Assembly (NCBI GenBank): GCA_947482115.1
Contig: CANKII010000003.1
Coordinates: 1 to 64,000, forward strand
Length of the DNA: 64,000 bases
Reading direction: 5' to 3'
From: Fibrobacterota bacterium
GTDB taxonomy: Bacteria; Fibrobacterota; Fibrobacteria; UBA11236
Under the pieces are notes generated by a model. That model saw only the letters and a program-made list of their open reading frames with translations, did not search any database and was not told the DNA's origin. Shown in pieces: positions 1-64,000 of this stretch; position 1 is the first letter of the stretch, and every line of letters begins with the position of its first letter. The translations under genes and the position numbers were made by a program.

Positions 1-76
1 CCCTGCAAGCCTATATTCCCACCTCCGTTTTTTGGGCTTTGAGCTCAAAAACAGCCTTTCTTGCTCAATGAAGTGG

Positions 77-198
77 AGAATCGTCATCGGATGGACCCCA
101 GGTTTTGGGTCTGTAGCTCAGTTGGTTAGAGCATCGCTCTGATAAGGCGGGGGTCGGAGGTTCAAGTCCTCCCAGGCCCACCATCCGATGACGGTTCT
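77..198. repeat. Long inverted repeat enclosing tRNA-Ile
   Basis: Bases 77-94 pair with 181-198 in an 18-bp helix with one G-T wobble (81/194). The 13 inner pairs are perfect (CGTCATCGGATGG at 82-94). The helix encloses the whole tRNA-Ile body and the right arm begins inside its encoded CCA. Such stems around structural RNA precursors are usual RNase III processing sites in rRNA operons; around a single tRNA it is unusual. The processing role is inference. Confidence 0.75.
107..183 (+). tRNA. tRNA-Ile (anticodon GAT)
   Basis: A full cloverleaf can be drawn. The acceptor GGGTCTG pairs with CAGGCCC at 173-179, the discriminator is A180, and CCA is encoded at 181-183. The T arm is GGAGG/CCTCC around TTCAAGT, and the anticodon loop CTGATAA reads isoleucine. 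The Ile(GAT)-Ala(TGC) pair normally sits in the 16S-23S spacer, but no rRNA is visible on either side here and pgi follows. Confidence 0.95.
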
Positions 199-204
199 TT
201 TTTT

Positions 205-280
205 GGGGTTATAGCTCAGTTGGTAGAGCACCTGCTTTGCATGCAGGGGGTCAGGAGTTCGACTCTCCTTAACTCCACCA
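205..280 (+). tRNA. tRNA-Ala (anticodon TGC)
   Basis: The acceptor GGGGTTA pairs with TAACTCC. The anticodon stem CCTGC/GCAGG holds loop TTTGCAT, so the anticodon is TGC. The T loop is TTCGACT and CCA is encoded at 278-280. It lies 21 bp after tRNA-Ile on the same strand and is probably co-transcribed with it. A T-rich stretch follows before the convergent pgi stop codon. Confidence 0.96.
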
Positions 281-293
281 TTTATTTTTCAGA

Positions 294-1967
294 CTACTTC
301 CGATTCTTCCAATAATACTGCAACAGGGCGTTGGTCGACGCATCGTGTTTGAGAGGAATGGATGCATCCTTCTCCCCTGCTTCCATTTCTCCGAGTAACG
401 CCTTCGCCAGCTGCTTGCCCAATTCCACGCCCATTTGATCGTAGCTGTTCACATCCCAAATCACACCCTGCACGAAAATTTTGTGCTCATAAAGAGCCAC
501 TAGAGCGCCCAGTGTTTCCGGCGTCAACTTCGACATCACAATCGTATTCGTGGGCCGACTGCCTTCGAAAACTTTATACGGGGCCAGTGATTTGATTTCC
601 GCCTCGGGCAATCCCTGCTGGCGCAACTCCGCCTCCGCTTCGGCAAGAGTCTTCCCCACCATCAACGCCTCGGTTTGCGCGAAGCAATTCGCCATGAGAA
701 TGCGATGATGATCGCCCATGGGATTCTGCGATTGCATCGGTGCGATGAAGTCGGAGGAAATGAGGCGCGTTCCCTGATGGATCAACTGATAAAAGGAATG
801 CTGCCCGTTGGTTCCGGGTTCGCCCCAGATGATGGGTCCGGTGGGATAATCCACACGCTCGCCGGAGCGCGTCATGAACTTCCCGTTGGATTCCATGTCT
901 GCCTGCTGCAAATACGCGGCCAGACGGTGGAGATATTGATCGTAAGGGAAAATGCCGTGAGTCTCTGCGCCAAAAAAATCGGTGTACCAAACTCCAAGCG
1001 AAGCAAGAATCATCGGAAGATTTTTTTCGGACGGGGCTTCGCGAAAATGCGTGTCCATGGCATAAGCGCCGCGCAGAAACGCGTGGAAATTCTCGAAACC
1101 GATGAACAGGGCAATGGGCAATCCAATCGCGCTCCAGCAGGAATAACGTCCGCCCACCCAATCCCAAAACTCAAAGGCATTGTCCGGATCGATTCCGAAA
1201 GCCTTGACCGCAGGGATGTTCGTAGAAAGGGCCGCGAAGTGTTTCGCCACGGCGGAAGCGTCGCCTCCCATTGCCTGCAACAACGCCTTACGGGCACTGT
1301 GCGCATTGGTCATGGTTTCCTGTGTGGTGAAAGTCTTTGACGCCACGAGAAACAAGGTTTGATCCAGTTCGACTTCACGCAGAATTTCAGCGAGATGCGT
1401 TCCGTCCACATTGGAAACGAAATACACGACAATGCGACGCTCGCCGGACGCATCATTGGCATAAGGCCGCAGGGCCTCGGTGATCATGACCGGACCAAGA
1501 TCCGAACCGCCAATACCGATATTCACCACATGCCGGATCGGTTTTCCGGTGTGCCCCTTCCATGCACCCGATCGAACGCGATCGCAAAAGACTCGCATTT
1601 TTTCCAGCACGGCCCGCACTTTCGGCATGACATCTTCGCCATCCGCCAGAATCGGATCGGAACCCTGATACCGCAACGCCGTATGCAACACCGCGCGTTT
1701 CTCGGTGAAATTGATTTTGTCGCCCCGGAACATGGCGTCCCGCGCGGCTTCAACACCGGCTTGCGCCATCAAGGACCGCAACAGTCCAAGCGTTTGATCC
1801 TGTATCAGATTCTTGCTGTAATCCAGATGGAGGCCGCAGGCTTCGGCTTGATATCGATCCGCACGGGCGGAATCCTCGGTGAAAAGTTCGCGGAGCTTCC
1901 ATTGCGAAGCGTCCGAATGATGTTTTTTAAGGGCGTTCCAAGCGGGACTGAGGGTTAAAGAGCTCAC
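294..1967 (-). CDS. pgi: Glucose-6-phosphate isomerase
   Basis: Interconverts glucose 6-phosphate and fructose 6-phosphate in glycolysis and gluconeogenesis, in the cytoplasm. The 557-residue product has the usual length of the long (E. coli-type) family. It carries GIGGSDLGP near residue 150, SKTFTTQET near 210, the PGI signature [14 protein letters not shown] near 270 and the second signature region with [15 protein letters not shown] near 385. The start is GTG with AAGG just upstream. It reads convergently towards the two tRNA genes and divergently from the gene at 2036. Confidence 0.97.
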
Positions 1968-1978
1968 TTTTTTTCCTT

Positions 1979-2014
1979 CTTCTATCCGGTAAATTTACCC
2001 GGAAAAGATAGAAG
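1979..2014. promoter_or_regulatory. Palindrome between divergent pgi and 2036 gene
   Basis: The 68-bp intergenic region holds nested dyads: CTTCTATC (1979-1986) pairs with GATAGAAG (2007-2014), and inside lies the perfect 12-bp palindrome GGTAAATTTACC (1988-1999). It covers the space where both divergent promoters must lie, so a shared operator is a reasonable inference. No regulator is identified. Confidence 0.5.
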
Positions 2015-2035
2015 GTTCTAGTTTCTCATTTTAAC

Positions 2036-2629
2036 ATGTCCACGAATTCACCCGTTCCCGGAAAAAAAATCGTCTTCATCCTCTTCGCGATGGCCATTGC
2101 CTTGTGCCTTACCGTATTCCTCTTTGGACTCCGGGAGAAACACCGGCGGCAGGCCGGATTACCCGAAGCCACCGCTACGGAGAATTTCCCGATAAGGGAT
2201 CTTCTCGATTCCATGCCCAAGGATTGGACCCGAATTTCGCTGATTGAAGGACAGGGTTGGAGGATTTTTGTTCCCTGCGGTTCCCAATCGGGGACTTTGC
2301 GCGTCTTACCGGATTCCACCGGCCGGATGGAACTGCAATGTGAATTTTGCGATTCGCTGGATCAGGCCGATATTTACAAAGCGATGCGCTATGCCGGGGG
2401 CGATAAACTGGAAATGGATTTGGGCGGCTTGGGCACGGCCACTTCCGAACGTGTGAACGACGCCGTGGCGGATCGTTTCGCAGAAGCTCCGGTAAAAGGT
2501 CATGTATTGACCTGGCATTATTCCGCAAATGACAGTCTTGTTTTTGTTCCCACTTCGGATGCCGGAGAGTTTGAGATATTAAAGGCGGATGATGAAAGCC
2601 CGGAGGGCTGCAGCGGGGACCGCCCTTAG
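2036..2629 (+). CDS. Hypothetical membrane-anchored protein
   Basis: A 197-residue protein with a short basic N-terminus, one hydrophobic segment (about residues 12-31, IVFILFAMAIALCLTVFLF) and a charged stretch REKHRR, then a soluble domain. It is probably anchored in the inner membrane with the bulk outside the cytoplasm. No known domain is recognised. Two Cys-containing motifs (FVPCGS, LQCEFCDSLD) may form a disulfide or bind metal. It converges on rsmE, with the two stop codons 1 bp apart. Confidence 0.7.
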   Translation: MSTNSPVPGKKIVFILFAMAIALCLTVFLFGLREKHRRQAGLPEATATENFPIRDLLDSMPKDWTRISLIEGQGWRIFVPCGSQSGTLRVLPDSTGRMELQCEFCDSLDQADIYKAMRYAGGDKLEMDLGGLGTATSERVNDAVADRFAEAPVKGHVLTWHYSANDSLVFVPTSDAGEFEILKADDESPEGCSGDRP

Positions 2630-2630
2630 G

Positions 2631-3344
2631 CTATCGTCCTATCAAGTTTCCCAATGCCGCGACAGGAGCGTGGATTGCGCGCAACCGCGTGGGACCCAAG
2701 CTGAGTTGATAACAATTCTCCTGCGCCTGCAAATACTCCAATTCCGAATTCGAGAAGCCGCCTTCCGGCCCGATGAGTACATGCATAATCGACGGCGATG
2801 GAGTTGGAATCGTATCCTGACCGGGATGCGCCAAGGCCAGTGGAATGTTTCGATGGCGTTCCCGCCATGTACGCAAATCCTCCGGTGGATGAATACGCGT
2901 CAGCCAGGATTTTTTTGCCTGTTTCAATGCTGTGAGACTTTTTTGACGCAGCCGTTCCATCAAGCGATCAAAATTCTGTCCGTTGAACTCACTGCTGTGA
3001 TCTGTTTGCAGCAAAAACACATCCCCCACGGCAAATTCACAAACAGCTTCAATCGGCTCTTCCACATCGCGACCTTTCAGCAACCCAATCGCGAGACTCA
3101 AACCCGGAGCTTCCGGTTCATTCAGGATGCATTCCAGAATATCGATACGGCCCGTATCCGAAACCAGTTTTGCGCGGAAGACCGAGCCTAACCCATTGGA
3201 TACAATGATGTCCGTTCCCAGTCTCAAGCGCAGCGCACGCATAGCATGATGCGCTTCCTCCACAGGCAAGGGAAGTTCGCCCAGTTGTTCCACCGGAGCA
3301 TAAAACCAGGTCTCGTCAAAAAGATTCTCCGCGGCCAAACTCAA
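2631..3344 (-). CDS. rsmE: 16S rRNA m3U1498 methyltransferase (RsmE family)
   Basis: SAM-dependent N3-methylation of U1498 in 16S rRNA is the known role of this family. The 237-residue length fits. The C-terminal SPOUT knot shows VLIGPEGGFSNSELEYL near residue 185 and LSLGPTRLRAIHA near 215, where most homologues have LG.RILR.ETA; the second motif is somewhat divergent. The start is TTG, sharing the TTGA overlap with the upstream radical SAM stop codon, so the two are translationally coupled. Confidence 0.93.
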   Translation of the reverse strand: MSLAAENLFDETWFYAPVEQLGELPLPVEEAHHAMRALRLRLGTDIIVSNGLGSVFRAKLVSDTGRIDILECILNEPEAPGLSLAIGLLKGRDVEEPIEAVCEFAVGDVFLLQTDHSSEFNGQNFDRLMERLRQKSLTALKQAKKSWLTRIHPPEDLRTWRERHRNIPLALAHPGQDTIPTPSPSIMHVLIGPEGGFSNSELEYLQAQENCYQLSLGPTRLRAIHAPVAALGNLIGR

Positions 3345-4213
3345 TCCCCACTTCCATAAACACGGGCCGGAATGCCCAAGGCTTCGATGCGAACCCGTAT
3401 GGATTCGAGCAGAGGTTTATCCACGGCAACAATACTGGCATCCGATGGACGGCGGGCCAGCGTGTACAATTGCACTTCCAGAATGCGCGAACCGGCATCA
3501 CGGATCCGGCGCAACCGCTGTAAATAGGCCTCCACTTCCTCCTTGTTCCAATCCCAGCCTTCACTGGCAAAGCGACAGAAGAAGGATTGAATCTTGAACG
3601 GGGAAGTTTTTCCCAACGAAATGAGATTTTCCTCGATGCGATCCAGCGAGATCCGGCTGATATTCACTCTTTGGAACCATGTTTCAGTACCTGCATCCAG
3701 CTTGGCCCACACTTCACCTCGCCCCTTAAGCAAGGCTTCGACGCCCGCCTGGACTTTGGGTCGATCCAACAAAGTGGCATTGGTGATCAACACCAGTTTA
3801 AAATCCAGTTGAGAGTGCGCCAGTTGCAATTCATGCAACAGGGCGCACACATCGGCAAACTCAGGAACGAGGGTCGGCTCACCGTCGCCGGACAACGCCA
3901 CATCACACAGTTTTTTATCCGCATCGGGCAAAGCATCGAACAAGGGCAAACGACAAATCCCGTTTTCATCCACCGAACTCAACAGGGCCTCGACTTCTTC
4001 CCGAATGCGCGGCAAGTCGATTATTTGTTCCTTACCCGGTGGTGTGCGATCGACCTGGCAATAGGGACAATCGAAATTGCAAATTTTGTCGGGATTCAAA
4101 TTCACACCGATGGAAACTCCGCCGGAACGCCGCGACAATACGGGATACGCATAAGTGAAGTTCGCGTATTCGCGCGGATGGAGCCGTTGTAGTTTTTCCT
4201 TGACCGAGGCCAT
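3341..4213 (-). CDS. Radical SAM protein, COG0731 (wyosine-synthase-like)
   Basis: A 290-residue radical SAM enzyme with the cluster motif CNFDCPYC (CxxxCxxC) about 50 residues in, preceded by GVNLNPDKI and followed by QVDRTPPG. This layout is typical of the bacterial family related to archaeal wyosine synthase; its reaction in bacteria is not settled. The ATG at 4213 (MASVKEKLQ) is chosen over an upstream start because it clears the lpxB stop codon at 4218. It sits in a tight minus-strand run HAD-lpxB-radical SAM-rsmE. Confidence 0.85.
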   Translation of the reverse strand: MASVKEKLQRLHPREYANFTYAYPVLSRRSGGVSIGVNLNPDKICNFDCPYCQVDRTPPGKEQIIDLPRIREEVEALLSSVDENGICRLPLFDALPDADKKLCDVALSGDGEPTLVPEFADVCALLHELQLAHSQLDFKLVLITNATLLDRPKVQAGVEALLKGRGEVWAKLDAGTETWFQRVNISRISLDRIEENLISLGKTSPFKIQSFFCRFASEGWDWNKEEVEAYLQRLRRIRDAGSRILEVQLYTLARRPSDASIVAVDKPLLESIRVRIEALGIPARVYGSGD

Positions 4214-4217
4214 GGAC

Positions 4218-5315
4218 TTAAAGTAACAGTTCCAAACAGGCCTGTACGCCCGTTTCAACACCATTGAATAGCCCCATTTTCTTTTGAATTGCAATCCTGT
4301 CTTCGTCCGATATGTCTGAAGCATTCTGTAAAATGGGTGGCTGACGTTTAAAATTCTTTGCTGTCCCGACCCACTCCGGAAAAACTTCCTTGTCCAGCAA
4401 CAGATTTGGCAGCGCCGTAAAACGATTCCGCAATTTTCTCCGACCCATCCACAAGGTCAAGGGATCTAGCACAGCCCAAACCGACGTCGGTATTCGATGG
4501 AGGAAAAGTTCGAGGGTCATTGTGCCGGGAAAGGAAATCGCACTGGCGGCACGTGAGAAAGCTTCTTCGGAATCGGCAAGTATTGCGGGGCCTCGATACA
4601 ATCCGCCGGTGGCTGAGCGTAGCCGAAGCCCGGCGGACCACTCGGCCACCGCTACTTCGACATCCTTGACCAAATACTTGGGTGTCAAGATATCGATTCC
4701 GTTTTTCCAATCAGAAACCTGCTGGAGCCATAAGGGAAGATTACGGCGCAGAACTTCACGACGGCTACCGGGACAAAGCAAAAGACGATCTCCGAATGGT
4801 GGAGAACCGGATGGAGCTGAAAAGAAATGACCCTGACAAAGCCGAGTTGCCCAAGGCTCATAGAATTTCAATTCAAAGGGAAACAACACTTGCAGTGAAA
4901 CTCCGTTTAAGCTTCTTCGCAAGCGATGAAGTCTCGGCCCGGGATTCCGGTAAGCCCACAATTGGGGAGGTGCGACATAGTGAACCCGTAATCCAAGGCG
5001 CTTCGCATAACGCACCAGACCCACATTCATTCCGGGATAATCCACCAGCAAAACCAAATCCGGTTGAAACTCCCGAAGCGCTTTCTTCAAACGAAGATAG
5101 GCTGAGGTCAAAAATACTCCGCGCCGAAACACATCCCCCACACCGCTCACTGCTAATTGCTGAATGGGGAGAAGGGATTTCAAACCCTGTGTTTCACTTA
5201 AGGGCCCGCCAAATCCGCTTGCTTCCAAATCCGGAAAATGCGCGCGCAAACCCTTGAGCAAAGCGGCGAGAATGCGATCGCCTGATGCCTCCCCCGCTCC
5301 TGCGAAGACTCTCAT
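4218..5315 (-). CDS. lpxB: Lipid-A-disaccharide synthase
   Basis: A GT19 glycosyltransferase that joins UDP-diacylglucosamine and lipid X to form the lipid A disaccharide, peripherally on the inner membrane. The 365-residue product opens with AGEASGD, has VDYPGMNVGLVRYAKRLG near residue 93 and APPQLWAYRNPG near 115, and has FPGTMTLELFL in the C-terminal half. The stretch AEWSAGLRLRSATGGL near residue 230 is encoded by a palindromic repeat (4602-4650) and is probably an insertion. It overlaps the HAD gene start by 4 bp and belongs with lpxK at 28.6 kb in lipid A synthesis. Confidence 0.93.
   Translation of the reverse strand: MRVFAGAGEASGDRILAALLKGLRAHFPDLEASGFGGPLSETQGLKSLLPIQQLAVSGVGDVFRRGVFLTSAYLRLKKALREFQPDLVLLVDYPGMNVGLVRYAKRLGLRVHYVAPPQLWAYRNPGPRLHRLRRSLNGVSLQVLFPFELKFYEPWATRLCQGHFFSAPSGSPPFGDRLLLCPGSRREVLRRNLPLWLQQVSDWKNGIDILTPKYLVKDVEVAVAEWSAGLRLRSATGGLYRGPAILADSEEAFSRAASAISFPGTMTLELFLHRIPTSVWAVLDPLTLWMGRRKLRNRFTALPNLLLDKEVFPEWVGTAKNFKRQPPILQNASDISDEDRIAIQKKMGLFNGVETGVQACLELLL
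4602..4650. repeat. Palindromic repeat family 1 inside lpxB
   Basis: The core TGAGCGTAGCCGAAG matches the core found inside valS. It is flanked by short inverted arms TCCGCCG/CGGCGGA and GGTGGC/GCCACC. The repeat is in an open frame of lpxB and contributes roughly 16 residues. Related copies lie at 5373, 38168, 40075, 40780, 46577 and 51003. Confidence 0.75.
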
Positions 5316-6022
5316 GACAATGTTTCGGGATCCAGTTCCAACAGGGAATCCACTACACGATGATCACGCGACGGTCCCTGAGCGGAGTCGAAGGGCCGAG
5401 CGTTGATGGCATCATGTGGACGAACCCACACCGTGGACCATCCGCGCAAACGGGCCTGCTCCAGATTGTCCAATCGATCGTCTGCGAAAATAATTTCGGT
5501 CAGGGACGGATGGCGTTCACGTACATAGGCTTCAACTTTGGTAAACGCTTCCACTTCGGGTTTTCCAATCCATTCCATGAATCCGATGTCAAAGATTCCC
5601 AGCAGGGTTCCGGGGTTTTCTCCGCCGGAATTTTCTGCCAGCAGATCATTGAATCCCATGGATGTCAGGCATCGATCGACCCAGTCCCGCCGGGCATTGG
5701 TAAACAGATAGGTCGGAACCTTTCCGCCGACCGCAATAAGCCATTCCCGCAAAAGCGGATTCGGAGGAGGCATCTGTTCATCTTCCAGGTCCTGGATGAA
5801 ATCGCAATAACGTTCCCGATCCACTCCGTGCAAAATCTCCATCCCCTTCAATGTCGTTCCATACCGGGCGGATAAATCCTGTCGCAAGGCATCGGCTGCA
5901 TCGAAGGAAAGATTCAGATGATTGCGGAGATATTGCGCAATTCGCGCATCCACGGCATCACCGGTGGGCAAGGTTGACGAATAAAGGGTGTGATCCAGAT
6001 CGAGAAGGAGTATGGAAGGCAT
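5312..6022 (-). CDS. HAD-family hydrolase, pyrimidine 5'-nucleotidase-like
   Basis: A HAD-superfamily phosphatase, cytoplasmic. Motif I is DLDHTLYSS, starting at residue 7 from the chosen ATG (MPSILLLDLD); motif II is LFTNARRDW near 112; motif III/IV is IIFADDRLDNLEQA near 180. The layout fits the Sdt1/PhoP-like pyrimidine 5'-nucleotidase subgroup; the substrate is inferred. A TTG 18 bp upstream is an alternative start. The C-terminal FDSAQGPSRDH is encoded by a palindromic repeat. It is the first gene of the run leading to lpxB. Confidence 0.82.
   Translation of the reverse strand: MPSILLLDLDHTLYSSTLPTGDAVDARIAQYLRNHLNLSFDAADALRQDLSARYGTTLKGMEILHGVDRERYCDFIQDLEDEQMPPPNPLLREWLIAVGGKVPTYLFTNARRDWVDRCLTSMGFNDLLAENSGGENPGTLLGIFDIGFMEWIGKPEVEAFTKVEAYVRERHPSLTEIIFADDRLDNLEQARLRGWSTVWVRPHDAINARPFDSAQGPSRDHRVVDSLLELDPETLS
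5373..5397. repeat. Palindromic repeat family 1 in HAD gene
   Basis: A 25-bp element with core TGAGCGGAGTCGAAG and flanking GGTCCC/GGGCC arms. It is read in frame on the minus strand as RPFDSAQGP, close to the C-terminus of the HAD protein. The same TGAGCGGAGTCGAAG core recurs (reverse complement) in the intergenic copy at 40075. Confidence 0.75.
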
Positions 6023-6121
6023 GGAAAGGGCAAAATGCAAAAATCTTCCCGGTCAGGTTACCGCTTTTATCCATCGGGCGTCAAAGGGGCTGAAATCAAT
6101 AATCTCTTGAAAGGAGACTGT

Positions 6122-7225
6122 ATGGAACCGATTCGACGCCCCTTAAACGGAATGTTTCTTTCACTCATGGTGTTCTTCGCGCTTGCATCCGCAACGTTCG
6201 CCCAGACAAAGTCCACCATTGCCGTGCTGAACATCGACAGCAAGGGCATGGTTCAGGATCCCGAGGCCATGGGTTACATGGTCCGGTTGGAACTGGAAAA
6301 AACCGGCGTCTATGCGGTCATGGATCGCTATGAAGTTGCCGAAATGCTTTCGACGAACAAGCAAAAAGCAGACAGTTGTTTCTCAACGAGCTGCCTTGTG
6401 GCTGCAGGGAAAAGACTCGGAGTTTCCAAAATGTTGAGCGGAAACGTGGAACGCTTCGGCGAAAAAATCGTCATCACATTGAGGCTGATCGACGTCGCTT
6501 CGGGAAGAATTGAAAAGAGCGAGGCCACCGAGTTCTTGAATCTCCCCGAAGTCCAAAGAATGATCTCCGTCTCCGTGGCCAAGATCGCCGGACTTCAACC
6601 CGATCCCACCACCGTTTCCCTGTTGATCGATTATGATACGCCGATAGAAAGTCCCAACACATCCTTCACCAACAACGGACCGAGAATGGGGTTTTCCTAT
6701 ACCATGGGCGATGCGGCAAAGAGATTGCAGGCCGGAAAAGATCAGCATGGCTTTGGAATGTATCCGGCAATCTTCCAGTTCGGATGGCAACAGGAGATCT
6801 CCTATATCAGCGCCGGTAATTTCCAGGCGCTCGTGGAATTCGTTCCCGCCATCGGCGGATTGGAAAGTGGGTTGCTGATCCCCTCCATGTCCGTCCTGCA
6901 AGGGTTCCGCGTTGGCAAAATGGGATTGGAATTTGCCCTCGGACCCACATTCCGGCTTGTACAATCGGCGGATGTATACAAAGCCGCCGATGGAACATGG
7001 CATCTGAAATCCGACGGGAATCCGAACAACCTGAAAGTCGAAACCCTGCCCGACACCCGCGGAGACTATAAATTTTCAACGAGCATGCTTTTAGTGGCCG
7101 GAATGACTTTCCGTTCGGGCTATCTCAACATGCCGGTGAACATCTATTACGCGCCGCGCAAGAATGCCGACGTTGTCGGCTTCTCTTTCGGCTTCAACGT
7201 CCACAAAAAGAAAAGCGTCGAGTAA
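6122..7225 (+). CDS. Secreted protein with CsgG/FlgO-like N-terminal domain
   Basis: A 367-residue exported protein. The ATG at 6122 follows AAAGGAG and gives a signal peptide ending near FAQ (residue 26). Residues 27-155 show the STIAVLNIDSKGM... / RLELEKTGVYAVMDRYE... / LGVSKMLSGNVERFGEKIVITLRLIDVASG pattern of FlgO/CsgG-type domains that assemble at the outer membrane. The remainder has alternating aromatic strands and ends with FSFGFNVHKKKS, resembling an outer-membrane barrel. The function is unknown; the gene is followed closely by two more exported proteins. Confidence 0.75.
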   Translation: MEPIRRPLNGMFLSLMVFFALASATFAQTKSTIAVLNIDSKGMVQDPEAMGYMVRLELEKTGVYAVMDRYEVAEMLSTNKQKADSCFSTSCLVAAGKRLGVSKMLSGNVERFGEKIVITLRLIDVASGRIEKSEATEFLNLPEVQRMISVSVAKIAGLQPDPTTVSLLIDYDTPIESPNTSFTNNGPRMGFSYTMGDAAKRLQAGKDQHGFGMYPAIFQFGWQQEISYISAGNFQALVEFVPAIGGLESGLLIPSMSVLQGFRVGKMGLEFALGPTFRLVQSADVYKAADGTWHLKSDGNPNNLKVETLPDTRGDYKFSTSMLLVAGMTFRSGYLNMPVNIYYAPRKNADVVGFSFGFNVHKKKSVE

Positions 7226-7231
7226 CGGAAC

Positions 7232-7642
7232 ATGTTCGTCATACCCGCCCTGATTCTGCTGTTCCTTCTGACCTCCGCATTTGCGCAGCAGAAGGACAGC
7301 CTTGAAACGACACCGGACACGGACAGTGTCGCGGCGGAAACGGCGAATACCGCAAAAGCAACCGTCGCTCCCGGAATTCAAATCTCCTCGGAACAGGGAA
7401 AAATCATCGGCATCGATCAACTCGGTCCGGCGAAAATTCACTTCAAGGACGGGACGATGAAAGTGGCCTGCACCGTCAAGGAGATACACAAGGACTGGAT
7501 CGTGTATGAAAAGAACGGAGTCCTGCACGATCAAATGATCGACAAAATCTCCCGGGTGGAATTGTCCGAAAGAGCTACGCTGGAAATCATTTTCGACGAG
7601 AAGAACAAGCCCAAGATCATCGGGCGGGAAGAAAGAAGATAG
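7232..7642 (+). CDS. Small exported hypothetical protein
   Basis: A 136-residue protein with an N-terminal signal peptide (hydrophobic 3-17, cleavage near AFAQ). A Thr/Ala/Glu-rich linker follows, then a compact beta-rich domain with repeated short strands (KIHFKDGTMKVACTVKEIHKDWIVYEK). No family is recognised. It starts 7 bp after the preceding envelope gene and is probably in the same transcript. Confidence 0.65.
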   Translation: MFVIPALILLFLLTSAFAQQKDSLETTPDTDSVAAETANTAKATVAPGIQISSEQGKIIGIDQLGPAKIHFKDGTMKVACTVKEIHKDWIVYEKNGVLHDQMIDKISRVELSERATLEIIFDEKNKPKIIGREERR

Positions 7643-7675
7643 GCGGATTGTTCCGCCGGAAAGAAGGAGTCCCTC

Positions 7676-8125
7676 ATGTTCAACCTGAAAAAATCAACGT
7701 TCGCCTTTTTACTGTTCCACACCATTGCCATCCACGCTGGCGGCACGGACTCCCCCGTGGGACGATGGAAAACCTTTGACGATGAAACTGGAAAGGCCAA
7801 GTCCATCATCCGTGTCTATGAAGACAAAGGAGTTTTGTTGGGAAAGATCGATTCCCTGCTTCCATGGCCCGGAAAAAGTCCGGACCGAGTTTGTGAAGCC
7901 TGCACGGATGATCGCAAGGGCAAACCCATCCGTGGCATGATGGTGATGTGGGATTTACATGCGAAAGGATCGACCTGGGAGAATGGCCGCATTCTCGATC
8001 CGGCAAGTGGAAAAATCTACCGCTGCCGCATTGCGCTGGATCCCGGAGGAAAGTCACTCACCGTCCGCGGCTTCATCGGGATTTCACTTTTGGGAAGGTC
8101 GCAGAAATGGGAACGGGTGGAGTGA
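7676..8125 (+). CDS. DUF2147 family exported protein
   Basis: A 149-residue periplasmic protein with a signal peptide (residues 1-22) and the DUF2147 pattern: VGRWKTFDDETGKAKSIIRV, then DRVCEACTDDRKGKPIRGM, then GRILDPASGKIYRC and GFIGISLLGRSQKWERV at the end. The family's function is unknown; many members sit in envelope operons. The SD is AAGGAG upstream of the ATG. Its TGA stop codon is the first triplet of the repeat that starts the DUF559 unit. Confidence 0.85.
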   Translation: MFNLKKSTFAFLLFHTIAIHAGGTDSPVGRWKTFDDETGKAKSIIRVYEDKGVLLGKIDSLLPWPGKSPDRVCEACTDDRKGKPIRGMMVMWDLHAKGSTWENGRILDPASGKIYRCRIALDPGGKSLTVRGFIGISLLGRSQKWERVE

Positions 8126-8688
8126 CACCCCATCCCCCGCCTTGTCTCCATCGTGTTCGGCACAAGTCGGCGGACCCTTCCCCTCTTGAGGGGAAGGGAA
8201 TGAAAGACGATTCATCTTCGACAACACTATGAAAGAGCAATCATACAGCCGAATTTCAGGGAGACATCGACGATTGAGTGAGGCCGACAAAGCTGTTATT
8301 TCACAATTGAGAAGAAACCCGACGATGGCTGAAAAGCATCTGTGGGAACTTATTCGCAAGGATCAAATTTTAAACATTCGATTTCGTCGACAACACAAAA
8401 TTGGACCTTACATCGTCGATTTCTATTCCATCAAAATCCGTCTTGCGATTGAGGCCGACGGAGAAATACACACGCTCCAAACTGAGCAAGATGAAGAACG
8501 CACAAAATGGCTCAAGTCAATGGGTATTCGCGTCCTACGGTTTCCCAACGAAGAGATTCTCACTCGCCCCGAGATCGTTCGCAAGCAAATCGAACTTGCA
8601 GTTTCCGAACAGTTACACTGACTTTGTTTTCTCTTTTGCCGCTCCCCCTTCCCCTCAAGAGGGGAAGGGGTTTGGGGATAGGGTGACA
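8123..8688. mobile_element. Candidate small mobile unit: DUF559 gene in inverted repeats
   Basis: The ends are near-identical inverted repeats: TGACACCCCATCCCC at 8123-8137 and GGGGATAGGGTGACA at 8674-8688 (13 of 15 match). Each end also has an inner perfect hairpin of family 2 (CCCTTCCCCTC/GAGGGGAAGGG at 8175-8198; CCCCTTCCCCTC/GAGGGGAAGGGG at 8645-8670). The only gene inside is DUF559. Non-coding relatives of the ends occur at 43754, 47184 and 58237. Mobility is inferred from structure; no target-site duplication was identified. Confidence 0.5.
8229..8621 (+). CDS. DUF559 (Vsr-like) endonuclease-domain protein
   Basis: A 130-residue protein with the DUF559 pattern: RNPTMAEKHLWELIR near residue 32, IRFRRQHKIGPYIVDFYS near 55, LAIEADGEIH (acidic catalytic-type segment) near 73 and GIRVLRFPNEEIL near 98. 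The fold is related to the very-short-patch-repair endonuclease. No mismatch-repair partner lies nearby. The gene is tightly bracketed by family-2 palindromic repeats, which makes it a candidate nuclease for their mobilisation; that role is inference. Confidence 0.85.
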   Translation: MKEQSYSRISGRHRRLSEADKAVISQLRRNPTMAEKHLWELIRKDQILNIRFRRQHKIGPYIVDFYSIKIRLAIEADGEIHTLQTEQDEERTKWLKSMGIRVLRFPNEEILTRPEIVRKQIELAVSEQLH

Positions 8689-8713
8689 GAGTTATGGGGT
8701 GTATATTTCGCCC

Positions 8714-9664
8714 ATGCCTTTACTGGAAGCAGAGAACCTGCGCATCCACATCCGTTCCGAGGATGGACTCGCACGCGCCGTCGACGGCGTCAGCTTTTCC
8801 CTTGAACCCGGAGAGGCGCTTGCTTTGGTCGGAGAATCCGGTTGCGGAAAAAGTCTCACCGCACTCGGCATCATGGGACTGCTTCCTTCCGCAGCATTTT
8901 ACGCCGGTGGAACCCTGAAATTTCAAGGCAATGATATTCTCGGACTTTCCGAAAACAACCGGAGAAAATTGCGCGGCCGGGAAATGGCCATGGTGTTTCA
9001 AGACCCCATGCAATTTTTGAACCCCGTACTGACTTGCGGAGAGCAAGTGGCCGAGTCCTTGCTCGTTCTCGAAAAAAAATCCAGCCGCGAAGCCCAACAA
9101 CGTGTTCAGGAACTCTTCCGTGAAGTCGGATTGCCAGACCCCGAACGACAGGCGCGGCAATACCCCCATGAGCTTTCCGGAGGCATGCGCCAGCGAGTGC
9201 TGATCGCCATGGCCTTGACCTTGCGTCCCAAACTGCTGATTGCAGACGAGCCGACCACGGCTTTGGATGCCACCGTGCAGGCGCAAATTCTTCTGCTCCT
9301 TCGAAAACTGGCCCGTGAAAAAAACATGGCCCTGCTTATCATCACCCATGATTTGAACGCCGTATCCCAAGTCGCGGATCGCGTTGCGGTGATGTATGCC
9401 GGAAAAATCGTCGAAACTTTATCCGTTCAAAAACTTTTCACCCGTCCGCGCCATCCTTACGCGCGAGCTTTGCTCAACTCCATGCCCGCCCGCGTACCCG
9501 TGGATCAACCGTTGCGTGGCATTCCCGGCCAGGTACCCGATCCCAAACAGCCCCCGGCGGGATGCCGTTTTCATCCGCGTTGTTCCCGGATCCTTCCTCT
9601 GTGTTCTCAGAAAGAACCGGCCTTGATAGGCGGCGTGGCCTGCCACAATCCGTGGGAAGGATGA
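8714..9664 (+). CDS. Dipeptide/oligopeptide ABC transporter ATPase (OppD-type)
   Basis: A 316-residue ATPase subunit. The ATG at 8714 (MPLLEAENL) is preferred over a GTG 15 bp upstream. Walker A is GESGCGKS near 36, the Q-loop is VFQDP, the signature is ELSGGMRQR near 150 and Walker B is LLIADEPTTALD. The C-terminal extension has the CRFHPRCSRILPLC Cys motif of the OppD/DppD Fe-S-like tail. It overlaps the next ATPase by ATGA. No permease or binding protein is adjacent. Confidence 0.92.
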   Translation: MPLLEAENLRIHIRSEDGLARAVDGVSFSLEPGEALALVGESGCGKSLTALGIMGLLPSAAFYAGGTLKFQGNDILGLSENNRRKLRGREMAMVFQDPMQFLNPVLTCGEQVAESLLVLEKKSSREAQQRVQELFREVGLPDPERQARQYPHELSGGMRQRVLIAMALTLRPKLLIADEPTTALDATVQAQILLLLRKLAREKNMALLIITHDLNAVSQVADRVAVMYAGKIVETLSVQKLFTRPRHPYARALLNSMPARVPVDQPLRGIPGQVPDPKQPPAGCRFHPRCSRILPLCSQKEPALIGGVACHNPWEG

Positions 9665-10644
9665 CAATGGAAAACTCATCCTCCGCTCCTTTGCTCGAAG
9701 CAAAAGGCGTCAAGGTTCATTTTCAGGTTCGGTCCGGACTGTTCCAAAAAACACAAGGTGTCGTAAAGGCCGTGGACGGTGTGGATTTATCCGTGCAACC
9801 CGGAGAAACTCTGGCAGTGGTGGGAGAATCCGGTTCCGGAAAAAGCACATTGGGACGCGCCTTGCTTCGACTTGGCCCTGTCACCGAGGGGAGTCTTTCC
9901 TGGGAAGGCTCCGTGGACATTCTCGCATTGGACACCAAAGCGTTGCGAGCCTTCCGCCGTCATGCGCAAATGGTTTTTCAGGATCCCTATGCTTCCCTGA
10001 ACCCCCGTCACAGCGCGGGATTTTTACTAGCCGAGCCTCTGCAAATTCACAATCTGGCTTCGGGCCACGAGCTACGCCAGCGAGTCGAACAGTTACTGGA
10101 ATCCGTGGGACTTTCCCCGGCGGATGCTTCCAAATATCCCCATCAATTCTCCGGAGGCCAGAGACAACGTCTGGCCATTGCCCGCGCCCTGGCAGTGGAA
10201 CCAAAATTGGTTGTCGCCGACGAACCCGTTTCAGCACTGGACATGTCGGTGCAAGCGCAAGTTTTGGGACTGCTGGAAGAACTTCGACAAAAACTTCGGC
10301 TGACGTACGTTTTTATTTCCCACGATCTCGGTGTCGTTCGCCGAATTTCCGACAAAGTTGCCGTGCTTTATTTGGGCCATGTCGTGGAAGAAGCCGACAC
10401 CCGTTATTTATTTCAAAACCCTTTGCACCCCTACACCGAAGCCTTGATTCAAGCCTCCTCGGCAGGCGATCCCAATGGGAAAGCCCATGTCCCGCTGACC
10501 GGAGAAATACCCAGCCCCATGAAACCCCCTTCAGGCTGTCCTTTTCAGACGCGTTGCCCAAAAGTCAAGGACGTTTGCCGGCATGAATACCCTCCCTGGG
10601 TTTCCCGAGAAGGTGGGCGTGTGGCCTGCTGGTTGCACGCCTGA
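9661..10644 (+). CDS. Dipeptide/oligopeptide ABC transporter ATPase (OppF-type)
   Basis: A 327-residue partner of the preceding OppD-type subunit. Walker A is GESGSGKST, the Q-loop is VFQDPYASLNPR, the signature is FSGGQRQR, Walker B is LVVADEPVSALD, and the C-terminal CPFQTRCPKVKDVC motif is present. The ATG at 9661 overlaps the upstream TGA; a second ATG at 9667 is possible. The two ATPases would energise an OppBC-type permease encoded elsewhere. Confidence 0.92.
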   Translation: MTMENSSSAPLLEAKGVKVHFQVRSGLFQKTQGVVKAVDGVDLSVQPGETLAVVGESGSGKSTLGRALLRLGPVTEGSLSWEGSVDILALDTKALRAFRRHAQMVFQDPYASLNPRHSAGFLLAEPLQIHNLASGHELRQRVEQLLESVGLSPADASKYPHQFSGGQRQRLAIARALAVEPKLVVADEPVSALDMSVQAQVLGLLEELRQKLRLTYVFISHDLGVVRRISDKVAVLYLGHVVEEADTRYLFQNPLHPYTEALIQASSAGDPNGKAHVPLTGEIPSPMKPPSGCPFQTRCPKVKDVCRHEYPPWVSREGGRVACWLHA

Positions 10645-10766
10645 CCGTTCCCTTTTTTTTGATTTCCGGCTTATTTTCAGCCACAATCATGGGCGGAATA
10701 CCGAAACAGGGCTTATTTTAGACAGGTGTAGTGTTCTGATAAGCGGCTCAAAATCAAGGAGTTTGA

Positions 10767-12848
10767 ATGATGCGGGTTGGAATGATGACGTGGATCTGCG
10801 TCATTGGCATGGGTATTGGCAGCCTGTATGCCCAGAGTTCGGAAACCAAACGATGCGACTTGCGGTTGAACAGCACACCGGATCCCGGTGCCAATTCTGC
10901 CTGTCTGGATTTAATTGATTCCGCTGCGGGCGGAAACGGGGCTTTTATTTCCACTGCAGGCAATGTCACCCGCATCGCACACGACAGCCTCAGGTTTTGC
11001 AAAAACGCCTTTCAAGTGACGACCAAAGGAGCGGCCGACATCGTCTTCATCATGGATAACACTGGCAGCATGCAATATGGCGATCCCCATTTTTGCAGCA
11101 CCGCCGGCGATCCAACATTTTATCGGGATGACGTGATCAAACGCGGAATGGAAAGGGAGCGCGATACCGCATCTTCGGCAACTGCCGGATTCATTTCATT
11201 CAAAGGCCCCGATACGAGCGGCGTGCAAAAAACCCGCCTTCAGCCATTACTCAACATCAGTAAATCAACGGATCCCCAAGGCACAATCAACCTGGCAACA
11301 CTTGAAAGCAAAATCATTGCGGATTCCGGAAGAAAAGTGGCGGACACTTGCAATCGCAATACTGGCATTAACACGGACTGGTATCCCTCCTTCAATATTG
11401 CCCTCGGCTGGTTTAATGACACCAGTCTTTCCAAGACCCACAATCAGGCCATTGTTCTCATCTCCGACGGTGCCGTAAGCGATTTCGCCAAAGTCGAGGC
11501 TTTAGCCATGGCTGGGAAAATCCCCCCCGTGTATGGCATTCACCTTGGCGATTCCCTCGACAATCAGGGTATTCCCAGCACTGCTTTTCTGAACTTGAAA
11601 GAGCTTTCCAGCATCACGAACGGAAAGTTTTTCCGCATCCCGCCCAAGGATACCATCAAGATGCGCGAAGCCATGGACACCATCATATTCCGGCTTGTCA
11701 CCCGGGTCGTTCCCCCGCAGGCAATCCAAATCCAGAACAAGGTTACCGGTCAGATGAGCCGAGCCATACTCCCAATGGTGGCCGGTTCGGATGGGAATTT
11801 GAACGTGAATCTGGACAGCGCGCTGGCGCTCAAGCAGGATACGAACCAGTTTAATGTGATCATTACCTTGGGAGATGGTAGTCAACGTTTCCATTCTCTG
11901 CGTGTTCTGGCGAATGGCGCTCCCGCCACCCTCGATACGGGTCATTTGAAGTGTTACTCCCCTGCCACTCTTACCATGCTCGCCACCAGCGGTCAAACGG
12001 AAGTTTCCTTCCCTGCGGGGCCCTCGAAATATTCCCTGAAGTTGACGCGATCGCCTTCCGAGCAATCCACCGTCACGGTAAAAGCCAGTGCCCTTAAAGG
12101 ACCCGTTTCAAGCGACGTGGAAACCATACCGCTTCCTCTTTCCGGGGTGTCGAGCAGTTCCGTCACGAATCAAAATGCCGTGTTGCAAAATCTGAATGGA
12201 AGTTCGACCAACCCGGTCTCAGGCAATGGAACTGTCGAAGCCGATATCGGAGAGAAAATTCTGTTCTCCTGGGTTCATCCCCGGGATCCCCGTGACACGG
12301 CGTCCGATTTGGTGGACGGGGTTCCGGGTGCGGGCACTCTCGATCGCCTCATCAGCGTCGCTCATGGCGTAAATTTCAGCAGCGCAGCCGTCGCCGTGCC
12401 GGTGGTCATTCGTGGAGCGGTTGGATACACCGTGATCAACAAGGATTCCACACAAATCCATCCCGATTCCACCGGTGCCTGCATCTATAACTGCACCGAC
12501 GGCAACGCCACTTACGCGACATCCCTCTTTCCAGCTCCCGCAGCGCCCAGTTTCGTGCTGCGAACGGATGCACCCTTCAGCTTTTCCCTCTACATATTTG
12601 ATAACCTGGGGAGATTCGTGAACAAGGCATCGGGTTCCATTGATGCCGCACAGTGGCAAACATTGAAACCGGATGCCACAGGCACCGTACCGGTGGTGTT
12701 AAGCCTTGTTCCGATTGGAAAGAACGGTCAACTCCTGGCTTCCGGAGTTTATGTCCTGAAAGCAACGGTCACATCGGTTTCCAATTCGGGCGGGGCAGCC
12801 GTAACCCGTAAATTCAAGCCCAAACAATTCGGATATCTAAGACCATAA
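10767..12848 (+). CDS. Secreted von Willebrand factor A domain protein
   Basis: A 693-residue exported protein. The signal peptide ends near SLYAQ (residue 23). A VWA domain spans about residues 90-310: it begins ADIVFIMDNTGSM, where DxTxS replaces the usual MIDAS DxSxS, and includes QAIVLISDGAVSDF near 230. A central Ser/Thr-rich region follows. The C-terminal part (FSLYIFDNLGRFV, LASGVYVLKATV) resembles FlgD-like/Por-type Ig tails. It is probably cell-surface or secreted; the ligand is unknown. A candidate bidirectional hairpin follows the stop codon. Confidence 0.82.
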   Translation: MMRVGMMTWICVIGMGIGSLYAQSSETKRCDLRLNSTPDPGANSACLDLIDSAAGGNGAFISTAGNVTRIAHDSLRFCKNAFQVTTKGAADIVFIMDNTGSMQYGDPHFCSTAGDPTFYRDDVIKRGMERERDTASSATAGFISFKGPDTSGVQKTRLQPLLNISKSTDPQGTINLATLESKIIADSGRKVADTCNRNTGINTDWYPSFNIALGWFNDTSLSKTHNQAIVLISDGAVSDFAKVEALAMAGKIPPVYGIHLGDSLDNQGIPSTAFLNLKELSSITNGKFFRIPPKDTIKMREAMDTIIFRLVTRVVPPQAIQIQNKVTGQMSRAILPMVAGSDGNLNVNLDSALALKQDTNQFNVIITLGDGSQRFHSLRVLANGAPATLDTGHLKCYSPATLTMLATSGQTEVSFPAGPSKYSLKLTRSPSEQSTVTVKASALKGPVSSDVETIPLPLSGVSSSSVTNQNAVLQNLNGSSTNPVSGNGTVEADIGEKILFSWVHPRDPRDTASDLVDGVPGAGTLDRLISVAHGVNFSSAAVAVPVVIRGAVGYTVINKDSTQIHPDSTGACIYNCTDGNATYATSLFPAPAAPSFVLRTDAPFSFSLYIFDNLGRFVNKASGSIDAAQWQTLKPDATGTVPVVLSLVPIGKNGQLLASGVYVLKATVTSVSNSGGAAVTRKFKPKQFGYLRP

Positions 12849-12849
12849 C

Positions 12850-12895
12850 GCCGGTTGTGTTGGGGCGACCCATGGGTCGCCCCTACACAACCGGC
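12850..12895. repeat. Palindromic repeat family 3 at convergent gene ends
   Basis: Arms of 22 bp (12850-12871 and 12874-12895) with a single mismatch and a 2-base centre. The core contains GGGGCGACC/GGTCGCCCCTAC. It starts just after the VWA stop codon, and its right arm contains the TAG stop codon and last three codons of the RND gene. It could terminate both convergent transcripts, though no U-tract is visible. Related elements lie at 32492 and 44772. Confidence 0.8.
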
Positions 12896-15800
12896 TTGCC
12901 AGTCAATCGCGCTTTCAACCGTTCCCACGCATAGTACAGCGTCGGAACCACGAAGAGCGTCAGCACGGTGTTGAAGAACAATCCCCAGAAAATCGCCCAT
13001 GCCATCGGCTTCCACCACAGCGTGCTCTCGGATTTGGTGATGAATTCGAGGTGAACAAAATCAAAACCCTTGCCCGTAGCCATGGGAACCAGTCCAATCA
13101 TGGCCGTCACCGCAGTGAGTAAAACAGGCCGCAAACGGGTGGCACCGCCTTCAATCACGGCTTCCCGCAGAGGCATTCCGGTTTTTCGCAAGTGATTGGT
13201 GAAGTCGATCAACACAATGCCGTTCTTGGCCACCACACCCGCAAGGGCGATGATGCCAATGCCAGTCATCAGAATGGAGAACTGCACCTGCATGAACATC
13301 AAACCCCAGAACACACCTCCGAGGGAAAGAAGAATGCTGATGAAGACGAGGAAAGGCTGGGCAATGGAATTGAACTGAGCCACCATGGTGAGAACAACCA
13401 AAGCAACGGCAATGAAGAACGCGCGGATCAAAAAGGCCTGGGACTCGTCCTGATCCTTGTTGCTGCTTCCGGTTTCCAGCGTGTAGCCGGGAGCCAACGC
13501 CATTCCCTTGACAGCCAATAACGCGGCGGCCTTCGGCTTCGACTCATCCTTGATTCCCGCAGCGAGTTCGGCCCACACCTGAATCGTGCGCTTTCCGTTC
13601 AGCCGGCGAATGCTGGCCAGACTGGATCTCTGAGTAACCCGTGCCACGGAGGTGAGGGGAATTTGTGTTCCTTCATGGGACACCACGATTTGATCGGTGC
13701 TGGAGAAAGCCTCGCGTGTAGAGGGATTCAGCCGCACCATCACATTATCCTCGTCCTTGCCCACGCGAAATTTTCCGGCCTCGTATCCCTGAATGGAACC
13801 TCGCACGGCCATGGCCACATCGCTGGTGCTGACTCCCAATCGCTGGGCCTGTTCCCGATCGACATCCACGGCCAGTTCGGGGCGCACGGGGTCATAATCC
13901 CAATTGATGTTGATCAATCCCGGTACCGTGGCCAGCCGCGCCTTGACGGTATCCGCAATTTCAGCGATCTGATCGAAATTGGCCCCTGAAATTTCAAAGG
14001 ACACCGGATAACCCTGCGGGGGCCCGTCCTGTTGTTTTTTGATCGCAACCTTCCAGCCGGGAAGCACCTGCGGAATATTATCCTGCATCCATTGCATGGA
14101 CTTCCAGGAATCCACCTTGCGCTTGTCATAATCGATGAAGCTTACATCGACATAACCGTAATGGGACGCTGGACGCCGATCGCCACCCCCTGCATCCACC
14201 TTGTTGAAGCCCACCACTGCGGAAAAATTCTCCACGTCGGCACTGTCCTTCGGCATTTGGAAAAGTCGTTGCTCCACGATTTTCAGCGCCGAATCGGTGG
14301 ACGCCACATCGATTCCCAACGGTCCGGTCACTTCAGCCGCTACCACCGTGGGTTCAATGTTGGGGAAGAAGGACACGCCCGTGCCTAAAAACCCGTAGGC
14401 GACGATGCCGAGAACGACAAAGAGGAAGCAAAACAACAGCACATAAAATGGGTGATCCACCACACGCTTCAGGAAGGAGCGATACGTGTTGCGAAAGCGC
14501 TCAAACCATTCGCTGCCATGTTCGTCCATGCTTTTGTTGTTCTTCGTCATGAACAACGAGGCGAACACGGGGTTGAACACAAAGGCCACAAACAACGAAC
14601 CGAGCAGCATCACCGACACGGTGATGGGCAGGTATTTCATGAACTGGCCCATGAAGCCGGGCATCAACACGATGGGCATAAATGCCGCGACCGTGGTCAA
14701 CGTCGCCGTGGTCACGGGAACAGCCACTTCCTTGGTACCATCAATGGCCGCCGTGATGCGATCCTTGCCCATTTGCAAATGGCGGTAAATATTTTCCACC
14801 ACCACAATACCGTCATCCACGAGCATGCCCAGCGCAATGACCGAGGAAAACAACACTACCATGTTGAGTGTAACTCCCGCCGAACTCAGAATGAGCGCGC
14901 CCATCATCATGCTGAAGGGAATGGCCGTGCCGATGAAAATACTGTTGCGAACTCCGAGGAAGAACGAAATCAACAGAATGACGAAGATGAGACCGAGCAG
15001 AATATGATCCTGCAATTCATTGACCAGACGGCGGATCTTCACGCTTTCGTCAAAGGTGTAGGACACTTCGGTACCGCGCGGCCAGTTGGGGCGGCTCTCC
15101 TCCACCACCTTTTTGGTTTCATCCACGAGCTTGATGATGTTGGCTCCGGTGCGCTTGGTCACCGAAATGGCGAGCGAGTTTTTTCCGTTCAACCGGAAAA
15201 TGGTCGCACGATCCCGCACATATTGAAAGGACACACGGGCCACGTCGCGCATGCGCACGAGAGCACCACCCTGTGCGCGCACGATCAAATCGCCGAACTG
15301 ATCCGGTGAGGTGACTTCGCCTGTGAGCTGGATGGAAAAGCGGTTGCCACCGGCCTGCAAAGTGCCGCCGGGAATGTTGCGATGCTGGGTTTGCACGGCC
15401 TTGACCAAGTCATTCAGAACGAGGCCGTATTGACGCAGCTTGTTCGGATCAGCGTCAATGGCGACTTCCTTTTCCTGCTTGCCGGTCAAACTGGCCTTCA
15501 ACACGCCGGGAATATTGGTAATGCGCTCCTTCAAATCCTGTGATAGCGCCTCCAGCCTTTCATTCTCATAATCCGAGGAAAGGGAGATCACAAAAATGGG
15601 GATGTTGGAGAAGTTCAATTCCTGAACAACGGGTTCCTTGGCATCCTCCGGAAAGTCCGGCTTCGCCTCGTCCACTTTGTCTTTCACGCGGCGCAAGGCG
15701 GTTTCCACCTGCACATCGGGATTGAATTCCACCTGCACGCTGGAATAGCCTTCGCCGGAAGTCGAAGTCACCTTCTTGAGGCCGTCGAGTCCCTCAAGTT

Positions 15801-16002
15801 TGTCCTCGATCTTTTCGGTGATCAATTTTTCCATGTCTTCCGGAGAAGCACCGGCATAAACCACCGAAATGAAAATCAGGGGGATCTTGATTTCTGGAGC
15901 GGATTCCCGCGGCATCCTCATGTACGCGCCCAGACCGGCGATAATCAAGATGACAGCCAGCACCAAAACGGTGACGGGATTTTTAACAGCAAATTTTGTC
16001 AT
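12883..16002 (-). CDS. RND efflux transporter, inner-membrane pump (HAE1/AcrB family)
   Basis: A 1039-residue proton-driven RND pump. Twelve membrane segments fit the pattern: one at the N-terminus (VTVLVLAVILIIAGLGAYM), two large periplasmic loops, and clusters at about 335-545 and 865-1025. The proton-relay pair lies in ALGMLVDDGIVVVENIYR near residue 400. The N-terminal RESAPEIKIPLI resembles the MdtB/heavy-RND-like clade rather than AcrB itself. It is the last gene of a tetR-tolC-mfp-rnd operon, 35 bp after the adaptor gene. The substrate cannot be read from sequence. Confidence 0.95.
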   Translation of the reverse strand: MTKFAVKNPVTVLVLAVILIIAGLGAYMRMPRESAPEIKIPLIFISVVYAGASPEDMEKLITEKIEDKLEGLDGLKKVTSTSGEGYSSVQVEFNPDVQVETALRRVKDKVDEAKPDFPEDAKEPVVQELNFSNIPIFVISLSSDYENERLEALSQDLKERITNIPGVLKASLTGKQEKEVAIDADPNKLRQYGLVLNDLVKAVQTQHRNIPGGTLQAGGNRFSIQLTGEVTSPDQFGDLIVRAQGGALVRMRDVARVSFQYVRDRATIFRLNGKNSLAISVTKRTGANIIKLVDETKKVVEESRPNWPRGTEVSYTFDESVKIRRLVNELQDHILLGLIFVILLISFFLGVRNSIFIGTAIPFSMMMGALILSSAGVTLNMVVLFSSVIALGMLVDDGIVVVENIYRHLQMGKDRITAAIDGTKEVAVPVTTATLTTVAAFMPIVLMPGFMGQFMKYLPITVSVMLLGSLFVAFVFNPVFASLFMTKNNKSMDEHGSEWFERFRNTYRSFLKRVVDHPFYVLLFCFLFVVLGIVAYGFLGTGVSFFPNIEPTVVAAEVTGPLGIDVASTDSALKIVEQRLFQMPKDSADVENFSAVVGFNKVDAGGGDRRPASHYGYVDVSFIDYDKRKVDSWKSMQWMQDNIPQVLPGWKVAIKKQQDGPPQGYPVSFEISGANFDQIAEIADTVKARLATVPGLININWDYDPVRPELAVDVDREQAQRLGVSTSDVAMAVRGSIQGYEAGKFRVGKDEDNVMVRLNPSTREAFSSTDQIVVSHEGTQIPLTSVARVTQRSSLASIRRLNGKRTIQVWAELAAGIKDESKPKAAALLAVKGMALAPGYTLETGSSNKDQDESQAFLIRAFFIAVALVVLTMVAQFNSIAQPFLVFISILLSLGGVFWGLMFMQVQFSILMTGIGIIALAGVVAKNGIVLIDFTNHLRKTGMPLREAVIEGGATRLRPVLLTAVTAMIGLVPMATGKGFDFVHLEFITKSESTLWWKPMAWAIFWGLFFNTVLTLFVVPTLYYAWERLKARLTGKPVV

Positions 16003-16037
16003 AGCACCCTCGAATCAATGCAATAAAGGCGTGAGGA

Positions 16038-17084
16038 TTAAAATTCAACCCTGGTGGCTTCCGAAACCTGAAATCCACCCACGGTAATGACGCGATCTCC
16101 GGCGGAGATTCCGGAGAGAACCACCACGGAGTCTCCACGCGAAGGTCCAAGAACCACGGGCGACTTGTGGGCTAATCCATTCTGAACCAGCATCACAGCC
16201 GTACCTTCCTGAAGACGCAACACCGCTTGTGAAGCCAGCACCAGTGCCTTGTCATACCCCTTGCGAAGAATGCGGGCCCTGCCCACCATGCCGGGACGCA
16301 AATGGCCACCTGGATTGGAAAGCTGAATGCGTGCTGTGACGGTGCGATTACGCACTTCGACCGCACGATCCAGTCCGCGAATCGTTCCGCTGACCATTCC
16401 ACCTTTGTCCTGCAACAGCTCAAACTCCGCCTTCTGTCCTTCGCGGTAATCGAAAGCTTCGCTTTCCGGAATGGAAACCACCGCTTCCAGACTGGAAAGA
16501 TTCGCCACGCGTACTGTCGGAGTTCCCGGAGCTGCATTTTGGAAAGCATCCACGAAACGGCTCACCAGCACGCCGGCAAAAGGCGCTTCACAACGGCTGT
16601 CTTGATAGGCGCGCTGCGATTGCAAAACCGCCACGCGCGCATTTTGAAAGTCGAGCTGTGCCTTGTCCAGCATGGCTTTACCCACATATCCCTTGTCCAC
16701 ATTGTTCTTGGTACGATCGAGTTCACCTTGGGCGAGATCGAGCGCGGATTGGGCCTGCAAGGACAAGGCTTGGTAGCGATCGCTTTCGATATCGCACAAG
16801 GCCTGTCCCTTCGTGACGTTGCCACCCACCTCGGAGATCTTATTGACACGGCCGCCGCCGGCCATGGGAGCCATGAGCACAGCGTCATCCGCTCCGCGCA
16901 AATCGGCGGAGTAAGTTCCCCAGTCTTCAAACGCCCGCGGTTCCACCACCGTGGTCACCACGTGAATGGCAGCCGTGGTATCCGCAGACACCTTGGTGAC
17001 ATCCTCTTCCTTTTGCTTGCATCCTGCAAGAAACAAGGAGCCCGCTGCGGTTAATCCCGCGATTAAAAGCCATTGTGATTTCAT
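16038..17084 (-). CDS. RND periplasmic adaptor (membrane fusion protein)
   Basis: A 348-residue lipoprotein adaptor with lipobox LAGC at about residue 22, so it is anchored at the inner membrane. The order is lipoyl half-motif (GGRVNKISEVGGNVTKGQALCDIES), alpha-hairpin (about 95-160), second lipoyl half (RCEAPFAGVLVSRFVD), then beta-barrel and membrane-proximal domains. It links the pump to the TolC-like channel. Its ATG overlaps the tolC-like stop codon (ATGA), showing coupling. Confidence 0.93.
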   Translation of the reverse strand: MKSQWLLIAGLTAAGSLFLAGCKQKEEDVTKVSADTTAAIHVVTTVVEPRAFEDWGTYSADLRGADDAVLMAPMAGGGRVNKISEVGGNVTKGQALCDIESDRYQALSLQAQSALDLAQGELDRTKNNVDKGYVGKAMLDKAQLDFQNARVAVLQSQRAYQDSRCEAPFAGVLVSRFVDAFQNAAPGTPTVRVANLSSLEAVVSIPESEAFDYREGQKAEFELLQDKGGMVSGTIRGLDRAVEVRNRTVTARIQLSNPGGHLRPGMVGRARILRKGYDKALVLASQAVLRLQEGTAVMLVQNGLAHKSPVVLGPSRGDSVVVLSGISAGDRVITVGGFQVSEATRVEF

Positions 17085-18436
17085 TTTGAACCCTCCTCAA
17101 TCAATTCCATGCCCAATGCCACTCGTAACGCCGCCTTCGCCCGAACCTTTTGGTAGCGCGCACCCAAAACTCCGAGTTCTGCGTTGCGCATTCCCTCCTC
17201 CGCCGACAACAAGTCCGTAATCTGTCCCTTGCCGGAACGGAAATCCTCCGTCAGCATTTGCAGCGCATCCCCGGCGGCATCGCGCGCCTGACGCGCCGCT
17301 TCATAAGCCGTGTCCGCCGCATCCGCTTCACGCAATGAGCTTGCAATTTCAATGCGGGCGTAAGACCAAGCCTGACGCCCGGCAAGATCCAAAGTGCGCG
17401 CGTCGGAATCGTATTCCCGCGCCTTGGAACTTTGGCCAAAGCCATCGAAAATGTTCCATTGCAAACCCACGCCGATTTGCCAGTCGAGATTTTTATCCAC
17501 GTCCGTCAGCTGGTTGTTGAGCTTGTACGCGAGAATCCCCAGCTTGCCCTGTGCGCCAAGGCTGGGAAGGTAGAGCATGCGATACTCGCGCGCAATTCCG
17601 GACAGGGCTTCCTTCTGTAATTGTATTCCGTTTAGATCCGGACGGCTCTCCAAAATCTTTTGGATACCGGACTCGGAAGTGTCCACTGCAGGCAGTGCGG
17701 ACTCCGCAGCGGACGCGGTATCCAATTCCAACGCGCCTTGCACCGGTCGCCCCACCAAACGATTCAACGCCATTCGGGCCCCATCAGCATCGCTTTCCGC
17801 ACGAATACGCTGAGGTTCCAAACCTTTCAAGGCCGAAGTGGCGAGAAGCACGGAACTGCGTTGACCCGCTCCCATCTTGAAATTGGATTGCATCAAGGCA
17901 ACAGTCTCGCCCTGTCGTTTCAACGAAGCCTTGATCACTTCGGTGCGCGCACGCGCATTAACCGCTCCGTAAAAGGCATCCAACGTTTGCAATTCCAGTT
18001 GCTGCCGCGATCTCCGGTTCGACTCCGCCTGCGAATGCAAAGCCATATCGGCCACTTTATAGGCCTGACCCACGCGGCCAAAGGAATAAATGGCCTGATT
18101 GACCTGAACTCCGTAGCCATAACGGTTCATCACCGGATTAAAAACGGGCGCATTCTTCACACCGATGGCACTGGGATCAAAAGGCGAAGATCCGCGTCCC
18201 GCATTGGCATAAAGTTGGACAAAGGGCAAGGCACCGGACAAAGCGCCGCTCTTCTGCGCGTCCAGCTTACTTTCCTTTTCCTTCAACAACTGTGCTTCTT
18301 CGCTGCGTTGCAGAGCGGTGCGCATGGCTTCGCCCAGCGAAAGCGGCGCTTCCGCGCGGACTCCAACAGCCATTCCGGCAATGGCCGCAAAAGCGAGGTT
18401 ACGGAGTTTCACTCGTGCTGAGCTACGTCGAAGCAT
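17081..18436 (-). CDS. TolC-family outer-membrane efflux protein
   Basis: A 451-residue outer-membrane channel. The signal peptide ends near VRAEA (about residue 30), then two OEP repeats follow: LSLGEAMRTALQRSEEAQLLKEKE..., and in the second half LQKEALSGIAREYRMLYLPSLGAQGKLG. Long helical segments are rich in Ala/Gln, as expected for the tunnel helices. It overlaps the end of tetR by 14 bp and the adaptor start by 4 bp. Confidence 0.92.
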   Translation of the reverse strand: MLRRSSARVKLRNLAFAAIAGMAVGVRAEAPLSLGEAMRTALQRSEEAQLLKEKESKLDAQKSGALSGALPFVQLYANAGRGSSPFDPSAIGVKNAPVFNPVMNRYGYGVQVNQAIYSFGRVGQAYKVADMALHSQAESNRRSRQQLELQTLDAFYGAVNARARTEVIKASLKRQGETVALMQSNFKMGAGQRSSVLLATSALKGLEPQRIRAESDADGARMALNRLVGRPVQGALELDTASAAESALPAVDTSESGIQKILESRPDLNGIQLQKEALSGIAREYRMLYLPSLGAQGKLGILAYKLNNQLTDVDKNLDWQIGVGLQWNIFDGFGQSSKAREYDSDARTLDLAGRQAWSYARIEIASSLREADAADTAYEAARQARDAAGDALQMLTEDFRSGKGQITDLLSAEEGMRNAELGVLGARYQKVRAKAALRVALGMELIEEGSK

Positions 18437-19127
18437 GATATTCCTTCCGGGCTTTTTCGGTCAACAGCCCCTCAAACAAAACCTTGCACACCGACTCAAA
18501 CACCCGTGAAGGGGCTATCTTGAGCCGTGCAAACGTGGATGGATTCAAAACATGCCGAACCACCTCGGCGTAGATCAATAAAAATATCTGGGTATCGACA
18601 TCCTTGCGGAAATCCCCGCGCGTTTTCCCCTCGCGTAACAAGGCGGAAAAATCCTCGGTAATCAACCTTTGGCGTCCTGCTTCAATCCGCTGCCAAATTT
18701 CAGGCGCGCTGCGCTGCATGTCGTGCACCAGAGCGACACTCATTTCACTGTACATCGCCGCCACGTAATCCATCATGCGCCGCAACCGGACCACGGGGGC
18801 CGTGGAGGCATCCAGAAGAATGGCGCGAAGCTGGGCATTACAGGATTCGACGCTTTCTTGTGCCACGGCCTGCAACAAGGATTCCTTGCTCGGAAAATGC
18901 TGGTACAGGGTTTTCTTGCTGATACCCGTGGCAGCAGCGATTTCATCCATGGTCACGGCGTTGAAGCCGAGGCGCATGTATTGCTCCTTCGACACTTCCA
19001 GCAGGCGGCGGCGCAATCCCGCAGCGCGCACATCCACCGTCCGCGTATTCACAGGCACAACGCGCCGTGGGGCGGGTTTGCGGGGGGATGAAACCCGCAT
19101 TTTGCGGGGAGCGGCCGTCAGGGTCAT
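18423..19127 (-). CDS. TetR-family repressor of the RND operon
   Basis: A 234-residue regulator with a basic N-terminal tail, then the TetR HTH (about 45-90: VSKEQYMRLGFNAVTMDEIAAATGISKKTLYQHFPSKESLL) and a C-terminal ligand domain (SVALVHDMQRSAPEIWQRIE). The start at 19127 (MTLTAAPRK) is chosen because a TTGACA -35 box lies at 19196-19191 and the operator dyad lies between it and this ATG. A start at 19196 would sit upstream of the promoter. As first gene it should autoregulate and repress the efflux genes. Confidence 0.93.
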   Translation of the reverse strand: MTLTAAPRKMRVSSPRKPAPRRVVPVNTRTVDVRAAGLRRRLLEVSKEQYMRLGFNAVTMDEIAAATGISKKTLYQHFPSKESLLQAVAQESVESCNAQLRAILLDASTAPVVRLRRMMDYVAAMYSEMSVALVHDMQRSAPEIWQRIEAGRQRLITEDFSALLREGKTRGDFRKDVDTQIFLLIYAEVVRHVLNPSTFARLKIAPSRVFESVCKVLFEGLLTEKARKEYHAST

Positions 19128-19134
19128 TGAAATA

Positions 19135-19196
19135 CTTTGGAAACTTTCATGGTTTCTGGAGTTTCCAAAGTAAGATAGCCATTGACTCCATGTCAA
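19135..19196 (-). promoter_or_regulatory. tetR-efflux operon promoter with candidate TetR operator
   Basis: On the minus strand TTGACA (19196-19191) is followed after 17 bp by TTACTT as a weak -10. Directly downstream lies a perfect 11-bp inverted repeat, CTTTGGAAACT (19135-19145) and AGTTTCCAAAG (19160-19170), with a 14-base spacer. A dyad overlapping the transcription start is the usual arrangement for TetR autorepression. Binding is inferred. Confidence 0.75.
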
Positions 19197-19294
19197 GATG
19201 TCATCGAATCTTATTTTTCAAACGCATTCCCCTTAAAATCCCTCCAAATTTCCGTTTTTAACAGAAAGACAAAGGGTTGTCCCCTTGTGTTCAT

Positions 19295-19306
19295 TTGTTG
19301 CAACAA
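19295..19306. promoter_or_regulatory. Candidate MarR operator
   Basis: The perfect 12-bp palindrome TTGTTGCAACAA ends 13 bp before the preferred marR start codon. Size and symmetry fit MarR-family sites, which often lie over their own promoter. It would control the marR-pirin pair. Confidence 0.55.
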
Positions 19307-19319
19307 GTATGATTCCAAC

Positions 19320-19799
19320 ATGTTACATGACATGCAAAGCGAGATTAAACAGGGCAAACCTTTCGTGCATCCGGAGGAGGAGCTTTTCCTCAGTCTCGTA
19401 CGCACCACCGACATGCTCGGACGTATGGCCAGCGATCTTCTCAAGGAACACGGATTATCCACAGCGCAGTATAATGTGCTGCGTATTCTGCGCGGCGCGG
19501 GGCCCAAGGGGTTGTCCTGCGGAGAAATCAACACCCGAATGGTCACCCGCGATCCGGATGTGACGCGGCTTCTGGATCGACTCGAGTTTCGCAAATTGAT
19601 TTCGCGTTCGCGGGATACCGGAGATCGCCGGGTTGTCTCCGTTTGCATCAGCCCGGAAGGCCTCGCATTGATTGAACCTCTCGACCAGCCGTTGGTGGAG
19701 ATCCACAAAAAACAATTCGGGTTCATGTCTGTGGATGAAATTCGGGAAGTCTTGAAACAATTGGCCCGCGTTCGTGAATATTTGGAGTCTGCGGAATGA
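19320..19799 (+). CDS. MarR-family transcriptional regulator
   Basis: A 159-residue winged-helix regulator. It shows LSTAQYNVLRILRGAGPKGLSCGEINTRMVTRDPDVTRLLDRLEFRKLISRSRDTGDRRVVSVCISPEG, the classic MarR recognition helix and DxRxxxV wing. The ATG at 19320 (MLHDMQ) or 19335 is preferred; an open frame extends upstream but would run through the palindromic operator. It overlaps the pirin start (ATGA), so both are co-translated. It probably senses the aromatic or electrophile signal that induces pirin. Confidence 0.9.
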   Translation: MLHDMQSEIKQGKPFVHPEEELFLSLVRTTDMLGRMASDLLKEHGLSTAQYNVLRILRGAGPKGLSCGEINTRMVTRDPDVTRLLDRLEFRKLISRSRDTGDRRVVSVCISPEGLALIEPLDQPLVEIHKKQFGFMSVDEIREVLKQLARVREYLESAE

Positions 19800-20539
19800 T
19801 TCGGAAACTTCCCGCCCAAAAACGCGGTCACGTTAATCACGGGTGGCTGGACACCTGGCATACTTTCTCTTTTGCCGAATATTACGATCCTGCGAATATG
19901 AGCTTCCGCTCCTTGCGCGTAATGAATGACGACACCATTCACGCCGGTGAGGGATTCGGAACTCATGGTCATCGCGACATGGAAATCCTCACTTATGTTC
20001 TTTCCGGAAGTCTTGAACATCGCGACTCACTGGGTAATGGCGGAATCTTGAAACATCATCTGGTGCAGCACATGCGGGCCGGAACCGGCATCCGGCACAG
20101 CGAAGCCAACGCCAGCGAAACCGAAGCTTTGCATTTGTATCAGATCTGGATCACGCCAAATGAGAATGGTTTGAAACCGAATTATGTGGACAAAGTTTTC
20201 GATCCGGAAGAAGCGCAAGGCAAACTTCAATTGTTGGCCTCACCCGGCGGCCGCGACGGAAGTCTGGATATTGCGCAGGACGCCTTCTGGTATCGAACCT
20301 TTCTGAAACCCGGCGAATCCGTTTCACTTCCTTTGGCCAAAGACCGTCATGCATGGGTTCAGGTGGCTGGCGGGGAAATTTCACTGGGTCACGGTTTTAG
20401 CGAACCGAAAGACGGGATGGAATGCGCCGGAGAATGGACGCCGATGGCTGAAGGTGATGGCGCGGCGTTAAGTGAGGAAAGGGAAGTGAGATTGGTTGGG
20501 GAGAAAGCCGCGGAAGTGCTGGTGTTTGAGTTGGGGTAA
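19796..20539 (+). CDS. Pirin-family protein (YhhW-like, quercetin dioxygenase type)
   Basis: A 247-residue bicupin. The N-terminal cupin has the metal-binding set GFGTHGHRDMEILTYVLSGSLEHRDS (two His, about 57-59) and GTGIRHSEAN (His and Glu, about 101-103), plus the pirin opening HGWLDTWHTFSFAEYYDP. YhhW-type pirins cleave quercetin in vitro; the physiological substrate is unclear. The overlap with marR makes it the probable regulated target. Confidence 0.93.
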   Translation: MIRKLPAQKRGHVNHGWLDTWHTFSFAEYYDPANMSFRSLRVMNDDTIHAGEGFGTHGHRDMEILTYVLSGSLEHRDSLGNGGILKHHLVQHMRAGTGIRHSEANASETEALHLYQIWITPNENGLKPNYVDKVFDPEEAQGKLQLLASPGGRDGSLDIAQDAFWYRTFLKPGESVSLPLAKDRHAWVQVAGGEISLGHGFSEPKDGMECAGEWTPMAEGDGAALSEEREVRLVGEKAAEVLVFELG

Positions 20540-20547
20540 TAAACTGA

Positions 20548-21117
20548 ATGAAGATTATTCTGTTAATCACCTTATCGTTAATTCTGGATTCCTGCCTCAA
20601 CAATGGCGGAACGGAAAATCTGCCCCCGTTGTCCGGTTCGTACTCACGCCATGACAGCGCGGTTTCATACTGCTCCAAGACCGTCAACTCCGTACATTAC
20701 GACACCACAGAAGCGATCGCCTTCGATCTGGATCTCACCTTCGCTGATTCGAACAAATTCTCCTTTAAACACTACTACAACGGCGTCAAATCCTGCGAAG
20801 GCAAGGGACACTACACAGGCCGGACAATCCCCTCCAATACCCCCATCGTAATCACCTACCGAACCATCTCTTTTGACGACGCCTCTTACGATTTAACCTT
20901 CACCTTCACACAATTTTCCTGCGCCAGTCCCGATACAACTGTTGATTTTGTAAGCGATTCGGCTTCACAAAGATTCATCGTCCGATATGCCCAAGGGGAC
21001 TCACTGAAACTGGTTTCAGAAAGTTCGGGGTCCTATTCGGAGGTGCGCTGGGTAATTACCAGGCAATCCACAAGCCAGGTCAGGGAGCCTACATCTGCGC
21101 CACCGTTATGCCTGTAG
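20548..21117 (+). CDS. Putative small lipoprotein
   Basis: A 189-residue protein with a hydrophobic N-terminus and the weak lipobox LDSC (Cys at about residue 16), followed by a Ser/Thr-rich beta-type domain with paired cysteines (VSYCSKTV, GVKSCEGKGHY). No family is recognised. It lies 8 bp after pirin on the same strand but the content suggests an unrelated envelope role. Confidence 0.6.
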   Translation: MKIILLITLSLILDSCLNNGGTENLPPLSGSYSRHDSAVSYCSKTVNSVHYDTTEAIAFDLDLTFADSNKFSFKHYYNGVKSCEGKGHYTGRTIPSNTPIVITYRTISFDDASYDLTFTFTQFSCASPDTTVDFVSDSASQRFIVRYAQGDSLKLVSESSGSYSEVRWVITRQSTSQVREPTSAPPLCL

Positions 21118-21162
21118 CACACAGCCTGTTTACTTATTCGATGAGCAATAACCTGTAATTCA

Positions 21163-22206
21163 CTACCGGCTGAATTTCAGGATGTTCGAACCCTCCCCCA
21201 CCGCATAACCCAGCCGCTTACTCACAAACGCCACCGCCCGTAAATTTCGGTGTGTCCCGCTGGACTGCCGGTACCAATGCGCGCCGCCATCTTTCGTATG
21301 AACGATCGCGCCATTCGCCCCCACCGCCCAGCCTTCAACGGAGTCCGTGAAGGAAACGGAAAGCAGGGGTTGAATGGTTTGACTCGTTTGCAAAGCCCAA
21401 TCGAATCCTCCGTTCACCGAATGGAGGATGGTGCCATGCGCTCCAACAGCCCAACCATTGCGGCGATCCGAAAAATAAACAGAGCGCAGGTCCTCCGCCG
21501 TATTGCTGTATTGGGGATACCAGGAAACGCCCCCTGTTTCGGTGTGAAGTATGGATCCAAGTTCTCCCACAGCCCATCCGAAATTGGTGTCCAGAAAAAC
21601 CACCGCGTTCAGAGAATGTCCCGTAAGATTGGAAATGTCCTGGCAAACCCATTTCGAGCCATCAATCGTCCTGATCAAAAGCCCCACGTTTCCCACCGCC
21701 CAGCCCATCCTGCCGTCACTCAAAAAATCAACCGCGCTTACGGATGACGTACATCCGGTCGGTTGCCAATCCCAGCGTCTGCCGCCATCCACTGACTTGA
21801 ACAAATACCCCGCGCGCGTGAACCAACCGGTAGTTGCATTCACCCATTTCAAGGAACCGGCCGGAGTATTGTCCCGCATCCACGAGTCTCCGCGAATGGA
21901 AAGTTGCAACGAATTTCCGTTCTCGGGATTCACCAGGTAATAACCGTACAACGAGTCGTAATTTGTCTTGGTCCAGTTTCGGGAATTACCCAACGCCCTG
22001 CAGGTTGCACTGTCCGTATTCCGGTTGATGCATGAAATCGACGTGTACTCCGTCCCCTCCGGCACCGCATAAAATTGTTGCACCGACCACCCGCTGTCAT
22101 CCTTGTCAACACCCGCCGCAACAACCGGAGACGGTTTTTTACACCCACACAACACAACGGAAAAAATCATTAGTGCAAAACCGAGTCTCAAAAATTTTGT
22201 CAGCAT
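21163..22206 (-). CDS. YCF48-like beta-propeller lipoprotein
   Basis: A 347-residue lipoprotein (lipobox VLCGC, Cys near 19). Repeated blades read GWAVG..G.I.HT..GG..W.., e.g. WAVGELGSILHTETGGVSW, WAVGAHGTILHSVNGGFDW and WAVGANGAIVHTKDGGAHW, as in Ycf48/HCF136-like propellers. In non-phototrophs these are surface or periplasmic proteins of unknown function. The ATG at 22206 is preferred because AAAAGG stands 9 bases upstream; the ATG at 22215 would overlap that SD. It follows spoIID in the yajC-def-spoIID-ycf48 run. Confidence 0.82.
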   Translation of the reverse strand: MLTKFLRLGFALMIFSVVLCGCKKPSPVVAAGVDKDDSGWSVQQFYAVPEGTEYTSISCINRNTDSATCRALGNSRNWTKTNYDSLYGYYLVNPENGNSLQLSIRGDSWMRDNTPAGSLKWVNATTGWFTRAGYLFKSVDGGRRWDWQPTGCTSSVSAVDFLSDGRMGWAVGNVGLLIRTIDGSKWVCQDISNLTGHSLNAVVFLDTNFGWAVGELGSILHTETGGVSWYPQYSNTAEDLRSVYFSDRRNGWAVGAHGTILHSVNGGFDWALQTSQTIQPLLSVSFTDSVEGWAVGANGAIVHTKDGGAHWYRQSSGTHRNLRAVAFVSKRLGYAVGEGSNILKFSR

Positions 22207-22220
22207 GGAATCCATCCTTT

Positions 22221-23666
22221 TCACTTCACCACCGCTAAAACTGTTCCCGGATAATAAGCCGCCAGAATTTGCTCGTATGTTTGTCCCGCAGCCGCGCGGC
22301 CCAGCGCCCCCATTTGACACAGGCCCACGCCATGACCATAACCAAATCCATGCGCCACTACACGAGCGCCCTTCATCTCGACATCGAAGCGCGCGCTGCG
22401 CAGCATGGAATTTCCGACCGCCCCGTATTTGAGCGCCAGCCGAACCTTGTCCCCATGCAATTCAAAGGACCCTTTGTCCGTTCTCACCTGAAGCGTGTTG
22501 ATGCGGCCGTCGGAAAATCGATCGCTGACCCGCAACCCGATGAGGCGATGAAATGCAGGGGCGGAAGTTACTCCGGCATCCGCAAGATTGCGGCGAATGA
22601 TTCCGGCCAGATCTTCGGTGTTCCATTCCTGCGTCCATTCCAGATATTTCGATGCGCGACACCATGGCCGGCCTTTGGAATCGCGATCGGTTCGCGTAAT
22701 GAGATAGGGAATCGAAGCGCCGCCCCACACCTCGCTCCGATTCGCCGTGGTTCCACCGCAAGTGCTGTGGTAATAGCAGAAGGCGAGACTATCGCCATAC
22801 AGCACCACAAGGCCCGCGGTTTCACGAATGGCGCGGTCACTGGCGGCATATTCCACCGCGACTCCGCCATAAACCTGATCCTGAGTCGAACCGCGTATGT
22901 CAAAGAGTGAATTCTCCGGCGCGGCCACCATGGATTTGTAGGCGTAGGTGCGCGCCACGACGGCCTGTGCCTTCAACGCTTCCAGCGTATTCGGGCCTGT
23001 GAAACCCATTTCCAAAGGCACCACTCCGCGCAAGTAGTCCTCAAGGGAAACCACGTTGAGGCATTGAAAACCCGTGGCATCGGAATACAAGTCGAGACTC
23101 CCGCGATAGATTTTTCCATTCATGCCCAGCGGCGCATCCATATCTTCCGACATGAACCGGATAGAAGGCGCACCGATGGAAGCGTGGGAATTGTTCGATC
23201 CGGAGATTTGAAATATCCCGCGACTCAATTCAATCTTCAACAGCCCCTTGTCAAAATGTTGATCTGCCGCATCCCCATCGGACTTGCGCCAGATCAACCG
23301 CACTCCGGCGGGAACGGAAACGGTCCATTTTTTTGCATCCGCCTGAATCAGCACGCGCAAAAACCCCGTGCCTGCACGGGGCATGGAAAAAGTTCGCAGC
23401 GCCGGTTTCGCAGGTGGAAAGGGCTGTTCAGGCGTTTGTGAAGACGGAGGGGCGGAAATTTTCTCGGAGACGGTATCGCTTTCCTGAACTGGAGGCACAT
23501 TGAGATAGAGCGAGTCGTTGTGCTCATACCTGTATTTCAGGGGAAAGGATTCCCAGGCATCGGGAAAAGGGGGGCGGGAGGAGGATGGATGTTTTTTTGC
23601 GGATCGCTGTGCGGCAAAGCCAGACGCCACGACACCGCACAATACGAACAGGAGCGCCTGTTTCAC
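22221..23666 (-). CDS. SpoIID/LytB domain protein
   Basis: A 481-residue exported protein with a signal peptide (residues 1-18). The SpoIID domain occupies the second half: VVSLEDYLRGVVPLEMGF near 205, ALKAQAVVARTYAYKS near 235, FCYYHSTCGGTTANRSEVWGG near 300 and GFGYGHGVGLCQMGALGRAA near 445. SpoIID cleaves glycan strands stripped of stem peptides; in non-sporeformers LytB-type proteins act in wall remodelling. Its start overlaps the def stop codon by 4 bp. Confidence 0.9.
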   Translation of the reverse strand: MKQALLFVLCGVVASGFAAQRSAKKHPSSSRPPFPDAWESFPLKYRYEHNDSLYLNVPPVQESDTVSEKISAPPSSQTPEQPFPPAKPALRTFSMPRAGTGFLRVLIQADAKKWTVSVPAGVRLIWRKSDGDAADQHFDKGLLKIELSRGIFQISGSNNSHASIGAPSIRFMSEDMDAPLGMNGKIYRGSLDLYSDATGFQCLNVVSLEDYLRGVVPLEMGFTGPNTLEALKAQAVVARTYAYKSMVAAPENSLFDIRGSTQDQVYGGVAVEYAASDRAIRETAGLVVLYGDSLAFCYYHSTCGGTTANRSEVWGGASIPYLITRTDRDSKGRPWCRASKYLEWTQEWNTEDLAGIIRRNLADAGVTSAPAFHRLIGLRVSDRFSDGRINTLQVRTDKGSFELHGDKVRLALKYGAVGNSMLRSARFDVEMKGARVVAHGFGYGHGVGLCQMGALGRAAAGQTYEQILAAYYPGTVLAVVK

Positions 23667-24190
23667 TTCGCCTGACGGGCCATTTTCTTCAGCTTGGCTT
23701 CGTTGAGGAGGCGGTCGGTGCTGGAAATTTTGTCCACGAACAGCACGCCCTCAAGATGATCGATCTCGTGCTGAATGCAGCGCGCCAGAATGCCGTCAAT
23801 GCCCTTGAGTTCAAACGGTTTGCCGTCGCGATCCATGGCCCGCAATGTGATGATTTCAGGCCGGGTCACATCGGCCCAGACTCCCGGAACGGACAGACAA
23901 CCTTCTTCCGCAACCGTTTCGCCTTTGGAGGAAAGGATCTCGGGATTAAAAAGCACCAGAGGCTGCTTCTCCTTCCCTTCCCCGCCGGAAACATCCACGA
24001 CAATGAGTCGAACGGATTCGCCCACTTGCGGCGCGGCCAATCCAATGCCGTTGGATTCGTACATGGATTCCAGCATGTCTTCCGCCAGCCGCTTGAGCTC
24101 AGGGCTGACCACCGTGACCGGTTTGGCCCGCTTGCGTAGAGCCTGATTCCCGTAAACGAGAATGGGCCGATTGGAGACCGTCGCCTGCAC
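23663..24190 (-). CDS. def: Peptide deformylase
   Basis: Removes the formyl group from nascent proteins. The 175-residue product has all three motifs: GIGLAAPQVG (about 49), EGCLSVPG (about 98, metal Cys) and QHEIDHLEG (about 139, metal His pair and catalytic Glu). It lies 5 bp after yajC and overlaps spoIID. Confidence 0.97.
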   Translation of the reverse strand: MQATVSNRPILVYGNQALRKRAKPVTVVSPELKRLAEDMLESMYESNGIGLAAPQVGESVRLIVVDVSGGEGKEKQPLVLFNPEILSSKGETVAEEGCLSVPGVWADVTRPEIITLRAMDRDGKPFELKGIDGILARCIQHEIDHLEGVLFVDKISSTDRLLNEAKLKKMARQAK

Positions 24191-24195
24191 CGTCT

Positions 24196-24465
24196 TTAAT
24201 CCTTCTTCTCGACCACAACGGTGGAAATGGCGCTCTTGTCAAAATCAATGCGCGTACCGCTGAATTCGAGGGTGATGATATTGTCCTTGATGGCGTAGAT
24301 TTCTCCGTACATTCCCGAAGTGGTCAGCACGCGATCCCCCCGCTTCAGCGAAGACATCATTTTGGCCAGAGCCTGCTGTTTTTTCCGCTGGGGCAGAAAA
24401 AAGAGGAAATACATGATCAGGATGGTCGCCAGTAAAAAAATCAAATCCGGTGTGCCAAATTTCAT
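24196..24465 (-). CDS. yajC: Preprotein translocase subunit YajC
   Basis: An 89-residue single-pass inner-membrane protein of the SecDF-YajC complex. One membrane helix (about 8-25, IFLLATILIMYFLFFLPQ) is followed by RKKQQALAKMMSSLKRGDRVLTTSGMYGEI, the family signature. secD and secF are not adjacent; instead def follows. First gene of a four-gene minus-strand run. Confidence 0.93.
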   Translation of the reverse strand: MKFGTPDLIFLLATILIMYFLFFLPQRKKQQALAKMMSSLKRGDRVLTTSGMYGEIYAIKDNIITLEFSGTRIDFDKSAISTVVVEKKD

Positions 24466-24627
24466 CGCAGAACTCCCTCGGGGTTTATTTCGATTTTAAC
24501 GCGGTTTGCATTGTCTTTAAAAAGTAACAACCCCGTCCAACCGGGAGTCTTCTCAGGGGTTGAAGGGGGTAAACCGCCCGAAATTCACGATCCAATTCGC
24601 GATCCGATTCTACCTTGGATCGCCCTT

Positions 24628-24703
24628 GCACTTGTAGCTCAGTGGATAGAGCAGCGGTTTTCTAAACCGTTGGTCCCTGGTTCGATCCCAGGCAGGTGCA
24701 CCA
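24628..24703 (+). tRNA. tRNA-Arg (anticodon TCT)
   Basis: The acceptor GCACTTG pairs with CAGGTGC; the D arm is AGCTCAGTGGATAGAGC; the anticodon stem GCGGT/ACCGT holds loop TTTCTAA, giving TCT; the T arm is CCTGG/CCAGG. CCA is encoded at 24701-24703. It stands alone between divergent yajC and the converging DprE2-like gene. Confidence 0.95.
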
Positions 24704-24708
24704 ATTTA

Positions 24709-25443
24709 TCACAATCCCAGTTTCCTGAAAATGGACTCGGGAATCAGCCTAATCACACCCATGATATACCGCCAATAGAACGGGGTATAAATCATTTCCC
24801 TGCGGCAGCGAATCGCCTTCACAATATCCCGCGCCACTTTGGCCGGAGAGGCAATCAACATGCTCTGCAATCCCTCGGTCATGGCGGTGCGCACATATCC
24901 CGGCTTCACCGTTTGAATCAAAACACCGTCGTGCTGGATGCGATTCGCCAGCCCTTCCAGATAAGCGCTGAGTCCCGCCTTGGATGCGGCGTAGGCGGTG
25001 ATGCTACCACGTCCGCGATCTCCGGCCACCGAGGACAGGCAACTGATGAATCCGGATCTTTTCTCTTTGAAGTACTCTGCAAAAAGTCCCATCACCGCTG
25101 CCGGACCGGTGAGATTGCTGTTGAAGGTCAAAGTCGTTTTCGCGGGATCCGCGTCGCAATCCTTTTGCGGAATCAAAACTCCGGCGGCCATGAACAGCCC
25201 CTTGACATCATGGGTTGAAATCAGTTCCCGAAAGCGGAAGGCATGCCCTTCAAAATCAAGAACATCCCAGATGAACCACGGAACAGGTTTGCCTCCGCCA
25301 AGCACTTCGAGATCCCGCGCCAAAATTTTCAAGGCATCCGCAGATCGTCCCACCAGCAGCAGTTCATCACCCTGTGCCAGAAATTCCTCTGCAACCGCAC
25401 GGGCAATACCGGACGTTGCGCCGAATATCACGATTCGTTCCAT
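24709..25443 (-). CDS. Short-chain dehydrogenase, DprE2-like
   Basis: A 244-residue SDR. The NAD(P) motif is GATSGIARAVAEEF (residues 7-20), the active site is CLSSVAGDRGRGSITAYAASKAG with Ser/Tyr/Lys near 137-155, and PGYVRTAMTEG follows. The start at 25443 (MERIVIFG) fits the family. It is directly downstream of and overlapped by (16 bp) the DprE1-like oxidase. In mycobacteria DprE2 reduces the 2'-keto intermediate to decaprenylphosphoryl-D-arabinose. The pairing makes the assignment likely. Confidence 0.85.
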   Translation of the reverse strand: MERIVIFGATSGIARAVAEEFLAQGDELLLVGRSADALKILARDLEVLGGGKPVPWFIWDVLDFEGHAFRFRELISTHDVKGLFMAAGVLIPQKDCDADPAKTTLTFNSNLTGPAAVMGLFAEYFKEKRSGFISCLSSVAGDRGRGSITAYAASKAGLSAYLEGLANRIQHDGVLIQTVKPGYVRTAMTEGLQSMLIASPAKVARDIVKAIRCRREMIYTPFYWRYIMGVIRLIPESIFRKLGL

Positions 25444-26762
25444 AGTTCCAATCTCTCCGCCATGCGCGAAGAACTTAACCTGTTTGGGTTGAAACGCCGG
25501 ACGGTTTCCATCCATTCTTTAAATTCCGGGTACATGGCCCGAAACATGTCCGGCTTCAGGCGTGCATCCTTGGTCAAATAGACCCGTCCGCCAAATTTCA
25601 AAACCAGTTCATCCAGTCGATCCAGCGACTTCAATGTTTCCGGACCTCTGAAGGGAATATCCAAAGCGAGGGTGTATCCCTTTTTGCAAAAGAGCAGCAG
25701 GACTTCGTCATCCCCACATCGCTTGAGAACGGACAGAAAGGCCCCAAGCCGGTTTTCGCTGAGAAAATTCAAACAAGCCAGAATACCTTCTTCGGATTTG
25801 GGATCAGGAATGACGCATTGATATTGAAAGAATCCCGACTTCCCATAAAGCAGATTCCAATTCCCAATGCGATCCAACGGATAGAAGTAGGATTCGAAAT
25901 TTTCACGGGTCCGTTTGCCATTTCCGCTCACCAGATAAAACGCCCGGTTGAACAGAGTCAGAAACTTTTCATTCAACAAAAAATCCGGCATGGCGAAGGG
26001 AATGGAAACAGAGAATTTGTGACTCACTTCTGTGGCCTCGATTTTTCTTTCCCCGGCATTCACCTGTGCGTGATTACCCAGCATCAAAATCCCGCGGCCC
26101 AACTTCCGGCCTTTGGCCAAAGTATCCAGCCATGCCACGGAATATTCATAATCGGGATCGTGTTTCGCGAAAAGGCCGAACATATCGTCAATATTCGCCG
26201 CCTTCACCCGCAGACATTCCACTTGTGCATTTTGAACGGGCTTGAGTTTCAGCTTTGCGCGCGTAATCGCACCGGTGAGGCCATAGCCCCCCATGGTGGA
26301 AAGGAATAATTCACGGTTTTGATCCAGCGAACAAACGAATGTTCCGGCGGGAGTCGCCACTTCCATTTCAATCACGAAATGTTCAATGGAGCCTGTTTTG
26401 TGATGATTTTTCCCGTGCACGTTGCTCGCCAACGCTCCGCCCAGACTCACAAACTTCGTTCCCGGAGTCACTGGAAGAAAGAAACCTTTGGGAATGCAAA
26501 AATTGAGAATACGCTCAAGAGTTACACCGGCTTCGGCTTCCAGAATTCCGGTAGTGGAGTCGAAGGAAATGAAGTGATCGAGATGGGAGGAATTCAACGC
26601 GACATGATGGAGGGCGGGCAAACCTGCATCTCCATAGCTGCGGCCCTGACCCCGCGGAAGATACGGCTCCCGCAAGGATTCATCCAGCGAATTCGGGCGG
26701 CGCGGCGTTTCCTCCCGCGCCTCAATTACGGGGCATCTTCCCCAACCGGAGAGTGATTTAAT
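25428..26762 (-). CDS. FAD-linked oxidase, DprE1-like (polyprenylphosphoryl-ribose 2'-oxidase)
   Basis: A VAO-type flavoprotein with GRSYGD (39-44), HGKNHH (116-121, flavin region), FYPLDRIGNWNLLYGKSGFFQYQ and YLTKDAR near the C-terminus, closely matching DprE1. The cysteine targeted by benzothiazinones in M. tuberculosis appears as Ala here (YTLALDIPF). The first ATG/GTG/TTG in frame is a TTG at 26675, but conserved family sequence (LSGWGR) lies upstream. The likely start is ATT at 26760-26762, overlapping the stop codon of the preceding gene; the frame is closed by TGA at 26784-26786. Confidence 0.85.
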   Translation of the reverse strand: MKSLSGWGRCPVIEAREETPRRPNSLDESLREPYLPRGQGRSYGDAGLPALHHVALNSSHLDHFISFDSTTGILEAEAGVTLERILNFCIPKGFFLPVTPGTKFVSLGGALASNVHGKNHHKTGSIEHFVIEMEVATPAGTFVCSLDQNRELFLSTMGGYGLTGAITRAKLKLKPVQNAQVECLRVKAANIDDMFGLFAKHDPDYEYSVAWLDTLAKGRKLGRGILMLGNHAQVNAGERKIEATEVSHKFSVSIPFAMPDFLLNEKFLTLFNRAFYLVSGNGKRTRENFESYFYPLDRIGNWNLLYGKSGFFQYQCVIPDPKSEEGILACLNFLSENRLGAFLSVLKRCGDDEVLLLFCKKGYTLALDIPFRGPETLKSLDRLDELVLKFGGRVYLTKDARLKPDMFRAMYPEFKEWMETVRRFNPNRLSSSRMAERLELWNES

Positions 26763-28470
26763 TATTCGGAACCCAGCGATACATCAGCGCTCCACGCTCC
26801 AATGCTGGAAGTTTGAAGGTGTCCCCGGCCTTGAGGGATTTGATCTCCCAAACCTTGTGGCCCGATAGATCGTAAAGTTCAAAGCGCGTCATTCCTTCGG
26901 GAACATTCACCGCAGCACCCGCACGCAAATTGACCCACCAGCCGCTGGGATTTGAAGCATAACGTGCACCCGGATTCAAGAAGGGAGTGACGCTTGTAGG
27001 CACTTCCAGTTTGGGTTCCGCAGGACGGCAGCTTCCGGTGTAGGAAATCCTTTCAATTCGAATTCCATTGGGCGAGGTGAAATTCGTGTTCCCGTATTCC
27101 ACGATGTATAGTGCTCCATCCGGACCCGCCCTGAAATCAACCGGACCAAAGAAGGTGTGATTGGCAAAAATGCGCTGCGAGGCGGTAACCGCCGTTCCCA
27201 AACTATCCAAAGTTCTCACCATGATCTGATTGCCGTCGTGATCGGTGGTGAACCATTTGCGGTTGAAATGCGGTGGGAGCTTACCCGTGGATTGAAGATC
27301 TCCGTCATACCGGTAAATGGGACCGGTAATCGGACTGCTTCCGCCGGGCAGGAAAAATGCAGGTCGGGCGGGGGGTAAAGTGTCCAAACCTGTATTGAAT
27401 ACGGAGGAATTAATGGGGGTGGCCGCAATCTTACCACCTGAAAAAGCGGTGTTGTTTCCCACAAAGTAAGGCCATCCTTCAAATCCGGGAGTCTGTCTAA
27501 GGTTGACTTCTTCGCGCACGGCACCGGTCAGTACGTCAGGTCCGACATCCCCCCAAGCCACCCAACGACGCACGGGATCAAGCGCAAGACTGTAGGCATT
27601 CCGCGTTCCTTTGATATAAACCTCCGGCAGGACCTTGCTGGTATCCAGGTATTTGCTTTTCCCCGTCTGCTGGTAAAAATATTCCCCAAAGTTGCCGCTG
27701 GGGATACTGTAACCTTTCGCGGAATTGTCGGGATGAATACGAATAATGCCGCCGCGCAAACCGTGCGTGCTGGTGGCACCCCATTCGTCGCTCTGATATT
27801 TGTTGACCTGGCTCATGCCTTCGGGAGGATTGGAGGTATTGGAACCCGTTCGACCTGCGTTGTTTCCCAGGGTAATCCACAAATCGCCATAAGCGTCGAA
27901 TTCCATGCCGCCGCCCGTATGACAGCACTCCTGCCTTTCGGCGGGAATATCCATCAGAACCTTTTCCGATGTCTGCAATATCGTGTCCCCTGTTACGGTA
28001 TATCTGGAAATTCTGAAAATCTCATTCGTCGCCGGGGCCGGGGACCAATGGATGTAGACATAGTGATTGGTCTTAAAATTCGGATCCAGGGCAATTCCTG
28101 TCACTCCTTCTTCGATTTGGTTGCTGTTTTTGACTGTGAGATAATCCCCGGTCCAATTCGGAAGTTTCGTCAAAGTCTTGATGGTTTTTGTCGTCGCCGT
28201 ATATCGTTTGATTTTCCCCAGTCTAATTTCGACCCAATAAAGATCCACGTTGCCTTGGGCATCCATGTCGAAGGCGATTTTATCGGGCTCGGCAAGCTTG
28301 GTGGAATCCGCCGCCGATTTCCTAATGACGAGGGTATCGTATTTGAAATCGGCATCGGTGACTGCGGAACAACCCGGATAGGTCCAGCTCGTTTGCGACC
28401 AGGATGAGGTGGCAAAGGCTCCCATCAGAACTACGAATAACATCAAAGTGTTTTTCATTCTACCGTTCAT
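26758..28470 (-). CDS. Secreted PQQ-type sugar dehydrogenase-like protein
   Basis: A 570-residue exported protein with a signal peptide (about 1-26, ending SWSQ). It has the glucose/sorbosone dehydrogenase propeller pattern: EEGVTGIALDPNFKTNHYVYIHW, RQECCHTGGGMEFDAYGDLWITLGNN, KGTRNAYSLALDP and GPDGALYIVEYG. The C-terminal 70 residues (RFELYDLSGHKVWEIKSL) form a Por-type/FlgD-like tail. The CCHTGGG segment is typical of the PKD/ThuA-associated subgroup. The start follows GGGAG. Its stop codon overlaps the DprE1-like start. Confidence 0.82.
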   Translation of the reverse strand: MNGRMKNTLMLFVVLMGAFATSSWSQTSWTYPGCSAVTDADFKYDTLVIRKSAADSTKLAEPDKIAFDMDAQGNVDLYWVEIRLGKIKRYTATTKTIKTLTKLPNWTGDYLTVKNSNQIEEGVTGIALDPNFKTNHYVYIHWSPAPATNEIFRISRYTVTGDTILQTSEKVLMDIPAERQECCHTGGGMEFDAYGDLWITLGNNAGRTGSNTSNPPEGMSQVNKYQSDEWGATSTHGLRGGIIRIHPDNSAKGYSIPSGNFGEYFYQQTGKSKYLDTSKVLPEVYIKGTRNAYSLALDPVRRWVAWGDVGPDVLTGAVREEVNLRQTPGFEGWPYFVGNNTAFSGGKIAATPINSSVFNTGLDTLPPARPAFFLPGGSSPITGPIYRYDGDLQSTGKLPPHFNRKWFTTDHDGNQIMVRTLDSLGTAVTASQRIFANHTFFGPVDFRAGPDGALYIVEYGNTNFTSPNGIRIERISYTGSCRPAEPKLEVPTSVTPFLNPGARYASNPSGWWVNLRAGAAVNVPEGMTRFELYDLSGHKVWEIKSLKAGDTFKLPALERGALMYRWVPNN

Positions 28471-28607
28471 GGTCTTGCTCTCCCGATTATTTCAAACCCA
28501 AGAAATTCAAATTTTTAAAAAGAAACGCTATTGGCCAATCCAATTTACTTCCGAATGATTTTTCAGAAATGGCATTTCAAGAAGATTTTTTGAATAAAAT
28601 TTAACTC

Positions 28608-29561
28608 GTGAAAAAACTCATTTTAACTCCGCTTGCCTGGCTTTATGCCGCCTCGGGGTTCCTGCATCGAAATATCTGGCTAAAACCGGCTTTACAGGAT
28701 CGGCACCATCCTCTTCCCATGATTGTCGTGGGTTCTTTACGGGCAGGGGGAGCGGGCAAAACACCTGTCGTTCAAGCATTGGCAAAACATCTGTCCACCC
28801 GTGGTCTTAAGGTGGGAATCCTCTGTTATTGGTTGAATAAATACAATTCCGACAAATGGATGGAAGTCACATCCCGGTCAAATTGGCAGGACTGCTCCGA
28901 TGAAGCGGTATTGCTGGCCCGCAACACCAACTGCCGCGTATTTGTCACGCGCAATCGCGAGCGCGCATGGGATGAACTGAATCGCCTCAATCAATTCGAT
29001 CTTCTTTTATCCGATGATGGATTGATGGACTCGCGACTGAAAGGAGCCTTCCGCATGATTTTGAGAATGCCCGGTGAATCGCCGGGTATTTCTGATTTAC
29101 TCCCTGCCGGACCCTATCATCTTACTGCCAAAATATTGGACGAAATGGATTGTGTGGTGGAAGGTCCTGCGCCCGGCGCGGAATGTGGTGAGTTTGGATT
29201 TCGAAGAGAATTGATCTTTCCGGAAGGATTCGATCCCCTGAAGTCGTGGTGGATCTTGTGCGGCTTGGGGAATCCTGACATGTTCCGCACGGATCTCATC
29301 CGGAGCGGAGTGCGGATCGCCGGGATGAGTCGGGGACCCAATCACGGCGTGCCGGATTTGAAACGCGCTTTCAGCGAGGCTGCGCGGGCATCTGCCGGCG
29401 GATTTCTTTGCACGGCCAAGGATGCCATTAAACTCGAAGTACATGCAGGGGAAATTGAATCCAAATTTGGTGTCATGGTTGTCGTTCAAGAGCACATTGA
29501 ATTGGGAACCGGATTGATTCGCACCGTGGAGCGATACCTCCATCTGCCCCCATCTTCGTAG
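28608..29561 (+). CDS. lpxK: Tetraacyldisaccharide 4'-kinase
   Basis: Phosphorylates the lipid A disaccharide at the 4' position on the inner membrane. The 317-residue product has an N-terminal hydrophobic segment (LTPLAWLYAASGFLHRN), the LpxK-type Walker A GSLRAGGAGKTPVVQAL (about 44-60), LLLSDDGLMDSRL near 135 (the DDGFQ-type motif, here DDGLM) and a conserved FLCTAKDAIKL near 265. GTG start. It complements lpxB in this window. Confidence 0.9.
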   Translation: MKKLILTPLAWLYAASGFLHRNIWLKPALQDRHHPLPMIVVGSLRAGGAGKTPVVQALAKHLSTRGLKVGILCYWLNKYNSDKWMEVTSRSNWQDCSDEAVLLARNTNCRVFVTRNRERAWDELNRLNQFDLLLSDDGLMDSRLKGAFRMILRMPGESPGISDLLPAGPYHLTAKILDEMDCVVEGPAPGAECGEFGFRRELIFPEGFDPLKSWWILCGLGNPDMFRTDLIRSGVRIAGMSRGPNHGVPDLKRAFSEAARASAGGFLCTAKDAIKLEVHAGEIESKFGVMVVVQEHIELGTGLIRTVERYLHLPPSS

Positions 29562-29574
29562 ATTAAGCCCCGGC

Positions 29575-31773
29575 ATGCCCTTCCCCACCTTTCACCGCAT
29601 CTTCTCCATTCTGCTTGTTTTTACGGCGGCAACATTTGCCTATGTGGGGAAATGGCACAGTTTCACCAATAAGGAACGCGTCACATCCTTGATTGCACAT
29701 CAAGGTGAGGTGTATGCCGGAACACAGGGCGGTATCCGCCGCATCGATCCCGGAAATTTTGCCGAAAAGGATTACGACAACCTCGACGGATTGCTCGATT
29801 GCTGGATCACCGGGTTGGCGGAAACCGGAGATGGGAATTTGTGGGCGGTTTCGAAAAGCGGTTACGTCTATATGCTTTCCGGTGGAGGCTGGGAGTCGGC
29901 CGGAAGAGGCTATGCCGCATCGCAATGGTTGATGAATGATCGTGCGGTCTTGGCCGTTGGGCATTATCTCCTTCTGGGCTCCCAATTGGGTTTGACCTTT
30001 TTCGACGTCAATAAAAAAGTTGCACAGGCTAACGTGACCCGTTTTGAAAATCTCACCGGTGTGTCGGTTTTGTCGCTGCTGCTGCGTGCGGACACCCTTT
30101 ACGTCGGCACTTCACAAGGTGTTTACAAAGCCGGGATCGATCTCAAGGATCCGGTGGATCCGGATACGGCCTATGACAACCTGCTGGATTCGCACGCATG
30201 GCACTCTGTAAATCTGAGCGCCACGGACTCCACCGGGCTTTCACCCCGGCAATACAATTTCATGACCTTTATCGGCGATTCCCTAAAAACCTTCGGCCCG
30301 GGAATGATGCTGCAGTCCCCCATTCATGTCGAAGTATTTCAGGGACAACCCGCCCTGATTGGCAACCATGCGTTCAGCGCAGTATCCAACCAAACTGCGG
30401 CACTTTTATTCAACGGCAAGGTTTTTATTGGCGGGAATTCCGGAATATTCGTCTCATCCAATCCGACGGCCAATCTTCCGATTCTCTCCGCCCTTTCCAG
30501 ACCCTCAAAATTTCCCCGCGACACTCTTGCCAATGTCACGGCCCTTCAAGGCAAACTATGGGGACAAGGTGGAAACGGGCTCTATCAACTCGATCCCAAT
30601 ACCGGGGATACCCTTTCGCTTTCCCAGGTGACACCTTATTCCATTGCAAATCCCAATCCATCCCTGATGGATCGCCATCTCAGAAATTTGAAGGTTGCTC
30701 CAAATGGAGATGTTTATGTCGGCTCCTGGGGAGGAGGACTGATCCGCTATCGGAATGCCACGACACCATTTGTCTGGAACAAAACCACCGATTCCTGCAT
30801 GTTCGAAGTCGTCTCCAACTTCCCCGTGGTTTATGGTGTCAGCAATGTGCGCATGAATGATCTTTTTTTCACCATGTTCAAGAGTGAAGGCGGGGCGGAC
30901 CATCAGCTTATGCATCTCAATACGGCTACGGGCAGGATTCATTGCATGGATCCATCCGCGCCAGGGGGATATCCTCATGCCGTCCGCATGTTTTCGGATT
31001 CCCTGTTTGGAGTGGGCAGTGATGCCGGAATTGCCCTTTATAAAATGAGAGAAGGCCCCGGTGGCACACCCATATTGAATTATCGTGGCCTTTGGACAAC
31101 CGCTGGAGCTGCCAATGAAACTTGGAGTTTGACGGAAGATCGCCAGGGGCGTCCGTGGGCGCTCGTCGGAAACAATCTGGCCTATGTCGAACCGGACAGC
31201 GTCGACTCCCTCTACAAGATCAATAAACCCCGGTTGAAAACGGTCGATGGATTCGCGGGGACGGATTGTTTTTCACTCGAGAGCGACCCCGTTAACTCCT
31301 TTTGGGTGGGATGCGGCAACGGGTTGTTTCACATTGAGCCCGGTCCCACAGGAATTGCAAAACAAGAAAGGTTCGGACTGGACGACGGGCTGTTGAGCCT
31401 CTCCATCCGCGACATTGTCGTGGATCCCTCCAATGGCAAAGTGTGGATCGCCACGGATCGCGGTATTAGCATGCTGGAAAGTTCCTCGCAGCCGCAGGTG
31501 ACCACGTTGCAAACTGTGCAAGTGTATCCGAACCCATTCCGTCCGCAGCATCGTTTCGTGATCTTCGACAATCTGCCCAAGGCCTCCACTGTGCGAATCC
31601 ACAATGCCGCCGGCGCAGTGGTGCGCACCTTTCATCCCGGAAACCTGACCGGCAATCAAGCCCAATGGGACGGAACCAATGAAGACGGCAGGGCCGTTTC
31701 CGCCGGAGTCTATTTGTACAGCGTTACCGCAGGCTCCTCGGTGGAACGCGGCAAGATTATTGTGGCCCGATGA
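29575..31773 (+). CDS. Secreted two-component-propeller-like protein with FlgD-like tail
   Basis: A 732-residue exported protein with a signal peptide (about 1-22, ATFAYVGKW). Seven-bladed-propeller repeats are seen (ITGLAETGDGNLWAVSKSG, RNLKVAPNGDVYVGSWGGG, WSLTEDRQGRPWALVGN, VDPSNGKVWIATDRG), as in Reg_prop domains but without a kinase. The final 85 residues (VYPNPFRPQ, VRIHNAAG, GVYLYSVTAG) are a FlgD-type Ig/sorting tail common in the FCB group. It overlaps the FkbM gene by ATGA. The role is unknown. Confidence 0.8.
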   Translation: MPFPTFHRIFSILLVFTAATFAYVGKWHSFTNKERVTSLIAHQGEVYAGTQGGIRRIDPGNFAEKDYDNLDGLLDCWITGLAETGDGNLWAVSKSGYVYMLSGGGWESAGRGYAASQWLMNDRAVLAVGHYLLLGSQLGLTFFDVNKKVAQANVTRFENLTGVSVLSLLLRADTLYVGTSQGVYKAGIDLKDPVDPDTAYDNLLDSHAWHSVNLSATDSTGLSPRQYNFMTFIGDSLKTFGPGMMLQSPIHVEVFQGQPALIGNHAFSAVSNQTAALLFNGKVFIGGNSGIFVSSNPTANLPILSALSRPSKFPRDTLANVTALQGKLWGQGGNGLYQLDPNTGDTLSLSQVTPYSIANPNPSLMDRHLRNLKVAPNGDVYVGSWGGGLIRYRNATTPFVWNKTTDSCMFEVVSNFPVVYGVSNVRMNDLFFTMFKSEGGADHQLMHLNTATGRIHCMDPSAPGGYPHAVRMFSDSLFGVGSDAGIALYKMREGPGGTPILNYRGLWTTAGAANETWSLTEDRQGRPWALVGNNLAYVEPDSVDSLYKINKPRLKTVDGFAGTDCFSLESDPVNSFWVGCGNGLFHIEPGPTGIAKQERFGLDDGLLSLSIRDIVVDPSNGKVWIATDRGISMLESSSQPQVTTLQTVQVYPNPFRPQHRFVIFDNLPKASTVRIHNAAGAVVRTFHPGNLTGNQAQWDGTNEDGRAVSAGVYLYSVTAGSSVERGKIIVAR

Positions 31774-32483
31774 TCCAATTGTTGCGCGGACTCACATCCC
31801 TGCTGCCCGATGGAACTCCTCTTCCGATTCTGCGCGGCCCGGCAAAAGGTTGTGTCTGGCTTGCAGGTGCGGCACCCGGCCCATCCAAGGGTCTTTCCGT
31901 TTTGTGGAATCATTCGGAACCGGATCAGTTGCACGCCGCACAGGAATTGGCACAAGGCAAAAACTGCTGTTTCGACATCGGAGCGCATGCCGGGTTGTAT
32001 TCCCTGATTTTTGCGCGTCAGGCAAAAAGAGTGTGTGCCTTCGAACCATGGCCCAGAAATATCGCGTGGCTCTCCCGCACCCTTTCGTGGAACCGGATCG
32101 AGAACGCAACGGTATTGCCGTGGGCGGTCTCATTGGAAACCGGACTTCAGGCCTTTCAGGAAGGCACGCACAGTTCCATGGGTTTTCTGGAAACTTCCGG
32201 GACGCTTCCCGTGTTCGCCGTATCTTTGCGCGATTTTATCGCCCGCTATGGATTGCAGCCCGAATTGATGAAGATCGATGTGGAAGGCGCGGAAACCGAT
32301 GTGCTTCAGGGTGGCATCGAATTTCTGCGGGAACGCAAGCCCGCACTATTGCTTTCAACGCATGGTCCCGAACGGCGGAAGGAATGCCTGAAGTTACTCC
32401 GGGGAATTGGGTACGAGAATATTCGCCCTCTGGGTTCCAACTCGCTGGACACCGCAGACGAATTCCGGGTTGAATTCCAATAA
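31770..32483 (+). CDS. FkbM-family methyltransferase
   Basis: A 237-residue SAM-dependent methyltransferase. Motif I is NCCFDIGAHAGLYSLIFA (about 67-84), with CAFEPWPRN (motif II) and the FkbM signature LMKIDVEGAETDVLQGG near 168. FkbM enzymes often O-methylate sugars in surface polysaccharides. It is convergent with the GT4 gene, separated by a perfect palindrome. Confidence 0.9.
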   Translation: MIQLLRGLTSLLPDGTPLPILRGPAKGCVWLAGAAPGPSKGLSVLWNHSEPDQLHAAQELAQGKNCCFDIGAHAGLYSLIFARQAKRVCAFEPWPRNIAWLSRTLSWNRIENATVLPWAVSLETGLQAFQEGTHSSMGFLETSGTLPVFAVSLRDFIARYGLQPELMKIDVEGAETDVLQGGIEFLRERKPALLLSTHGPERRKECLKLLRGIGYENIRPLGSNSLDTADEFRVEFQ

Positions 32484-32491
32484 TTTTATCC

Positions 32492-32530
32492 GGCAACGTA
32501 GGGGCGGGACAATCCCGCCCCTACGTTGCC
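32492..32530. repeat. Palindromic repeat family 3 between fkbM and GT4
   Basis: A perfect 18-bp inverted repeat (32492-32509 and 32513-32530) around a CAA centre, with core GTAGGGGCGGGA. The right arm contains the TAG stop codon of the GT4 gene. It is the same family as 12850 and 44772, all at convergent gene ends. Confidence 0.85.
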
Positions 32531-33648
32531 GCCGCGTATAAATTTTCCAATGCAATAATTTCCCTGTTGACGTCGTGATCGGACTCGATCTTCGCCCGAC
32601 CTGCCTTGCCCATCGCACTCCACAGGGACGCTTCCGCAACAGCCTGCTTGAGCACATAAGCCAGCGCATCCGCATCGCCCTGACGCGCAAGCCACGAGGT
32701 TTGACCCGGAATGGTGACATAAGGAATGTCATCATGCAAGGTGGACACGACGGGAAGGCCGCAGGCTTGCGCTTCCAGAATGACCGTAGGCGCACCGCCT
32801 TCGGCATCTCCATTCGCGGCGATATGCGAAGGTTGGAAAAGGAGGTCATGTTCCATCATGGCCGCGCGCATTTCCGACAGGGAACGATATCCGACAAAAT
32901 GGATCCGATCCTGAATGCCCAAGGTTTCCGCCTGACTTTTTAAAACCGCCCGCAACGGACCATCGCCGATCACGGTGAGTTTCCAAGGAAAATCCAGCTT
33001 GGTGTAAGCCAACGCCTGCAATCCAACCGCCAGCCCTTTTTTCTGTACCAGTCTTCCAATAAACAACAAACGGACTTCGCGTTTGCCATCCCAATCCCTT
33101 TCGCGGAAAGGATATTCGGAAGGATCGATGGCGATGCGCTGAATGCGAATCTTTTCCTCCGGCGCACCCAGCTCCACCAAGCGTTGATGCATGGCCGGGC
33201 CTTCCACCAGCAGAAAACGCGCAGAGTTGAAAACACGGCGGTAACCGGATGACGCGCGTTTCAAAAAGGGCTTGCTGGAAACGTCGGCTCCGTAAAAATT
33301 CACCAGCAGCGGTTTTTCCAAAGCCGCGCAAAAATCCTGCGTGACTACGGCGCGAAATCCATTGTGCGCATGGCACACGGCAATGTCGCGACTGCGAAGT
33401 TTCTCCACTCCATCCGGATAACGCACTTGCGCATAGGTTCCCAGCAACCGGGCGCCCAAACGCGGCCACAAGGGACGTGAAGATGGAATGCGTAAAAATT
33501 CACCTGTGGGTAATGGAAATTGGTCGAGATTTTCCCATGCATCGGCCAAGATCAAAGGGGAGAAACGCTGTGACTTGCGCAGAAACTGCCAGATGAAGGT
33601 TTCGGTGCGGTGCAAATACGCATCCATCAGATGAAGGCAATGTGACAT
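32521..33648 (-). CDS. Glycosyltransferase family 4
   Basis: A 375-residue GT-B enzyme: LLVEGPAMHQRLVELGAPEEKIRIQRIAID near 150, LLFIGRLVQKKGLAVGLQAL near 198, VIGDGPLRAVL near 225 and the EX7E region PTVILEAQACGLPVVSTLHDDIPY near 290. It probably adds a hexose during surface polysaccharide synthesis. The last codons lie in a palindromic repeat. It is the third gene of the minus run GT-C / ThiS-like / GT4. Confidence 0.9.
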   Translation of the reverse strand: MSHCLHLMDAYLHRTETFIWQFLRKSQRFSPLILADAWENLDQFPLPTGEFLRIPSSRPLWPRLGARLLGTYAQVRYPDGVEKLRSRDIAVCHAHNGFRAVVTQDFCAALEKPLLVNFYGADVSSKPFLKRASSGYRRVFNSARFLLVEGPAMHQRLVELGAPEEKIRIQRIAIDPSEYPFRERDWDGKREVRLLFIGRLVQKKGLAVGLQALAYTKLDFPWKLTVIGDGPLRAVLKSQAETLGIQDRIHFVGYRSLSEMRAAMMEHDLLFQPSHIAANGDAEGGAPTVILEAQACGLPVVSTLHDDIPYVTIPGQTSWLARQGDADALAYVLKQAVAEASLWSAMGKAGRAKIESDHDVNREIIALENLYAAAT

Positions 33649-33654
33649 AAACGC

Positions 33655-33855
33655 CTACCCTCCGCCCATGAACTTCACAATTTCAACGCGATCGCCGTCC
33701 TGTAGAACGATGCGATCGTACTCCTGCTTGAGAGGAACGCGCAGGTTGTATTCCACCACTACCGTTTCCGGTTTGAGCTTGTGCCGTTCCAACAATGCGG
33801 AAATGGACAGGGATTCCCCGAATTCGGTGGAGACCCCGTTGAGCAAAAGTTTCAT
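33655..33855 (-). CDS. thiS: ThiS/MoaD-like sulfur carrier protein
   Basis: A 66-residue ubiquitin-fold protein ending in GGG after VEIVKFMGGG, the C-terminal Gly-Gly that is thiocarboxylated. The pattern MKLLLNG....E....SISALLERHKLKPETVVVEYN and DRVEIVKFMGGG is that of ThiS (thiazole synthesis). No thiG, thiF or thiH is near; the neighbours are two glycosyltransferases, 6 and 28 bp away, so the partner is encoded elsewhere or this is a specialised carrier. Confidence 0.88.
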   Translation of the reverse strand: MKLLLNGVSTEFGESLSISALLERHKLKPETVVVEYNLRVPLKQEYDRIVLQDGDRVEIVKFMGGG

Positions 33856-33883
33856 GATGCCATTAAAGTACGAAGCGAGATAT

Positions 33884-35341
33884 TCACTTTAAACGATAAA
33901 GACCGAGAGCGGTGAGGCGCGGGAACTCCAGCGGCGGTGGAATGAGGGTTTCCACGGAATCCATCGACACCTGCAAACCCGCCTGATCGATCAACAGGTC
34001 ATCCTCAGGATAGGTGTTCTGAATGACGTAATGGATGCCTTCTTCCCGAAGGTATCCCTGCAGCCGCTTTTCCCTCAAACGCCGGGCATATTCACGGGTG
34101 TTGACGAGGCCGTCGCCATTCACAACCTTGCGTTCCGAAAACCATCCCACCCAGCCCGAGGCGTCGATTTGATAAATAGGTTCATTGGTTGGAACCTTGA
34201 GTTTGACTTCTTCGACAAACTCCCGGGCCCATTGAATTTGCGGATCGCGGATGCGGCTGTCCACGACCCATTTGAACAGGAACAGCACGGATAGCAGGAA
34301 AATAGCAGCGCGGCCAGCCCATCCCCACCTGCTTTGAAAACGCGGACCGAAGCGCAGAAAATACCACACATGCACGTAAGCCGCCGGGACGAAATACCAG
34401 TAATTGATGACGTTGTTGGCGATCAAATGAAAGAGCACAAAAACCGCCGGAGCCGCCAGCACGGTCATATGACGGAGCCGTTCGGATTTTTCACGGAACA
34501 GGGCGGCGGCGGATGCCATCATCCAAAGCACGAAAAAGACGGCTATTGAAATGAGATTTGATCCGTAAAATCCGCTGAAGTTTTGTTTCAGACGTTCCAA
34601 GGTCGAGAGTCCTTCCATGCCTTTGAGCTGCATGGACACGGTGGTCCAGCCGCCGAAGAGAAAAAAGTGCGCGCCCAGTTGTAATCCTACGCCCGTTGCA
34701 ATCCAAGCGCAATCCGTAAAGACGGATTTCCACCGTTGGGAACTTTTCTCACCCGAAGTGAAAAGGGACGCAAGGGACATGACTCCGAGAATTAAAGCGG
34801 CATCCAGACGCACCAAGGGAATCAACATCAACAACAAGGGTCGCCATCGCCAGCGGAGTTTACCCGTCAGGGAGGAGGCATCAGATAAATATTCCCTTTC
34901 ACACAGGATCAGCAACAGCAGGGCAAGCAAGGTCGTTTCCATCAACACCTTAAACACAATCCCCAACGAGAAAAGCAACAGGACATCCAGCCAAGTTCGT
35001 CCGAACCACAACCCGATGGCCCAACAAATCATGAAGTAGAACCACAGCATTGCCCCGAGGTGGAACCACGGGTTCAAGGTGAACAAACCCGTCAGACCCG
35101 AGATTCCGCCCAACAACCACCCCCACACCAGATGATAACCGTCGGTGATGTGAATACCGTCAAAACTTGAAAGCCCCTGCGTGCCCAAATGCCAGGCAAT
35201 TTTGACGTAGAAATAGGCGTCATCGGTCAATAAACCGCGCGGAAAGCGGGTCAGCTCATGTTGCAATGGAAATGCCAGCAACCCGGAAAGAAGGGCAACC
35301 CCGATCCACGCAAACCATGAGTTGGAAATCTTTGTTTTCAT
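33884..35341 (-). CDS. GT-C-type membrane glycosyltransferase-like protein
   Basis: A 485-residue polytopic protein with about ten membrane segments. A GT-C type acidic motif in the first external loop (LLTDDAYFYVKIAWHLG, about 40-55) is followed by FDGIHITDGYHLVWGWLL. The C-terminal soluble region reads QIDASGWVGWFSERKVVNGDGLVN. GT-C enzymes use polyprenyl-phosphate sugars outside the inner membrane. The start at 35341 is chosen because the longer frame overlaps the divergent UbiA-like gene. Divergent adjacency to that gene suggests use of a polyprenyl-phosphate pentose donor (inference). Confidence 0.75.
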   Translation of the reverse strand: MKTKISNSWFAWIGVALLSGLLAFPLQHELTRFPRGLLTDDAYFYVKIAWHLGTQGLSSFDGIHITDGYHLVWGWLLGGISGLTGLFTLNPWFHLGAMLWFYFMICWAIGLWFGRTWLDVLLLFSLGIVFKVLMETTLLALLLLILCEREYLSDASSLTGKLRWRWRPLLLMLIPLVRLDAALILGVMSLASLFTSGEKSSQRWKSVFTDCAWIATGVGLQLGAHFFLFGGWTTVSMQLKGMEGLSTLERLKQNFSGFYGSNLISIAVFFVLWMMASAAALFREKSERLRHMTVLAAPAVFVLFHLIANNVINYWYFVPAAYVHVWYFLRFGPRFQSRWGWAGRAAIFLLSVLFLFKWVVDSRIRDPQIQWAREFVEEVKLKVPTNEPIYQIDASGWVGWFSERKVVNGDGLVNTREYARRLREKRLQGYLREEGIHYVIQNTYPEDDLLIDQAGLQVSMDSVETLIPPPLEFPRLTALGLYRLK

Positions 35342-35406
35342 GGATTTTTTCCAGCCATTCGCTTCTTCTTTTGCTTTTCCACTAACATCATAAGTAATCT
35401 TTTCCC

Positions 35407-36285
35407 ATGCCCGCAATCCTGCGCCTGATGCGCCCGACTCATTGGATTAAAAATCTTTTCGTTCTGGCGGGTATTTTCTTCGCCGGAGACTGGAAAACAC
35501 CCCCGATGCTCCTGCATTCGCTGGGGGCCTTCGCCGCTTTTTGTCTGGCCGCCAGCGCAATCTATTGCATGAACGATGCCTGGGATGCCGCTGAGGATCG
35601 CAACCATCCCCACAAACGCCTGCGTCCCATCGCTGCGGGAATCTTATCCGCGCAGACGGGGTTCATCCTGTCGGTCATCCTGATCATTCTGTCAATGGCT
35701 CTCGGAGCATTCATGGATTTACGGCTCGTCGGAATGCTAGCCGCTTATCTGGTCATTAACCTCCTGTATTCGCGCGGCCTGAAGAATCAGGTGTTGCTCG
35801 ATGTGTTTTGCATTGCCTCGGGGTTCATCCTCCGTTTGCTGGCCGGAACATGGGGCATTGGCATCGAACCTTCGCAATGGTTTCTGCTCTGCACATTGGC
35901 TCTGAGCCTCTTCCTTGGTTTCTCCAAACGCTACGCAGAACTGGTAGACAGCGAAAGACCGCTCGAGGCGAAACGCCGGGTCTTAAAAAATTATTCCCCG
36001 GAATTTCTGAGACTACTACTCGGCGTGACCTTGTCGGCAACGCTCATCACCTACGCACTTTATACCACCAGCCCCCGAACAGCCGAAATCCATCATACGG
36101 CCGGATTGATCTACACCCTACCCCTAGTCATGTGGGGACTTTTCAGATACCTCTATCTCGTCATGCGCGAGGGATTCGGGGAAAACACCCTGGCCGATGT
36201 GCTTCGAGACGGGCAAATGTTGCTGGTTTCGGCATTCTATCTGGCCGCCACCGGCTGCCTGCTTTTTTTCGGTTCTGCCGGTTGA
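35407..36285 (+). CDS. UbiA-family prenyltransferase, DPPR-synthase-like
   Basis: A 292-residue membrane protein with about nine helices. It opens LRLMRPTHWIKNLFVLAGIFFAG, matching decaprenyl-phosphate phosphoribosyltransferase (mycobacterial Rv3806c type). The Asp-rich motif CMNDAWDAAEDRNHPHKRLRPIAAG lies near 58 and the second motif region LGFSKRYAELVD near 180. Such enzymes attach phosphoribose from PRPP to a polyprenyl phosphate, the first step to polyprenyl-phosphoryl-arabinose. Together with the DprE1/DprE2-like pair at 25-27 kb the specific assignment is likely. Confidence 0.85.
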   Translation: MPAILRLMRPTHWIKNLFVLAGIFFAGDWKTPPMLLHSLGAFAAFCLAASAIYCMNDAWDAAEDRNHPHKRLRPIAAGILSAQTGFILSVILIILSMALGAFMDLRLVGMLAAYLVINLLYSRGLKNQVLLDVFCIASGFILRLLAGTWGIGIEPSQWFLLCTLALSLFLGFSKRYAELVDSERPLEAKRRVLKNYSPEFLRLLLGVTLSATLITYALYTTSPRTAEIHHTAGLIYTLPLVMWGLFRYLYLVMREGFGENTLADVLRDGQMLLVSAFYLAATGCLLFFGSAG

Positions 36286-36363
36286 GATAGCCGCAAGAAA
36301 CTTGCACTTTTGAATTCCCGCGCCATTCCGCAAACGGGCGCGCAACCACCGAGACCAAGCAAC

Positions 36364-39072
36364 ATGGACAGCCGCTACTCCCCGCAAGATATTGAAGCCA
36401 AATGGTACGCCGTTTGGGAAGAAACCGGATCGTTCAAGCCGCAGGGCGAAGGCAAGCCGTTTACCATCGTCATTCCCCCGCCCAATGTCACCGGTGCCTT
36501 ACACATGGGACATGCTCTCAATAACACCTTGCAGGATGTTTTAATCCGCTTCAAGCGCATGCAAGGCTATCGGACTTTGTGGCAGCCGGGAACCGATCAT
36601 GCAGGCATTGCGACCCAAAGCGTGGTGGAACGCGGGTTGCAAAAGGAAGGCAAGAGCAAACACGATCTGGGCCGCGATAAATTCATCGAACATGTCTGGG
36701 CGTGGAAAAACGAATACGGAAATCGTATTGTCGAACAACTCAAACGCATGGGTTGTTCCTGCGACTGGTCACGTATGCGTTTCACCATGGACGACGGATT
36801 GTCCAAAGCCGTGCGCGAAGTATTTGTGCGATTGCATGAGGACGGGCTTATCTATCGCGGTGCGCGTTTGGTGAACTGGTGTCCGAAATTGCAAACGGCA
36901 TTGGCCGACGAAGAAGTGGAGAACAAGGAAAGCAAGGGACATTTCTGGTCCATCCGTTATCCGTTGGAAGAAAATCCGAATGAAGGCATCGTAGTCGCCA
37001 CCACTCGACCGGAAACATTGTTTGGCGACGTGGCCGTGGCTGTCAGCGCAGACGATGAACGCTACAAGCATTTGATCGGCAAAAATGTTTTGATCCCGAT
37101 CATCAATCGCGCCATTCCCATTATCGCAGATGAACACGCCGATCCCACCAAGGGAACCGGTGCGGTGAAGATCACTCCGGCGCATGATTTCAACGATTTT
37201 GAGGTGGGCCAGCGCCATGGACTCAAGCCCATCGTGGCCATGAATCTCGACGCCACTTTGAATCACGAAGCCGGACCGTATGCCGGCATCGAACGTTTTG
37301 CCGCGCGTAAAAAACTGGTGGCAGAACTCGAATCGCTCGGTCTGCTCGTATCCATCGAGGATCGCGTTATCGCCATTCCCTATTGCTACCGCTCCGGCGA
37401 CGTGGTCGAGCCTGCGCTTTTGAGTCAATGGTATGTGAAGATGAAACCTCTGGCCGAACCTGCGTTGGTTTGTGTGGAACGCGGAGAAACACGCTTCGTC
37501 CCCGAACGCTATGTGAAAACGTATCGCCAATGGCTGGAACCGTTTCGCGACTGGTGCATTTCACGTCAACTCTGGTGGGGCCATCAAATCCCGGTGTGGT
37601 ATGTGCTTTCCGAAACCGGCGGCAAGGTGCTCGACTCGACGCCCCATGTGGCCGCACGTTCGGAAGAAGACGCTTTCAAACAAGCGCGCGCAAAGTTCGG
37701 TGACGCTTGCCAGCTCAAGCAGGAAGATGATGTGCTCGACACGTGGTTCTCCAGCGCATTATGGCCGTTCTCCACTTTGGGCTGGCCCGATCAAACTCCG
37801 GAGCTGAAAACCTTCTACCCCACCGATGTACTCGTCACCGCGCGCGACATCATTTATTTCTGGGTGGCGCGCATGATTTTCTCCGGGCTTAAATTCCTGG
37901 GAACGCCACCTTTCCACACCGTTTACATCCACGGCACCATTCTCGACGAGAAGGGCCAACGGATGAGCAAGTCCAAAGGCAACGGCATCGACCCGATTGA
38001 AATGATTGGACAGTTCGGCGCGGATGCGGTGCGCTTCGCCTTGCTGACGCTCACCACCGAAGGGCAGGACATCAAACTGTCGCCGGTGAAATTCGAGGGT
38101 GGACGCAACTTCGCCAACAAGCTGTGGAACGCAGTACGATTTGTGCATCCGCATCTTTCTTCGGCGGTCACTTCGGCTACGCTCAGTGACCGGGACAATG
38201 AGGTTTTGCTCACTGAGCGTAGCCGAAGTGAGCTGCACCTCTCTCTCGCCGATCGATGGATTCTCAAGCGTTGTGATGAAACGGTGAAGGCCGTGACAGA
38301 AGCGCTGGAGCCACCGAATCTGCGCTTCTCCGAAGCCGCGCATGCGCTGTACCGTTTCACGTGGGATGATTTCTGCTCGCGCTATCTGGAAATCCGCAAA
38401 CGCGACATCACCGGCGACGAAGGCCCGGCCAAGCGCACAGCCGCCACGGTATTCGTCACCGTGCTGCGCGATCTCATCGCCATCCTACATCCCTTCATGC
38501 CGTATATCACTGAGGAAATTCGTTCGCATCTCGGCGACGAGAATCTGTTGATCACCAGCCAGTGGCCAAAGCCGCGCAAGGTGGATTTCTCCGAGGCCGA
38601 GCAGCGTTTGATGGATGGACTTTTGGAAGCGGTGGAAACCGTGCGCCACATTCGCGGCAATTACAGTTTGCCTCCGCAACAGGGGCTCAAGGTTCTGATT
38701 CATTTGGATGATGCGACCATGGCAAAAGCATGGCAACCGCATTTGCATATCATTCTCGGACTGGAAAAATTTGAAAGTCTTGAAGTGGGCGTGAACATCA
38801 CCAAACCTTCCTTCGCCGCATCGGGAATGATCCCCGGTGGCAAGATGTATGTCCCGCTGGAAGGCATGCTCGATCCGGTGGCAGAGCGATTGCGTCTCGG
38901 CAAGGAACTGGAGAAAGCGAAGGGTTTTGTGGCGGCACAGGAGAAGAAACTCACGAATGAAAAGTTCGTGCAAAGCGCTCCGGCCGATGTGGTGGAAGGG
39001 GAACGCGAAAAACTGCGTTCGCAAATCGACAAGGTTGAGAAGCTTGAAGATGCCCTGAAGGATTTGGGTTAA
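36364..39072 (+). CDS. valS: Valyl-tRNA synthetase
   Basis: A 902-residue class I synthetase. The HIGH-type motif is in PPPNVTGALHMGHALN (about 38-52), KMSKS is GQRMSKSKGNGIDP near 533, and the editing domain contains TTRPETLFGDVAVAV. The C-terminal coiled coil is present (LGKELEKAKGFVAAQEKKL). The ATG at 36364 (MDSRYSPQ) is preferred over a frame extending 54 bp upstream. Residues about 601-623 are encoded by a perfect inverted repeat and lie in the linker just before LSLADRWIL. Its stop codon overlaps the MBL gene start (TAATG). Confidence 0.97.
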   Translation: MDSRYSPQDIEAKWYAVWEETGSFKPQGEGKPFTIVIPPPNVTGALHMGHALNNTLQDVLIRFKRMQGYRTLWQPGTDHAGIATQSVVERGLQKEGKSKHDLGRDKFIEHVWAWKNEYGNRIVEQLKRMGCSCDWSRMRFTMDDGLSKAVREVFVRLHEDGLIYRGARLVNWCPKLQTALADEEVENKESKGHFWSIRYPLEENPNEGIVVATTRPETLFGDVAVAVSADDERYKHLIGKNVLIPIINRAIPIIADEHADPTKGTGAVKITPAHDFNDFEVGQRHGLKPIVAMNLDATLNHEAGPYAGIERFAARKKLVAELESLGLLVSIEDRVIAIPYCYRSGDVVEPALLSQWYVKMKPLAEPALVCVERGETRFVPERYVKTYRQWLEPFRDWCISRQLWWGHQIPVWYVLSETGGKVLDSTPHVAARSEEDAFKQARAKFGDACQLKQEDDVLDTWFSSALWPFSTLGWPDQTPELKTFYPTDVLVTARDIIYFWVARMIFSGLKFLGTPPFHTVYIHGTILDEKGQRMSKSKGNGIDPIEMIGQFGADAVRFALLTLTTEGQDIKLSPVKFEGGRNFANKLWNAVRFVHPHLSSAVTSATLSDRDNEVLLTERSRSELHLSLADRWILKRCDETVKAVTEALEPPNLRFSEAAHALYRFTWDDFCSRYLEIRKRDITGDEGPAKRTAATVFVTVLRDLIAILHPFMPYITEEIRSHLGDENLLITSQWPKPRKVDFSEAEQRLMDGLLEAVETVRHIRGNYSLPPQQGLKVLIHLDDATMAKAWQPHLHIILGLEKFESLEVGVNITKPSFAASGMIPGGKMYVPLEGMLDPVAERLRLGKELEKAKGFVAAQEKKLTNEKFVQSAPADVVEGEREKLRSQIDKVEKLEDALKDLG
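38168..38231. repeat. Perfect palindromic repeat (family 1) inside valS
   Basis: Two exact 22-bp inverted arms, 38168-38189 and 38210-38231, around a 20-base spacer, with cores CTTCGGCTACGCTCAG and CTGAGCGTAGCCGAAG. Read in frame it encodes about 22 residues (..VTSATLSD...LLTERSRSE..) that other valyl-tRNA synthetases would not be expected to share. It probably also forms a strong mRNA hairpin. Confidence 0.9.
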
Positions 39073-40043
39073 TGCCCTTTCAGAAAACTTCGCCGAAGCT
39101 GGCATACCGGAATAATTATCCGCATGCCGATCCGGGCATATTCGATTTGATCAAATGGCGGTTGACGCGCAAGGCTCCGGCCAAACCACAGGCATTTCCG
39201 CTCACGCCAAATAATCCCGCAAATCTCGCTGCGAATAGAGAACGTCCTTCATTGACGTGGGTGGGTCACTCCACTTTTTTGGTGCAGCTCGAAGGCAAAA
39301 ATTTTCTCAGCGATCCCATCTTCAGCGAACGCGCATCGCCCTTTCCCGTGGGAGGCCCCAAGCGTGTCACGCCCGTGGGCATTGCGATGGACTCGCTGCC
39401 GCATATCGACTTCATTTTGGTTTCCCACAATCACTACGATCATCTCGACGCCCGTTCGCTGAAAGCCCTGCTGCTCCGCCAGCCCGACAATCCGCCCGTG
39501 ATCGTGACACCCTCCAAGCTGGGCTCGTGGTTTTACCGCCGCAACTTTCCACGCGTGATGGAAATCGACTGGTGGGACAATGTGGAACTTTTTGGCTTGA
39601 AGATTCACGCGGTGCCGGTGCAGCATTGGAGCCAGCGCGTTCCGCTGGTGGTGAATCGCACCAGCTGGGCGGGCTTCATCATCGAGGGCAAAAACGGCCG
39701 CCTGCTTTTCCCCGGCGACACGGGATACTCCCCGGACTTCAAGGACATCCACGAGCGCATCGGACCGATGACGGTGTCGCTGCTGCCCATCGGTGCGTAT
39801 CAGCCGCGATGGTTCATGCACTCGATGCATATCGGGCCGCAGGAGGCGGTGCAAATCCACAAGGATCTGCATTCGAAACTTTCGGTGGCGATGCATTGGG
39901 GGACTTTTGCGCTGACGGACGAGCCGTTCGGCGAACCGCCGGAGTTGTTGCGGGAAACGATGAAGGCGGAAGGTTTAACGGAGAATGATTTTTGGATTAT
40001 GGGGCATGGGGAGACGAGGTGGTTGGATGAGGTGTGGAGGTAG
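39072..40043 (+). CDS. Metallo-beta-lactamase-fold hydrolase (NAPE-PLD-like)
   Basis: A 323-residue MBL-fold enzyme. It shows LTWVGHSTFLVQLEGKNFLSDPIF near 57, the metal motif VSHNHYDHLD (HxHxDH type) near 117, PVQHWSQR near 190, LFPGDTGY near 215 and AMHWGTFAL near 273. This pattern matches the bacterial NAPE-PLD/UlaG-like group; the phospholipase role is not proven for bacterial members. Its start overlaps the valS stop codon, suggesting co-expression. Confidence 0.88.
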   Translation: MPFQKTSPKLAYRNNYPHADPGIFDLIKWRLTRKAPAKPQAFPLTPNNPANLAANRERPSLTWVGHSTFLVQLEGKNFLSDPIFSERASPFPVGGPKRVTPVGIAMDSLPHIDFILVSHNHYDHLDARSLKALLLRQPDNPPVIVTPSKLGSWFYRRNFPRVMEIDWWDNVELFGLKIHAVPVQHWSQRVPLVVNRTSWAGFIIEGKNGRLLFPGDTGYSPDFKDIHERIGPMTVSLLPIGAYQPRWFMHSMHIGPQEAVQIHKDLHSKLSVAMHWGTFALTDEPFGEPPELLRETMKAEGLTENDFWIMGHGETRWLDEVWR

Positions 40044-40074
40044 CTCCGGCCTCGGTGTGCTTGGCCTCGATAAA

Positions 40075-40110
40075 CCCGCCGCACTTCGACTCCGCTCAGT
40101 GACCGGCGGG
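40075..40110. repeat. Palindromic repeat family 1, intergenic
   Basis: The core CACTTCGACTCCGCTCAGTG is flanked by inverted arms CCCGCCG (40075-40081) and CGGCGGG (40104-40110). It lies in the 40044-40357 gap after the MBL gene, just past the stop codon of the small minus-strand gene at 40124. Apart from that gene nothing else is seen in the gap. Confidence 0.75.
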
Positions 40111-40123
40111 CACTCAGCCAGTC

Positions 40124-40294
40124 CTACTTTGTTGTTCTCACGGGCCCTAACTTACTGATGCTCCTAATCTTCTCACTCCTGCCACCTTGATCAGCCTTTT
40201 TAGCTAGTGTATGAATTTGTTTGTCAATTTCAGCTATTCTCTTTTGTAATTCTTTCTTCTCTTTATAAAGTTTCTGAAAACTGGGGGTACTCAT
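40124..40294 (-). CDS. Small basic coiled-coil protein (56 aa)
   Basis: A 56-residue protein beginning MSTPSFQKLYKEKKEL and ending KLGPVRTTK. Residues 8-34 have heptad-like spacing (L, L, I, I, I, L with Lys/Glu) typical of a coiled coil; the tail is basic. AAAGGAGT stands 7 bases before the ATG, a strong SD. The gene is markedly more AT-rich than its neighbours, which suggests transfer. No family is recognised; a nucleic-acid-binding or antitoxin-like role is conceivable but unsupported. Confidence 0.7.
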   Translation of the reverse strand: MSTPSFQKLYKEKKELQKRIAEIDKQIHTLAKKADQGGRSEKIRSISKLGPVRTTK

Positions 40295-40357
40295 CTATTA
40301 CTCCTTTTCGGTTTATGTCGTTTTAACCGCATTCTAAAAGTACAAACAACAGGGGAA

Positions 40358-40762
40358 TCAAGAGAGAAACCTCTCCCGCCATTCCGTCTTCGGCACAATG
40401 CAACTCTCCGACTTTCCAAACCACCGATAGCGATTGCGCGCAATCCATCGATACACTGCGTCGCGAATAGGACGGGGAACCACAATAAACCCATACATCA
40501 ACTTCCACGGCCACGGCAAAATTTTCATCGTCCGCAATACCGCTTTACTTTCCACACTCCCCTTCCCCGCCTCGATCAACACTACGCTTTCATTTGCCTG
40601 TAGCGGAACGCCTGACTCGATCAACAATCGTTTCCCCACTTCGGATTGCAGCGGTGCAAAGCGGAACCGGGCTTTCGAATCCCGTTGGATCACAAATGCC
40701 ACAAACCCATTGCACAAATGACAGATGCCGTCGAAGAGGATGATGGGGTTTTCTTTACTCAT
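40358..40762 (-). CDS. DCC-family thiol-disulfide oxidoreductase-like protein (DUF393)
   Basis: A 134-residue protein with the family motif ILFDGICHLCNGFVAFVIQRD (DxxCxxC near residues 10-16) and ...RFRFAPLQSEVGKRLL, VLRTMKILPWPWKLM, YRWIARNRYRWFGK. The family is predicted to have a thioredoxin-like fold; its physiological substrate is unknown. It is followed upstream by a composite repeat (40780-40896). Confidence 0.9.
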   Translation of the reverse strand: MSKENPIILFDGICHLCNGFVAFVIQRDSKARFRFAPLQSEVGKRLLIESGVPLQANESVVLIEAGKGSVESKAVLRTMKILPWPWKLMYGFIVVPRPIRDAVYRWIARNRYRWFGKSESCIVPKTEWRERFLS

Positions 40763-40779
40763 TACTCATTCTCGCTCGT

Positions 40780-40896
40780 CTCGATACAAACGCCGGTCAC
40801 TGAGCTTGTCGAAGTGTCGGCGGTCACTCGACGAGCGGTTCTTCGTAAATTGAACGAAGGAGCGATGGCCGAGTAGGCCTGAAAGGCCGTATCGAG
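40780..40896. repeat. Composite palindromic repeat bounded by CTCGATAC/GTATCGAG
   Basis: Outer inverted ends CTCGATAC (40780-40787) and GTATCGAG (40889-40896) enclose family-1 sequence (GGTCACTGAGCTTGTCGAAG) and further hairpins CTTCGT/ACGAAG and GGCCT/AGGCC. It fills the gap between the DUF393 start and the amgK-like stop codon and has no coding potential. The layout resembles a MITE or a cluster of nested REP-like elements. Confidence 0.75.
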
Positions 40897-40908
40897 GTCA
40901 AGCATAAT

Positions 40909-41889
40909 CTACGGCAGAATCCCTTCCCATTCCTTCTTTCCGCATTCCCGCAACAACCACCGCAGCCGCTTTTCCCCATTCGGAATATGATCCGCAAAGG
41001 ATGCGATACCTTTTTCGCGCGAAAGAAAACAATATGCGCCTAGCGCCTGCATCACACGCTGCAACCCGGCTTGCAGAAAAGCTTCACGGAAACCGGAGAA
41101 GTCGAGTGGGCTTAAAGATTTCACATGGAAGTAGCGGAGCAAGTCTTCTATCTCCGCATCTGACAACATCACATAGGGATCGAGCAACAACGAGGCAAGG
41201 TCGTAATAGATGGAACCCAACCGGCTGCCCTGATAATCAATGACATGCACCGCATCGTCATCCGCCACCATCAAATTCTGGGACTGAAAATCGCGATGCA
41301 AGATGGCTTTGGGATGGCGATCCACCGTGTCCGCAAGAAGAGCGAAAGTACGATTCAAATAAGCATCGAAAGTGGAATCCGGTTTCAGGCCGCGATGGCC
41401 TTCAAGATATTGCGCCCGGTAGTAGAATGTTTCCCACAATAAATGATGGCGATCAAAAATCCGCGAACGGATGTCCGGGCTTTCCTGATGCAATGCCTGA
41501 CACCGTGTCTGAAGATCCACCAGCAAATCCAATGCTTTACGATAGCCGTCGAGACCCGCCGCTCGATCTGCAAGCAATACGTCGTATAACCGGTGATTCC
41601 CCAAATCCTCTAACGCCACCTGTTGCATGACATCATCGATGCAATACACCATGGGCACAGGAAAACGCAAGAGCCGGTAGAATTGCGTGATGCGCAGAAA
41701 ACGACCAAAGTCCGCATCATGACTCGGAGACACGAGCAGGATGATGCTGCGTGAGCCAAACTTCAAGCGATAATAGGCACGCTGTGAGCCGGCAATTCCC
41801 GCCAAAGAGATCTCGCAATCCTTTTTGAATCCATACCGATCCAAAAATTCCGCGATGACGGGAGAAATTTGATCAAAAGTGAGAGACAT
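40909..41889 (-). CDS. Aminoglycoside-phosphotransferase-fold sugar kinase (AmgK-like)
   Basis: A 326-residue kinase. The nucleotide loop is GIAGSQRAYYRLKFG (about 29-43), the catalytic loop AILHRDFQSQNLMV near 197 and the metal motif VHVIDYQGSRLGSIYYDLASLL near 217. The RDFQSxNLMV/YQGxRxG pattern is that of COG3178 kinases such as AmgK, which phosphorylates anomeric MurNAc/GlcNAc in a cell-wall recycling shunt. No murU lies nearby. The start at 41889 is 11 bp after suhB, so the pair forms an operon. Confidence 0.85.
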   Translation of the reverse strand: MSLTFDQISPVIAEFLDRYGFKKDCEISLAGIAGSQRAYYRLKFGSRSIILLVSPSHDADFGRFLRITQFYRLLRFPVPMVYCIDDVMQQVALEDLGNHRLYDVLLADRAAGLDGYRKALDLLVDLQTRCQALHQESPDIRSRIFDRHHLLWETFYYRAQYLEGHRGLKPDSTFDAYLNRTFALLADTVDRHPKAILHRDFQSQNLMVADDDAVHVIDYQGSRLGSIYYDLASLLLDPYVMLSDAEIEDLLRYFHVKSLSPLDFSGFREAFLQAGLQRVMQALGAYCFLSREKGIASFADHIPNGEKRLRWLLRECGKKEWEGILP

Positions 41890-41900
41890 GGTTTGCTTTT

Positions 41901-42722
41901 TCAGTCCGGAAGTTTCCGACGATCCCAATCCAAAGCCGCAAGCATATCGGCATGGAGGATGCCGTTCGAAAACAGAGCCGAATCCGTTTCGAGATTCCAC
42001 GGTCCACCGCGCAAATCGGTGACCATGCCTCCGGCTTCTGCAACGAGCAAGGTTGTCACGGCCACATCCCAAGGTTTCAAGTACACCATCCAATAGGCAT
42101 CCAAACGACCGGAGGCGATGAACGCGCCTTCCACAGCTGCGGAACCGAGGCATTTCACCCGCTGTACCGAAGCCACGGTGCGCATGCGCGCCCAAAAATT
42201 TTCGCTGTTCAACCGGTTGCGCTCCACATCATCCGCACTGACATTGAAATCTCCGTGCGACACGATGGCCTTGGCGAGATCATTTTCAACGCTGACGTGA
42301 ATCCGTTCACCATTCAGAAAAGCGCCACTGCCCGCAATCACGGTATAAAGCTCGTTGAGCGCGGGAAGAAAGATCGCACCGCATAGCATTTTGCCCTTGT
42401 GCGCCAAACCGATGGACACGCCCCATAAAGGAATTTGGTGGGCATAGTTGATCGTGCCATCGATGGGATCGACATACCAGCGATAGTCGCTGCCCTTGTC
42501 CAGTACGCCTTCCTCTTCGGTGAGCAGGTTGTGATCCGGAAAGGCGGCTTCGAGACGGTCACGAATAAGACGGTCGCATTCAAAATCCGCTTCGGTGACG
42601 ATGTCCTTTTTGCCCTTGAACTGCATGGGCCCCAGCGATTGCTGGCGGCGCAACGCAACTTCGCCTGCGGCGCGGGCGGCGTCGACGGCGGCTTGTAAAA
42701 ACACTTCGGTGGATATGGGCAT
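41901..42722 (-). CDS. suhB: Inositol-monophosphatase family protein (SuhB-like)
   Basis: A 273-residue Mg-dependent phosphatase: KKDIVTEADFECDRLI near 36, LLTEEEG near 64 (metal Glu), WYVDPIDGTINYAHQIP near 80 (signature DPIDGT.N) and the C-terminal metal site LKPWDVAVTTLLVAEAGG near 213. The substrate may be inositol phosphate or another sugar phosphate; SuhB also acts in rRNA transcription in some proteobacteria. It precedes the amgK-like kinase. Confidence 0.93.
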   Translation of the reverse strand: MPISTEVFLQAAVDAARAAGEVALRRQQSLGPMQFKGKKDIVTEADFECDRLIRDRLEAAFPDHNLLTEEEGVLDKGSDYRWYVDPIDGTINYAHQIPLWGVSIGLAHKGKMLCGAIFLPALNELYTVIAGSGAFLNGERIHVSVENDLAKAIVSHGDFNVSADDVERNRLNSENFWARMRTVASVQRVKCLGSAAVEGAFIASGRLDAYWMVYLKPWDVAVTTLLVAEAGGMVTDLRGGPWNLETDSALFSNGILHADMLAALDWDRRKLPD

Positions 42723-42775
42723 GGTGCAAATATACTTGCGCCGCTATCCATAACCCGGATTGTACTTTTCACGGA

Positions 42776-43828
42776 ATGCCTCCCGCATTCAAATCTTCTT
42801 CCAGTGCTCCATTGCTGCGGGTCGAGAATCTGTCACTTGGTTTTAAAGCCAATGGCAAGGTGACACCCGTGACCGAGGGCGTGACGTTTGAAGTCAGGCC
42901 GGGTGAGGTGTTTGGACTGGTCGGCGAATCCGGCTGCGGAAAAACCGTCACCTGTCTGGGATTGCTCCGCTTACTCCCCAAAGTCGGCAGCGCTGTATTA
43001 TCGGGACAGGCAATGTTCGAGGGAAAAGATTTGCTGCACATGTCCGATGAGGATTTGCGTTCGGTTCGCGGCGCGGAGATCGCCATGATCTTTCAAGAAC
43101 CTTCGGCGGCCATGAATCCCCTGCTGCCCATTCGCAGCCAGCTATTGATGCCGTTTAAACACCATCCTTACAACGGCGACCCGGAAGTGCGCGTCACGAA
43201 ATTGTTGCGTCGTGTCGGTTTTGCCGATCCCGAACTCGTGTTGAAATCCTATCCGCATGAACTTTCCGGCGGCATGTTGCAGCGCGTGATGATCGCCCAT
43301 GCTTTGCTGTTGCATCCGAAATTATTGCTGGCCGACGAACCGACGACGGCTTTAGACGTCACCGTGCAGGCGCAAATTCTGGAGTTGCTGGCAGAGATGC
43401 AGCGAGAATCCGGCCTCAGTGTGGTATTGATTACGCACAATCTGAACCTCGTGGCGCAATACGCCAGCCGCGTGGCGGTGATGTATGCGGGACGGGTGGT
43501 GGAAGAAGCACCGGTGGCGGATTTTCTCGACAACGCGAAGCACCCCTATTCGCAGGGTTTACTGGAAGCACTGCCCCGACTGGATGAAGCCGCGCATGTC
43601 CCAAAACCGATTCCGGGTTCCGTGCCATCAGCGGATAAATATCCGAGCGGTTGCCGATTTCGCGATCGCTGTCCTTATGCCTTTGATCGCTGCACCGTTG
43701 TTCCACAGTGGACTGAAATCAGTCCGGGTCATCGCGTGGCCTGTCATCTGTTCCCTCACCCATCCCCCAGCCCCCTTCCCTCTCCATCGGTAGCGATGGA
43801 GAGGGAAGGGGGGAAGGGGGTTAGGTGA
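42776..43828 (+). CDS. Peptide ABC transporter ATPase, second OppD-type
   Basis: A 350-residue ATPase. Walker A GESGCGKT, Q-loop IFQEP, signature ELSGGMLQR, Walker B LLLADEPTTALD and the C-terminal CRFRDRCPYAFDRC motif are all present. The last ~22 residues (HPSPSPLPSPS...) are encoded by a family-2 palindrome and are probably not native. The stop codon overlaps the next gene by GTGA. As with the first pair, no permease is adjacent. Confidence 0.92.
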   Translation: MPPAFKSSSSAPLLRVENLSLGFKANGKVTPVTEGVTFEVRPGEVFGLVGESGCGKTVTCLGLLRLLPKVGSAVLSGQAMFEGKDLLHMSDEDLRSVRGAEIAMIFQEPSAAMNPLLPIRSQLLMPFKHHPYNGDPEVRVTKLLRRVGFADPELVLKSYPHELSGGMLQRVMIAHALLLHPKLLLADEPTTALDVTVQAQILELLAEMQRESGLSVVLITHNLNLVAQYASRVAVMYAGRVVEEAPVADFLDNAKHPYSQGLLEALPRLDEAAHVPKPIPGSVPSADKYPSGCRFRDRCPYAFDRCTVVPQWTEISPGHRVACHLFPHPSPSPLPSPSVAMEREGGKGVR

Positions 43829-43830
43829 GG
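43754..43830. repeat. Palindromic repeat family 2 at the oppD/oppF junction
   Basis: The ends are CCTCACC and GGTGAGG; inside, CCCCCTTCCCTCTCCATCG pairs with CGATGGAGAGGGAAGGGGG around GTAG. The element encodes the last residues and stop codon of the OppD-type gene and the GTG assigned as OppF-type start, so it has rebuilt the junction between two genes. Confidence 0.85.
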
Positions 43831-44787
43831 TTGTTATCCGCACGTAATCTGTCCACGCATTTTCCGATCCGTGGTGGATTCTGGCGCAAGGCTGTCAACT
43901 ACGTTCGCGCGGTACATGAGGTCTCACTGGATGTTTATCCCGGTGAAGTCGTCGCGCTGGTCGGTGAATCCGGTTGCGGGAAAAGCACACTGGGTTTTTC
44001 ATTGTTGGGCCTCACGCCGCCGACATCCGGCACTATCGAATTACTTGGAAACTCGATTGACATTCAAAAACCATCTTCTTGGAAATCCCATCGCAAGGAT
44101 TTTCAAATCATCTTTCAGGACCCTTATACTTCTTTGAATCCGCGCCTCACCGTGTTCGAGTTACTTTCCGAGCCTTTAACGACTCATGGTCTTGTTCCCC
44201 GTTCCGGGTTGCGCGAGGCCGCAGCGGATCTATTGCGTCAGGTGGGTTTGTCTCCGGATATTCTGGATCGATTTCCCCATGCCTTCTCGGGTGGGCAACG
44301 CCAGCGGCTATGCATTGCGCGCGCGCTGGGACTGAAACCGAAATTACTGGTATGCGATGAAGTCGTGTCCGCATTGGATGTTTCGGTACAGGCGCAAATC
44401 GTGAATCTGCTGCTGGATCTCAAACGGGATCATGGGTTGTCTCTTCTATTCATCACACATGATTTGTCGCTGGTTCGCTCCATCGCGGATCGCGTACTGG
44501 TGATGTATCTCGGCAGCATTGTGGAAACCGCGACGGCGGCGGATCTCTTCCGCGCTCCGCATCATCCTTACACGCGGGCGCTGCTGGATTCCATTCCGAC
44601 TTTGGATCCGGCCAAGAAACCGAAGCCGCTCGAAGGCGAACTTCCATCCTCATCGAATCCGCCACCCGGCTGCGTTTTCGCAACCCGCTGTCCACGGGCG
44701 TTCGACCGCTGTCGTGTGGAAGTTCCAAAATTGGTGGTGGATAAAACGAGAAGCGTGGCTTGTTTTGATCCAATGACAAAAATGTAG
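43825..44787 (+). CDS. Peptide ABC transporter ATPase, second OppF-type
   Basis: A 320-residue partner: Walker A GESGCGKST, Q-loop IFQDPYTSLNPR, signature FSGGQRQR, Walker B LLVCDEVVSALD (E-V instead of E-P) and the C-terminal CVFATRCPRAFDRC motif. GTG at 43825 lies inside the repeat; TTG at 43831 is the probable ancestral start. The stop codon lies in the left arm of another palindrome (44772). Confidence 0.92.
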   Translation: MRLLSARNLSTHFPIRGGFWRKAVNYVRAVHEVSLDVYPGEVVALVGESGCGKSTLGFSLLGLTPPTSGTIELLGNSIDIQKPSSWKSHRKDFQIIFQDPYTSLNPRLTVFELLSEPLTTHGLVPRSGLREAAADLLRQVGLSPDILDRFPHAFSGGQRQRLCIARALGLKPKLLVCDEVVSALDVSVQAQIVNLLLDLKRDHGLSLLFITHDLSLVRSIADRVLVMYLGSIVETATAADLFRAPHHPYTRALLDSIPTLDPAKKPKPLEGELPSSSNPPPGCVFATRCPRAFDRCRVEVPKLVVDKTRSVACFDPMTKM

Positions 44788-44824
44788 GGGCGCGATTTAA
44801 TCACGCCCCTACATTTTTGTCATT
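44772..44824. repeat. Palindromic repeat family 3 spanning two convergent stop codons
   Basis: Two exact 21-bp arms, 44772-44792 and 44804-44824, with core AAAAATGTAGGGGCG and an 11-base spacer. The left arm contains the TAG of the OppF-type gene and the right arm the TGA of purU. It is likely to form a hairpin in both transcripts. Confidence 0.9.
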
Positions 44825-45671
44825 CCCCAAACACAATCGTCCGATTCCCTGTAATCAATACTCGCCGTTCCAAATGCAACCGAACTGCCTGCGTCAATAC
44901 ACGCCGTTCCAGATCACGACCCTTGCGTACCATGTCCTCCGCCGCATCACGGTGCGAAACACGGCAGGTGTCCTGCGCAATAATGGGACCCTCGTCCAAC
45001 ACCGGAGTCACATAATGCGCCGTCGCACCAATCAGTTTGACCCCGCGCTCCTTCGCCTGATGATACGGTTTCGCCCCGGCAAATGCGGGCAAAAAAGAAT
45101 GATGAATGTTGATTGCCCGGCCCGCATATTCCAGACAAAAATCAGAGGACAACACCTGCATGTATCTCGCCAGCACTACCAAATCAATATTCCCCCGCTT
45201 CAGCAATTCCCGTTGACGGCACTCAGCCTCAACCTTCCCTAATTCCTCAACGGAGATGTGATGAAACGGGATGTCAAAATGCCGGGCCACTTCTCCCACC
45301 GATTTGTGATTGGACAGGACGATCGCAATGTTTCCCGGTAATTCATCGAGGCTTTGATTCAACAAAAGATCGTACAGGCAATGCGGGGTCTTGCCTGCAA
45401 ACACGGCCACACGGGGTTTACTCTCCACATCATGCAATTCGAAGGACATTGAAAAAGCCGCTGCCAAGTCCTCCAAGGCCTTTTGCGTTGCAGCAGGATC
45501 CAAACGGAATGCCGAACGATCAAAGGCGATGCGCATGAAAAATGTTCCCGTGTCCATGTCAGAATGCTGATCCGCGTCCAGAATATTGCCGCCCTGATCG
45601 CACAGGAAAGCCGACACCGCTGCGACAATACCGGTACGATCCGGACACTTGATCAGAAGGATCGAAGTCAC
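44820..45671 (-). CDS. purU: Formyltetrahydrofolate deformylase
   Basis: Hydrolyses 10-formyl-THF to formate and THF, supplying formate for purine synthesis. The 283-residue product has an N-terminal ACT-type domain (ILLIKCPDRTGIVAAVSAFL, NILDADQHSD) and the formyltransferase domain with VLSNHKSVGEVARHFDIPFHH, NIHHSFLPAFAGAKPYHQA (catalytic Asn-His) and GATAHYVTPVLDEGPIIAQD (Asp). It overlaps the M32 peptidase gene by 4 bp. Confidence 0.96.
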   Translation of the reverse strand: MTSILLIKCPDRTGIVAAVSAFLCDQGGNILDADQHSDMDTGTFFMRIAFDRSAFRLDPAATQKALEDLAAAFSMSFELHDVESKPRVAVFAGKTPHCLYDLLLNQSLDELPGNIAIVLSNHKSVGEVARHFDIPFHHISVEELGKVEAECRQRELLKRGNIDLVVLARYMQVLSSDFCLEYAGRAINIHHSFLPAFAGAKPYHQAKERGVKLIGATAHYVTPVLDEGPIIAQDTCRVSHRDAAEDMVRKGRDLERRVLTQAVRLHLERRVLITGNRTIVFGE

Positions 45672-47158
45672 AGGTATTTTTTCTCCAAATAATTCAGAAA
45701 ATATTCCGGATTCAGATCTTCACCGGTTGCGCGATGCATTAAATCAGCTGCGGAGAATTCGCGGCCGAATCGATGAATTTTATTACGAAGCCATTCCCGC
45801 ATCACGGAAAATTCTCCGGCGCGAATTTTCACATCCAGCGAACCCATCTCTCGTTCCATAGCCGCGCAGACCTGCGCCGCATACAAATTCCCCATGGTAT
45901 AAGTCGGAAAGTATCCGTACAGTCCGCAGCTCCAATGCACGTCCTGAAGAAACCCCTCCGCAGCGGAAGTCGGGCGGATGCCCAGCAGTTTTTCCATGCC
46001 CGAATTCCACGCATCCGGAATACCGGCCACTTCCAACGCGCCGGAGAATAAGGCTTCCTCCAATTGAAAACGCAAAACGATATGCAAATTGTAAGTGACC
46101 TCGTCTGCTTCGACCCGAATCAACGAAGGCTTCACAAGATTGACTTGTGCCAACACATCCTCCACGGTCACCCCATCCAACGCCGCGCCAAAATATTCTT
46201 TCGCGATCGGCAGATAACGTTCCCAATAGGCACGCGAACGGCCCACACGATTTTCCCACAACCGCGATTGCGATTCATGCACAGAGAGTGAAACAGCTTC
46301 CGCCAGCGGAGTTCCCCAATCCTCATCGGGCAATCCCTGTTCATAAAGACCATGCCCGCCTTCATGCAAAGTGCTGAAAATTGCGGTCAGCCAATCCTCT
46401 TCGCGATACCGCGTAGTGAGACGCACATCGCCCGGACTTAACCCCTGTGTAAACGGATGTGCACTGGAATCCAAACGCCCCGCTTCCAAATCAAAACCCA
46501 TGTCGTGCAGGAGTCTTTCATTAAATCGCCGTTGTACGTCAATGGGAATGCTTCCGCCCTGTTGCGATCTACTCGTGGTCGCCGAGCCTGCCGAGGCGTC
46601 CACAATGCGCCGAGCCAACGGAGTCAATCCATCGCGCAATTTTTCCAGAACCGGTTTAATCGTTGAGGCTTTGGACCCGGGTTCAAATTGATCGAGCAAT
46701 GCATCGTAGGGACTTTCGACATAACCCAAGCACTCCGCCTCCCGGCGTTTGAGTTGCACCATCTTTTCCAGCCACGGCAAAAACTCGGAAGGTGCGTTGC
46801 GTTCCCGCGCCTTGGCCCACGCCTGTTGTGAAAGCGATCCAGTACGCGCCAAATCGGAAGCCAATGCTTCCGGAATTTTACGAGCCTTTTCCACGTCGCG
46901 TCGCAGTTCGCGCACCAGAGCTTTTTCCCGATCCGAAAGATCGGACTGCGATCCGGTTTCCCCGATCAAGGCCCACAATTTGTCCGAAGTGAGACGCTGA
47001 TGTAAAACCGTGCTTAATGCGGCTTGGGATTCCGCTCGTGTGACACCACCCTTGGGAGGCATATGGGTTTCCTGATCCCAGCCGAGCAGGCCTTCAGCGG
47101 CACGCAAAGCTTGGAGTTCCCGGCTGGTTTGGCGTAAAGATTGTACAAGTGTCGGCAT
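45668..47158 (-). CDS. M32-family metallocarboxypeptidase
   Basis: A 496-residue zinc carboxypeptidase (Taq type). The zinc motif is TLHEGGHGLYEQG near 267 (HExxH), with the third ligand region EAVSLSVHESQSRLWEN near 290; DVRLTTRYREEDWLTAIFS precedes and GYFPTYTMGNLYAAQ follows near 415. Near residue 190 the stretch DASAGSATT comes from a family-1-like palindrome. It is upstream of and overlapping purU. Confidence 0.93.
   Translation of the reverse strand: MPTLVQSLRQTSRELQALRAAEGLLGWDQETHMPPKGGVTRAESQAALSTVLHQRLTSDKLWALIGETGSQSDLSDREKALVRELRRDVEKARKIPEALASDLARTGSLSQQAWAKARERNAPSEFLPWLEKMVQLKRREAECLGYVESPYDALLDQFEPGSKASTIKPVLEKLRDGLTPLARRIVDASAGSATTSRSQQGGSIPIDVQRRFNERLLHDMGFDLEAGRLDSSAHPFTQGLSPGDVRLTTRYREEDWLTAIFSTLHEGGHGLYEQGLPDEDWGTPLAEAVSLSVHESQSRLWENRVGRSRAYWERYLPIAKEYFGAALDGVTVEDVLAQVNLVKPSLIRVEADEVTYNLHIVLRFQLEEALFSGALEVAGIPDAWNSGMEKLLGIRPTSAAEGFLQDVHWSCGLYGYFPTYTMGNLYAAQVCAAMEREMGSLDVKIRAGEFSVMREWLRNKIHRFGREFSAADLMHRATGEDLNPEYFLNYLEKKYL
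46577..46600. repeat. Palindromic repeat (family 1 variant) inside M32 gene
   Basis: A 24-bp copy with core GGTCGCCGAGCCTGCCGAGG, differing at two positions from the copy that ends the sulfite reductase gene (51003). It is in frame on the minus strand (DASAGSATT). Confidence 0.7.
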
Positions 47159-47183
47159 GGAAGGAAGATAACTTCACCTACGT

Positions 47184-47296
47184 CCTCACCCCTAGCCCCT
47201 CTCCGTCTCTTAAAAAGATGGAGAGGGGAAGGTCAATATTTTTTGCGTTTCTCCCCTCTCTATTCCTTTAAGAATGGAGAGGGGGCGGGGGTGAGG
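47184..47296. repeat. Palindromic repeat family 2, two tandem hairpins
   Basis: The ends are CCTCACC and GGTGAGG. Inside, two imperfect hairpins (CCCCTCTCC...GGAGAGGGG and CCCCTCTC...GAGAGGGGG type) are separated by an AT-rich spacer. It is intergenic between the divergent M32 and adenylate kinase genes, 113 bp, and must lie at or near both promoters. Confidence 0.85.
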
Positions 47297-47320
47297 GTGT
47301 TTGTTAACTTTATCCGCCTT

Positions 47321-48025
47321 ATGTACAAGTACATCATCATGGGCATTCAAGGCGTGGGCAAGGGCACCCAAGCCAAAATCCTTTGCGAAGCCTACGACTT
47401 CGTTCACATTTCCATCGGCGACCAGTTCCGCTGGCACATCTCCAATCACACGAAAATCGCGGCCAAGGTAAACCGCATCATTTCCACCGGACAGATGGTG
47501 GATGACGATCTGGTCGCCAAAGTGGTTGAAGAACGCCTTCGGTGGCATGACTGGAATTACGGGTTTGTACTGGACGGTTTCCCGCGCAGTTTTGCCCAGA
47601 CGGAATTTCTGTTTGAGAATTACAACATCAACGGTGTTGTTCATCTCGATGCGCCGGATACCCTTGTCACTGAGCGCATGATGGGACGCCGTGTCTGTTC
47701 GCGTTGCGGCCTCGATTACAATCTCATCGAGCACCGCCCGAAAATCGACGGTATCTGTGATGTATGCGGCGGCACTTTGATGGTGCGCAGCGACGATCAC
47801 GAGGAAGCGATCAAAAAACGCATCCACGATTATCATGTCAAAACCGAGCCCATGCTCCGGTTTTTTCAACGGCTCGGTGTGCTTTATACTGTCGATGCCA
47901 CACAATCCATTTCCAAAGTGCATGAGGATATCCGAACAGCTCTTGGTCTTCCTGAAGAGCCGAGGAAACTGAACTCGCTCACCTTGCATTCCGAGCGTGA
48001 ATTTTCCAAAGGACTTCCGTCATGA
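47321..48025 (+). CDS. adk: Adenylate kinase
   Basis: A 234-residue nucleoside monophosphate kinase: P-loop [12 protein letters not shown] (about 8-19), NMP-binding [27 protein letters not shown] near 80 (signature DGFPR) and a long LID with a CxxC...CxxC zinc site ([20 protein letters not shown]). The ATG at 47321 (MYKYIIMG) is chosen because the longer frame runs through the upstream repeat. It overlaps rfbA by ATGA. The C-terminus is about 20 residues longer than in E. coli Adk. Confidence 0.93.
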
Positions 48026-48888
48026 AGGGCATTGTTCTTGCGGGCGGAGCGGGTTCACGCCTCTACCCCCTTTCAAAAGTTGCCAGCAAGCAACTTCAGC
48101 CCGTGTACGACAAGCCCATGATCTATTACCCCCTGGCCACTTTAATGCTGGGAGGAATTCGCGACATCCTTTTGATTTCCACCCCGGAAGACACCCCCCG
48201 TTTCCAGGAATTACTCGGCGATGGTTCCCAATGGGGACTAAAACTCACTTATAAAGTTCAGCCGAAACCGGAAGGTTTGGCACAGGCTTTTATTCTCGGC
48301 GAGGAATTTTTGGCGGGTGATTCCGCCACCTTGGTGCTGGGCGACAACGTCTTTTACGGCACCATGAAGCTGGATGAAATCATCTCGTCGTTCAAAAGCG
48401 GCGCATTGGTATTCGGTTATCCGGTCAAGGATCCGGAACGCTATGGCGTGGTGGAGTTTGATGCCTCCGGCAACGTGGTTGGCATCGAGGAAAAGCCCAT
48501 CAAACCCAAATCGCATTACGCAGTACCCGGCTTGTACATCTACGACGGTCGTGTGGCGGAATATGCAAAGACCCAGAAGCCCTCGCCGCGAGGCGAACTG
48601 GAAATCACCGATCTCAACAATCGGTATCTGAAGCAGGGTGAGCTTCGCGTTTCCCTGCTCGGTCGCGGCATTGCATGGCTGGATACGGGAACACATGCGT
48701 CCCTGCTGGAAGCCAGTTCATTCATTCATACCATTGAGACTCGGCAGGGTTTGAAGATTGCCTGCCTTGAGGAAATCGCCTACATACGCGGCTTCATTGA
48801 TGCGACTCGATTGAAGGCCACTTTGGCGGCGATGCCGAAATCGCCGTATCGGGAATATCTTCAGGAACGATTCCCCGAAGCGGCTTAA
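48022..48888 (+). CDS. rfbA: Glucose-1-phosphate thymidylyltransferase
   Basis: Makes dTDP-glucose from glucose 1-phosphate and dTTP, the first step to dTDP-rhamnose. The 288-residue product carries [16 protein letters not shown] (3-18), [25 protein letters not shown] near 108, AVPGLYIYD near 170 and [16 protein letters not shown] near 220. rfbB, rfbC and rfbD are not in the window. Confidence 0.96.
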
Positions 48889-49757
48889 AACACGATTTTA
48901 AATCCCAACGATCCGAGTTTATCCTCGTTGTCGACAATGTTGTTGTCGAAAAAGACGTAGGTGTAATAGAGTCCGGCGATGTTGTCCCTGCCCATCAACA
49001 GCAAGTTGGCCGTCACGCTCCATCTCCGTTCCATGACATTATTGGCCCGCCACCAAAGGTTCTGGTTAACGTCAGCATAACTTCCCCAATGCCCCCAGCG
49101 ACCCAGATGATAGCGGAGCAGGCCAAATTCCTCATAGCGATAATCATTGTTCTGCGCCAGCCAAACCGATTGTTTGCCGTGCAGAAAAACTCCTGCGTTG
49201 ACCTGATAATCCCACTTGTCCAGAATACGGGCCAGCGGAGCGCCGGGACGCTTTAGATCCCGATAGCGCTCCACAAGAAATTGGGGATACGCGCCCTTGC
49301 TGCCAAATCCGAATCGGAAACTATTCCACCAAATCGAGCCGCTCGAATCAATTTTTCCAATGGAATGAATGCATTCGTGTAGCAATAGCCCGCTGATGAT
49401 CCACGAGTCAAACTCATAACGATAACCGGGTGTTAATGTATAGCGAATTCTGTTCAGGCGAAAGATCGTGGAATCCGGCCTTTCGATGAGTGTGCTGTTT
49501 GCGATCAACCAGGTGGAAGTCAAACCCTTCCACTTGAAAAAATCCACATAGGCGTAAAAATCCGACCGGTATCCCGGATCAAAGCCGTTGCGCGGGCCTC
49601 CGCCGTTTACATAAGGCGCGAAGCTGATTTGCCCGTTGGTGTTCATCAGAACTTCAAAGTCGTCGGCAAGCCAGTGCCAAACTGCATTTTCAGCCGTGGC
49701 CGAGTTTACTCCGAAAAGGAACAGGCAGACGAACAGGAGTCGCATGATGTAGGCCAT
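48885..49757 (-). CDS. Exported hypothetical protein, possibly outer-membrane
   Basis: A 290-residue protein with a signal peptide (hydrophobic [10 protein letters not shown], cleavage near SATA). It is rich in aromatic residues with alternating strands and ends in an aromatic pattern (GLYYTYVFF..., SLGFKIVF with terminal Phe), as in outer-membrane barrels. [10 protein letters not shown] near 150 resembles part of an HExxH but is not one. Starts at 49757 (MAYIMRLL) or 49745 are both possible. It is convergent with rfbA, with the stop codons overlapping. Confidence 0.65.
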
Positions 49758-49804
49758 GAGACAAAATATGCTTTGATTTAACGGAGAAGCAGGCTCACCC
49801 TCCT

Positions 49805-50392
49805 TCATCGTTTGAAGAAGTAAAAGTCCTCCTGGCATTTCTTGAAGCCTATCGAAAGCATTTTTCGCTTCCACCACGTTTTGGTTTCATAGGTACGTAC
49901 CCCGGCATGTGGGCCACTCCGGCTTCCTCCGTAACCCTTGGCATCTACGAGAAGGCAGACCATGCCGGAACAGGCGCGGGTGACTTTTTTGAGGTACCCG
50001 TCCCGCCGTGTCGGAGACAGGTATTGTGCGACACACTCCACAATGATGTCATAGGATTCTGCCTTCAACGCCCGAATCTCCTTCGTTGCGTCGGCTTTTT
50101 TAATCCGGGCCCTTATTTTCCGGTCTTTGATCTGATCGAGGATGTAAGAGGAATTTTCAATTCCACGGGCTTTCAACCCATGCCGCAAAGCCCGCTTTAA
50201 AAGACGACCATCCGCAGCTCCAATGTCCAGAAAGGTTTTCGGATCTTCCCCGAAATGTTTTCGATAGGTTTCGAGGACTTCATCCACAGCGAAAGTGTAA
50301 TCCCGCCAGCTTTTCGAATAATCCGTGTTTTGATAACCCGGAGTATGGGCTCCGTAGCGGCTAAAGTAATCCTTGCCCAATGGCTTCGGCAT
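49805..50392 (-). CDS. Class I SAM-dependent methyltransferase
   Basis: A 195-residue methyltransferase with motif I TFLDIGAADGRLLKRAL (about 54-70), ARGIENSSYI (motif II) and SYDIIVECVAQYLSP (motif IV). The N-terminal region YFSRYGAHTPGYQNTDYSKSWRDY may bind the substrate. The substrate is unknown. It lies 21 bp after the conserved protein that follows the sulfite reductase gene. Confidence 0.8.
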   Translation of the reverse strand: MPKPLGKDYFSRYGAHTPGYQNTDYSKSWRDYTFAVDEVLETYRKHFGEDPKTFLDIGAADGRLLKRALRHGLKARGIENSSYILDQIKDRKIRARIKKADATKEIRALKAESYDIIVECVAQYLSPTRRDGYLKKVTRACSGMVCLLVDAKGYGGSRSGPHAGVRTYETKTWWKRKMLSIGFKKCQEDFYFFKR

Positions 50393-50413
50393 GGATTCAG
50401 GCCGAAGCCATGC

Positions 50414-50989
50414 TCAAGCCAGCTTCTTCAACGCCTCGGCCACGGAAACCGCAGCTTTTGCCTTCACATGCACGGTGAAGCGCTGGCGCGTATCCGGTTC
50501 ACGCGTGAGGGTATAAGCACCTGCCCCGTAAACCTTGTTCAACAAGGCTTCCAGTTCCGGCTTGAGCGTCGCAAAGGTTGCATCTTTGTTTGGTGCAATG
50601 CCACGGTTGTTGACGAAGAACTTCACATCACCGACCAGAAACTTCGGCTTGTTCTTGAAAGTGCCATCCGCTTCCAACAATGCTGCGTGCTGCAAGGTCG
50701 ATGTGAACGACTCGTTCAACTTCTCCGCATTCGATCCCTCGGCGGGCTGGCGGCGTTCATACAGCAAACCCAAACGGCGGCCAGTGCCGTCGAGTGAATA
50801 AGCGACATTGTGGCCGGAGAGAAAGATCACCGGGCCATCCTGCACATGACTGTAATCCGCGACGTCCACAAACACTTCAGGGCTGTCCGGAATCCACGTT
50901 CCGAGAGCCTTGAACCATTCATGCACATTCGGCGCACTGCCGTCCGCAAGATGAATTTTCCATTGGATATTCTGCAAATTCATTTTCAA
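50414..50989 (-). CDS. Conserved hypothetical protein next to sulfite/nitrite reductase
   Basis: A 191-residue soluble protein, no signal peptide. It contains VFVDVADYSHVQDGPVIFLSGHNVAYSLDGTGRRLGLLYERR near 40-80 and a C-terminal helix ending ALKKLA. It starts 7 bp after the reductase stop codon, so it is co-transcribed and may serve sulfite/nitrite assimilation, but no function is known to me. Confidence 0.7.
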   Translation of the reverse strand: MKMNLQNIQWKIHLADGSAPNVHEWFKALGTWIPDSPEVFVDVADYSHVQDGPVIFLSGHNVAYSLDGTGRRLGLLYERRQPAEGSNAEKLNESFTSTLQHAALLEADGTFKNKPKFLVGDVKFFVNNRGIAPNKDATFATLKPELEALLNKVYGAGAYTLTREPDTRQRFTVHVKAKAAVSVAEALKKLA

Positions 50990-50996
50990 AACCTTT

Positions 50997-53285
50997 CTAA
51001 ACGGTCGCCGAGCTTGTCGAGGCGTCGGCCATGCTCATGCGTGCATAGCAGCTGTGGGCGGCTTCAACGAAGAGTTGCGCCTCATGCAGGAAAAGTGAAG
51101 TTTTGTCCTTGTCCAGCCCCTGACCGCGATGGGTGTGGGCCTGGAAATAGTATTGTGCGAATTTCGGGCCGGCGAAGGGATCGTTGAACACACCCGTGTC
51201 ATGGAATTCCTTCGTGAAACGCTCCATCACAATGTCGGGATTGGAGGAGATGTCGATGTCATTCAGCTTGAGCAACGCCTGTGCAGCCAATACCATACCG
51301 TTATAAGCACGCGAACCCGCCGAGACGACATCACCGGATTCAAAACGCAATTGACCTTCGAATAATTCGCGATCCGCGGCCTTGAGGCCGAAGTCGGTCA
51401 GTGTGACCACTTCACCCGCGCATTCACCCATGCCCTTATCCTTCACCGAATACTCGCGCACATCACCCCAGTCCACGTAATAGGACTTGTCGGTTTCATA
51501 CGGCGGGACTTCGATGATATCCTGCAGGCTTTGCATGATGGTGGCCTTGCCGGTGCGCTCCACCCATGCGTGGAAGTTTTCGTCCGGCCGGCGGTGTTGT
51601 GAATACATGCCGGTGATTTTTTCCACCACACCCGGCACGGCCTTGGATGCAATGCCACCCACGCCAATACCGTAAGTTCCACCGTTGTGCTGGAACTGTC
51701 CGCCCAGCACCATCTGGAAATGCGGAACCACGTATCCTGCCACGTTGCGCGAGATGCCGTAGAAGCCGATGTCGGCGATATGGTGATGCGAGCAGGAATT
51801 GAAGCATCCGGAAATTTTAATGCGAAGATTGCGCACGGCATCATCCATGTGTGTGGATTTCTCCGCAAGCTGCTTGCGCAATTCGCCGGCCAAACCGCGC
51901 GAGGAGGAAACACCGAGTTTGCAGGTGTCGGTTCCGGGACAGGCGGTGACGTCGAGAATGGATTCTGCGCCGGGCAAATGCAGGCCGATGGCTTTAAGGT
52001 CGGCATAGAAGGCGGGCAGGTCGTTCTGGCTTACCCAGCGCACCAACAAATTCTGTTCCACCACCGTGCGCACCGAGTCCTTGATGTACTTGCGACAGAT
52101 GGCCGCGAGGTCACGCATTTGATTCGAAGTGATGTCGCCCAGCGGCAAGGTCACAATCACAGCCGCATATCCGGCCTGACTCTGCTGCTTGACGTTGGTC
52201 TTCACCCAGAAATCATATTCCGCATCACCGGTCGCGGCAATCGGCCAAACGCCATTGCCTGCGGGACGCGAAGGTTTTTCATCCAGACGATTCAAATCCT
52301 TAATGTACGCCGCCCACGTTGGATCGAACGGAAGCTTGGCGCGGGCTTCAAGAACCGTCTCGCGGAATTTTTCAAATCCCATGTCGGCCACCAAAAACTT
52401 GATGCGGGCGCGATGGCGTTTTTTCTTCTCGCCCAAACGGGCATACACGCGGCACACGGCCTGCGCAAGCGGGAGGATTTCATCTTCGGATACAAAGTCG
52501 CTGAACAAATGCGCGGAATAAGGCACGGCACCAAGGCCGCCACCCACGTAAAACTCAAAGCCGCGCTTGCCGTCTTTCATCTTCGCAATCAAACCGAGAT
52601 CGTGAATGTTCACCAGACCGGAAGAACCTTCCTTGTCGCCGGAAAATGCGATCTTGAACTTGCGACCAAAATCCTGCGCATCGGGATGTCCCAACAGGAA
52701 CTCAAACATGGCCTGTGCATAAGGCGTGACATCAAACACTTCAGTCGGCGAAACACCGGTCATGGGATCGGCGGAGACATTGCGCACCGCATTGCCGCAG
52801 GCTTCACGGGTCGTAATGCCCAATGCACCGAGACGGCGGTACATGGAGGGACAATTTTCAATGTGGATGTAATGCAACTGAATGGCTTGACGCGTGGTGA
52901 TGTGGCAAATGCCATCGCTGTATTCCTCAGCCAAATCGGCGAACAAATCCATCTGATCGGCTGAAAGACCACCCCAAGGCAATTTGATGCGCTGCATACC
53001 GGGAGCATCCCAATACGTGTCCGGCCCTTTGAATGCCTCGGGAAACGGGATGTTGCGGACGGTTTTGCCATCGTAACGATGGCCATTGTCGTAGCGCTGA
53101 CCGTAGGCTCCCATGCGCAAACGTGTTTCGGCGAACAGCTTGTGGTCGATCTTTCCCATTTTTTTCAGGGCGATGTCGGACTCAAATTCGTCGACATTCA
53201 TTTTCCACAGCGGAGTAATTTTTCCGCTGAGGGCCTCTTTCCAGTATTTGGCCGCGTCACTGGTGTATAATTCTTGTTGGCTCAT
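50997..53285 (-). CDS. Ferredoxin-type sulfite/nitrite reductase (siroheme)
   Basis: A 762-residue assimilatory reductase with both half-repeats. The first is TRQAIQLHYIHIENCPSMYRRL near 115. The [4Fe-4S]-siroheme cysteines are in TACPGTDTCKLG (about 448-455) and SGCFNSCSHHH (about 492-496). Sulfite versus nitrite cannot be decided from sequence. It is longer than usual, with ~120 C-terminal residues after the core; the last ~11 residues (MADASTSSATV) are encoded by a palindromic repeat. Start with a GAGGGGAAG SD. Confidence 0.9.
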   Translation of the reverse strand: MSQQELYTSDAAKYWKEALSGKITPLWKMNVDEFESDIALKKMGKIDHKLFAETRLRMGAYGQRYDNGHRYDGKTVRNIPFPEAFKGPDTYWDAPGMQRIKLPWGGLSADQMDLFADLAEEYSDGICHITTRQAIQLHYIHIENCPSMYRRLGALGITTREACGNAVRNVSADPMTGVSPTEVFDVTPYAQAMFEFLLGHPDAQDFGRKFKIAFSGDKEGSSGLVNIHDLGLIAKMKDGKRGFEFYVGGGLGAVPYSAHLFSDFVSEDEILPLAQAVCRVYARLGEKKKRHRARIKFLVADMGFEKFRETVLEARAKLPFDPTWAAYIKDLNRLDEKPSRPAGNGVWPIAATGDAEYDFWVKTNVKQQSQAGYAAVIVTLPLGDITSNQMRDLAAICRKYIKDSVRTVVEQNLLVRWVSQNDLPAFYADLKAIGLHLPGAESILDVTACPGTDTCKLGVSSSRGLAGELRKQLAEKSTHMDDAVRNLRIKISGCFNSCSHHHIADIGFYGISRNVAGYVVPHFQMVLGGQFQHNGGTYGIGVGGIASKAVPGVVEKITGMYSQHRRPDENFHAWVERTGKATIMQSLQDIIEVPPYETDKSYYVDWGDVREYSVKDKGMGECAGEVVTLTDFGLKAADRELFEGQLRFESGDVVSAGSRAYNGMVLAAQALLKLNDIDISSNPDIVMERFTKEFHDTGVFNDPFAGPKFAQYYFQAHTHRGQGLDKDKTSLFLHEAQLFVEAAHSCYARMSMADASTSSATV
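51003..51026. repeat. Palindromic repeat (family 1 variant) forming a protein C-terminus
   Basis: The core GGTCGCCGAGCTTGTCGAGG is read on the minus strand as DASTSSAT just before the TAG stop codon of the reductase. The native C-terminus was probably a few codons upstream. Confidence 0.75.
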
Positions 53286-53453
53286 GACTTCCCCTCTTCG
53301 GGATTCTTCTCGGGTTTTTTATTCCTAGTAATTTTAAATGTTAATAGCTTATTGCCATTTCGACAACTGCGTAAATTCTGTTTTATTCGTTTAAAAAGCA
53401 GATATTTTTTTATTGTCTAAAAACATACTTTAATGGTATGGATTAAAGCAATT

Positions 53454-55409
53454 TCACTTACCAAGGGCTTTTCGTTTCAATTCCAAATAGTGCTGCGTGT
53501 AGGCCGCACGACCGAGAAATTCGCGATGATCATAGCCGAAGGCCCGGGAGCTGACGGCTAAAACCGGTGGAGCCTGTACTCGCTTGGCCACACCGATGCC
53601 GTTGTACAGATTCCACCAGCGCTCCAAATCCGTGATGAATGCCTGCGCAGTGGGAAAATATTTTTTCAAATCCAAATCAGTCGGCAATCCGAGATTCTTC
53701 GCCAACGAACCTTCGAGATACCATTCAAGTATTTCCTCGGGAGTGGCACGATTCCATCGTTGCACGAAGGCGAAGAAGAGGCGGTCGTGATAGGGATAGT
53801 TCAAAGGATCGCCTTTGCCTTGATCCACGGCTTGTTCCGCGCTGAGTTCAGCGGAGGGAATGACGTCAAAAATTCCCTGTGGGATTACCTCACGATGGTA
53901 GGCTTCAGCATTGAGATAATTTCCCAACGCATAAACGTCTTCCTTCCACAAATCCCCGATGATGGCAAGAAAGCCTGCAATGTCGCCGTACAAGGTGCCG
54001 TAACCCACGGTGAGTTCAGCCTTGTTGGTATTGCATGAAAACACGCCGCCGAAAGAAGCGGCAAGAGCGGCGAGAAGTCTTGCACCGCGATCGCGAGCCT
54101 GCACATTTTCAAAGGCCAGGCCTTCCAACGAGAGCTTCGCTTTTAATTTGCCGTCCAAGGAGGACGCTTCCAATCCATGAAGCTGGCGTTGACTGATGTC
54201 GAGACTTCCTTCGATCGGCAATTCGAGATAAAGACATCCGAGATTTTGCGCCAACATTCGCGCCAAATCCTTCGTCGTGGCGCTGTTAAAACGGCTGGGC
54301 ATATTGACCAACAGCAAATCTTCTGGTTTTAAAAATTCTCCGTAAATCGCTGCGGCCACCGCACTGTCGATTCCACCTGAAATCCCCACCACCACTTTGC
54401 GACAATTGATGGACTCCAGAAATTTTTCCGCACCATAACGAACGGCGGAATGGATTTCGGCGATGGAAAATGGCGGAGGCGTTAAACGATTGCCGTTGGG
54501 CAACCACGAGGGCTGCCCCAACGGCAATACGGTAGCGGCAATCCTTGTGGTTGCCGCTACCGAACCGACTATTGCCACTTCAACAACCGAAATATCTTCG
54601 ATGTACGCAGACATTTCGGTCAATACATTTCCATCACCAGCATACATCGTACTACGGCCATCAAAGGTGTAGATGGTCTTGGCGTTGTTCTGAATCCCAA
54701 CGCAATTCACATACAACAATGGCGATCCAAGTAAACGCGCCTTGGCCCCAAATACGCGGTGGCGTTTATCGTTCTTGCCGCGCGTGAAAGGCGAAGAACT
54801 CAGGTTCAGTGTAAAGTCCGGATGCTTACCCGCCAAAACCTCCATGGGTTTCTGCGCATAGTCATCCTCCCACGCATCTTCGCACAACACCACGCCGACA
54901 CGGAATTGTTTTTCACCGATTTTCCAAACCAACGGTTCTACGAAATCACTCCATGACCGGCCTTCATCCATTGCCAATTTGCGGGCATCGTAGAAATGGC
55001 GCGTATCTTCGAACTCGCGGTAATTGGGCAACAGTGTTTTGATACCGTAGGGACGTCCCAAGGAAGGGTGTTGTTGCGCATTGCCACCGGAAGCCGCGAT
55101 CCACGCGTTGAATTTTCGCGGACGACCATCCTCGGCCTTCGCATTCCAATCCACTGCCACGGTTCCGAAAACAATGGCAGGACCGGAAACCGTTGCTTCA
55201 ACAATGCGTTGATTCCAATATTCACAGTCGAGGAGAAAGGCCTGTCGCTCCCACAAATCACCCAACAAATAACCGGGAATGCACATCTCGGGAAAAACCA
55301 GCAGATCAGTTTTATCGCAATATTCGTTCATCCACCGCAACACAGTTTCCGCGTTACGGGCGGGCTCCCCGGGATGGACTCGCATCTGGCACAGGCCAAC
55401 GCGCAACAT
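53454..55409 (-). CDS. nadE: Glutamine-dependent NAD+ synthetase
   Basis: A 651-residue two-domain enzyme. The N-terminal nitrilase-type glutaminase has Glu in VFPEMCIPGYL near 42, Lys near 128 and Cys in VVLCEDAWEDD near 176. The C-terminal synthetase has the PP-loop VVVGISGGIDSAVAAAIYG near 338 and NKAELTVGYGTLYGDIAGFLAIIGDLWK near 460. The inter-domain linker (about residues 282-306) is encoded by two tandem palindromes. The thioesterase gene is 5 bp upstream. Confidence 0.96.
   Translation of the reverse strand: MLRVGLCQMRVHPGEPARNAETVLRWMNEYCDKTDLLVFPEMCIPGYLLGDLWERQAFLLDCEYWNQRIVEATVSGPAIVFGTVAVDWNAKAEDGRPRKFNAWIAASGGNAQQHPSLGRPYGIKTLLPNYREFEDTRHFYDARKLAMDEGRSWSDFVEPLVWKIGEKQFRVGVVLCEDAWEDDYAQKPMEVLAGKHPDFTLNLSSSPFTRGKNDKRHRVFGAKARLLGSPLLYVNCVGIQNNAKTIYTFDGRSTMYAGDGNVLTEMSAYIEDISVVEVAIVGSVAATTRIAATVLPLGQPSWLPNGNRLTPPPFSIAEIHSAVRYGAEKFLESINCRKVVVGISGGIDSAVAAAIYGEFLKPEDLLLVNMPSRFNSATTKDLARMLAQNLGCLYLELPIEGSLDISQRQLHGLEASSLDGKLKAKLSLEGLAFENVQARDRGARLLAALAASFGGVFSCNTNKAELTVGYGTLYGDIAGFLAIIGDLWKEDVYALGNYLNAEAYHREVIPQGIFDVIPSAELSAEQAVDQGKGDPLNYPYHDRLFFAFVQRWNRATPEEILEWYLEGSLAKNLGLPTDLDLKKYFPTAQAFITDLERWWNLYNGIGVAKRVQAPPVLAVSSRAFGYDHREFLGRAAYTQHYLELKRKALGK
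54490..54562. repeat. Two tandem palindromes inside nadE
   Basis: Hairpin 1 is TTGCCGTTGGG (54490-54500) with CCCAACGGCAA (54517-54527). Hairpin 2 is CGGTAGCGGCAA (54530-54541) with TTGCCGCTACCG (54551-54562). Both are perfect and in an open frame in the linker between glutaminase and synthetase domains. The sequence differs from families 1-3. Confidence 0.85.
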
Positions 55410-55414
55410 GATCT

Positions 55415-55900
55415 TTAGTTCTTTCCCAGTTTGGTTTGCAAATTCAACCGGTGTTCGCGACGAATACCTGCCTCTTCAAAACGCCGCTTCTCTTCATTCG
55501 TTTCGGGAAGGATGGGCGATATCTCCACGGGTTTTCCATCGGCATCCAAAGCAACAAAGGTGAGATAGGCGGAACAGACATGCTCCTCCTCCATAATACC
55601 GAATGGCAAGGAGACGGCAATAACACCCACTTCCATGGATCGATTAAAAACCCGGTTCACCGAGGCCTTCACGGTGATAATGGCCCCTGCGCGCACCGGT
55701 TTGCGAAACACAAGACGGTCTATGGACAAGGTCACCACGGCGCGATGCGCATGCTTTAAGGCGCTGATGGCGGCGATTTTATCGATGATACTCACCAAGC
55801 GGCCGCCGAAGAGATGACCCATGGAATTAAGGTCCGATTGCAGGATGATCTCGGAGGATTCCACTTTGGAGCGGGACACGGTGGCCGGAGTCAAATTCAT
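55415..55900 (-). CDS. Hotdog-fold acyl-CoA thioesterase (YciA-like)
   Basis: A 161-residue single-hotdog enzyme. It has IILQSDLNSMGHLFGGRLVSIIDKIAAISALKHAH near 18 (catalytic Asn/Asp-type region NSMGHLFGG), VTLSIDRLVFRKPVRAGAII and YLTFVALDADGKPVEISP. This is the acyl-CoA hydrolase pattern of YciA/BACH. It is upstream of nadE and divergent from PBP4. Confidence 0.9.
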   Translation of the reverse strand: MNLTPATVSRSKVESSEIILQSDLNSMGHLFGGRLVSIIDKIAAISALKHAHRAVVTLSIDRLVFRKPVRAGAIITVKASVNRVFNRSMEVGVIAVSLPFGIMEEEHVCSAYLTFVALDADGKPVEISPILPETNEEKRRFEEAGIRREHRLNLQTKLGKN

Positions 55901-55940
55901 GGGGGAAAAGGTAGAACCACAAAGGATTTAGATTTTATCC

Positions 55941-57392
55941 GTGTATTGCTTCTCCCCCGGAATTTTGGGACTGGTCTTCACCGGCCTTTGTGTGGCTGCG
56001 CCTCTTCCGGATTCTGCGTTATTAAGTCATCCGCCTCATTCCCAATGGGGTTATGCGCTGACAGATGCCAAAACCGGAGAAGTGGTTTCAGAGAACGAAG
56101 GCCACCGGTTTCTGGTTCCCGCATCCGTGGTCAAACTGCTGACCACCGCCTTCGCCGTGGAGAAGCTCGGAGCCAAACGGAAATTTCCAACCGTACTGTA
56201 CCAGACCGGAAAAATTGAAAACGGTGTGCTCCACGGAGATCTGTGGATTCGTGGCGGCGGGAATCCCGTATTCGGCAGTGATCGGGGAGACTCCTCACAA
56301 CGTCCCGATGCCGCATTTGGATTGTTCGCACGAGCTTTGAAAAAGGCGGGCATTCGCGAAGTGGCCGGAAACGTTTATGGCGACGCCAGCCTGCTCGATC
56401 CGGAAGGCCCTCCGACAGGCGCCATGTGGGAGGATATCGGAAACTATTATGCCGCCGCACCCTCGGGATTGTGTTTTCATGACAATTCGTATTCCCTCTG
56501 GTTGAACTCCGGAATAGAACCGCCGATTTTGGTGCAAGGCACGGACCCGAAGCATGTCGGAATTTACAGCTTTCAAATCAATGCCGAGGATTCCGGACCG
56601 GAACGCGGCGACTCCTGTTACATCCTCGGGGCTTTCTGGAATACTCCACGCCTGATAACGGGGAAATGTCCCGTGGAAAAACAGCCGTTGAAAATTCGCG
56701 GCAGCCTTCCCGATCCGGCATGGACCTGCGCTCGCAACTTCGAGGATTATTTGAACGATCAGGGCATCGCAGTAAAAGGAAAAAACATCGGACGTTCCGA
56801 AGATCCCTTGCCGCCCAAAAGACCCATGCCCAAGGATACGGTGCGGCTCGCCGAGCATTCTTCACCAGACTTGCTGAATCTGATCAGTGTAGTGCACAAC
56901 CGGAGCGACAACCTCTACGCCACCCAGATCCTGACTTTGGCGGCATTGGAAACAGGAGCTCCCGCCAATTCTGCAAGTGGAGTTCAGGCTTTGGAAAGCT
57001 GGCTCGGAACTCAAAAAATTCCGAACCTGCCTGCCGAGTTGCACTTGGTCGATGGCAATGGCCTCTCCATGCAGAACCGCATCACCACGGTGGCGCTGGC
57101 GCAATCGCTTTCCACCTTTACCACGGCACCGTGGTTTCCCGCATGGCGGGAAACCTTGATAGGTGGACAGGGTCATGCGTTCAAGTTCACTCCCTACGCC
57201 GAAGGCTTGCATGGAAAGCTCTGGGCCAAGACCGGCAGCATGACAGGCGTTTCGTCACTCGCAGGTTATATCAAAGCACGCTCCGGTCGCATTCTCGCCT
57301 TCGCTGTAATCGTCAATCATTTTGACGGACCCGTCGCCGAAGTTCGGGATTATTGGGGACCGCTGCTGCGTGCATGGCAGGAACGCTATTAA
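55941..57392 (+). CDS. dacB: D-alanyl-D-alanine carboxypeptidase/endopeptidase (PBP4, S13)
   Basis: A 483-residue periplasmic serine peptidase that trims or cleaves peptidoglycan peptides. The signal peptide ends near CVAAP. The active-site motifs are SxxK in VPASVVKLLTTAFAVEKLG near 56, SxN in VVHNRSDNLYATQIL near 314 and KTG in LWAKTGSMTGVSSLAGY near 430. GTG start with AAAGG about 15 bases upstream. Confidence 0.93.
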   Translation: MYCFSPGILGLVFTGLCVAAPLPDSALLSHPPHSQWGYALTDAKTGEVVSENEGHRFLVPASVVKLLTTAFAVEKLGAKRKFPTVLYQTGKIENGVLHGDLWIRGGGNPVFGSDRGDSSQRPDAAFGLFARALKKAGIREVAGNVYGDASLLDPEGPPTGAMWEDIGNYYAAAPSGLCFHDNSYSLWLNSGIEPPILVQGTDPKHVGIYSFQINAEDSGPERGDSCYILGAFWNTPRLITGKCPVEKQPLKIRGSLPDPAWTCARNFEDYLNDQGIAVKGKNIGRSEDPLPPKRPMPKDTVRLAEHSSPDLLNLISVVHNRSDNLYATQILTLAALETGAPANSASGVQALESWLGTQKIPNLPAELHLVDGNGLSMQNRITTVALAQSLSTFTTAPWFPAWRETLIGGQGHAFKFTPYAEGLHGKLWAKTGSMTGVSSLAGYIKARSGRILAFAVIVNHFDGPVAEVRDYWGPLLRAWQERY

Positions 57393-57402
57393 GCGGATCG
57401 AC

Positions 57403-58227
57403 ATGGAAGCGCCGCTTCCCATTCTCATTACCAATCCGCATTGCTCGGGAGAAATCCCGGAAGAAATTTTTGCCCGCATGTTGGAATGCGGAGAATCTGA
57501 AACGGATTTAAGAAAACGCATTTTCTCCGAGGGCGATCCTTTCACGGACCTTCTTTACGATCTTCCCGTCACCTCCATTTTACGCGCCCCGTATTCCCGC
57601 TTTGCAGTGGACTTGAATCGGGGGCGCGAGGAAGGGGGGCCGGATGGAGTAATCAAATCCGTCGATTTTCAGTTGCGTCCATTTTATGCATCGGATTATC
57701 GGATCAGTGCTGCGGATCGCGAACGACGTTTAATCGCTTACTACGATCCATGGCATCAGAGCATTGATGAAGTATTGAATCGAGGAGGCATCCGCTTTTT
57801 ACTCGACGGACATTCCATGAGTGCGCAAGGCCCCATCATGGGACCGGATTTGGAGAAGCCACGTCCTGCATTGTGTCTGGGTAATTTGGGCGATGTGAAT
57901 GGGGAACCTGTTGACGGGCAAATAGTTTCATTGAATCCTGACATTGCCCGTGCGGTGCGGGATTATGCCAACGAAATTGTCGGTAAGGCATTTCCCAATT
58001 GGGATCGCAGCAATCTGGTTTTGTTGAATCAACCCTTTGATGGCGGCTATGTCGTGGAACAGTACACCCGTCCTCCCTCCCCGCATCCTGTTCCCGGCCT
58101 GCTCTTTGAAATCAATCGCGCTTTGTATTTGAATGAGGATACGGTAGAACCAATTCCAGGTTCAATCGCTATCTGGCAGGGCATTATCCTCGAAATTGCA
58201 CGATTTATTCTAACACAATTACCGTAG
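57403..58227 (+). CDS. N-formylglutamate amidohydrolase family protein
   Basis: A 274-residue hydrolase. It has ILITNPHCSGEIPEEI (metal-binding His type) near 6, SILRAPYSRFAVDLNRGRE near 60, IRFLLDGHSMSAQGP near 130 and VLLNQPFDGGYVVEQYTRPP near 205. The family removes formate from N-formylglutamate in histidine degradation; no hut genes are nearby. The start is the ATG at 57403 with GCGGA upstream; a longer frame overlaps dacB and is rejected. Confidence 0.88.
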   Translation: MEAPLPILITNPHCSGEIPEEIFARMLECGESETDLRKRIFSEGDPFTDLLYDLPVTSILRAPYSRFAVDLNRGREEGGPDGVIKSVDFQLRPFYASDYRISAADRERRLIAYYDPWHQSIDEVLNRGGIRFLLDGHSMSAQGPIMGPDLEKPRPALCLGNLGDVNGEPVDGQIVSLNPDIARAVRDYANEIVGKAFPNWDRSNLVLLNQPFDGGYVVEQYTRPPSPHPVPGLLFEINRALYLNEDTVEPIPGSIAIWQGIILEIARFILTQLP

Positions 58228-58236
58228 TCCCAAAAA

Positions 58237-58355
58237 TCACCCCACCCGTTTGCACCCTCTCCTCTTGAGAGGAGGGTGTTTCACATGGGTCATAAAACCT
58301 TGAAAATCGAGTCCCCTTCCCCTCAAGAGGGGTAAGGGGCTGGGGTTGGGGGTGA
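58237..58355. repeat. Palindromic repeat family 2, two hairpins upstream of CDF operon
   Basis: The ends are TCACCCCACCC and GGGGTTGGGGGTGA. Inside are CACCCTCTCCTCTTGAGAGGAGGGTG (overall palindromic) and CCCCTTCCCCTC/GAGGGG-TAAGGGG. The element ends 4 bp before the TTGACA box of the next operon. Confidence 0.85.
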
Positions 58356-58359
58356 CCCC

Positions 58360-58397
58360 TTGACATCTTTAAGATTGAGATTTAGTCTTAATCTTAA
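58360..58397 (+). promoter_or_regulatory. Promoter and candidate operator of the OMP-cytochrome-CDF operon
   Basis: TTGACA at 58360-58365 is followed after 17 bp by TAGTCT at 58383-58388. A perfect inverted repeat TTAAGATT (58369-58376) and AATCTTAA (58390-58397) sits across the -10 region. A metal-responsive repressor is a reasonable guess given the downstream exporter; the regulator is not in the window. Confidence 0.6.
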
Positions 58398-58415
58398 ACT
58401 AAACAAGGAATCCCC

Positions 58416-59234
58416 ATGCTGAAGAACCCGTTCTCCCCCGCCCCGAAACATTTCGCCCTGATATTGCTACTCGGTACAGCCATCACCTCCGCTTGGGCTG
58501 ATGTGCATCACTTTGGTTATGTCACCGAAACGGGAACGCTTCCCACCGGAACCACGGAGTTTGAAGTTTGGAACACCGCGCGTATCGGCCGGGACGCGTA
58601 TTACTTCGGACTCGATCAGCGTTTGGAATTTGAAACCGGAATTACGGACCATCTGCAAGCTTCGGTGTATTTGAATTGGAATCGAACCACGGAAGCCGAT
58701 ACCACCGGAGCTTTGAGCACCACCAATGACTTTCAAGGTTTCTCCACGGAGTTGAAGTACAAGCTCTCTGATCCTTCGACCGACATTGTGGGCTTCGGGC
58801 TTTATGGTGAACTGGGCTTCAACACCGACGGCATGGAAATCGAAGGCAAAGCGCTCTTCGACAAGAATCTTGGTCCGTGGATTCTGGCGGGTAACCTCAT
58901 CGCAGAAGGTGAAATTGAGAATCGCAGCATGGAATTCGAGGATATTGAATTACAGGCCGTGGCCGCCACAGCCTATGAGATCACACCGCATTTCACGGCT
59001 GGACTGGAACTTCGCAACCACAATGAAATCGAAAGACAATCCGATGACAGCTTTAAATGGATGAATTCTGCCTTGTACCTTGGCCCCTCGGTGGCATATA
59101 CGACCAAGTCTATGACGGTTACCTTTACGGTGTTGTCACAACTGCCCGCTTTGAAAACCGAGGATGGAAAAACCTTTGAACTCCATGATCATGAAAAATT
59201 GGAAGCGCGCCTGCATCTCTCGCTTGATTTCTAA
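58416..59234 (+). CDS. Outer-membrane beta-barrel protein of the CDF operon
   Basis: A 272-residue exported protein with a signal peptide (about 1-29, ending SAWAD). The rest alternates polar and aromatic strands (YYFGLDQRLEFETGITDHLQASVYLNWNR, FSTELKYKLSDP, HFTAGLELRNHNE) and ends LEARLHLSLDF with terminal Phe, the usual barrel signature. It is possibly a small porin for metal release. It overlaps the next gene by about 44 bp. Confidence 0.75.
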   Translation: MLKNPFSPAPKHFALILLLGTAITSAWADVHHFGYVTETGTLPTGTTEFEVWNTARIGRDAYYFGLDQRLEFETGITDHLQASVYLNWNRTTEADTTGALSTTNDFQGFSTELKYKLSDPSTDIVGFGLYGELGFNTDGMEIEGKALFDKNLGPWILAGNLIAEGEIENRSMEFEDIELQAVAATAYEITPHFTAGLELRNHNEIERQSDDSFKWMNSALYLGPSVAYTTKSMTVTFTVLSQLPALKTEDGKTFELHDHEKLEARLHLSLDF

Positions 59235-59601
59235 ATCGCTCTTGAAAAACAAGGCGGGATTCTGTCTCGCTCTGTTCCTGTCCGCCTGTATGAACAATGC
59301 GCCCCCACCGACGGCAAGCCATTTGCAATACGCCGAGGCACACGGTTACAAGACCACGCTCGCCGATTTGCAGGAAGGCCGCGAATTGGTATTGCGCAAA
59401 TGCGAAGGCTGTCATTCGCTGTACCGCTTCAAAAAGGGAAGCCCCGAGAAGTGGCCCGCCATCATGGACAGCATGAGCATTCAGGCCAAATTGACACCCC
59501 GGCAGGACACCCTCATTCGCACCTATCTTATTGTGGTGTCCGGCCACTTGCGGGATTCGCTCACGGCGGCCAAGGCAATGAAGGCTCAAAAAACTCCGTA
59601 G
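59191..59601 (+). CDS. Monoheme c-type cytochrome lipoprotein
   Basis: A 136-residue lipoprotein (lipobox FLSAC, Cys near 32) with one heme site CEGCH near 70, preceded by LQEGRELVLRKC and followed by SLYRFKKGSPEKWPAIMDSM; the Met residues downstream are possible axial ligands. The start at 59191 is chosen for the lipoprotein signal; starts at 59164 or 59185 remain possible. A heme protein between a barrel and a CDF exporter is unusual. Confidence 0.75.
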   Translation: MKNWKRACISRLISKSLLKNKAGFCLALFLSACMNNAPPPTASHLQYAEAHGYKTTLADLQEGRELVLRKCEGCHSLYRFKKGSPEKWPAIMDSMSIQAKLTPRQDTLIRTYLIVVSGHLRDSLTAAKAMKAQKTP

Positions 59602-59610
59602 AGGTCCATC

Positions 59611-60585
59611 GTGCTTGCGCTTCGTTCCCGCCATCTCCATCTGGACCCCGACCACGCGGGACACTCGCATGAGCATCACCCGTACCATCATGCACAGGAT
59701 AATTCAGCGAATAAATCGCACCGGCGGTTGATGGTTTGTTTCTGGATCACGGCGGCGTTCATGCTTGTCGAAGCAGGCACCGGTTTGTGGACAAATTCAT
59801 TGGCATTGCTCTCCGATTCCTTTCACATGTTGTCCGATGCCGTAGCACTCGGCCTTGCCGCAGCGGCGGCGCGCATCAGCTTGCGCAAACCCACTTCGGA
59901 AAAAACCTTCGGCTTCAAACGCTTCGAGGTACTCGCGGCGTTTGCCAACGCTATTGTGTTGCTGTTGCTCAGTGCGGCACTGATCGTTAAGGCAGCGACG
60001 CGCCTATGGCATCCCGAATTCGTGATCGCGGGGCCGATGATGATGGTGGCAGCCATCGGGCTTTTACTGAATCTTGGGATTCTGTTCTGGATGCATCGAA
60101 GTGGTGATGAAAAAAATCTGAACGAGTCTGGCGTGATCTGGCATGTGTTCGGCGATGCGTTGGGTTCCGTCGCGGCATTGGTGGCAGGAGCGTGTCTCCT
60201 CTGGCGAGGATGGCTATGGGTCGATCCGGCTGCAAGTATTCTCATCGCAGGCATCATCGGCTTGGGCGCAACGCGTTTGCTACGACAAAGTTCGCACATC
60301 CTCGTCGAAGGCGTACCGACGGGACTGGATGTTGATGCGGTGCGAAAGTCCATACTGTCGGCGCCGCAAGTCGGTGAAGTCCACGACCTTCATCTGTGGA
60401 CGTTGAATGGAAGAGATTTATTTCTGAGCGCGCATGTGGGAACGGTTCCAGGGGAAAAGTCGGAACAGGAAGTGGTGGCGTCTTTACGGAGTGAACTCGG
60501 AGAACGGTTCGGGGTCCATCATATCACGCTGCAGGCTGGGCAATGCGCGGCGGAGGATTGCGGAAACGACTGCGATCCGGTTTGA
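59611..60585 (+). CDS. Cation diffusion facilitator (CDF) family metal exporter
   Basis: A 324-residue exporter (Zn, Co, Cd or Mn by proton antiport). The His-rich N-terminus is HAGHSHEHHPYHH. Six membrane helices include SLALLSDSFHMLSDAVALG (HxxxD metal site A, helix II) and VIWHVFGDALGSVAALVAG (helix V). A cytoplasmic domain contains VHDLHLWTLNG. The very end QCAAEDCGNDCDPV is Cys-rich, possibly a metal-binding tail; this 3' end recurs three times downstream. GTG start after AGAGG. Confidence 0.92.
   Translation: MLALRSRHLHLDPDHAGHSHEHHPYHHAQDNSANKSHRRLMVCFWITAAFMLVEAGTGLWTNSLALLSDSFHMLSDAVALGLAAAAARISLRKPTSEKTFGFKRFEVLAAFANAIVLLLLSAALIVKAATRLWHPEFVIAGPMMMVAAIGLLLNLGILFWMHRSGDEKNLNESGVIWHVFGDALGSVAALVAGACLLWRGWLWVDPAASILIAGIIGLGATRLLRQSSHILVEGVPTGLDVDAVRKSILSAPQVGEVHDLHLWTLNGRDLFLSAHVGTVPGEKSEQEVVASLRSELGERFGVHHITLQAGQCAAEDCGNDCDPV
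60535..60585. repeat. Direct repeat copy A (3' end of CDF gene)
   Basis: The last ~50 bp of the CDF gene, up to and including TGA at 60583-60585. It is the reference for three further copies at 60906, 62015 and 62683. The segment GGATTGC...GCGATCC forms a short imperfect dyad. Confidence 0.85.
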
Positions 60586-60597
60586 TTGAACATCAGA

Positions 60598-60693
60598 TCA
60601 CCAGCGTGTGGAGTTGTCGCTTCGAAATCCGATTTCGATTGAGAATATCGCGATCATGAAGCTGAGGAAAAACTGTCCGATTTTTTTAAGCAT
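60598..60693 (-). CDS. 31-aa hydrophobic small protein
   Basis: Reads MLKKIGQFFLSFMIAIF... and ends DNSTRW. It has a Lys-Lys start, one hydrophobic helix (about residues 5-21) and a polar tail, like small membrane proteins or type I toxins. AGGAG stands 6-7 bases before ATG, a strong SD. The stop codon lies 12 bp from repeat copy A. The rest of the 60586-60987 gap holds only repeat copy B and no other gene that I can see. Confidence 0.6.
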   Translation of the reverse strand: MLKKIGQFFLSFMIAIFSIEIGFRSDNSTRW

Positions 60694-60905
60694 GTCTTTC
60701 TCCTGTGGGTTTTTGCACCAAGGTCGTTAAGGCTTGTAAGGCCGGGGTACCGGGTCCAATTACGGTAGTGGATATGACGGTTCTATCGCGGGAAGATGGG
60801 ACATTATGTGGATAATCTGTTTAAAACTGGGGATTCAACTAATGAAGGTTAGTCGAATTTGGAGCGGAATAGGCTAATTGATGGAGCGAAATCCATGTTA
60901 CCACT

Positions 60906-60954
60906 GGCGGGGCAATGCGCGGCGGAAGATTGTGGGAACGACTGCGACGGATGA
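60906..60954. repeat. Direct repeat copy B
   Basis: It matches copy A over the GGGCAATGCGCGGCGG block and beyond. In the CDF frame it still reads AGQCAAEDCGNDCDG-stop, and all nucleotide changes within QCAAEDCGNDCD are synonymous (GAG/GAA, TGC/TGT, GGA/GGG, GAT/GAC). It lies 33 bp from the stop codon of the NmrA-like gene. Confidence 0.85.
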
Positions 60955-60987
60955 AAACCTCCGCCGCAGCCGCATGAATTTTACGGA

Positions 60988-61875
60988 CTAACCTGCGTTG
61001 AATGCCGGTGCGAAGATTTCCTTCGCAAACTGTTCACCCGTTGTCGGCGTGGTGTTCTCCGCATCACGGATCACCACATTCCCGCCACCGTTGCGGAGGA
61101 ACTGGCTCATGTCCACGAAGCTGCGCGCCATGCTGGCGCTGATGCCCATGCCCGTCATGGAGTTGAAGGCATCCTCATCCGGAAATTGTACCCATTTGAG
61201 ATCGGCCTTGCCCACGGCCGCGCCGAGGATGGAAGTGAACTCCTGCGGAGTCATGTCCTTCGATCCGATCAACTCCTGCACTTCCTTGCCAGTGAAATCC
61301 AGAGCCAACAATCGTTTGGCCGCATAGTTGCCGATGTCGCGAGTGGCGGTGAAGCCCATCTTAATATCTGCACTGAGCGGCCCGCCGTTAATGCCCATTC
61401 CTTTGATCATGCCGATGCTGTTCAGAATATTCTCCATGAAATAACCGGGACGCAAATGCAGAACATGGGTGTCCGGTAATTTGTTGAGACGGCGCTCCTG
61501 ATAAAACAATCCGGCCACGGGTCCGGTTCCGACGGGCGAATGCGCTCCGATACTGGAGAGATGCACGACATATTTCACTCCGGCTTTTTTGATGGCTTCC
61601 GTCTGCGCTTCACCGATTTTGTTTTGGTAAGCGAGAATGTCCGGCGTCTGCAGATTCGGCGGAATCAGGATATAAGCTGCGGTAACTCCAGTAAACGCCT
61701 GTGTCAGGAACTCGGCATCTTCCACATTTCCGACAACCGCTTCGGCTCCCTGTGCAACCAGACCTTTCAATTTCTCCGCATCGCGTCCGAGAACGCGAAC
61801 TTTTTTCCCCGCCTTGAGCAGGGTTTCAGCAAAGATGCGGCCTGTGTGGCCGGTGGCTCCGGTGATTGCGTACAT
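60988..61875 (-). CDS. NmrA-like NAD(P)H-binding reductase
   Basis: A 295-residue atypical SDR. The nucleotide motif ITGATGHTGRIFAETLLKAGKKVRVLGRD (GxxGxxG) is at the start; VVHLSSIGAHSPVGTGP near 105 and HLRPGYFMENIL near 145 are typical of the NmrA/QOR2-like group. Such enzymes act as redox sensors or quinone reductases; the substrate is unknown. An inverted repeat upstream (61929-61961) may be its operator. Confidence 0.88.
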   Translation of the reverse strand: MYAITGATGHTGRIFAETLLKAGKKVRVLGRDAEKLKGLVAQGAEAVVGNVEDAEFLTQAFTGVTAAYILIPPNLQTPDILAYQNKIGEAQTEAIKKAGVKYVVHLSSIGAHSPVGTGPVAGLFYQERRLNKLPDTHVLHLRPGYFMENILNSIGMIKGMGINGGPLSADIKMGFTATRDIGNYAAKRLLALDFTGKEVQELIGSKDMTPQEFTSILGAAVGKADLKWVQFPDEDAFNSMTGMGISASMARSFVDMSQFLRNGGGNVVIRDAENTTPTTGEQFAKEIFAPAFNAG

Positions 61876-61928
61876 GATGACTCCTGTTGAATGAATTGAG
61901 GAAAAGGATCTACGAAGAAATTAGGTGT

Positions 61929-61961
61929 TGAAACAAGTATTGGGCTTTCATTTTTGTTTCA
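61929..61961. promoter_or_regulatory. Inverted repeat upstream of the NmrA-like gene
   Basis: TGAAACAA (61929-61936) and TTGTTTCA (61954-61961) form a perfect 8-bp dyad with a 17-base spacer, 54 bp before the start codon of the NmrA-like gene. It could be a HxlR- or MarR-type operator; no regulator gene is adjacent. Confidence 0.45.
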
Positions 61962-62014
61962 GGGGAAAGAAAGATGTGGAAAGCGATGCAAGATGAAACG
62001 GATAGGCTGGTTAC

Positions 62015-62053
62015 GCGGTGCAGGATTGCGGGAACGACTGCGATCCGGTTTGA
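62015..62053. repeat. Direct repeat copy C
   Basis: In the CDF frame it reads AVQDCGNDCDPV-stop. From GATTGCGG to the TGA it is identical to copy A except for one base. It ends 6 bp before the vapC stop codon. Confidence 0.85.
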
Positions 62054-62059
62054 ATCCAA

Positions 62060-62467
62060 TTAAGTCAGTTTGAATGGATTGAGAATACGCAAACCTTCTT
62101 CAAGTTGATGACCATGATGCATGTCTTCGCTGTAAAAGATTTTGCAGCCATGCTCAATGGCCGTGGCGAGATGCAAGCAATCGAAATGGGAGTAGCGGTA
62201 GCGTTTGCCGAGACGCAAGGCTTCTCGCACGGTTTTCTCAGACAGGCGTAAAATCGGGAAGTTCTCGCTGATTTGATTGACGGCAGCAAGAACGTGGTCG
62301 TGGGGATATTTCTTCTTCAGCAGATAACCGCAAAACTCGTTAACCACTTGCAAGCTGACGCTGGCGTCGGATTCACTCACGGTTTTTTGGGCGAGGAATT
62401 GTTTTCCCGAATCTTCGCCGAACAAATAGATGAGAATGTTCGTGTCCAGAAAAACCTTATCGGGCAT
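62060..62467 (-). CDS. vapC: PIN-domain toxin (VapC-like)
   Basis: A 135-residue PIN-domain ribonuclease. Acidic residues lie in VFLDTNILIYLF (Asp 7), the middle Glu in VNEFCGYLL near 44, and HFDCLHLATAIEHG (Asp near 95) with FYSEDMHHG. It is predicted to cleave RNA (tRNA or rRNA in known members). Its ATG overlaps the upstream antitoxin stop codon region (start at 62467, antitoxin stop at 62457-62459). Confidence 0.88.
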   Translation of the reverse strand: MPDKVFLDTNILIYLFGEDSGKQFLAQKTVSESDASVSLQVVNEFCGYLLKKKYPHDHVLAAVNQISENFPILRLSEKTVREALRLGKRYRYSHFDCLHLATAIEHGCKIFYSEDMHHGHQLEEGLRILNPFKLT

Positions 62468-62633
62468 AGGCCTCGTCGCGGTTGAATCGGAGATCTTTTT
62501 TGGCGATCACGAGGGCGTCAAAACGCATGGGTTTTTTTGAAGTCGCCGGTTTACGGCGCGTCGTTTTGACTTTAGCCGATGCCCGGCTGCGGGAAACTTT
62601 GCTCACCGTGGATTTCTGTTTTTTGCCGTCCAT
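62457..62633 (-). CDS. Antitoxin partner of the PIN toxin (VapB-like)
   Basis: A 58-residue basic protein starting MDGKKQKSTVSKVSRSR. The N-terminal 35 residues are rich in Lys, Arg, Ser and Ala, resembling a histone-like tail; the C-terminal MRFDALVIAKKDLRFNRDEAYAR would wrap the toxin. AGGAGG stands 5 bases before ATG. It overlaps vapC by 11 bp. The tail is unlike the usual AbrB or RHH DNA-binding domains, so its class is uncertain. Confidence 0.75.
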   Translation of the reverse strand: MDGKKQKSTVSKVSRSRASAKVKTTRRKPATSKKPMRFDALVIAKKDLRFNRDEAYAR

Positions 62634-62682
62634 GCTGACCTCCTGTCATCCATAATATAATCTACCCTGTTTTGGCCGCTGA

Positions 62683-62729
62683 CGGGGCAATGTACGGCGG
62701 TGGATTGAGGGAACAACTGCAATCCGTAT
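62683..62729. repeat. Direct repeat copy D (decayed)
   Basis: It aligns with copies A-C over about 45 bp (GGGGCAATG.ACGGCGG.GGATTG.GGGAAC.ACTGC.ATCCG). A Cys codon has become TGA, so the CDF frame is broken. It lies 37 bp from the stop codon of the TIR gene. Confidence 0.75.
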
Positions 62730-62766
62730 AGACCACATCTTTCAAACTCCATCCCCAAAAATCATC

Positions 62767-64000
62767 TTAAACCGAATCTATGTCTTCCAGTTTTATGAAT
62801 TGCGAGAGAAATGGAGGACGATCATGAAAGCCAAAATTCACGTTTCTCTGACTAAGATATGCCATCGCATTTGCGTTTTTTGAGATTATATCCGACTTTG
62901 ATGTAGCTCTGAAAAGAATCTTGACTTTATCAAAATGCTTTTTGGATTTCATTTTTTTAAAGAATCCTGAATTTATTTCATATGAAAAATAAACCGACGT
63001 TCTTGGATACCACCAATCCCGACCGAATCCTTTGCTGGCAGTATTGAGTAGAGTAGCGTTGAAAATAATGGCTTCAGCTAAAACGAATTCTTCGAATTTA
63101 AGAAACTGGCTAACCTTTTCTTTAAGAATATCTGCCGTGAGCGATATCCGATTAAGCTTTAGCCTGCTGTTCCTATCCTGATCCAAGACGACAATATAAT
63201 GATTTAAAAATTCACAGTTCTCTGCTTCGGTGGTACCACCTCCAAATTTATTTTTTGGAAAGTAGGGGCCATAAATAAGGTCCGCGACTGTAACATATTT
63301 TTCGTGTCTTAATAAAATGGCAATAGAGCTAACGAACAAATCTTGGCCGAAAAATCTGAAGTTGTCGAACGTGTTATTCCGGTATGAGCGCCCCTCTTTT
63401 CTCGCATGAAAATACTCGCTCAAGTTTTCAAAAAAGTTGATGTAGGCATCATAATCAAAATTGGGCAAATAAATAACAACGCTTTCAAAAAGCTCTAAGA
63501 ACTGCTCTTTTATTGGTTGAAGAGAATCGATGGAGTTTACAACAAGGTCGTCAAAAGGTTTTTCAGGAGTTTCATATTCAATGAGCAACGAGAACTCATC
63601 CAAACCTTCAATCAGATTTCCTAGGAATTGTTTCACTAAAGAGATTGAATGAGGTTTTTCCAATTTAGCCGCATGAACAGCTTGCTTTACGATCGCAGCG
63701 AATTTATTTCTGGTTGGTTCGTTTTCGAAAAGATACGCAGGAGGCGAACCTAGTTCTGGACGTTTTATTTCCGGTTTACCAAAGATTATTCTGAGCAACT
63801 TCTCGTAGCTCTCTTCATAAACATCATCGGACGAGAAATCCAAGTATATTCTCGTTTTAAAAAAGATTGGGGTTAGTGGATTCCGGTCATCATCAAATTC
63901 TCTGATGATCGGGATGAATTTTTTCTGATCTGTTTTAGAATACACCTCGCTCGAAATTATTTGGCTTTCCGTACCAACACCACCCTGACGCGCGTCCGAC
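62767..64000 (-). CDS. TIR-domain protein, 5' end beyond window
   Basis: The open frame continues past the right edge. Between 64000 and 63945 it reads SDARQGGVGTESQIISSEV, then YSKTDQKKFIPIIREFDDD and FFKTRIYLDFSSDDVYEESYEKLLRIIFGKP: the second half of a TIR_2-type domain. The Glu in GVGTES may be the catalytic NADase residue. About 330 further residues form an unrecognised C-terminal region. Base composition is clearly AT-richer than the rest. TIR NADases often act in phage defence by NAD depletion; that role is inferred here. Confidence 0.82.
   Translation of the reverse strand, partial: SDARQGGVGTESQIISSEVYSKTDQKKFIPIIREFDDDRNPLTPIFFKTRIYLDFSSDDVYEESYEKLLRIIFGKPEIKRPELGSPPAYLFENEPTRNKFAAIVKQAVHAAKLEKPHSISLVKQFLGNLIEGLDEFSLLIEYETPEKPFDDLVVNSIDSLQPIKEQFLELFESVVIYLPNFDYDAYINFFENLSEYFHARKEGRSYRNNTFDNFRFFGQDLFVSSIAILLRHEKYVTVADLIYGPYFPKNKFGGGTTEAENCEFLNHYIVVLDQDRNSRLKLNRISLTADILKEKVSQFLKFEEFVLAEAIIFNATLLNTASKGFGRDWWYPRTSVYFSYEINSGFFKKMKSKKHFDKVKILFRATSKSDIISKNANAMAYLSQRNVNFGFHDRPPFLSQFIKLEDIDSV

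Follow-up and report, generated by a model that had tools for sequence, protein, structure and literature searches.

DUF559 nuclease genes between inverted hairpin ends: a candidate family of REPIN-like mobile elements in several bacterial phyla

REP-like palindromes are common in bacteria, and the locus considered here raises the question of what might spread them. It lies in a 64,000-nucleotide stretch of Fibrobacterota DNA (the window), where a DUF559 gene stands between palindromic ends that also occur alone. Published work distinguishes REPs with RAYTs, TIRYTs with TIRs sharing GGGGWSAS, and CGTC REPs, a large superfamily reported without a known or dedicated mobilising enzyme (Di Nocera and colleagues; PMC3733652). 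From the sequence alone it had been proposed that the gene sits between terminal inverted repeats and two perfect hairpins, in a REP/RAYT-like architecture with a Vsr-like nuclease in place of a Y1 transposase. The arrangement at the locus is indeed of this kind:

8126..8142, plus strand: left outer tail CACCCCATCCCCCGCCT, adjoining the upstream TGA stop; inverted match to 8674-8685
8175..8198, plus strand: left hairpin CCCTTCCCCTC-TT-GAGGGGAAGGG
8229..8621, plus strand: DUF559 (PF04480) gene for a predicted Vsr-like PD-(D/E)XK nuclease of 130 amino acids
8645..8670, plus strand: right hairpin CCCCTTCCCCTC-AA-GAGGGGAAGGGG, reverse complement of the left hairpin
8671..8685, plus strand: right outer tail TTTGGGGATAGGGTG

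The gene product belongs to DUF559, matching Pfam PF04480 in a profile search with an E value of 8e-34 and a score of 116.3 bits against a curated cut-off of 20.6. Both hairpins are perfect and are exact reverse complements of one another over 24 nt, and the hairpin pattern occurs three times in the window versus none expected from shuffles; near-copies of the right hairpin, up to 98% identical, occur elsewhere in the genome. The outer tails CACCCCATCCCC (8126-8137) and GGGGATAGGGTG (8674-8685), compared in inverted orientation, agree at 11 of 12 positions. The unit thus delimited, 8126-8685, measures 560 bp, and each of its two inverted ends consists of a hairpin and an outward tail, the left end being atypical in that 37 nt separate tail from hairpin. 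The window tails end in GGGTGA, and those elsewhere are close to YYGGGGGTGAGG.

Non-coding relatives of these ends, which had been noted at 43754, 47184 and 58237, are real, and comprise one single hairpin and two two-hairpin units:

43755..43830, unstranded: solo hairpin with tails CTCACCCATCCCCC..GGTTAGGTGAGG, without a gene; the genus relative G001 lacks the hairpin at its orthologous site
47184..47296, unstranded: gene-less two-hairpin unit CCTCACCCC..GGGGTGAGG, subfamily GAGAGGGG..GGGGTGAGG; absent at the orthologous G001 site
58237..58355, unstranded: gene-less two-hairpin unit TCACCCCACCC..GGGGGTGA; its hairpin family is that of the window element and also that of the ends of the DUF559 locus L003

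The 2.72-Mb genome (15 contigs) was surveyed by searches and by the stretches around their matches. It holds three DUF559 genes, each enclosed by inverted hairpin ends, so that genes without flanking repeats, which would have spoken against the sequence-only reading, were not found. Related ends without a DUF559 gene occur at no fewer than 18 places. The repeat unit is a GC-rich hairpin with an outward tail. Two such units in inverted orientation around a short spacer make the gene-less element (about 75-150 bp overall), which is the REPIN plan, and the same two inverted units around a DUF559 gene make the gene-bearing form. Well-preserved gene-less units of about 100-150 bp read TCACCCC-tail, TT-loop hairpin, a spacer of tens of nucleotides, AA-loop hairpin and a tail ending in GGGGTGA. 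Aligned with the gene-less L018, the right end of the L003 element agrees in 52 of 57 columns, the inner 13 nt within the hairpin among them; for the third DUF559 element (L002) no solo copies of the ends were found in the genome. Hairpin stems vary with compensation: 14 compensated cells were counted where shuffles give 3.9, and none of 500 shuffles reached 14. No Rfam model matched these hairpins at gathering thresholds. That the left end of the window element begins exactly at the stop codon of the upstream gene holds true, the TGA at 8123-8125 adjoining the tail, but this is not special to the window copy, because at 14 of 36 element edges a long open reading frame stops 0-3 nt away; abutting a stop codon is a general property of the elements in this genome. 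A second dispersed repeat, CTTCGACAGGCTCAG, is nested in several DUF559-type elements (L006, L010, L033 and the left end of L003); in L033 the right hairpin contains it, and its core is also present once at window position 40800.

The architecture recurs well beyond this genome. Profile searching gave about 45 strong DUF559 matches in the phylum itself, and scanning named genomes added 23 DUF559 loci, from Bacteroidota, Chloroflexota, Planctomycetota, SAR324, Alphaproteobacteria and candidate phyla. Flanking inverted repeats scoring at least 16 were present at 44 of 62 evaluable DUF559 loci versus none of 1,218 control windows set elsewhere in these loci, beyond the element itself, and at 16 of 20 loci in the cross-phylum set; at 18 of the 62 a detectable inverted repeat was missing. 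Hairpins number 2.1 per kb in the flanks versus 0.11 per kb elsewhere in the same loci, an approximately 20-fold difference. An alignment of ends from mixed families aligned badly and was dropped in favour of a one-family alignment and an exact pattern. The end that recurs across bacteria is CCCCTCTCC-nnn-GGAGAGGGG followed by YYGGGGGTGAGG, with tails that mostly read GGTGA or GGTGGG. On these sequence comparisons, the DUF559 gene with its hairpin unit looks like a family of tiny mobile elements present in several phyla and sometimes lying inside genes. An end type combining GCCCCCTAAATCCCCC with a hairpin and GGGGACTT surrounds DUF559 genes both in the phylum of the window and on a cyanobacterial plasmid (L058, L063, L154), hinting at possible transfer between phyla.

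Another explanation is that the palindromes are REPs moved by Y1/RAYT-type transposases, with DUF559 a passenger. The tail motif does resemble TIRYT ends, GGGGWSAS being compatible with GGGGTGAG (PMC3733652). The end pattern GAGAGGGGN{0,5}GGGGTGAGG, searched exactly in 168 genomes of the phylum, was found in 19 of them, and the reversed control pattern gave one match in all among the matches listed. A Y1 gene is present in 15 of the 19 pattern-bearing genomes; a strong DUF559 gene is present in 15 of the 19 and in 11 of the 149 others. Repeats in relatives that lack DUF559, named beforehand as an observation that would tell against the link, were seen only weakly: where a strong DUF559 gene is present the pattern occurs in 15 of 26 genomes, and where it is lacking in 4 of 142 (Fisher p 2e-11). 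The association persists at genus level (p 5e-5), a test that controls genome relatedness only partly, and within the Y1-free stratum (p 4e-4); that between Y1 and the pattern is much weaker (p 0.006). None of 23 evaluable Y1 loci has flanking inverted repeats scoring at least 16 or the tail pattern, and the Y1 transposase profile (PF01797) has no match in the genome of the window or in three genus mates, two of these four genomes being repeat-rich. The repeats follow DUF559 far better than they follow Y1. In this genus the passenger explanation is largely refuted, and overall we judge it very unlikely.

Comparison of filled and empty sites, a check that had been proposed with the original reading, bears on mobility. 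Of the orthologous G001 sites of three intergenic copies, two are without the element and one is without the hairpin, with divergence blurring the joints; at the site of the window element itself the upstream neighbour is not conserved in G001, and there is no clean joint. Sharper cases are the methyltransferase genes of cyanobacterial plasmids, in which both forms stand at one position in orthologous genes. In Synechocystis B12 DUF559 elements lie within a DUF1156 methylase gene and within a PglX-like methyltransferase gene; at the same PglX position Pseudanabaena galeata has a gene-less element of about 96 bp, and Planktothrix and Oscillatoria have neither form. A second gene-less copy in the Pseudanabaena PglX-like gene has no counterpart in Synechocystis. 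The DUF1156 gene of Synechocystis also holds a gene-less copy, which Nostoc and Planktothrix lack. No target duplication is evident at these in-gene joints, the intergenic G001 sites being too diverged to judge; about 12-15 nt of target appear replaced, in comparisons of diverged homologues that leave the joint uncertain by a few codons. Among Azospirillum plasmids, the strains found all carry the DUF559 locus, and there is no empty site among them.

In Escherichia coli the DUF559 gene ycjD lies between sapF and fabI, in a region recovered from 3,334 of 5,426 genomes, and a clear unit is present only downstream of it (L152, L159). As an empty-site case ycjD was set aside: the two ycjD-less lines examined have other genes in its place and offer no clean joint. 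The hairpin-tail repeat CGGTCCCCTCGCCCCTCTGGGGAGAGGGTTAGGGTGAGGGG downstream of ycjD is present in 5,110 E. coli genomes, at 1-6 copies each (median 3), and was seen at ypfG-tkt, zntA-tusA and yjdP-phnP; at ypfG-tkt the ycjD-type repeat is polymorphic, but alternates with another REP. An extra gene at zntA-tusA in strain TC_EC10 (L200) is not DUF559: the site holds a gene for a small predicted membrane protein and BoxC-like repeats where other strains carry the DUF559-type repeat. Because 18 of 62 loci are without the inverted repeat and ycjD has its unit only downstream, some members are domesticated, decayed or were never mobile.

The in-gene copies bear also on another explanation, in which the hairpins serve the host as bidirectional terminators or stabilisers of mRNA and are kept between genes, while DUF559, a gene for mismatch repair or defence, lies among them by chance. 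Copies adjoin stop codons, often between convergent genes, and the Caulobacter DUF559 protein VsrA affects genome integrity and causes a DNA damage response when a cytosine methyltransferase is missing, for which mismatch repair was proposed (PMC12907096). This explanation, however, leaves the inverted matching ends in many phyla, with none among 1,218 controls, unaccounted for, and copies within genes, with their filled and empty sites, do not readily fit a role as terminators; it is disfavoured, and we regard it as most improbable.

An AlphaFold model of the window protein is confident (pLDDT 89.6), and its best matches among solved structures are Neisseria gonorrhoeae NGO0050 (3hrl) and the homing endonuclease I-Bth0305I (3r3p), with Vsr (1cw0, 1vsr) weaker; I-Bth0305I, with a Foldseek E value of 4e-5, is the closest solved structure with a named function. 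D64, E75, D77 and H81 are each retained by at least 63 of the 65 DUF559 proteins compared. The modelled fold and these acidic and histidine residues place the protein among predicted Vsr-like PD-(D/E)XK nucleases, and the near-invariance of the four residues argues that nuclease activity has probably been kept.

The reading we favour, with moderate confidence, is that 8126-8685 is a gene-bearing REPIN-like mobile element of a kind present in many phyla, whose own nuclease would cut its ends, whose copying would be completed by repair, and whose gene-less forms would be mobilised in trans. The DUF559 protein would recognise its own ends by their extruded hairpin and their tail, and would cut or nick there or at a target; repair of the break would then leave a copy of the element at the target, in most cases at the end of a gene. 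Gene-less copies would be internal-deletion derivatives. No Vsr-type nuclease is known to join DNA ends, which counts against this reading, and host repair must therefore be invoked. What the comparisons show is the association of gene and repeats, the architecture common to both forms, the conservation of hairpins and nuclease residues, filled and empty sites within genes, and no evident target duplication; the nuclease as agent of spread, the recognition of hairpins and the repair-based copying are what we infer. Against this reading also stand the 18 loci without a detectable inverted repeat, the downstream-only unit of ycjD, the four DUF559-free genomes with the end pattern, the L002 ends without solo copies and the weak Y1 correlation.

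The main rival to mobilisation is homing into repeats: the palindromes would spread by other means, and DUF559, as a homing endonuclease, would cut gene-less copies and have its gene copied in by repair, so that the gene travels only between existing palindromes. The match to I-Bth0305I fits this, as does the PglX position that is gene-less in one plasmid and filled by a DUF559 element in another; the four DUF559-free genomes likewise retain their palindromes. Homing does not explain, however, how the palindromes dispersed in this genus, where no Y1 transposase was detected, and close tracking of DUF559 by the palindromes is not expected from it. We consider it unlikely.

Placed beside known systems, such an element resembles REPIN/RAYT (REPtron, TIRtron) in that a gene lies between two inverted units of hairpin and tag, gene-less copies made of two units are numerous, sites fall at the 3' ends of genes and between convergent genes, and no target duplication is evident. 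The palindromes flank the gene in inverted orientation and also occur alone and as inverted pairs, as in a REPtron, and to this extent the REP/RAYT-like architecture first proposed is supported. The enzyme differs, being a predicted PD-(D/E)XK nuclease (PF04480) unlike the HUH/Y1 transposase of RAYTs (PF01797, no matches), and so do the ends, which carry GGGGTGA(GG) and are tagged YYGGGGGTGAGG, whereas REPs have GTAG at the hairpin foot; one DUF559 end family, moreover, is recognisable across phyla. The comparison is apt in the sense of "works like", not of membership, because the genus is without a detectable Y1/RAYT and the repeats track DUF559 better than Y1. CGTC-tagged REPs (PMC3733652) share hairpin repeats, a one-sided tag and the lack of a Y1 partner, but differ in tag sequence, none of the DUF559 tails being classed as CGTC-tagged. 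I-Bth0305I and the VSR-like homing endonucleases share the predicted catalytic fold and a selfish nuclease gene, whereas the DUF559 element is without an intron, lies between hairpins and has many gene-less dispersed copies. Vsr, the very short patch repair endonuclease, is similar in fold, but the DUF559 gene has a mobile-like context, and no cytosine methyltransferase was recognised beside it among the open reading frames listed at the window locus. MITEs, too, are short gene-less copies whose inverted ends resemble a gene-bearing element; the DUF559 elements differ from those of DDE transposons in that no target-site duplication is evident at the in-gene junctions and no DDE transposase was identified for them. 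PATEs are a possible analogue.

A GIY-YIG nuclease gene in the same genome (L212, G000:C4:246756-246971) has a 31-nt inverted palindrome, CGGTCGTTTCGACAGGCTCAACGACCGGTCT, on its flanks. Among GIY-YIG loci of the phylum, 3 of 25 score at least 16, and others have shorter inverted repeats of the TGAGCTTGCCGAA type, suggesting a possible parallel nuclease-plus-palindrome element.

No published link of DUF559 or Vsr to such repeats was found in the literature searched, which was without preprints and most subscription journals; the DUF559-palindrome family looks undescribed, and a prior description is possible. More tentatively, these elements may form an autonomous class in many phyla whose sole protein is a Vsr-like nuclease acting on hairpin ends, and which could be the source of much of the unexplained GC-rich palindromic repeat load of bacteria (CCCTCACCCC..CCCCTCTCC and relatives), with GIY-YIG genes and their own palindromes maybe a second, parallel class. 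A widespread palindrome family is here linked with one particular nuclease gene, and the fold of its product has no known role in driving transposition. The origin of such repeats thereby becomes testable, and the association suggests that hairpin-based genome parasites may have arisen with different nucleases.
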